Shown: positions 1 through 24,903 of the stretch, in pieces
How the letters are laid out: every line of letters begins with the position of its first letter
Position numbering within the stretch: position 1 is the first letter of the stretch
Virus record (IMG/VR): IMGVR_UViG_3300027791_001640
Location: 1-24,903 of that record
Direction: 5' to 3' (one strand)
Origin: a virus
DNA length: 24,903 nucleotides
Program-made: the position numbers and the translations under genes
Notes under the pieces: generated by a model
Told to the model about the DNA's origin: nothing
The model's input: only the letters and a program-made list of their open reading frames with translations
The model's database searches: none

Positions 1-365
1 AGTGTTACTGATGCTCCGACTACTCCTGTTGCTAAACTAATTAATACTGCAATACAGATAACAACAATGTATAAGTTGCCTGGAACTCCTGCAAGTACCT
101 TTTTTAAGCTCTCAAATAAATTCTCTACCAGTCCGGCTCGTTCAGCAACATAACCCATAAGGATAAACATAGGAATACTCATTAGCACTTCATCTGAAAG
201 TCCTCCTAATAGGTTGAGATATGTAAGATCAAAAACAGTTAACCCTAATCCCATTAATCCAAAAATTAATGCTAAAAATGTTAGTGTAAAACTAACCGGA
301 ACTCCAACAAATATGCCGGCAATCATTGTAAATAACATTGTCATTGCTAGCCATTCATTACTCAT
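1..365 (-). CDS. dctM: TRAP transporter large permease (DctM type), N-terminal part, cut by window edge
   Basis: Reading from an ATG at 365 to the window edge gives about 121 residues of a very hydrophobic protein beginning MSNEWLAMTMLFTMIAGIFV, followed by GVPVSFTL, GGLSDEVLMSIPMFILMGYV and, near the cut, SLATGVVGASVT. This arrangement matches the N-terminus of TRAP large membrane subunits (DctM family), which carry Na+-coupled substrate transport across the inner membrane. The start overlaps the end of the small-subunit gene by 8 bases (ATGAGTAA), so the two are probably translationally coupled, as in bacterial dctQM operons. The C-terminal two thirds lie outside the window, so intactness cannot be judged. 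The substrate is unknown. Confidence 0.9.
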   Translation of the reverse strand, partial: MSNEWLAMTMLFTMIAGIFVGVPVSFTLTFLALIFGLMGLGLTVFDLTYLNLLGGLSDEVLMSIPMFILMGYVAERAGLVENLFESLKKVLAGVPGNLYIVVICIAVLISLATGVVGASVT

Positions 366-855
366 TATTGAAAATCCTTCTATAACATTTAATCATCTGA
401 CTCAAGGCTTGTATCATTAGAAGTACTAAGCCAAGTGTAATGCCAATCTTCATTGGCCATATAACAAGCTGAGCCATTGTTTCAGAACTACGTTCGTTCA
501 TTTCAATAGCGGCATATGTGTCGTTAAAACTAATGTATGTGATAAGTGCAAAGGAAGGGAAGAATAATAAGATGTAACTTATAAAGTCAATAATTGCTTT
601 TGTACGATCATTATAGTTGTTCCAGAATAAATCTGTTCTAATGTGTGCTTCTTTACCTAGCGAATAACTGCAACCAAACATGATAAGCATACCATATAGT
701 TGCCAAGTTGAGTCAACTGCATAATCATTTCTTATGTCAAAGAAATATCTTCCTAATACGTTGGTTACAACAAACAACACCATTAGTAGAGCAAACCATG
801 AATAATATTTTGCTAGTCGACTGATTGCATCGTCGATAAATTTTGTTACTGACAT
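358..855 (-). CDS. dctQ: TRAP transporter small permease (DctQ type)
   Basis: 165 residues with about four hydrophobic segments (roughly 18-38, 50-68, 88-108 and 133-153). Family-typical features are GRYFF after the first helix, the W-x2-Y region of the second helix, and KEAHIRTDLFW after it. DctQ proteins pair with DctM to form the TRAP permease, so the role is inner-membrane assembly with the product of the next gene. Length is normal and no break is seen. A perfect T4-type late promoter motif lies about 106 bases upstream, with several small hairpins in the leader, so the gene appears to be under phage control. It is separated from the solute-binding-like gene by a cold-shock gene, which is unusual for a bacterial TRAP operon. 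Confidence 0.9.
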   Translation of the reverse strand: MSVTKFIDDAISRLAKYYSWFALLMVLFVVTNVLGRYFFDIRNDYAVDSTWQLYGMLIMFGCSYSLGKEAHIRTDLFWNNYNDRTKAIIDFISYILLFFPSFALITYISFNDTYAAIEMNERSSETMAQLVIWPMKIGITLGLVLLMIQALSQMIKCYRRIFNNE

Positions 856-908
856 CTAACCCAAATTCTTATTAACTGCTTTGCTTTCTATAAGCAAATT
901 TCGTTATT

Positions 909-935
909 TGATTAATTACTCTATGCAATTAATCA
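909..935. repeat. Inverted repeat in dctQ leader
   Basis: Perfect 9-base arms (TGATTAATT and AATTAATCA) with a 9-base loop. Two smaller hairpin-capable sequences flank it, at 880-898 (TTTGCTT/AAGCAAA) and 943-958 (CATAAC/GTTATG). All lie between the late promoter at 962-969 and the dctQ start at 855, so they would form in the 5' leader of the transcript. A structural or protective role is inference; AT-rich DNA makes such repeats fairly easily. Confidence 0.4.
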
Positions 936-961
936 CATAATTCATAACAATAGTTATGCTT

Positions 962-969
962 TATTTATA
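962..969 (-). promoter_or_regulatory. T4-type late promoter motif for dctQM
   Basis: Perfect TATAAATA on the minus strand, just beyond the stop of the cold-shock gene and about 106 bases upstream of dctQ. T4-like phages use TATAAATA (NATAAATA in marine relatives) as the late promoter recognised through gp55-type sigma factors. Confidence 0.65.
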
Positions 970-994
970 CTGACTACTAGCCAATCTAAGGATT

Positions 995-1216
995 TTAAGA
1001 GGATTCGATTAAAGTAATGTTGGCGGCTTGACGGCCTTTGGCTCCTTGTACAACCTCAAATGAAACTGCTTGACCTTCTTTCAACGATTTGAAACCTTCG
1101 GATTGAATTGCCGAATAGTGTGCAAATACATCGTCGGAACCATCATCAGGCTTAATGAAGCCCCAGCCCTTTGCGTCTTGAAACCACTTTACCTTGCCTG
1201 TTAATTCTGTTGCCAT
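995..1216 (-). CDS. Cold-shock protein, CspA family
   Basis: 73 residues forming one cold-shock domain. Both RNA-binding motifs are present: RNP1 KGWGFI at 16-21 and RNP2 VFAHYSAI at 30-37, after the typical GKVKWF start. Family members bind single-stranded RNA or DNA, melt mRNA secondary structure and can act as antiterminators in the cytoplasm. Length is normal for a bacterial Csp. A purine-rich site (AGAAGG) precedes the ATG, and a GATAAATA late motif lies 52 bases upstream, so it is probably expressed as a phage gene. It sits between the two parts of the TRAP system. A link with translation of those genes is possible but is only inference from position. Confidence 0.95.
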
Positions 1217-1268
1217 TATTTTCTAATACCTTCTATAAATGTTAAACATGCTTAATACATGCTATCTT

Positions 1269-1276
1269 TATTTATC
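1269..1276 (-). promoter_or_regulatory. Late promoter motif for csp
   Basis: GATAAATA on the minus strand, 52 bases upstream of the csp start and just after the hairpin that follows the dctP-like gene. It fits the NATAAATA late consensus of marine T4-like phages. Confidence 0.6.
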
Positions 1277-1282
1277 AAAACA

Positions 1283-1324
1283 ATAGACTAGATAGGGTCT
1301 TAAAATGATACCTATCTAGTCTAT
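1283..1324 (-). terminator. Hairpin terminator after the dctP-like gene
   Basis: Perfect 14-base-pair stem (arms 1283-1296 and 1311-1324, core AGACTAGATAGG/CCTATCTAGTCT) with a 14-base loop, starting about 10 bases beyond the dctP-like stop. On the minus strand it is followed by TTGTTTT. The stem is not very GC-rich, but its length and position fit a factor-independent terminator or an mRNA 3'-end stabiliser that separates this gene from csp. Confidence 0.65.
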
Positions 1325-1333
1325 CTTTATTAC

Positions 1334-2413
1334 CTATATTGCTTTAATGTCGTTAACAATACGTTGACGTTTATTATAAAGTTCTTCTGAAACTTTACCG
1401 CCAGTTTCATGATTTGTTGAAAAGTATTTTTCATATGAAGCATGAGCAACGCTTTTAAGGATATTAGATTCCTCTTCAGTAATATCTCTTATCTGAACTC
1501 CGTTTTCAGTTGCTTCTTTTTCATATTTTTCACAATCTTCAAGTGACCATTTTCTTTCAATCTTTGATACTTCAAAAGCAGATTCTTTGAAAGCTACTTG
1601 TTGTTCTGGTGTTAGCTTGTCAAATAATTTTGACCCTGCTAAGATACTAGTTAAGAACATAGAATGATTTGTCTTTAAAATATTTGTTCCTTTAAATCTT
1701 AGATAAGTCGTTTCAACAGCCGAGCTATCATCTTTAGCAAAATCTTTAGCTTCTTGAATATCCATAGACTTCCTAGGAATAGCAGTACTGCCAATTTCTG
1801 GACTATTAAACATTTCAGTAGTAGTTGGAACAGTTTGTATAGTTGTATCTTTTAAAGCAGATACTCCGTCAATATCATGGTTAGAACCAATAATTCTATA
1901 TCCGCCTGAGTAAGTAAAACCTAAAGATTTGACTTCAGTTCTATCTTCAAGTTCACCTCGAAGTTTTTCGCCAATCCAGCCATCTAATGCTCTTGTTACA
2001 TGAGCATGATCCTTAAATAGGAATGGAAGATCTAAAGAATGAAAAGGCTTGTATAAGAAAGATCCTATAACTGTAATTTGTGTTTGACTAATGTCAATAC
2101 GTCCGTCTTTAATTGCAGAAAAATATGCTTTCCACTTTTTTCCTATTTCAGACTGTGCAACAGATTGGAAAATTCCGCCACCTGATTTTTTATTACTTTC
2201 CCAGTCATTTTCTAAGTCCGTTATAGATGCTGGTCTAAGATGTAATTCTGGCACTTCGTCATACTTCTGAATGTATGTCTTCATGTCTAATATTTCGATG
2301 TCAAATTCTCCAGGACATCTTTTTTCAAGTTCTTGGCAAAAGGCCTTTGCAGTACGAACAAAAAGATATTGTGGCTCGTGTGCAATTAGCCATTTTAACT
2401 TAATTGGTTGCAT
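1334..2413 (-). CDS. TRAP solute-binding-like protein (DctP family) without signal peptide
   Basis: 359 residues from the ATG at 2413. That start is preferred because AAGGAG lies nine bases upstream; an in-frame TTG at 2449 would only add 12 polar residues. Family features are the HEPQYLFVRTAKAFCQEL start of domain I, LPFLFKDHAHVTRALDGWIG, GGYRIIGSNHDIDGVSALKD and FDKLTPEQQVAFKESA. Normal DctP proteins are periplasmic and feed substrate to DctQM. Neither start gives an N-terminal hydrophobic segment or cleavage site, so export by Sec or Tat is not expected. The arginine usually found in the LKIRVP-like strand, thought to contact the substrate carboxylate, seems replaced (TTIQTVPTT). It may be repurposed, or exported by an unseen route. 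Family call good, function open. Confidence 0.8.
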   Translation of the reverse strand: MQPIKLKWLIAHEPQYLFVRTAKAFCQELEKRCPGEFDIEILDMKTYIQKYDEVPELHLRPASITDLENDWESNKKSGGGIFQSVAQSEIGKKWKAYFSAIKDGRIDISQTQITVIGSFLYKPFHSLDLPFLFKDHAHVTRALDGWIGEKLRGELEDRTEVKSLGFTYSGGYRIIGSNHDIDGVSALKDTTIQTVPTTTEMFNSPEIGSTAIPRKSMDIQEAKDFAKDDSSAVETTYLRFKGTNILKTNHSMFLTSILAGSKLFDKLTPEQQVAFKESAFEVSKIERKWSLEDCEKYEKEATENGVQIRDITEEESNILKSVAHASYEKYFSTNHETGGKVSEELYNKRQRIVNDIKAI

Positions 2414-2422
2414 TTGGGTATA

Positions 2423-2428
2423 CTCCTT
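2423..2428 (-). promoter_or_regulatory. Ribosome-binding site fixing the dctP-like start
   Basis: AAGGAG on the minus strand, nine bases before the ATG at 2413. It lies inside the longer TTG-initiated frame and therefore argues for the shorter protein. Confidence 0.7.
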
Positions 2429-2503
2429 ATTGGATAGTTTAATTGCCAAATGACCTTTAATCTTAAAGATGTTAATGCATTAATATTTGGCTATTAACTA
2501 TAT

Positions 2504-2884
2504 TTACCTAATAGGTACAAGAACATAGATATTACAATGACAGAAGTTATCATATGCAATAACTCTTTTGTATCCTACAGGAGGAGCAGGTTGCACAATT
2601 ATTGGAGAAGGTGTTGGCATGTAATATGAGTTAGACTCTCTGTCTGGAGCACTTTTATCATCATAATACCAATCCCAGTACTCTCTTTCGTTGTCATTTC
2701 TTTTATAACGTTTATAGTAATCACTATGATAGTAACTATAATCATCATACCTGTCAACGTCCCAACTATCGTGTGAATTATGATAATGTTTGTATGAATA
2801 CTCGTGTGCTGTTGCCACATTAAATGATATTAACATCATTGTAAGTGATAAAGCCGTAACAATAGCCAGTTTACTAACATGCAT
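2504..2884 (-). CDS. Secreted Tyr/His/Asp-rich small protein
   Basis: 126 residues. Residues 1-26 form a clear Sec signal peptide (basic start, hydrophobic core SLTMMLISFNVA, likely cut after ATA). The mature part is extremely rich in Tyr, His, Asp and Arg (YKHYHNSHDS, YDDYSYYHSDYYKRYKR), followed by a proline-rich stretch (TPSPIIVQPAPPVGYKR) and a C-terminal C-H-C. I do not recognise a family. Such composition could suit metal binding or envelope association, but that is inference. It has its own sigma70-type promoter and a GAAAGGA ribosome site, so it can be expressed early and apart from the upstream virion gene. It lies directly after the NqrM-like gene. Confidence 0.75.
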   Translation of the reverse strand: MHVSKLAIVTALSLTMMLISFNVATAHEYSYKHYHNSHDSWDVDRYDDYSYYHSDYYKRYKRNDNEREYWDWYYDDKSAPDRESNSYYMPTPSPIIVQPAPPVGYKRVIAYDNFCHCNIYVLVPIR

Positions 2885-2920
2885 TGTTTAAATCCTTTCA
2901 GATATTACACTATTATGTAT

Positions 2921-2949
2921 AATATAGCACTAAAGGTCCGCAATGTCAA
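2921..2949 (-). promoter_or_regulatory. Sigma70-type promoter for the secreted protein gene
   Basis: TTGACA (2944-2949), a 17-base spacer and TATATT (2921-2926) on the minus strand. The -35 box lies inside the 3' end of the NqrM-like gene. A normal leader with GAAAGGA follows before the ATG at 2884. Confidence 0.7.
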
Positions 2950-3109
2950 CCTTTTTCTTTTGGGGTATTACACTTACCTCTCCACATATGGAGCAAACGT
3001 AATCTGCACCACCACAAGTTCCTTTTACGGAACGGCCCCCTATGAGCCCTATGGCCATGATGGCTGTAATAACCAAGAACAATACCAAACATATTAAATA
3101 TATCTCCAT
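2930..3109 (-). CDS. NqrM-like (DUF539) small membrane protein
   Basis: 59 residues, one codon-length below common ORF cut-offs. Residues 3-24 form one membrane helix, followed by GGRSVKGTCGGADYVCSICG with cysteines at 32, 39 and 42, then a basic tail. NqrM proteins have one N-terminal helix and a conserved K-G-S/T-C-G-G plus C-x2-C-G motif, and are needed to mature the Na+-translocating NADH:quinone oxidoreductase by supplying the iron centre between NqrD and NqrE. The match covers the diagnostic motif; a fourth C-terminal cysteine seen in many members is absent. The gene starts one base after the stop of the large virion gene, so it is probably cotranscribed with it. Family call from motif only. 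Confidence 0.72.
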   Translation of the reverse strand: MEIYLICLVLFLVITAIMAIGLIGGRSVKGTCGGADYVCSICGEVSVIPQKKKVDIADL

Positions 3110-3110
3110 C

Positions 3111-4973
3111 CTACGTTACCTTTAGTAGCCCAAATACGGTACCAGCCTCATTACTGTAGGTTAGGTAATCAGGGAAAGTACTGTCTACTTCAATAAGCAT
3201 ATTCTCGCCGAGTACAAGATTTGCTATTGCTCGTTTCCAAGTTTTTATTAATATAGGAGTGCCACCTGTTGGACTATCATAAACTGTTAAGCCATTATCA
3301 GTCCATAGTTCACCTGGTTCAGTAGGTAGCGGGGCCTGAATCAAGTTACTTTTCAGCAATCTGCCTGCTGAGTCATTTAATCTAGTTGTATCATTTGGAT
3401 CTGGTATCATATCCGGTATAAACGATTGAGCCCATGTTACTGTGTCATCATTTCGTCCATTTGCTTCATCTAAGTACTCTGAAAACTCAAAACGAACTAG
3501 CCCATTTGACCACCTTTTAGTTATGTCTGGTACTCTATTACCCGCTCCGTCTAATTTGGCTTCGTATATATAAAACTCCTGTCCAACTGGCATTTCATAG
3601 GAAATTTGCGTTCTAGCGGCGTTTAAACCGCCATCTTTATAGCCAAAATTGCTGGATTCCAAAGAATTGATATTTGGGTTACTTGGTGGCAAACTTAATA
3701 GGTGTGATTTGCCTTGAAATAGTTCTATTTCTGGATTTAATTTTAATGCTGGAGATAGTACTTCACACCCATAGTCATCTGGTACTAATGCTTCTTCGGT
3801 AACTCCGGAAACTGCCCAGCCAATCCTATTTTGTGCTGGTGCATCAATCCATAATAAAGTATAATTGATTGGTGTTGGAGCTAGGTCTGCATCTGTTGTA
3901 CTAGATAATCCTGCACTTGCTGGATCTCCACTAATTGTTTCAGTTGTTTGTGTAACTACTCTTCCACAATAATCGTATACGTCTTGTTGCTCTCCTACAA
4001 ATGCATCATCGCCATTTAAAGCCGCTAGTGCTAATCCATATATTTCAGGTCCTAATGCCCTTGCCCATAAATTCTTATCACTATTAATTGGATAGTTTGC
4101 ACTATTGCCTACGTTTGCTACTATCTGTTGAGCTTGCTTAGTTGCATCAGCTAAATTAGGAGTATTTTGTGGAGGATACGATGATCCTGCAATTTCAAAT
4201 GCTGGACCGCTAGTACTTGAGAGTCCTGCTACTGCGGCAATGTCTGCATCAGATGGTCTAGCGGCAAGAGTTAATGCAGGTTGCCCTGCAACAACCGGAG
4301 CTCCTGTTAATAGATTATGCTTATGTCTAAAGTCTGGAAACAGTTCTATCGCCCTTGCTTGTTTAATACTGCCACCAATGCCTTTTATTTGGTTATTAAA
4401 ACCTGATGTAATACTTGATGGAATAACTGTACCAGCATTTAATGCTTGCTGTGATGCTTTCCTAATATTATCAAGTATATTACCTGGTTGGAATGATCCT
4501 GTGTTTATTCTACCTTGTGCATCTATGCAAATTTTAGGTTTTAGCAACGGACCAAATGCACTTAGTACACCTTGCAAGTTGTTAAAAACATTGTCAGTAA
4601 CTTGATCTAATATATCTCCGTTAATATTTGGAATTTTAATTGGAACCGGGCATAACCCTCCTAGACTTAGTAGATATCTTACTTCTGCTAACGCATCATT
4701 GATCCTTTGCGTTATGTCGTTTATTCCTAAGTGATCGCTAAATGCTTTAACTTCGTCTTGTAAAAGTCTTAGTTCATCTTGTATATCATATAAGTTGGCA
4801 TATCCAGCATCTTCAAGCATCTCGTTTATGTTTGCTTCAATACATAAGATATTTCCTTTTAAAAGGTTACCAATACCGCCAAACAATATTGCACAGATTA
4901 TATCTTTAAGGGATTTGTTAAGTATGCCTTGTGTTTGCACGTTAACTCCTGGTATTACTGGAATATTAACCAT
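3111..4973 (-). CDS. Large probable virion structural protein
   Basis: 620 residues. The N-terminal quarter is helical and hydrophobic (DIICAILFGGIGNLLKG near 24-40, then a heptad-like stretch about 50-100). The middle is Ala/Asn/Gly-rich, and the C-terminal third looks beta-rich with extended polar segments. No enzyme motif is visible. It begins one base after the stop of the PAAR gene and lies in the same transcription unit, so a baseplate, spike or tail-tip role is the best inference. I do not recognise a named T4 counterpart. Confidence 0.6.
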   Translation of the reverse strand: MVNIPVIPGVNVQTQGILNKSLKDIICAILFGGIGNLLKGNILCIEANINEMLEDAGYANLYDIQDELRLLQDEVKAFSDHLGINDITQRINDALAEVRYLLSLGGLCPVPIKIPNINGDILDQVTDNVFNNLQGVLSAFGPLLKPKICIDAQGRINTGSFQPGNILDNIRKASQQALNAGTVIPSSITSGFNNQIKGIGGSIKQARAIELFPDFRHKHNLLTGAPVVAGQPALTLAARPSDADIAAVAGLSSTSGPAFEIAGSSYPPQNTPNLADATKQAQQIVANVGNSANYPINSDKNLWARALGPEIYGLALAALNGDDAFVGEQQDVYDYCGRVVTQTTETISGDPASAGLSSTTDADLAPTPINYTLLWIDAPAQNRIGWAVSGVTEEALVPDDYGCEVLSPALKLNPEIELFQGKSHLLSLPPSNPNINSLESSNFGYKDGGLNAARTQISYEMPVGQEFYIYEAKLDGAGNRVPDITKRWSNGLVRFEFSEYLDEANGRNDDTVTWAQSFIPDMIPDPNDTTRLNDSAGRLLKSNLIQAPLPTEPGELWTDNGLTVYDSPTGGTPILIKTWKRAIANLVLGENMLIEVDSTFPDYLTYSNEAGTVFGLLKVT

Positions 4974-4974
4974 A

Positions 4975-5259
4975 CTAACTTCCTACAAACACATTTGGAG
5001 ACCCGGAACTTGTTGCCGGATTACAATGTGGTGGTATAGGGCAAATTGCATCAGCATCTGATGAATCGCCATTCTCAACAATTAGTTTATTTTCTACATA
5101 AACATTTTTTGTGCTTGCAATAACATTACCTGAGCCATGGCTATTTGGATCAGCATCAACACTTGCTAACAAGTTGTTAACGTATACTGTTCCATTTCCT
5201 GCGACAACGGTACTTGCTCCGCATACTCTACTATCTGTATCTCTGTGAACTTCAGTCAT
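4975..5259 (-). CDS. PAAR-domain spike tip protein
   Basis: 94 residues that are essentially one PAAR-type domain: VHRDTDSRVCGASTVVAGN at the start, GTVYVNN, a central DPNSHGSGNV, ENKLIVENGDSSDADA, CPIPPHCN and a closing GSPNVFVGS. PAAR proteins form a small metal-stabilised cone that caps the gp5/VgrG-type central spike and helps pierce the outer membrane. His and Cys residues suited to metal binding occur at the start, the middle and in CPIPPHC. The ATG lies five bases after an AATAAATA late motif, with no Shine-Dalgarno site, suggesting a leaderless late mRNA. Confidence 0.85.
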   Translation of the reverse strand: MTEVHRDTDSRVCGASTVVAGNGTVYVNNLLASVDADPNSHGSGNVIASTKNVYVENKLIVENGDSSDADAICPIPPHCNPATSSGSPNVFVGS

Positions 5260-5264
5260 ACAAG

Positions 5265-5272
5265 TATTTATT
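5265..5272 (-). promoter_or_regulatory. Late promoter motif, leaderless spacing, for the PAAR gene
   Basis: AATAAATA on the minus strand, overlapping the stop codon of the upstream gene, then exactly five bases (CTTGT) and the ATG at 5259. In T4 the last A of TATAAATA is about -6, so +1 falls on the start codon. Confidence 0.6.
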
Positions 5273-5597
5273 AAACTTGTAAGCCAGGAATCGCCCCTGC
5301 TGGTAGAATTCCTGACATTGCTGTTGAATATTGTGTTGCTAAAGGTGCATCAGTAACAGCAATCATAACAATATGATGCTTGTCTAACTGTATGTTTCTT
5401 GTAGCATCTGGCGATGCTGTCATAAAGAATGGCATTAAAGCCGGTGCACCTTTAGGGCCAGCTTGTAAAGCCACTGGTCTATCAATGATTAGATAATTAT
5501 CTTTTTCTTCTACAAATGAGGAAATAAGTTCTTCCCCATTTGATAGTTTTATAGAGATAATATCTCCTTTTTTTCTTAAATTTGTTCCTACTAACAT
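5271..5597 (-). CDS. Small conserved phage protein, possibly Sm-like beta barrel
   Basis: 108 residues. Residues about 10-45 (KGDIISIKLSNGEELISSFV, then DNYLIIDRPVAL) have the alternating strand pattern of an Sm/Hfq-like small barrel. The rest is Ala/Gly/Pro-rich and ends in GILPAGAIPGLQV. No catalytic residues stand out. The start overlaps the nrdB stop (TAATG), so it is coupled to nrdB translation, while the PAAR gene follows with its own late promoter. It could be an RNA-binding or a virion protein; the fold assignment is inference from pattern only. Confidence 0.6.
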   Translation of the reverse strand: MLVGTNLRKKGDIISIKLSNGEELISSFVEEKDNYLIIDRPVALQAGPKGAPALMPFFMTASPDATRNIQLDKHHIVMIAVTDAPLATQYSTAMSGILPAGAIPGLQV

Positions 5598-6721
5598 TAT
5601 AATTTAAATCCTGTAAATGTATCTTTGTCTACGTCTTGTTTAATACCACCAATAACATAACTTTCAATTTCTGTTTCTTGTGGAGCATTTTGTACCCCTT
5701 TATTTGAAAGCCAATGTTGTGTCCAAGGTAACGGATTGTCATTTGGACTTTGGGCATATCGAGTAGCCATACCTAAACTTTTAAGTCTTTTGTTTGCAGT
5801 ATGCTCAATAAACATATGTAATAGTTTTTCGTTTAGTCCAACTATAGAGCCATTAGTAAACAAGTAATCAGCCCATTCTTTTTCTTCTTCTACTACTCTA
5901 TCGTAAATTAAACCAACTTCGTCTTGGCATTCTTTAGCAATAGAAGCCATTTCGTTGTCATCACCTTTCATCCAATTCTTAATAATATGTGTAGTGATTG
6001 CTAAATGCTGGCTTTCATCTCTAGCAATTAAACTAACAATTTTAGCAGAGCCTTCCATTGTTTTTAATTCACCAAATGCAAATGTACAAGCAAAAGAAAC
6101 GTAAAAACGCAAACCTTCTAATGCGTTAACATTTACCATTGCTAGATATAACTTCTTTTTAATTGCTCGTAGATCACCTACTCCTGTAGCAGTATAATAT
6201 TGAGCATCGTTGATATAATCGTCATATGCTTTTGTTACACTTTCAGCCCTAGCAACAATCTTCTCATCATCTAAGATAGTATCAAATACTTCACTAGGAT
6301 CAGGGTAGATATTTTTAATAATATGTGTATAACTTCTACTATGAATAGTTTCAAAGAAGTCCCAAGTAATCATGCATGCCTCTAGCTCAGGTAATGTACA
6401 ATAAGGTACAAATGCTATTGCTGGTCCTCTGCCTTGCACAGAGTCAAGTAAAGTTTGATATTTTAAGTTACTTGTAAAAATAAACTTCTGAGATGGTGTA
6501 AAGTTTAAATAATCACTTCTATCTTTTTGTAAACTTACTTCCTCAGGTCTCCAAAAGAATCCAAGTTGTGTTTGTGTTAACTTGTCAAATACAGGGTAAC
6601 GAAACTCGTCAAATCTCTGAGAGTTTAGTTCTTCACCAAAGAACATTGGCTGTTTTGTGTAATCTACTTTATTTTTATTAAATACGGTTCTCTTTTGTAC
6701 TTCTGTTTTTAAATGTTGCAT
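5597..6721 (-). CDS. nrdB: Ribonucleotide reductase class Ia, small subunit NrdB
   Basis: 374 residues, full length. It houses the di-iron centre and tyrosyl radical that drive reduction of ribonucleotides by NrdA. Ligands match E. coli NrdB: D70 (DRSDY), E124 and H127 with radical Y131 (FETIHSRSYTH), E202 (NALEGLRFY), E236 and H239 (ARDESQHL). The C-terminal tail DTFTGFKL resembles the E. coli tail that docks on NrdA. The ATG lies inside the end of nrdA (13-base overlap), indicating coupling. All catalytic residues are present, so an active enzyme is expected, supplying dNTPs for phage DNA synthesis. Confidence 0.97.
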   Translation of the reverse strand: MQHLKTEVQKRTVFNKNKVDYTKQPMFFGEELNSQRFDEFRYPVFDKLTQTQLGFFWRPEEVSLQKDRSDYLNFTPSQKFIFTSNLKYQTLLDSVQGRGPAIAFVPYCTLPELEACMITWDFFETIHSRSYTHIIKNIYPDPSEVFDTILDDEKIVARAESVTKAYDDYINDAQYYTATGVGDLRAIKKKLYLAMVNVNALEGLRFYVSFACTFAFGELKTMEGSAKIVSLIARDESQHLAITTHIIKNWMKGDDNEMASIAKECQDEVGLIYDRVVEEEKEWADYLFTNGSIVGLNEKLLHMFIEHTANKRLKSLGMATRYAQSPNDNPLPWTQHWLSNKGVQNAPQETEIESYVIGGIKQDVDKDTFTGFKL

Positions 6722-9018
6722 GCTTCACACTCCTCTTCCTCTTCGATAATAATTGGATTCTCTGTTAGTTGCTGAAACTCCTGTGGAATGTCATCTAACA
6801 TTTCTTCGTCTTCACCTTTAGAATCGTATGTGTTTTGATAGTAACTTGTCTTCCAACCATATTTGTATGTTGTTAGTAAATCATTAAACATAACACTCAT
6901 TGGTACTTCATTGTTTTCGTATAATTTAGGATTATAACTCCAGTTACCACTAATTGCTTGATCAAAATACTTTTGCATTGCGGCAACAATTTTAACATAA
7001 CCTTCATTAACTCCTTCGTCCCATAAGAAACTATAATGATTCTTAAGTTTGTTATACTGTGGAACAATTTGTTTCAAAGGACCCTTCTTACTTTTCTTAG
7101 TATTCATATATGCTCTTGGTGGTTCAATACCATTAGTTTCATTACTAACAACAGATGAACTCTCAGATGGCATTTGTGCAGATAAAGTACTATGACGTAA
7201 TCCATGTTCTTTAACTGTTGCTCTTAGTGCCTCCCAATCTAACAATAATTGCTTTCCTAAGAAATCATCAATATCAGTTTTGTATGTATCGATAGGTAAA
7301 ATACCTTTACTATACTTTGTTTCATTATAAGCATCACATGCACCTTTTTCTTTTGCTAACTGAGCACTTGCTGAAATTAAATAATACTGAAATGCTTCTG
7401 TTAAACGACCAACTTCCTGTGCCGCTTTATCATCGCTATAATGTAACTCACGTTTTGCTAGATAATGTGCTAATCCAATATATCCAATTCCTAAACTACG
7501 TCTTGACTTAGTTGATACCTCTGCCGCTTTAACAGGATAATTTTGATAGTCAATAATTTGATCTAATGCACGAACGGCAAGATCACATAAGTTCTTTAAA
7601 TCATCATGGTTTCTTAATGTACCGACATTGATAGCACTCAAGATACATAAAGCAATTTCTCCTGATTCATCTTCTAGTCCTTGAATAGGAGTAGTAGGTA
7701 ATGTAATTTCTTGACACAAATTACTCATCTTAACAGGAACGTTAAAGCTACTATGAGAGTTACAATGGTCAATATTCATAATATAAATTCGACCTGTTTC
7801 TGCACGTTCTTTTAGAATATCTGAAAATAGTTCATGTGCTGAAACTTCAGTCCTAGGTACGTTTTTATCATTCTCATAATTTACATATAACTCATCAAAC
7901 TTGTCATTGTCACCAAATGCTTCATATAACCCTGGAGCATCGTGAGGTGAAAAAAGACTAATCTGTTTGCTTTGAATTAGTCTTTCATAAAAGATCTTAC
8001 TGATCTGTATTGAGTAATCGAGCTTTCTCACTCTGTTATCTTCTGTGCCTTTATTATTTTTTAATACAATAATATCTTCAATTTCTTTATGCCATATAGG
8101 AAAGTGTACTGTAGCACTTCCGCCACGAACACCATTTTGTGTACATGAACGCACTACCGATTCAAAAACTTTTAAGAAAGGAATAACGCCTGTGTGTGCT
8201 ACTTCACCACCTCTAATTTTAGATCCAATACTACGAACACGACCTAAGTTAAGTCCAATGCCTGCACGTTGAGCAATATAATACCCTACTGCTGACGAAC
8301 TATTAAAAATTGATGGCAATGTATCATCTACGTCTACTAAAACGCAGGAAGCAAACTGTCTAATTGGAGTGCGAACACCTGACATAATTGGAGTCGGAAT
8401 ATTAATTTTAAAAGTAGAAATTGCATCGTAGTAACGGCGGATATATCCTAACCTTGTATCAGAAGGATAACTCGAAAATATAGTGGCGGCAATCAACATA
8501 TACATATATTGTGGAGTTTCGTAAATGTGTCCTGTACTTCTATCTTGTACAAGGTACTTGTCTGCTACTTGCCTCATACCAGCAAATGTAAAATCTAAAT
8601 CTCTAGCATGATTAATATATACATCTAGTTGTTTCCAATCATCTTCGCTATATGTTTTAAGTAATTCAGAATCATATACTCCACACTTAACGTTCTCTAC
8701 TACTAGGTCATATAAACTAGAATAGTCAAAGCGACCAAAGACATCTTTGCGAAGTCCGTATAGTAATAAACGTGCCGCAACATATTGATAGTTTGGATGC
8801 TCTAAACTAATTAAGTCACTTGCACTTCTAACTAAAATTTCTTGTATATCTGATGTAGCAATTCCTGTTGTAAACTGTAAATCTGCATTCATCTCTACTT
8901 GGGAAACACTAACTCCTGCTAATCCTTCACATGCTTCTTCCACCATTACATGTATTTTATTAATATCTAAGGGCTCTACTGCTCCACTCCGTTTTACTAC
9001 ATTTACCACATCATTCAT
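6709..9018 (-). CDS. nrdA: Ribonucleotide reductase class Ia, large subunit NrdA
   Basis: 769 residues. An N-terminal ATP-cone (VVKRSGAVEPLDINKIHVMV, about residues 6-95) suggests retained allosteric activity control. Active-site residues match the family: C225 (FASCVLVD), N433-L-C435-x-E437, C458 (EIALCILSA) and the radical-transfer pair Y726/Y727 (TSYYQNT). The C-terminus ends CEACNI, giving a shuttle pair C764-x2-C767 for reduction by thioredoxin or glutaredoxin, closer spaced than the C-x4-C of E. coli. The start has an AAGGAA site. A 9-base inverted repeat lies in the leader. Cytoplasmic, partner of NrdB. Confidence 0.97.
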   Translation of the reverse strand: MNDVVNVVKRSGAVEPLDINKIHVMVEEACEGLAGVSVSQVEMNADLQFTTGIATSDIQEILVRSASDLISLEHPNYQYVAARLLLYGLRKDVFGRFDYSSLYDLVVENVKCGVYDSELLKTYSEDDWKQLDVYINHARDLDFTFAGMRQVADKYLVQDRSTGHIYETPQYMYMLIAATIFSSYPSDTRLGYIRRYYDAISTFKINIPTPIMSGVRTPIRQFASCVLVDVDDTLPSIFNSSSAVGYYIAQRAGIGLNLGRVRSIGSKIRGGEVAHTGVIPFLKVFESVVRSCTQNGVRGGSATVHFPIWHKEIEDIIVLKNNKGTEDNRVRKLDYSIQISKIFYERLIQSKQISLFSPHDAPGLYEAFGDNDKFDELYVNYENDKNVPRTEVSAHELFSDILKERAETGRIYIMNIDHCNSHSSFNVPVKMSNLCQEITLPTTPIQGLEDESGEIALCILSAINVGTLRNHDDLKNLCDLAVRALDQIIDYQNYPVKAAEVSTKSRRSLGIGYIGLAHYLAKRELHYSDDKAAQEVGRLTEAFQYYLISASAQLAKEKGACDAYNETKYSKGILPIDTYKTDIDDFLGKQLLLDWEALRATVKEHGLRHSTLSAQMPSESSSVVSNETNGIEPPRAYMNTKKSKKGPLKQIVPQYNKLKNHYSFLWDEGVNEGYVKIVAAMQKYFDQAISGNWSYNPKLYENNEVPMSVMFNDLLTTYKYGWKTSYYQNTYDSKGEDEEMLDDIPQEFQQLTENPIIIEEEEECEACNI

Positions 9019-9056
9019 TTTTTAATATTTCCTTTACCTATTTCAATTCTTCTTTG

Positions 9057-9086
9057 TTGCATACTTATTAATCTACCAGTATGCAA
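9057..9086. repeat. Inverted repeat in the nrdA leader
   Basis: Perfect 9-base arms TTGCATACT and AGTATGCAA separated by 12 bases, between the upstream gene's stop and nrdA. No T-run follows on the minus strand, so a plain terminator is unlikely. It could be an operator or a leader hairpin. It does not resemble the NrdR box as I know it. Confidence 0.5.
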
Positions 9087-9091
9087 TACAG

Positions 9092-9532
9092 TTATACTTT
9101 AACCAGCCTATGCATGTCTGCAGAGCTGAAAATTCTTAGTGTTTCAAACTTTGAATCAGAGACATCGACTACATCTCCCTCATAGTAATTTAACACTTTT
9201 TTGTCTTTAGTTTTCACCAGAAGACTTGTTTCTCCGTCAATTTGGGCAAGAATTAACTCAGATTCTTTGCCAATTAGAGACAATGTATAGTATATCCCAA
9301 GCCCTCGGCTAGGATAACAAAAACTAGAAAATGTAATTAATTCCCAAGGTGTAGGCCAGGAATTGTCATCCCATATGTCAATTGTATTATCTGACATTGG
9401 CACCATTTTCCACCAATAAGCAATTTTATTATATAAGGTTTCAGTTGGTAGTTCTGCTATTGAACTCCTCCAATCCCTCCAGAGCAACATTCTAGTATGT
9501 TTGCCTGTCTCCCAAAAAGTTTGATCGTACAT
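9092..9532 (-). CDS. Uncharacterised protein
   Basis: 146 residues, soluble, rich in Trp (WETGKHTRMLLWRDW, AYWWKMVPM, SWPTPWELI) with a central SFCYPSRGLGIYYTLSLIG segment and a C-terminal half that alternates hydrophobic strands. I do not recognise a family. It lies between the nuclease and nrdA and has a late motif 21 bases upstream, so it may be expressed both from the nuclease promoter and late. No signal peptide or membrane segment. Confidence 0.7.
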   Translation of the reverse strand: MYDQTFWETGKHTRMLLWRDWRSSIAELPTETLYNKIAYWWKMVPMSDNTIDIWDDNSWPTPWELITFSSFCYPSRGLGIYYTLSLIGKESELILAQIDGETSLLVKTKDKKVLNYYEGDVVDVSDSKFETLRIFSSADMHRLVKV

Positions 9533-9553
9533 CTTTAGCCAGCCTATTAGATA

Positions 9554-9561
9554 TATTTATC
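9554..9561 (-). promoter_or_regulatory. Late promoter motif before the 146-aa gene
   Basis: GATAAATA on the minus strand, overlapping the nuclease stop codon and 21 bases upstream of the ATG at 9532. Confidence 0.5.
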
Positions 9562-10225
9562 CATTATAAAAAGTTTCTACTCTATCGAGCCATTTGTCTG
9601 TATAGAGCTTAAAGTCGTTGCCTTCAATTATATAAGTCTTATACTTGTCGTCCCGTGTAGTCATAAACAACACACCTTTTTTAATATCTGTATCATACAA
9701 TTCGTTATGTGCTAATGCATATGCACAAGTCTGTATAAAATAATCTTCCATCCACTCAGGCTTCTTTAATGCTTTAGATGTCTTATGATCCATGATTGCA
9801 GGAACACCATCATACATACCAACTAAGTCTGTTGTACCAGCATACAAGCCCGGAAAGTATAATTGCACTTCCATACCCCATACTTCTGTTACTTGTGGTA
9901 AGCCTTCGTTAATAATTTTATCTGCCATTTTAGTAGCCATCTCATGTACGAGATTTTTACCTGCAGGGCGATCTTTTCCTAGTAGATAGTTTTCAACATG
10001 AGTGTGTACTAGTGTTCCTAAGCCTGTTGATTCTTTTGAAATCCTATTAGCCTCTACATTGCCTACACGTTTACGCCAAGCAATTAATCCACTATTATCA
10101 CCAGTCTTAGACAGTATCGTTGTAACACTTGGCACTTTATCACCGCCAGGCGTTTTATACAAACGTTGGGCTCCGTCTATTCTAGAAAGTTTTTTATAAT
10201 CGTATTTTTTGTTATGGTTTATCAT
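9557..10225 (-). CDS. PD-(D/E)XK (RecB/Cas4-like) nuclease
   Basis: 222 residues. The nuclease core is visible in order: H74 (VHTHVENYLLG), E119 (WGMEVQLY), D133 (GTTDLVGMYDG), then D146-H-K148 (IMDHKTSK), and a later QTCAYALAHNE helix like the RecB motif with Gln and Tyr. This is the metal-dependent exonuclease fold of RecB and Cas4-type enzymes, and phage members act in recombination or replication-linked end processing. All expected catalytic residues are present. Expression comes from a near-consensus sigma70-type promoter placed so that the mRNA should begin at the ATG; there is no Shine-Dalgarno site. It is first in the unit that continues to nrdAB. Confidence 0.88.
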   Translation of the reverse strand: MINHNKKYDYKKLSRIDGAQRLYKTPGGDKVPSVTTILSKTGDNSGLIAWRKRVGNVEANRISKESTGLGTLVHTHVENYLLGKDRPAGKNLVHEMATKMADKIINEGLPQVTEVWGMEVQLYFPGLYAGTTDLVGMYDGVPAIMDHKTSKALKKPEWMEDYFIQTCAYALAHNELYDTDIKKGVLFMTTRDDKYKTYIIEGNDFKLYTDKWLDRVETFYNG

Positions 10226-10243
10226 CTGTTAAGTATAACAGAT
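10224..10243. repeat. 20-base inverted repeat over the nuclease promoter -10 box
   Basis: Perfect 7-base arms ATCTGTT and AACAGAT with a 6-base centre, covering the -10 box and the first bases of the gene. Position suggests an operator; see the similar 7-6-7 repeat at 21170-21189. Confidence 0.45.
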
Positions 10244-10260
10244 TTTTAGTCCTTTGTCAA
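10232..10260 (-). promoter_or_regulatory. Sigma70-type early promoter, leaderless spacing, for the nuclease gene
   Basis: Minus-strand TTGACA (10255-10260), exactly 17 bases, then TATACT (10232-10237). Six bases separate the -10 box from the ATG at 10225, so +1 should be the A of the start codon. Strong match to the housekeeping consensus, as expected for an early phage promoter. Confidence 0.8.
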
Positions 10261-10267
10261 GACTTTT

Positions 10268-10615
10268 CTACCAGGCTATTCGCCATTTAAAGGTAGCATC
10301 GGTGGATTGGTTGGTTATCGGATCTATGGTGTAACCTAAGTCCTCAAAGTATTTTATAACCTTAGAAATTTGTAATGATTTTTGTCTATCTTCCCTAGTG
10401 CCTCGTAATGTATCATAATATTCAGTTGCAAGAGTGTAGTTTGCATCTGTAGTCAAGGCCGCCATTGTAGTAGTTGTTATAACGTCCACATCAACTAAAC
10501 CGGAATTGGTTGCAGTTACTATTGCAATTTCTAGATCTCTAACTTCTTTTAAGATTACCAGGTCTTGTAATGCTTGAGATCTTGCTTCTGTGGCTGTATA
10601 AAATATTCTACTCAT
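10268..10615 (-). CDS. Uncharacterised protein, probable virion component
   Basis: 115 residues. Helical N-terminal half rich in Thr and Ala (TTTTMAALTTDANYTLATEY), then KVIKYFEDLGYTIDPITNQS and an ending FKWRIAW. A closing aromatic F-x-W-x-I-x-W pattern of this kind is found in small structural proteins of marine T4-like phages as far as I recall. It overlaps the upstream gene by ATGA and is the last gene of the long head-gene unit. No enzyme motif. Confidence 0.6.
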   Translation of the reverse strand: MSRIFYTATEARSQALQDLVILKEVRDLEIAIVTATNSGLVDVDVITTTTMAALTTDANYTLATEYYDTLRGTREDRQKSLQISKVIKYFEDLGYTIDPITNQSTDATFKWRIAW

Positions 10616-10947
10616 ATTCCTAAGTCTGCCTTTGCATTTGATAATGCCATATCGCCAACTTTTTCTTCGTTGTCTTCTGCATCACCAGGGTCGCTAACTA
10701 TCGTAGTTAATATAATTTCAGTATCATTTACATCTGATACTAGATCAGGATTTTTACCTTTTAGTGTAGTAATATAATTCCTAATCCCTGTTTCCTGCCC
10801 ATTAGCCTGAAATCCTAACTTAGATAACATGCCAACAAGTTCTTCCATTGGTAGCGAGTCTTTACCGTCCAATGATGCTCTAATTAAGAACATCTTAATT
10901 GCACTAGCAAAGTCAGCATCAATTGATGTTATCTCACTCAAGTTCAC
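10612..10947 (-). CDS. Uncharacterised acidic protein
   Basis: 111 residues starting with GTG at 10947, which lies 14 bases inside the end of the upstream gene; no ATG is available near the N-terminus. The first 60 residues look like a small helical domain (FASAIKMFLIRASLDG, LPMEELVGMLSKLGF) and the end is acidic (DPGDAEDNEEKVGD). It sits in the head-gene block, so a prohead or virion role is possible, but no family is recognised. Confidence 0.6.
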   Translation of the reverse strand: MNLSEITSIDADFASAIKMFLIRASLDGKDSLPMEELVGMLSKLGFQANGQETGIRNYITTLKGKNPDLVSDVNDTEIILTTIVSDPGDAEDNEEKVGDMALSNAKADLGI

Positions 10948-11581
10948 TCTTTAATTCCCTACCAAGTGGCTCTTCTTCTGGTCCCGACATTGCAGGCATT
11001 ACAGGCTCATCGTCTGTAGCTCCAATATCGTCCATTGGTGCTTCGGCATCCATTGCTGGTGCAGACATTGGGTCTTTCAATGTATTAATGGCGGAATCAA
11101 CTCCGTCTTTAGTTGTAGTAAGAACATCCATTGCTGACTGCAATGTATCTCTAATTGAAGTTCCAAACTGTTCACCTGGGCCATCACCAAATTTAGATTT
11201 GATTTGATCAACTAATGTAATTAAATCGCTTCCTAGCATATCAGCACAATCTTCAATCATGCCTTGGAATTCTTTACTGAGGCCATTTGCCGCAATAATA
11301 ATTTCTGCTTGCTCGATATCTTCATCACCAATTTCAGCTTCAAAAATAGGCTCCGCATCTACATTAGCCATATCTTCATAGACTGCCTTATGTAAAACTG
11401 CACGAGTATATTCTGCTCCACCTTTACTTGCTAACGTATCAAGTTCCTTTTGTAGATCACCTAAATGATCTCTTAGCTGAGATCCTTGAAAAGATTCATC
11501 AATCTCAATGCTTTGCTTCAATAATGCTTCCTTAGCCGCATTGGCTGGACTTGTATTATTGGAAATATCGTTAAACTTCAT
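10934..11581 (-). CDS. Acidic helical protein, possible prohead core/scaffold component
   Basis: 215 residues. Mostly helical (ALLKQSIEIDESF, LGDLQKELDTLASKG, SKEFQGMIEDCADMLGS), then a low-complexity acidic Met/Pro/Ala tail (APAMDAEAPMDDIGATDD). It carries I-D-E|S at 27-30, which resembles the (L/I)-x-E cleavage rule of T4 prohead protease gp21. Acidic, helical, low-complexity proteins are typical of T4 scaffolding core, so that role is inferred, not shown. It has one of the best Shine-Dalgarno sites in the window (AGGAGG, six bases before the ATG) and a one-mismatch late motif (GCTAAATA, 11613-11620). Confidence 0.65.
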   Translation of the reverse strand: MKFNDISNNTSPANAAKEALLKQSIEIDESFQGSQLRDHLGDLQKELDTLASKGGAEYTRAVLHKAVYEDMANVDAEPIFEAEIGDEDIEQAEIIIAANGLSKEFQGMIEDCADMLGSDLITLVDQIKSKFGDGPGEQFGTSIRDTLQSAMDVLTTTKDGVDSAINTLKDPMSAPAMDAEAPMDDIGATDDEPVMPAMSGPEEEPLGRELKSELE

Positions 11582-11637
11582 ATTAAACCTCCTGGTATCT
11601 TTATATTGTGTTTATTTAGCCAAATAAGACTATATAA

Positions 11638-11961
11638 CTATCTTCTTTTAATAGATGTCTTGCGACCTATCTTAGGCCTCATTGCGTTACGATGCCCTTT
11701 TTGTCTATTAAGTCTCCTCACTCTTCTAGAAATGGGATTATATCTTTTTGTTCTATTTCGCTTAATAGCCATCCTTGACTTAAAACGTTGCTTTGCACGT
11801 TTAAAGACATAACGTTTTTTAATATCTATTCTTTGATTGCAGGCTCCGACTGTACTGACAATACGGCCACGACGTTTACCGGTAGTACAACGTATTTTGC
11901 GTTTTACCTTGTTACCTGTCCTTGCCCATACTATTCTTGATTCGATTAAAATCTGTGTCAT
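11638..11961 (-). CDS. Very basic small protein, likely nucleic-acid binding
   Basis: 107 residues, about a third Lys or Arg (VKRKIRCTTGKRRGRIVSTV, RAKQRFKSRM, PISRRVRRLNRQKGHR, KTSIKRR). Two cysteines (RCTTG and GACNQ) could form a small metal site or be incidental. No hydrophobic segment. The charge suggests DNA or RNA binding, for example DNA packing in the head; that is inference. A strong TTGGAGG site lies four bases before the ATG. It sits between a coiled-coil membrane protein and the acidic scaffold-like protein; the opposite charges of this pair are noteworthy. Confidence 0.7.
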   Translation of the reverse strand: MTQILIESRIVWARTGNKVKRKIRCTTGKRRGRIVSTVGACNQRIDIKKRYVFKRAKQRFKSRMAIKRNRTKRYNPISRRVRRLNRQKGHRNAMRPKIGRKTSIKRR

Positions 11962-11974
11962 GAAACCTCCAATA

Positions 11975-12298
11975 CTAGTTATTAATAATTATATAACCGA
12001 GCATACCTATTAAAGCAACAATTACCGTTCCGGCAGTTGTTACCATTGTATTAAATCTTTTATTGGCTGATTGATGTATTAGATCTTTGAGATCGTTAAA
12101 ATTGGAATCGGCTTTACCTTTAAATTCTGTGAAATCTCTGTGTAGATAGTCTAACCTATCTTCTAAGCCTGTAAACTTCTCTTCCATGCGATTATATCGT
12201 TGAGCACATAATTCAACATGTAATTGAAGGTCTTCAGCTTCACCTGTTACTACTTTAACTTTATTATTCATTAGAGTCTTCTTTACCGAGTGAGTCAT
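11975..12298 (-). CDS. Coiled-coil protein with C-terminal membrane anchor
   Basis: 107 residues. A long coiled-coil-like helix (about 25-80: YNRMEEKFTGLEDRLDYLHR, then FNDLKDLIHQ) is followed by one transmembrane helix at the C-terminus (TAGTVIVALIGMLGYIIINN). The layout resembles XhlA-type hemolysin/holin accessory proteins, which anchor phage lysis factors, but many other phage proteins share it. An alternative ATG at 12271 (98 residues) has a weak AAGAAG upstream. A late motif lies about 100 bases upstream. Function uncertain. Confidence 0.65.
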   Translation of the reverse strand: MTHSVKKTLMNNKVKVVTGEAEDLQLHVELCAQRYNRMEEKFTGLEDRLDYLHRDFTEFKGKADSNFNDLKDLIHQSANKRFNTMVTTAGTVIVALIGMLGYIIINN

Positions 12299-12396
12299 AG
12301 ACTAGGTTGCTCTTGCATGTTAGTCTGCTTGTATGATCCGTAAAGTGCCAATGTGAGCCAAAGTGAGTTATATAAAGCCGTTTTTTATTTACTAGG

Positions 12397-12404
12397 TATT
12401 TATG
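12397..12404 (-). promoter_or_regulatory. Late promoter motif before the coiled-coil gene
   Basis: CATAAATA on the minus strand, just beyond the stop of the 142-aa gene. About 100 bases of non-coding leader follow before the next ATG, with no clear hairpin terminator. Confidence 0.5.
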
Positions 12405-12407
12405 ACT

Positions 12408-12836
12408 CTAGAGCGAATCATGGCGGACAAAGAACATGTTTGTGTTAACGCCTCTAGTGTATATCTGCTTAGTTAACTTAGCAGTTTCTTGTAATCCTGT
12501 ATGCATTGTGAGTCCATGTGCTTCGTTATTAAGTGTTTCTTCTGTCATTATACCTTTTTTATCAACAATCCATTTATAAGTCCATACATTGTGCTTGCCT
12601 GTGTGCTTAGTACCAAATAAACCGTCTGTAATATCTTGATCCAGAATCATTTCTACTCCAGCAAGAATAGGTTGAGACCTTGATGTTGCTATACCCATAA
12701 GTTTTTCTAAATTTTCTGAGGATTGTCCTTCGTCATTGCTTATATCATACAATGTCCAACAAGAATAAAATTCAGGATCTCCACCAAAGTGTGATCCAGG
12801 CATACTCCACGAACGTTTGTTAGATGCTTCTGTCAT
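12408..12836 (-). CDS. Uncharacterised protein
   Basis: 142 residues, soluble, mixed composition with several Trp and His residues (RSWSMPGSHFGG, FYSCWTLYDI, HNVWTYKWIVDKKG). No recognised motif, signal or membrane segment. It begins six bases after the 277-aa gene with a modest AAGG upstream, and is the last gene of the unit that starts at 13676 or further upstream. The neighbourhood suggests a head or packaging role, with low certainty. Confidence 0.65.
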   Translation of the reverse strand: MTEASNKRSWSMPGSHFGGDPEFYSCWTLYDISNDEGQSSENLEKLMGIATSRSQPILAGVEMILDQDITDGLFGTKHTGKHNVWTYKWIVDKKGIMTEETLNNEAHGLTMHTGLQETAKLTKQIYTRGVNTNMFFVRHDSL

Positions 12837-12842
12837 TGTATA

Positions 12843-13676
12843 TTACCTTAGACGGCCAAGTAATCTCGCCGCGGCATAGCCTGCTACTCCAGCACCGCCT
12901 ACTTTTGCAATACTTGATATAAAGTTTTTAGAAGAGCTGGAACCATGTACGGCATTTCCGGGACCTATTGCTTTAATTTCTGCATTATCCTTAGTCTTTA
13001 TTTCCCATGCTTTATGTTGTACAAAGGTACTAAGTGTTCCAAATAAATCACTACGTCTACCACGTGTTCTATAATACTGTAGTAATCTAGTTACACATGT
13101 TTGCTTTTGGAAAGTTGTTAAATGTTCCCAATCTGTTATTAATCTGCGTAAACTCTTATAGTTACTAATAGTAATATTCATTTGGCTTTCTAGTCTATAT
13201 AAAAGTCTAACTGCTGTTGTTCTATCCATACGTCCGCTACCAATGCCTTTTAAGAAATCTTTACACATTTTTTCATTTATATGTAATCTAACTCTTAAAG
13301 CGGCATTTTGTTCTGGAGCTTTAAGTCTAGAACTTTCTTTTGCATCTCTATACATAGCAATATGTAATGCTTGATATAAATCTGTTGAGCTTACACGACT
13401 TTGGCTAAAGTTTCCAAATATCATTGTTCTTTTTGCATAGTTTTGTGCAAAAGGAGCCGTTTCAAATTCCTGTGCTAACATATACAATGTTACCATATTT
13501 AAAAATGCGGCATCAACTGTATCTCTTAGTGTCAAAGAGTTTAAGTGTGTATTACGAAACATTTTACTTTCGTTACAGTTTTCCTTAATAAATGAAAATG
13601 CTTCTTCTGTTAAAGGTTCAACTGTATGTCCACCCTCCATTTGAGCCCATTCATTTGCTGTATACTTTTCAGACAT
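12843..13676 (-). CDS. Uncharacterised helical protein with C-terminal glycine-rich hydrophobic tail
   Basis: 277 residues. The body is helical and basic (LRRLITDWEHLTTFQKQTCV, RLLQYYRTRGRR) and the end is a Gly/Ala hydrophobic stretch (KVGGAGVAGYAAARLLGRLR) that could insert into or lie along a membrane. No catalytic motif. A good AAAGGA site precedes the ATG. It lies directly after the KWDG protein gene and is probably cotranscribed with the internal-head-protein candidates. A virion or DNA-delivery role is inference. Confidence 0.65.
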   Translation of the reverse strand: MSEKYTANEWAQMEGGHTVEPLTEEAFSFIKENCNESKMFRNTHLNSLTLRDTVDAAFLNMVTLYMLAQEFETAPFAQNYAKRTMIFGNFSQSRVSSTDLYQALHIAMYRDAKESSRLKAPEQNAALRVRLHINEKMCKDFLKGIGSGRMDRTTAVRLLYRLESQMNITISNYKSLRRLITDWEHLTTFQKQTCVTRLLQYYRTRGRRSDLFGTLSTFVQHKAWEIKTKDNAEIKAIGPGNAVHGSSSSKNFISSIAKVGGAGVAGYAAARLLGRLR

Positions 13677-13681
13677 AACGT

Positions 13682-14854
13682 CTATTCCTTTTTCATAAAG
13701 TTTGGTCGATTAACAAACTTAATCTTACCATGCGGTGTAGCAGATACAAAACCTTCGTGGCCTTTATTAGTTTTAATCCCTGTTACATGGGTATCTAATT
13801 GATCTTTGATTGTATGCTTTATGTTACTTAGTGCAGAAACAATACGCCATGACATCTCAAAAGGTGCTTTGTACTGTTGTAAGTGTGCTAAAACATTTTT
13901 CTTCTTATTATCTGTTAATCCTGCTGGACCTTCAATCCACTTAATGAATTCGTTTGCTAACTCTGGTGCAGAACCAATATCAATACCTGACCTTGCTTTA
14001 AAGTTTACAAACTTTTTAAATAGTTCTGGTAAGTTTGCTATTTTAAGACTGCCCATATTAAATGGATCTAGCATATCATCAATTAGTTGTGCTGGACCAC
14101 TTTTAATTAAGTTCCTTAAAGACTCTACTTCTGCCATTGGTAGTTTAATTTCAGTATCTGTTGGTATATTTGTCTCTGGACCAAAGATTACTAACTTAGG
14201 ACTATCTTTTAATCCTAAAGATTTAGGAGTTACTGGTGTTGGTTCTCCATCTGCGGCACTAGCAGATTCAACAGAATTAAAAACACTATGTACTGCTATG
14301 CCACATTGGCTTTTAGCAATCTTAGCACCTACTGGATTATCTTTATCGATTGTATACCTAACTTTAACCGGACCAAATGTAATATCTTCTTCTGTATGAA
14401 CAATATCATCAGCACTCATATAAAGTAAATCACCTTGTATCATTTGTCCAACTAGACTCTTTGGTGTTGCTTTCTTTAATAGCTCGTATATGCTTGCAAA
14501 CTTATTTGCATAATACTGCCTACCTTCTTCATCTGGTCTTCTATTAAAAATCATAGCCTGTACATCTCCGGCACTAGTAGGTTTTCCATCATATTTCTTT
14601 GCACCCATGCCCGCTTTATCTGTTACAATAAAAGAATTTTTATCCATCCATCCAAAAATTACTGCTGGGCTTCCGTCCCATTTAATTGAAGTTGTTTCTC
14701 CATGGTTCTGTGAGGCATGCACCATTGCATCAAGAGCTCGCATTGCACCCTGCGTTCCATTCTCATCAAAGATAATATCTTCTGGATGGTCAATTCTTGC
14801 TTTTGCTTCTTTTATTACTTTTTTGTTATGTACGATAACTTCGTTTATCTTCAT
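13682..14854 (-). CDS. Putative covalent nucleotidyltransferase-like protein with capsid-targeting-like N-terminus
   Basis: 390 residues. Residues 55-68 contain IKWDGSPAVIFG, which looks like motif I (K-x-D-G) of the ligase/capping-enzyme superfamily, with K58 as candidate nucleotide-linked lysine. Downstream, FIVTDKAGMGAKKYDG and GQMIQGDLLYM (139-146) sit where motifs III/IIIa would fall, although Asp replaces the usual Glu. A convincing motif V is not seen. The N-terminus ends at VIKE|A (16/17), fitting the T4 gp21 cleavage rule and the short MK-initiated targeting peptides of T4 internal proteins. It may be a DUF6267-type phage protein, from memory and unverified. The start overlaps the upstream gene by ATGA. 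Enzyme activity and packaging are both inference. Confidence 0.65.
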   Translation of the reverse strand: MKINEVIVHNKKVIKEAKARIDHPEDIIFDENGTQGAMRALDAMVHASQNHGETTSIKWDGSPAVIFGWMDKNSFIVTDKAGMGAKKYDGKPTSAGDVQAMIFNRRPDEEGRQYYANKFASIYELLKKATPKSLVGQMIQGDLLYMSADDIVHTEEDITFGPVKVRYTIDKDNPVGAKIAKSQCGIAVHSVFNSVESASAADGEPTPVTPKSLGLKDSPKLVIFGPETNIPTDTEIKLPMAEVESLRNLIKSGPAQLIDDMLDPFNMGSLKIANLPELFKKFVNFKARSGIDIGSAPELANEFIKWIEGPAGLTDNKKKNVLAHLQQYKAPFEMSWRIVSALSNIKHTIKDQLDTHVTGIKTNKGHEGFVSATPHGKIKFVNRPNFMKKE

Positions 14855-16467
14855 GTTATATTTTCCGATTTCTTTAGGTCTGCTTTAAACTTTTCTTGTT
14901 CCTGTGGAGTAAGTTTATTAAACTCGTCCCATAAATTGCTTGTTGCTTGTCTTACTGCTGGTGGTAATGAAGCAAGATCTAATTCGTATTGTCCGTCTTT
15001 CATTTGCGGAGTTTTACGAAGTGCTAATTCTTTTTCCTGTTTCTCTTGATCTGTTGAATCATCTGGTACAGGTACTTTTAAATCTTTATATGCACTTGCA
15101 ATAACATCAGGAGATACTTTATTCTTTGCTAGGAACCTTGCAAGTACTTCGCTATCAGTTGGACTTCCTGCTGTTTTCCATGCTTTTTTAAGTTTGTCTG
15201 CTGTAACAACATTCATTGTATTTCCGCTAACTGTTTTAGCTTTATCTACAGTTGGCTTAGCAAGTTCTTTTGCTTTTGCAATAGCATCTTTCTTAATGGT
15301 ATCCCAAACTGGTCCTTCACCTAAGAATTCAATGTTTGGATTTGTATTATAATACCCTACTGTATCAAATAATCTATCAATTTTTCTTTCTGTTAATGCA
15401 ATTCCGTTATTAGTTTGTGATTGAAATAGTTCTTGCTGATCTGCTCCTCTGTCATCACTTACACTCTTACCTGCTACTGCACCACCTGCGGTTGATGCTA
15501 ATGCTGTTTGTATTTGTAAGATGGCTTGATATGTTGCATCGTTCTTTAATGCAATTTCTTGTGCGGCATTTGTAAATTGTGCCATTTGCTCGACATATTC
15601 TGGTGTAAAAGATTTCTTTGCTAACTCTGCCAATGCATCAAATGCTGTTGCATCTCCTTTAGCAAATTCTGCTACTAACTGTCCTGCTAAATCTGCATCT
15701 GATGGAAGAACTGTTAAGTTTTCAAAGTTCATAGAACCTTTCCATTCAAAGCCTGGAAATTCAACTTTACCAGATACATCAAAACTAATTTGATCTAATC
15801 CTTCAAACGGTACAATCTCTGCTTGCATTCCTGACAACCAATCACCAACTGCATTAAATGCACCTGCGGCAAGTCCGGAAATAACACCTGTCTTTAATCC
15901 TTTTCCAATTGCTGTAGATAGCTTCTCACCTTTAAGTACTTCAACAGAACCTTTTAATAGTGTAGCGGCAACACCAATAGCTATTGCACTTCCACCTGTT
16001 CCAATACCAACTAAGGCAGTCATAACACCAATAGCAAATGCTGTTTTACCAGGATTCATCTTGGCATATTTTCCTAAGTTTTCTATCCCTGAAGTAATTT
16101 TACTATCTTCACCTAGTTTAGCTTTAATATCTGTTTTTAGTTTCTCAAATTTATTATCAAAGTTTTCTACTGGTTTTGTATCTTGTATTAATTTTCCAAT
16201 TTTACTTAGATATTCATTAGCGGCTTTTGCAGTATCTACAATTTTATCTTTTGTTAATCCTACAGCCGTTCTATTTCCGCCTGTTTCATCAGATAGTTTT
16301 TGTACCAATGGAAACAAGTTATTAATTTGATCTTGTCTTAGTTCAACTTCAAGTAAGTCGTCCCAGGCTGATACTACTCCTTCAACAATACGTCTCTGTT
16401 CTTTATCTAAATCGTAACATACACTTTCAAGTAATGCTGTTCGTTTGTTTATATTTGTTATTTTCAT
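14851..16467 (-). CDS. Probable internal virion protein with glycine-zipper segment
   Basis: 538 residues. The N-terminus MKITNINKRTALLE|S fits a T4-type capsid-targeting peptide with cleavage after Glu14. Residues about 142-172 are a Gly/Ala-rich hydrophobic segment (GVMTALVGIGTGGSAIAIGV), the kind of glycine zipper found in membrane-inserting proteins. A small helical module near the C-terminus (AWKTAGSPTDSEVLARFLAK) is followed by a charged helical end. Best guess: a head-packaged protein that helps DNA or proteins cross the host envelope. The start overlaps the upstream gene by ATGA. Confidence 0.65.
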   Translation of the reverse strand: MKITNINKRTALLESVCYDLDKEQRRIVEGVVSAWDDLLEVELRQDQINNLFPLVQKLSDETGGNRTAVGLTKDKIVDTAKAANEYLSKIGKLIQDTKPVENFDNKFEKLKTDIKAKLGEDSKITSGIENLGKYAKMNPGKTAFAIGVMTALVGIGTGGSAIAIGVAATLLKGSVEVLKGEKLSTAIGKGLKTGVISGLAAGAFNAVGDWLSGMQAEIVPFEGLDQISFDVSGKVEFPGFEWKGSMNFENLTVLPSDADLAGQLVAEFAKGDATAFDALAELAKKSFTPEYVEQMAQFTNAAQEIALKNDATYQAILQIQTALASTAGGAVAGKSVSDDRGADQQELFQSQTNNGIALTERKIDRLFDTVGYYNTNPNIEFLGEGPVWDTIKKDAIAKAKELAKPTVDKAKTVSGNTMNVVTADKLKKAWKTAGSPTDSEVLARFLAKNKVSPDVIASAYKDLKVPVPDDSTDQEKQEKELALRKTPQMKDGQYELDLASLPPAVRQATSNLWDEFNKLTPQEQEKFKADLKKSENIT

Positions 16468-17750
16468 TTGTTAAACAATGCCTTTACTAGTGCTTCCTGC
16501 CCTATTGTATCTAAGGCATCATATCCCATTTTAACCTTTTCCCAGTTAGGTAGATTTGGATCATCAATTGGACCACCTTGTGTTGTACTAGAAACTTCCT
16601 CGTCATCTGGCTTACCTGCTTGTGGAGTTGTTCCAGTTGTTGCCTGAGGGCCTCCTGCTTTACCTAGTGATAACGTTTTAATAAGTGATATTGACTTTTC
16701 AACCCAATCAATTAACTTTTTCATAGTTGCATCAACATTCGCTACTTCATTTGCTGTTTTTTCAATAAATGCTAACTTAGCAAAAGAAGTAGTAATAGAA
16801 TCTAAGTCATTTTTAAACTTCTGTATTGCTTGTGTAACATCTGCATTCTGTTGTATCTGTTGAGCTACTTGTGGTTGAATGTGTCCAAAGAAAGATGCTC
16901 TCCATTGGTTGTCATCAATTACTGATTCTGGTGTAGATGAATTTGCCGCGGCTTCTAAAGTTTTTAAATCTGCATTAAAGTATTTTGTTTTAATGGCTGT
17001 TGCATAGCCAACAATAAATGCTTCTTGTTTTGCAGGAAATTCGTTGTTTGCTTGTATGTTTGCTAAAAATGCATTACCAGGAGTGTATAACTCTCCAGCA
17101 AGTGTAGTAGTTAATGACTCAAAAGTTTTTAATTCGGACTGATATTCTGGATTTGCATCCATTGTCTTTTCAGCTTCACTTGCTGACTGTGCAGGAGCTC
17201 CGCCTGCTTGCTGTCCTTGTTCTGGATCTCCCATTTCAACTTGCATATGTAAAAATGCAACGGAAAAAATTAATGATATTGATCTAACAGAATCCTCAAC
17301 TCCAAATCCCTCTGGTGCTGTTGCACTTCCGCCTTGTAACATTAACTGAATCATCTGATCTGCACCAGCGGCTCCTCTGTCTGCTACATTAACGTTTTTA
17401 ATAATCTCTCTTTTATTTTCTTTGATGTATACTAATAACTGTTTTGTACTAATTGCATTATTAGTTGCTTGCATAATTGCTTTACCAACCATTTTAACAA
17501 TGTCACCTAAAGGTAGGTCTTTACCAGTTGAATCTGCTTCTCCTGGTCTTGCAGTATTAAACATCTTTACTGCTTTTTGATCAATTAAATTAGTAAGTTT
17601 AGCAAACTCATTTGCTCCTTGGCCTCTAACTGCAAGGCCAACTCCATTAGCAACGTCTTTGGTTTTATTAACCACACGTTTTGCTAAGTCGCCAAACACA
17701 CCTTCATCTAAGTTAATTTCATCTTTTTCATTTAAGTCTTGAAATTTCAT
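16464..17750 (-). CDS. Probable internal virion protein, helical
   Basis: 428 residues, largely helical, with a Gly/Gln/Ala linker about 180-195 (GQQAGGAPAQSASEAEK) and a Pro/Thr/Gly-rich linker near the C-terminus. The N-terminus MKFQDLNEKDEINLDE|G gives L-D-E|G, a near-perfect T4 gp21 site after residue 16. No enzymatic motif. The ATG lies five bases after AATAAATA without a Shine-Dalgarno site, so it is probably the first gene on a leaderless late mRNA feeding the next two internal-protein candidates. Confidence 0.65.
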   Translation of the reverse strand: MKFQDLNEKDEINLDEGVFGDLAKRVVNKTKDVANGVGLAVRGQGANEFAKLTNLIDQKAVKMFNTARPGEADSTGKDLPLGDIVKMVGKAIMQATNNAISTKQLLVYIKENKREIIKNVNVADRGAAGADQMIQLMLQGGSATAPEGFGVEDSVRSISLIFSVAFLHMQVEMGDPEQGQQAGGAPAQSASEAEKTMDANPEYQSELKTFESLTTTLAGELYTPGNAFLANIQANNEFPAKQEAFIVGYATAIKTKYFNADLKTLEAAANSSTPESVIDDNQWRASFFGHIQPQVAQQIQQNADVTQAIQKFKNDLDSITTSFAKLAFIEKTANEVANVDATMKKLIDWVEKSISLIKTLSLGKAGGPQATTGTTPQAGKPDDEEVSSTTQGGPIDDPNLPNWEKVKMGYDALDTIGQEALVKALFNK

Positions 17751-17754
17751 AATG

Positions 17755-18009
17755 TTATTTATTTTCGTTTTCTTTAATAATCCTTACACCTCGAGTGAAT
17801 TTGTTTGGGTCGCCGTTTTTAATTGCTAACTGCAAACGCCTAGTTAAGTCTTGTGCTTGATGCTCTGGATAGGACGTTTCTATTATCCTAACGAGATTAG
17901 ATATCCTTGCTAGTGCTTGTACCGCAAGTCCCTCCACCATTAAGTGCTTATCCTTTTTAGGAACAATAGTGGTAATTTCTTCTAATATTGATCTAGTTTT
18001 TGTTTGCAT
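17755..18009 (-). CDS. Small helical conserved phage protein
   Basis: 84 residues from the ATG at 18009 (MQTKTRSILEEI). An upstream in-frame ATG at 18048 would place the late motif inside the gene and would run into the leader of the divergent gene, so it is not preferred. The sequence is two or three amphipathic helices, with DLTRRLQLAIKNGDPNKFTR near the end, a pattern I recall from small proteins of marine T4-like phages. No known function. It has its own CATAAATA motif. Confidence 0.65.
   Translation of the reverse strand: MQTKTRSILEEITTIVPKKDKHLMVEGLAVQALARISNLVRIIETSYPEHQAQDLTRRLQLAIKNGDPNKFTRGVRIIKENENK
17756..17763 (-). promoter_or_regulatory. Late promoter motif, leaderless spacing, for the 428-aa gene
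   Basis: AATAAATA on the minus strand across the stop of the 84-aa gene, then five bases (ACATT) and the ATG at 17750. Same geometry as at 5265 and 22197. Confidence 0.6.
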
Positions 18010-18017
18010 TGTAACTC

Positions 18018-18025
18018 TATTTATG
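18018..18025 (-). promoter_or_regulatory. Late promoter motif for the 84-aa gene
   Basis: CATAAATA on the minus strand with eight bases to the ATG at 18009, predicting a leader of about three bases. It sits in the divergent region shared with the plus-strand gene. Confidence 0.55.
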
Positions 18026-18056
18026 GTAAATACATCTGTAGGAGACATTTAATAAC

Positions 18057-18563
18057 ATGACATCAGCCCAAGAAATACGTGAATTTATGAATCGATTAGC
18101 GGTTATTAACGAAGATTTTTCGTCAACCTCTGGATCGGACGGATCTTTTGGTAATAATCCACCAAAAGACAAGATAGCACCTGAAACAGGTAACGTTTCG
18201 CATGACATTACTGCTACTGAACTTAATCGTTTAAAAGTAACTTTAAGGCCGCTTGTTAGTGATGAATTACAATCTCGTTTTGTACAAGCATTAAACAAGA
18301 TGCGAAGTAATGCCCCAATGGGAACAAGTGAAATGAAGCTGATTACTGTAGCCTTTATGGCTATGGCTGATATTATTGCAGATGATGCGGCATTGACTAT
18401 TAGATTAAGAAATACCATTCAATCATACAACCTTTCTGCTACATCAGATGCTAAAGATGATAAAAACGTAGAATTTGACGATGGTGATGCACCAGAAGTT
18501 GAAGATGACGGTCCTGACGAAGAACAACGAGATCGCACTAGAGCTGATACAGCTGATACATAA
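18057..18563 (+). CDS. Plus-strand acidic-tailed protein, possible head-associated
   Basis: 168 residues on the opposite strand to its neighbours. N-terminus MTSAQEIREFMNRLAVINE|D has I-N-E at 17-19, loosely like a T4 capsid-targeting peptide. The middle is a helical domain (LRPLVSDELQSRFVQALNKM, MKLITVAFMAMADIIADDA) and the last 35 residues are strongly acidic (DDGDAPEVEDDGPDEEQRD). A GGAG site lies 12 bases before the ATG; a weak TTGCAT-17-TAAATA (18004-18032) could be its promoter. It converges on the helicase gene with only three bases between the stops and no visible terminator. Function unknown. Confidence 0.7.
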   Translation: MTSAQEIREFMNRLAVINEDFSSTSGSDGSFGNNPPKDKIAPETGNVSHDITATELNRLKVTLRPLVSDELQSRFVQALNKMRSNAPMGTSEMKLITVAFMAMADIIADDAALTIRLRNTIQSYNLSATSDAKDDKNVEFDDGDAPEVEDDGPDEEQRDRTRADTADT

Positions 18564-18566
18564 TAA

Positions 18567-19964
18567 TTAAGCATCTCTAGTTAATCCTAAATTTCTTAAC
18601 TTATCCCTATTAACAGAAGAAGACGTAGATTGTGGTTGCTCTGTTGGAGTAACTATTGTACTACTTGTCTTATGTAGTTTGTTGAATACTGTAGTTGCCG
18701 AACTTGCTATTGGCTCTGCATCTTCTGCTAAATCTGAGATTAACAATGTAGTTGGATCAAAGTCCATCTCAAGTTTCTGTCCAACTGCACTACTGCTTCT
18801 TGTTTTCATAAACTGTAGTTGCACTCTATTTCTTTCTCGCATACTCGGAGTACTATATATACCAAACACATTATCTGCCGTTTGTATCTTACTTAAACCA
18901 CCAGCAATCATACTATGGTCAAATTCAACACTTTCTACGGCACTTCTGTTTAACTGCGATGCAGTTGCAAATAATAGATTCTCGGTAACTGCTAGATTTC
19001 TTAATTCCTCACTAACAATCTTATCTTTAATGTATAAATCAGCAACACTAATCTTTTGTCCTGCTGGCATCATTAAGTCTAAGTAATCTACAAGTATTGC
19101 ATCAACATGTATCTTACGTTGTGTTTGAAATTCTCTAATCCATGCTAATAAATCGTTTGCAGTAACACTATTTGGTAACTGTACAATCTGTAAACACCCT
19201 GATTTCTTTCCAATCATACGAACTTTCAAATCAATGTCATCAATTTTCTTGTAAACATCTCTAGTAGATGTTCCTGTTAACATTGCGTCCATTCTCATAG
19301 AACATAAGCCCTCACTTAGCTCTAAACTAAAGTAAACAGTATTCAGTCCTGCTTTTGCCCAATTTAGTCCTAAGTTTTGTAAGAACAAACTTTTACCAGC
19401 ACCAGATGCACCTGCAAATATGTTTAGTTCTCCTCTATTAAATCCTCCATATAACTTATTATCAACAGTTGTCCAACCAGTTGTCAACTGTCCATTTGCA
19501 TCTTTAAGTCCTTCTAGTCTCTCTTTAGGATTTTCAAAATAGTTTGTGCCAAATGTCTTTGGAAGTCCAACTTGTACTGCGGCTTTAATTAAGTTTTCAA
19601 CTTCTCCGTAGTTACTTTTTTCTAATAAGTCAGCACTAGTTAGAATTGCACCTTCTAATGCTTTATGTCTAGAAAATCCTTCAAACTCATCTAAGAACCA
19701 TTCTTTATGTTCTTCTGCTTTGCCGCCAATTTCTAATATCTCAATAGAAGTAACTGCCGTAAGTTGTTTTGCGTCAGGTACATTACTATGTTCAGTAATA
19801 TAATCTTTAATAAACTTTGCCGCAGGACGCAATCGACGATCAAAATATTCTGGATCTAATACATTGTTACATCTTGCCGCCAAGTCCCTGCTAGAAATAA
19901 GAAACTCTAAGAAAAGTTTCTGTAATTCATAACTATATTCTTTAATTTGTTCTTCAGCCATCAT
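18567..19964 (-). CDS. 41: Replicative DNA helicase, DnaB/T4 gp41 type
   Basis: 465 residues. Small helical N-terminal domain, then the RecA-like motor: Walker A GASGAGKS at 185-192, Walker B VDAILVDYLD with D293, and the TASQLNRSA segment of the family near 335-345. It encircles the lagging strand and unwinds DNA ahead of the polymerase together with primase. Length matches T4 gp41. It follows the 85-aa gene with an 11-base overlap, so primase, the small protein and helicase are co-translated. An ATG one codon downstream is equally possible. The C-terminal tail is Ser/Thr-rich. Confidence 0.94.
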   Translation of the reverse strand: MMAEEQIKEYSYELQKLFLEFLISSRDLAARCNNVLDPEYFDRRLRPAAKFIKDYITEHSNVPDAKQLTAVTSIEILEIGGKAEEHKEWFLDEFEGFSRHKALEGAILTSADLLEKSNYGEVENLIKAAVQVGLPKTFGTNYFENPKERLEGLKDANGQLTTGWTTVDNKLYGGFNRGELNIFAGASGAGKSLFLQNLGLNWAKAGLNTVYFSLELSEGLCSMRMDAMLTGTSTRDVYKKIDDIDLKVRMIGKKSGCLQIVQLPNSVTANDLLAWIREFQTQRKIHVDAILVDYLDLMMPAGQKISVADLYIKDKIVSEELRNLAVTENLLFATASQLNRSAVESVEFDHSMIAGGLSKIQTADNVFGIYSTPSMRERNRVQLQFMKTRSSSAVGQKLEMDFDPTTLLISDLAEDAEPIASSATTVFNKLHKTSSTIVTPTEQPQSTSSSVNRDKLRNLGLTRDA

Positions 19965-20211
19965 TGCCCCATCTAAGTTTTGCTATCATTAAGTCTTCTT
20001 TATCTCGGAATCTAAAGATCATGTCGTCTAACGATGATTGATATGCCCAACGTTTTATCGGACTAGCTTTCCAATTACTTACTTTATATGAAGGTAATCC
20101 AAATTCTGTAGTCATCCATAAAATAACTTCTTCCCAAAAGACATTATCATTTTGTCCTTCTTTCCAATCTAACTTAAAACTATAATATGGTTCTACCTTA
20201 TAACTATACAC
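19954..20211 (-). CDS. 85-aa protein between primase and helicase
   Basis: 85 residues beginning with GTG at 20211, supported by AGGAG five bases upstream. It overlaps the primase end by eight bases and the helicase start by 11. Rich in Trp and Tyr (FKLDWKEGQNDNVFWEEVIL, SNWKASPIKRWAYQS), soluble, about the size of a single small domain. I do not recognise it. Its nesting inside the primosome operon suggests a partner or adaptor for primase or helicase; this is inference. Confidence 0.75.
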   Translation of the reverse strand: MYSYKVEPYYSFKLDWKEGQNDNVFWEEVILWMTTEFGLPSYKVSNWKASPIKRWAYQSSLDDMIFRFRDKEDLMIAKLRWGNDG

Positions 20212-21163
20212 ACCATCTCCTCATTAATAATTTAACCTTCAAAGGCGAGTGTTCAATCGCCATTAATATACTTTGCAATGTTGCTACTCTACCAAAACGC
20301 AATATTGCCTCATTGGCATCTTTTACACCTGCAGGCCAGTCAGGAAAACTAACATTCCAACCTAAGTTAATTGCATCTTCGACTAACGACTTGCCACCTG
20401 GATCTTTGTCTGCTAACATTACCGGTTCTGTATCTAAATCCTCAATTAGTTGTGCTTGATATTTGCTAATTTTATTAGATAGTATAGCAACACCGCCTAT
20501 TGCTAAGGCATCATATTCACCTTCGCATACTATTGTATATTTACGTTTCTTCTGTTGCTTATCTAAGTTGAATACATATTCGTCCGGAGACTTTCTTAAC
20601 ATCTTAGCAGTTCCTTTAGGAGGATCGCCTATCCAACGTGCCATATAACCAACTACTTTTGAATTATCTGTATAAGGTAAAATAATACGTTGTTTCATTC
20701 CTATCTGGTTTGTCTGCTCCCACTTTGCTAATTTAAATATGCCTCTACCTGTTAAGTACTCAACAGCCTCATCTCTTAAATCTGTTAGTTCAAATGGATA
20801 TGGAATTTCAGGCCATTCCTTATTAAACACTTCTTGTTCTTCTTCTGCTACTTCCTCAATAACTTGATCCCATAACAAAATTTTAAGTCGCTGTATTTCA
20901 GCTTCGTCAATGCCTAATACTCGCATTAACTTAATTAATTTAAAACCTAACTTACTTCCAGATCTCCAACCAGTTGTAAATCCACAATTAAAACAATGAT
21001 AGGCAGTTTTCTCATTATCAAATCTAATGCCACCTCTGCCTTTAGTATCTGGCCTACTTTCTCCGTTATGAATACACATAGGACAATTCATAGTAGACCA
21101 ACCACTACTGTTTGTTTTCATAGGAGGCAAATAACCTCGAATCGTCGATTCAACAATACTCAT
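20204..21163 (-). CDS. 61: DNA primase, T4 gp61 type
   Basis: 319 residues. N-terminal zinc-binding domain with C27-x2-C30 (NCPMC) and C57-x2-C60 (HCFNCG), then a TOPRIM-type catalytic core: E214 in VCEGEYDALA and D252-K-D254 in LADKDPGG. It makes RNA primers for lagging-strand synthesis with the helicase. All key residues are present. The ATG has no Shine-Dalgarno site but lies six bases after the -10 box of a strong sigma70-type promoter, so the mRNA is predicted to be leaderless. First gene of primase, 85-aa protein, helicase. Confidence 0.93.
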   Translation of the reverse strand: MSIVESTIRGYLPPMKTNSSGWSTMNCPMCIHNGESRPDTKGRGGIRFDNEKTAYHCFNCGFTTGWRSGSKLGFKLIKLMRVLGIDEAEIQRLKILLWDQVIEEVAEEEQEVFNKEWPEIPYPFELTDLRDEAVEYLTGRGIFKLAKWEQTNQIGMKQRIILPYTDNSKVVGYMARWIGDPPKGTAKMLRKSPDEYVFNLDKQQKKRKYTIVCEGEYDALAIGGVAILSNKISKYQAQLIEDLDTEPVMLADKDPGGKSLVEDAINLGWNVSFPDWPAGVKDANEAILRFGRVATLQSILMAIEHSPLKVKLLMRRWCV

Positions 21164-21169
21164 GTTATT

Positions 21170-21189
21170 AGTATACTATAATGTATACT
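21170..21189. repeat. 20-base inverted repeat over the primase promoter
   Basis: Perfect 7-base arms AGTATAC and GTATACT with a TATAAT centre, covering the -10 box and most of the spacer. The 7-6-7 layout equals that at the nuclease promoter but the arm sequences differ. Possible operator. Confidence 0.45.
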
Positions 21190-21198
21190 GAAAGTCAA
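21170..21198 (-). promoter_or_regulatory. Sigma70-type early promoter, leaderless spacing, for primase
   Basis: TTGACT (21193-21198), 17 bases, TATACT (21170-21175) on the minus strand, then six bases to the ATG at 21163. Same architecture as the promoter at 10232-10260. The -35 box overlaps the stop of the small membrane gene. Confidence 0.78.
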
Positions 21199-21383
21199 GA
21201 AAAATAAATGCCGTTTCTGTCCACTTTTAATGACATGTAATATTCAATAGAAGGAAAGTTTTCATAAAGCCAAGGGCCTATGTATAAAAGGAATAGGTAG
21301 TATATTCCAAACGAGCTTGGAATAGCGGCAAGGACGACAAGCCGGTTTTCGAGGTCTGTTAGTTCACGATTAAAAAATTTCAT
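21195..21383 (-). CDS. Small membrane protein
   Basis: 62 residues with one clear membrane segment (LVVLAAIPSSFGIYYLFLLY, about 15-35), an amphipathic aromatic stretch (IGPWLYENFPSIEYYMSL) and a charged end. It begins one base after the stop of the virion gene, with AAGAG nearby, so it is likely cotranscribed late. Size and position would suit a lysis or envelope-acting role, but no family is recognised. Confidence 0.6.
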   Translation of the reverse strand: MKFFNRELTDLENRLVVLAAIPSSFGIYYLFLLYIGPWLYENFPSIEYYMSLKVDRNGIYFS

Positions 21384-21384
21384 A

Positions 21385-22191
21385 TTATACTCTTATTAGA
21401 ATTTTATCTATTGTACCAGCATTTGTAACATCGTCTGTTTTGCATGCTCGGAGCCATCTTACGCCAGCATAGTAATTGAAAGGGTCTATGCCTGTGAATC
21501 CTGTATATGTAATTACCGCAGTATTTCCGTCCTGAGGGATCAGATCTGCATACAATGTATCAGCAACAATATTATCGTCTAATGTTCCTTGAATTTTTAA
21601 TGTTCCTGTGTAGTTGCTACAATATACGGCAGTAGAAAATAAACTTGTATCTTTTCTATAATATGATGGTCCGTTAGTTGCTGAACTGGCATAACCAGAT
21701 CCGCTGGTAATAAAAACAGGAAAGTTTGTAATCTCAAAAGTAGATCTACTAAATGGAACTACTGCTTCCATTATTTCAACGTCCCAATGAGCTCTTTGAG
21801 AACGATCCCAACTTAGAGCTGTTTCAAGTCCTCTGCCATCTACGATAGTTGCAGATAACACATACCTACCAGGAGGTGAGGTCATTAAATCTCTTGCATA
21901 AATTGTTAATCTTGCTTGTCCGTTTTCTGCTACTGTTGGAACGGCACGTCTTTTAAAAATAGTTGTACTTGTATAACTATCCCATAAAATAAGCATAACT
22001 TCTTTATGTAATAAACTTAGTGGTCGTCTATCTGATCCTGATATTGTTAGATCCAGGAGGTTATCTACACCTTGGAACCACCTAATTGTACGGTCGGTAT
22101 AAGATGCATGATGCCTAGTTAATGAGGATCCAGTTCCGGCTCCTGCATAGTTTAAATTAGCTTTCGCTACTGTCGAGTTTAATGTTCCCAT
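21385..22191 (-). CDS. Probable virion structural protein (beta-rich)
   Basis: 268 residues, beta-rich, without enzyme motifs. The first third (DRTIRWFQGVDNLLDLTISG, MLILWDSYTSTTIFKRRAV, RLTIYARDLMTSPPGRYVLS) reads like an Ig- or jelly-roll-type domain. The last third (YCSNYTGTLKIQGTLDDN, then YYAGVRWLRAC) looks like a fibre- or carbohydrate-facing beta domain. Late motif GATAAATA lies five bases before the ATG and supports a late structural role. No named T4 counterpart recognised. Confidence 0.65.
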   Translation of the reverse strand: MGTLNSTVAKANLNYAGAGTGSSLTRHHASYTDRTIRWFQGVDNLLDLTISGSDRRPLSLLHKEVMLILWDSYTSTTIFKRRAVPTVAENGQARLTIYARDLMTSPPGRYVLSATIVDGRGLETALSWDRSQRAHWDVEIMEAVVPFSRSTFEITNFPVFITSGSGYASSATNGPSYYRKDTSLFSTAVYCSNYTGTLKIQGTLDDNIVADTLYADLIPQDGNTAVITYTGFTGIDPFNYYAGVRWLRACKTDDVTNAGTIDKILIRV

Positions 22192-22196
22192 GTGTT

Positions 22197-22204
22197 TATT
22201 TATC
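22197..22204 (-). promoter_or_regulatory. Late promoter motif, leaderless spacing, for the 268-aa virion gene
   Basis: GATAAATA on the minus strand, five bases (AACAC) before the ATG at 22191, the same spacing as at 5265 and 17756. Confidence 0.6.
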
Positions 22205-22253
22205 TGTTATGACAAACAACCCCCTGGTCCTCCTACTAAGTATAGTTAGAAAC

Positions 22254-22628
22254 ATGGACATTAAAATACAACAATTTTTAGAAGAATTTCCATTTATGAG
22301 CTTAGTTCGCTATGCTGATAAGGAGATTGTCGGAATAATACAAAATAGCGATAATACAGTTGTAACTATGTATCGGTATGATTTGTTAAAATCGCCCGAG
22401 GAGAAGTTATTATTCATAGAAGCTGGTGAGGAATGGTGGTGGGGAAGTAATCGTCTGCTACCAATTAATATTGTGCTTAAAGCCACAATGAAAAACTTTG
22501 CTTACTGCTTGCAGACTTATGCTACTAAGGATTTTGATATGCTTGCTGGACATTTAACTAGTTTAGAAAATGTAATTGTTAAACGTACTAAAAGACGCCA
22601 AATTAGTCTTGTTAAGAAGATGGATTAA
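22254..22628 (+). CDS. Plus-strand conserved-looking protein
   Basis: 124 residues from the ATG at 22254 (MDIKIQQFLEEFPFMSLVRY). Earlier in-frame ATGs at 22182 and 22209 would add a hydrophobic, poorly coding stretch overlapping the divergent late promoter. The protein is a compact alpha/beta type with VGIIQNSDNTVVTMYRYDLL, the Trp-rich EEWWWGSNRLLPINIVL and a basic end (VKRTKRRQISLVKK). No family recognised. No good Shine-Dalgarno site; a TATAGT at 22241-22246 could be a weak -10 box. Its end overlaps the convergent polymerase-like gene by 17 bases. Confidence 0.7.
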   Translation: MDIKIQQFLEEFPFMSLVRYADKEIVGIIQNSDNTVVTMYRYDLLKSPEEKLLFIEAGEEWWWGSNRLLPINIVLKATMKNFAYCLQTYATKDFDMLAGHLTSLENVIVKRTKRRQISLVKKMD

Positions 22629-23196
22629 TAAGTTCTTCGCATAACAAGTTCATTTGTGCTACAATCATAATTGCATATGCCGTTGCATGCGACTTCTTAA
22701 AGAAGTAATCGTTATTTGTAGGCTTCACCCAGACTTCATCCATAATCTGTTTCCATCCTTTATTAACAAGATAACGTTTTGCTGGTCTAATCATACCTAG
22801 TACTGCCGCCAGTTGTTCAATACTAGTAGGTTTTGTTGCACGAAGTATTTCTCCGTGCCCGTTTACATGTAGAAGTTTACTAGAAAACTCATCATGTGTT
22901 AGTAACTCCCATGTTGGTTCCTTTGCAATCAACTTATCTAGTTGATCTTTGTTTTGTATCTTAGAATAAAAACTAACATTTAGTAAATCAAGTTTAAAGA
23001 AACCCATGTCTTCTGCTTCTTTATGATCTAGACTGCACCAGCCCGTATAAGGATTCACAGATACAGGATGAAAGTAAACACCAGTTTTGTGTTTAGTTGC
23101 TCCATGCTCCGTTTGAATCATTGCTGGTACTCCATCGAGTATATGCAATAATTCCTCCCTATTACCAAAGTCTATATCAACGTCTGGTCTACTCAT
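22612..23196 (-). CDS. Miniature DNA polymerase III alpha-like (C-family) palm protein
   Basis: 194 residues, against about 1160 for E. coli DnaE. Motifs occur in DnaE order: PDVDIDF with D7 and D9 (like D401/D403 of DnaE), KHKTGVYFHP (DnaE HAAGVVISP-like), DMGFFKLDLLNV with D70 (like D555), TSIEQLAAVLGMIRPAK (DnaE ED-x-A-L-x-x-x-RPGP-like) and KKSHATAYAIMIVAQMNLL (DnaE NKSHA-x-AY-like). PHP, most of the fingers, the clamp-binding and OB parts are missing, yet all three catalytic aspartates remain. It may be a minimal polymerase core, a primase-like enzyme or a decoy. The start overlaps the coiled-coil gene by ATGA; next to clamp loader and zinc-finger genes. Confidence 0.82.
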   Translation of the reverse strand: MSRPDVDIDFGNREELLHILDGVPAMIQTEHGATKHKTGVYFHPVSVNPYTGWCSLDHKEAEDMGFFKLDLLNVSFYSKIQNKDQLDKLIAKEPTWELLTHDEFSSKLLHVNGHGEILRATKPTSIEQLAAVLGMIRPAKRYLVNKGWKQIMDEVWVKPTNNDYFFKKSHATAYAIMIVAQMNLLCEELINPSS

Positions 23197-23402
23197 CGTA
23201 ATCCTTGCTTAATAATGTTAATCAATTCTTCTTGTCTTTCTTTCATATCTCGCATCTCGTCATATAATAATGTTAATTTCTTATCAAATGTTGAAATACG
23301 TTTTTCTAATTGCTCCAAGTCTTGTACATGAACAGTTAGTTCAGAATCTTGTTGCACCATGTCACTTCTGTTGGGCTTTTTTGTATTGTTCTTGTCCACC
23401 AT
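23193..23402 (-). CDS. Small coiled-coil protein
   Basis: 69 residues. After a basic start (MVDKNNTKKPNRSDM), residues 23-65 have a heptad pattern (LEQLEKRISTFDKKLTLLYD, then EMRDMKERQEELINIIK), predicting a dimeric or trimeric coil. The start at 23402 has AAGGAG 12 bases upstream, inside the end of the zinc-finger gene (67-base overlap in another frame). A second ATG at 23360 is possible. It directly precedes and overlaps the polymerase-like gene, so it may be that protein's oligomerisation partner. Confidence 0.65.
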   Translation of the reverse strand: MVDKNNTKKPNRSDMVQQDSELTVHVQDLEQLEKRISTFDKKLTLLYDEMRDMKERQEELINIIKQGLR

Positions 23403-24007
23403 TCTGTGTCAATGCTCCTTGTTATAACATCTAATTGTCCAGGTTCCATTCTGTCTAATAATCTTTGTGCTGATTCGGACGAATAAATAATCCATGGACT
23501 TATCCTACCCATGACTATCGAATTCATGGCTGTTGCTGTAGGTACTTCTTGGAAATATTTCTCCCATGATACTCCAGTTTCTTCGCTCCATGACTTCATT
23601 AGTAACACCATGCGTTCTACTGCTCGTTCAACTGTTTCCAACTTACTTGTTTCTTGTATATACAAAGAGTAAGTCTCTTTTTTGTTCCAATTACTTAGTT
23701 TAACACCATGCTTAAATAACCATTTAATAAACTTATTTGTGCTTACTGGTCTTAACTCTATTATGTAACTAGAAAATTTTATAAAACCAATGTAGTCCGG
23801 ACTTCTAATAAAGTCCTCAGTAGTACGTTCTTTCTTTGTTTGCGGACTTACATACTTCATGAAATCATACCATACTTGAAAAGCAATCCTAGAAGACGGT
23901 TCGTCTATAGACATCCACCTTCTTTTCTTTTCACACATATGGCTCGATAAGGTTCTCTCCCTAGCAAACTTTTTCATGCAATACTTACATTGATAATCTG
24001 TCGTCAT
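23336..24007 (-). CDS. Zinc-finger protein of T4-like phage type
   Basis: 223 residues. N-terminal finger YQCKYCMKKFARERTLSSHM with C7-x2-C10-x12-H23-x-C25, a C2HC variant of the classical C2H2 finger, followed by KKRRW. The rest is mainly helical with many Trp and Lys residues, including SNWNKKETYSLYIQETSKLE. It probably binds DNA or RNA; the long helical part is unrecognised. It follows the clamp-loader-like gene by one base and is in the replication cluster, suggesting a replication or transcription role. Confidence 0.8.
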   Translation of the reverse strand: MTTDYQCKYCMKKFARERTLSSHMCEKKRRWMSIDEPSSRIAFQVWYDFMKYVSPQTKKERTTEDFIRSPDYIGFIKFSSYIIELRPVSTNKFIKWLFKHGVKLSNWNKKETYSLYIQETSKLETVERAVERMVLLMKSWSEETGVSWEKYFQEVPTATAMNSIVMGRISPWIIYSSESAQRLLDRMEPGQLDVITRSIDTEWWTRTIQKSPTEVTWCNKILN

Positions 24008-24008
24008 A

Positions 24009-24494
24009 CTATTTAAACAAATCCTTCAATTTTTTATCTGGTGTGTTTTTCACCGTTGCAATATCCTTAAGAGTATCTTTGTCGTTAATTTCTCTGAATA
24101 ATTCTACTTCTTGCTCATTACAATGTGGCAACAAATCTAATATCCACTCTCTAAGTTTATCCTTCTTTGCTCCTTTAGGTGGAACAAATTCATGTCTCAT
24201 TTTGTTTCCTAGCCCTACCAATGCTAGTATCCTATAACGTAACTCTTCATGCCCGCTAGTAGTAGCAATATAATCAACATTGCTTAAATCATTAACCATT
24301 AACAAATAATGCTCTTGTATCTCCTGAGGGCCTTGTACTTGGCTTGCCCAACGTTGTGCCATATATGTGCTAACTGACTTTTTACTCTCGTCATCTAACT
24401 TAGAATAGTAATCACTATTCCTATAGTCTATGGCATTCATTATCTCATGGATATTGACTTTATGTGTTGCAGATGCTTTTTTCTTTGCTGGCAT
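24009..24494 (-). CDS. 62: Probable sliding-clamp loader small subunit, T4 gp62 type
   Basis: 161 residues from the ATG at 24494 (MPAKKKASATHK); a TTG at 24512 would extend it by six residues. Recognisable parts are DYRNSDYYSKLDDESKKSVS, YMAQRWASQVQG, the ELRYRILALVGLGNKMRHEF segment and VPPKGAKKDKLREWILDLLP, a pattern I associate with clamp-loader A subunits of marine T4-like phages. T4 gp62 holds four gp44 ATPases together to load the gp45 clamp. The assignment is by recall of pattern and by neighbours; gp44 and gp45 would be expected further right, outside the window. Confidence 0.55.
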   Translation of the reverse strand: MPAKKKASATHKVNIHEIMNAIDYRNSDYYSKLDDESKKSVSTYMAQRWASQVQGPQEIQEHYLLMVNDLSNVDYIATTSGHEELRYRILALVGLGNKMRHEFVPPKGAKKDKLREWILDLLPHCNEQEVELFREINDKDTLKDIATVKNTPDKKLKDLFK

Positions 24495-24502
24495 ACTACT
24501 AC

Positions 24503-24903
24503 TTAAAACCAAATGTTGTTAAGGTCAAGAACTTCAGGCACCTTAGTTGACTCTTTTAAGAAGAAACTACAAGGTGCTCCTTTACCTGCTGATAGAGGAA
24601 CTGTTAATATATGTCCAAACTTTAACTTAGGCACATACCATTTTACTTCTTGATATACGTTTACAATCTCAACCGGAACCCAATTTGCTTTGTATCCGTT
24701 TACAGGATTAAATTCAAAAGCATTAAAGCCTCTGTCATTCAAACTCATAATACTTACAATCTCAGGTTCTCCATGATCTGGTTCACCAATAATTAAACTC
24801 CAATCTAATGGCATTTTAATTTCAGATTCTCCAATTCGTAATACTGCGGCTGGACAAGAAAAACTTTCTAAGAACACTAACGGTATAAAGAGATAATCTA
24901 CAT
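24503..24903 (-). CDS. Uncharacterised T4-like phage protein, 5' end outside window
   Basis: The frame stays open to the window edge, so a GTG at 24877 is probably internal. Visible part, about 132 residues: VDYLFIPLVFLESFSCPAAV, PLDWSLIIGEPDHGEPEIV, LNDRGFNAFEFNPVNGYKA, then WYVPKLKFGHILTVPL and a C-terminal LDLNNIWF. Beta-rich, soluble, no catalytic motif seen. It lies just upstream of the gp62-like gene and ends eight bases before it, so it belongs to the replication-gene unit. Family not named. Confidence 0.6.
   Translation of the reverse strand, partial: VDYLFIPLVFLESFSCPAAVLRIGESEIKMPLDWSLIIGEPDHGEPEIVSIMSLNDRGFNAFEFNPVNGYKANWVPVEIVNVYQEVKWYVPKLKFGHILTVPLSAGKGAPCSFFLKESTKVPEVLDLNNIWF

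What the first reader, a model, noticed from the sequence alone, without database searches (positions are those of the whole stretch)
22612..23196. A 194-residue protein keeps the whole DnaE palm motif set
The sequence shows, in DnaE order, PDVDIDF, KHKTGVYFHP, DMGFFKLDLLN, TSIEQLAAVLGMIRPAK and KKSHATAYAIM. The three catalytic aspartates (D7, D9, D70) align with D401, D403 and D555 of E. coli DnaE. PHP, most fingers, clamp-binding and OB regions are gone; about 110 residues between the first two aspartates and the HAAGVV-like motif are reduced to some 25. Retained catalytic residues argue against simple decay. It could be a minimal C-family nucleotidyltransferase, a primer or gap-filling enzyme, or a regulator that mimics host polymerase.
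Basis: partly seen in the sequence, partly recalled or inferred. Interest (0 to 1): 0.87.

Follow-up and report, generated by a model that had tools for sequence, protein, structure and literature searches.

The report
One half of split phage polymerase
This small phage protein looks like one half of a stripped-down bacterial-type DNA polymerase whose other half comes from a distant gene; such two-gene polymerases were described from jumbo phages in 2021, so the window adds a new member, not a new kind.

Summary
The 194-residue ORF is real (minus strand, 23196..22612), strongly conserved and DnaE-derived, but it is not a complete minimal polymerase. It holds the catalytic-aspartate and finger part of the DnaE palm; the triphosphate-binding GS motif (GRGS) is missing. 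In all 11 named phage records scanned, that part is a separate ORF of about 170-200 aa, 11-224 kb away. The partner ends where this protein begins: on E. coli DnaE (2hnh) the partner model covers 272-393 and this model 398-784. Of 63 phage records with this half, 62 carry the partner; the exception is a 109.5 kb 'UNVERIFIED' record. None of 80 complete partner ORFs in IMG/VR loci is fused to it. All 11 named records also encode a family B polymerase. Iyer et al. 2021 (PMC7824862) already described this minimal, split Pol III alpha in group 2.2 jumbo phages. The window is a new member; its own partner was not found in the 24.9 kb fragment, but an 86%-identical relative has one. Correction: D5/D7, not D7/D9, match E. 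coli D401/D403; D9 matches D405. Most likely the two proteins assemble into an accessory C-family polymerase beside the family B replicase. Assembly and activity are untested.

The parts
22612..23196 (-). C-terminal half of a split minimal DNA polymerase III alpha (aspartates D5, D7, D9 and D70, plus a fingers remnant), PHROG 11778
   Evidence: homologs in 63 phage records and 49 IMG/VR loci.
22254..22628 (+). Convergent gene of unknown function (PHROG 11637), overlapping the 3' end of the polymerase half
   Evidence: found on the opposite strand shortly downstream of the polymerase half in 56 of 60 loci.
23193..23402 (-). 69-aa protein just upstream, probably a coiled coil (inference), 4-base overlap with the polymerase half
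   Evidence: detected by sequence in only 10 of 60 loci, all close relatives.
23336..24007 (-). Protein with a C2H2-like zinc-finger start (Pfam matches below cut-off), PHROG 11058, unknown function, upstream on the same strand
   Evidence: present in 48 of 60 loci.
20204..21163 (-). DNA primase (PHROG 47; Toprim_2 below Pfam cut-off), downstream neighbour
   Evidence: present in 55 of 60 loci.
18567..19964 (-). DnaB-like replicative helicase (PHROG 19), downstream neighbour
   Evidence: present in 52 of 60 loci.

Best explanation
The protein is the C-terminal half of a two-gene, minimal C-family DNA polymerase carried by T4-like large phages. It supplies the metal-binding aspartates and a shortened fingers region. 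A second protein of about 160-200 aa, encoded elsewhere in the phage genome, supplies the GS-motif (triphosphate-binding) half of the same palm. Shown: descent, complementary coverage of the DnaE palm, co-occurrence, conservation of catalytic residues in both halves, and a family B polymerase in the same named phages. Inferred: the two proteins bind each other, the joined palm adds nucleotides, and it works as an accessory enzyme (primer extension and hand-off, or gap filling) next to the primase-helicase and clamp loader, not as the main replicase.
For: Fold: model of the window protein, mean pLDDT 90.5; the 14 best entries are C-family polymerases. Partner model, pLDDT 82.9: all 11 rows returned are C-family, Z 7.2-12.2, model residues 60-166. 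Complementarity: on 2hnh the partner covers 272-393 and this half 398-784; hhalign puts the partner on E. coli DnaE 323-395 (probability 88.7%) and part of this half on 508-641. Split point: 80 of 80 complete partner ORFs end 35-43 residues after the start of the GxGRGS motif, none fused (81 loci, one running off its contig, best of a capped list); a C-half motif occurs in 0 of these 81 loci and in 57 of 57 control C-half loci. Co-occurrence: C half in 63 phage records; partner in 62 of them (60 listed, OQ508956, OQ508957; sets compared); the records include RefSeq duplicates and close relatives. PF07733 finds the partner at a distant place in 14 of 19 records, 11 of 11 named ones. Family B polymerase in 12 of 19, 11 of 11 named. 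Setting: C half near primase and DnaB; partner 0.7-1.1 kb before an annotated clamp loader in 3 of 5 stretches opened. Purifying selection.
Against: No complex could be modelled and no biochemistry was found. Similarity of this half to solved DnaE is weak by sequence (no single-sequence match; profile E 0.49; hhalign probability 23%) and loose by Foldseek (TM 0.40-0.48, rmsd 5-17 A); the structural aligner warns that Z under 8 can be a common arrangement. The partner's Foldseek E-values are weak (best 0.11), and its first 60 residues match nothing. The GGADMLRRAM fingers motif of DnaE has no evident counterpart here, so nucleotide binding may differ or be lost. The window's own partner gene was not seen. 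Five of 8 IMG/VR records with the C half lack a detected partner and 8 of 11 with the partner lack a detected C half; their completeness is unknown. The accessory role rests only on neighbours and on the family B polymerase, which was found in only 1 of 8 IMG/VR records.
Confidence: 0.77

Rival explanations
1. The C half acts alone as a minimal nucleotidyltransferase or primer/gap-filling enzyme.
For: Catalytic aspartates are invariant and the model is confident on its own.
Against: It lacks the GS motif that completes the Pol beta-like active site, and that motif is conserved in a separate protein found in 62 of 63 phage records with this half.
Confidence: 0.07
2. The two halves form a polymerase-like complex that no longer polymerises and serves as a structural or regulatory replisome part, for example a host Pol III decoy or a scaffold between primase-helicase and clamp loader.
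For: Most of the fingers and all other DnaE domains are gone; a family B polymerase is present in the named phages; both genes sit among replication genes.
Against: The aspartates and K68, and the partner's GRGS, are invariant across divergent members, which a non-catalytic part would hardly need.
Confidence: 0.13
3. Remnant of a host dnaE captured by a phage and now decaying.
For: Small size and DnaE descent.
Against: dN/dS 0.042-0.085, full-length conservation in 63 phage records, constant gene order, and only 7 loci found in the scan of one genome for each of 84,980 species, all on MAG contigs.
Confidence: 0.01

Closest known systems
Split minimal DNA polymerase III alpha of group 2.2 jumbo phages (Iyer et al. 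2021, PMC7824862)
   Same: [quoted passage not shown] the paper names Atu_ph07 in this group, and Atu_ph07 carries both genes here.
   Different: The window's phage is a new member known only from a fragment. Here the pair is also seen in two phages of about 141 kb, below the usual 200 kb jumbo size, and each half in many IMG/VR contigs.
Cellular DnaE / PolC (E. coli dnaE, L160)
   Same: Palm aspartates, K553, KHAGG, RPG and KSH motifs in this half; GRGS in the partner.
   Different: Palm cut in two between residues of about 393 and 398; 194 + about 170 aa against 1160 aa; large internal deletions; no PHP, OB or C-terminal domain.
Full-length phage DnaE (for example LR756511.1)
   Same: GRGS, PDVDVDF and the later C-family motifs.
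   Different: A single chain of at least 1126 aa, not split.

Membership tests
Split minimal Pol III alpha of jumbo phages (PMC7824862) | C half with the Mg-binding aspartates as a stand-alone gene | tested here: met
Split minimal Pol III alpha of jumbo phages (PMC7824862) | N half with the NTP-binding GS motif as a distant stand-alone gene, in relatives | tested here: met
   62 of 63 phage records with the C half; also in G002, whose C half (L009) is 86% identical to the window's.
Split minimal Pol III alpha of jumbo phages (PMC7824862) | N half present in the window's own virus | tested here: inconclusive
   Not found in G000 or in the record of the near-identical L002, but these records are only 24.9 and 21.6 kb long.
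Split minimal Pol III alpha of jumbo phages (PMC7824862) | Accompanied by a family B DNA polymerase | tested here: inconclusive
   11 of 11 named phage records have it, but only 1 of 8 IMG/VR records, and not the closest large one, G002 (244 kb); the window's own fragment was not searched for it.
Split minimal Pol III alpha of jumbo phages (PMC7824862) | Halves assemble into an active polymerase | not testable with these tools
   Proposed in the paper; no experiment was seen in the passages and section read; a two-chain model was not available.
Canonical DnaE/PolC | Complete palm, fingers and PHP in one chain | tested here: not met
   194 aa, no GS motif, no PHP match.

The most novel reading that the evidence does not exclude
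A working two-protein polymerase whose active site is completed only when products of two replication gene groups, one with primase and helicase and one with the clamp loader, meet at the fork. It would extend primers and hand over to the family B replicase, a phage parallel to the DnaE/PolC division of labour in Gram-positive bacteria (the parallel is recalled, not from a call).
Probability: 0.3. Interest if true: 0.7.

Novelty: new member of a known kind. Interest (0 to 1): 0.42.

Why it matters
Cellular C-family polymerases are large (E. coli DnaE is 1160 aa). A natural palm of about 360 residues in two chains, cut at the same loop in every complete copy read here, could be the smallest C-family catalytic core (not surveyed) and a way to test what DnaE needs for catalysis. 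Iyer et al. 2021 argue that it models an ancestral form. Many records still name either half 'hypothetical protein' or 'putative membrane protein', or only one half as a polymerase III alpha subunit, so pairing the halves helps annotation.

Tried and rejected
Single-sequence PDB search: no match at E up to 10. Pfam with the single protein: two matches below cut-off, ERMP1_C (E 0.089) and DNA_pol3_finger (0.21). PDB profile search with the C half: one match, E 0.49. A trans-spliced split-intein origin was considered and dropped: complete partner ORFs end 35-43 residues after the motif starts, and this half starts only a few to about 20 residues before the aspartates, leaving no room for intein parts. 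Partner hits of E 1e-3 or weaker: of 17 such rows seen (73 further records not listed), 11 are annotated Pol III alpha, 3 'DNA polymerase', 3 have no annotation; the one opened, LR756511.1, is a long single-chain dnaE. One of the three unlisted partner rows was not identified. A DnaQ-type exonuclease (PF00929) as a fixed third subunit: found in 8 of 16 records, so not a constant companion by this test. Structure matches outside the C family score low and were not used; absence from those lists excludes nothing. Literature: the listings led to one paper that I saw describing the split (PMC7824862). Seen: passages and the whole of section 13 of PMC7824862, passages of PMC6102473, PMC5259590 and PMC3919608; supplements and citing papers were not seen. 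Placing the palm inside or outside cellular DnaE by a tree was not attempted.

Full report
What was checked. The ORF is on the minus strand, 23196 to 22612, 194 aa, intact. D70 falls on D555, K68 on K553 and H36 on H511 of KHAGG.

Conservation. tblastn finds it in 63 phage records, each covering at least 80% of the query at under 60% identity, and in 49 IMG/VR loci. I read 57 loci (46 IMG/VR, 11 phage; L012, L049 and L050 are partial and were dropped), giving 43 distinct proteins with the window; the aspartates and the other listed columns are invariant in 43 of 43. Among eight close copies (five distinct), dN/dS is 0.042-0.085 in the 25 pairs that differ; the pairs are not independent and dS is high in most. 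A scan of one genome for each of 84,980 bacterial and archaeal species gave 7 loci, all on MAG contigs, which fits phage contigs binned with hosts (inference).

The missing half. Pfam DNA_pol3_alpha (PF07733) matches, over profile positions of about 12-98, at a distant place in 14 of 19 records carrying the C half: 11 of 11 named phages and 3 of 8 IMG/VR records. These are ORFs of 161-201 aa in which G.GRGS is invariant (14 of 14); the three tested match PHROG 11127 'DNA polymerase'. From the positions the two genes lie about 11 kb (Slicko01) to 224 kb (Phosso) apart. In the phage collection the partner query also gives 63 records. The 60 listed are all among the 63 C-half records; the two Alishewanella phages also have it; PP728206.1, a 109.5 kb 'UNVERIFIED' record, does not. 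The records include RefSeq duplicates and many close relatives, so they are not 63 independent cases. In those 80 plus L076, 80 of 80 complete ORFs stop 35-43 residues after the motif starts; one runs off its contig. No C-half motif occurs in these 81 loci (3 kb flanks or less), against 57 of 57 C-half loci as control. Large IMG/VR records often show only one half: 3 of 11 partner records have a detected C half and 2 of 7 C-half records a detected partner. Both halves were found in G009 (328 kb), G018 (259 kb), G002 (244 kb), G004 (213 kb), G013 (201 kb) and G008 (76 kb); G003 (199 kb) and G016 (200 kb) show one half only. Completeness of these records is unknown.

Structure. The window protein is predicted well (pLDDT 90.5, pTM 0.79). 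Foldseek: the 14 best rows are Pol III alpha or PolC, best E 3.2e-4, but query TM only 0.40-0.48 with rmsd 5-17 A. VIA-align, a second look at Foldseek's list: Z 6.3-9.8 over 183-193 residues at 3.2-4.3 A for 14 C-family entries, the next row 4.2; three of the 14 are named PolC-type. The partner (pLDDT 82.9, first nine residues under 50) gives 11 rows, all C-family, Z 7.2-12.2, only residues 60-166 aligned, though Foldseek E-values are weak (best 0.11). On 2hnh the two models cover 272-393 and 398-784, adjoining and not overlapping. The partner's first 60 residues have no counterpart found.

Setting. In 60 loci around the C half, a gene like the window's convergent one (PHROG 11637) is found on the opposite strand in 56, the primase in 55, DnaB in 52 and the zinc finger protein in 48; many loci are truncated. 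In 3 of 5 annotated partner stretches a clamp-loader gene follows 0.7-1.1 kb downstream; Phosso has an AAA-ATPase 2.6 kb downstream and Slicko01 none annotated nearby. All 11 named records encode a family B polymerase; 1 of 8 IMG/VR records does.

What is known. Iyer et al. 2021 (PMC7824862; [quoted passage not shown] The CBB paper (PMC5259590, passage) had noted a truncated 172-aa alpha subunit, and the Atu_ph07 paper (PMC6102473, passages) an alpha subunit. So the system is known. What these calls add: the window as a new member, the exact complementary cut, the 62-of-63 pairing, no fusion in 80 complete ORFs, occurrence in phages of about 141 kb, and the conserved convergent neighbour. I did not check the paper's figures or supplements for these.

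Judgement.

Noticed in passing
window 22254-22628 (+): A 124-aa gene of unknown function (PHROG 11637) is convergent with the polymerase half; a relative lies on the opposite strand downstream in 56 of 60 loci, and in 10 of 11 annotated phages the convergent gene overlaps the end of the polymerase half by 4-26 bases.
   Followed up: partly
window 358-855 (-) and 1334-2449 (-): TRAP transporter small permease DctQ (Pfam 2.5e-21) and solute-binding DctP (3.9e-25) lie at one end of the contig. The phage collection gives 5 partial DctP hits, best E 6e-8; held loci gave no match, but not for the window's ribonucleotide reductase genes either, so that is uninformative. A phage-borne transporter and a chimeric contig end are both open.
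   Followed up: partly
window 995-1216 (-): Cold-shock domain protein (CSD, 3.8e-30) between the transporter genes.
   Followed up: no
window 23336-24007 (-): Protein with a C2H2-like zinc-finger start (Pfam below cut-off), PHROG 11058, kept upstream of the polymerase half in 48 of 60 loci; function unknown.
   Followed up: partly
W02 (NC_042013.1) 212336-213688: The family B polymerase of Atu_ph07 matches in two open frames of 418 and 578 aa; its paper also lists two DNA polymerase gene products, gp276 and gp277. This phage seems to carry both its polymerases in pieces.
   Followed up: no
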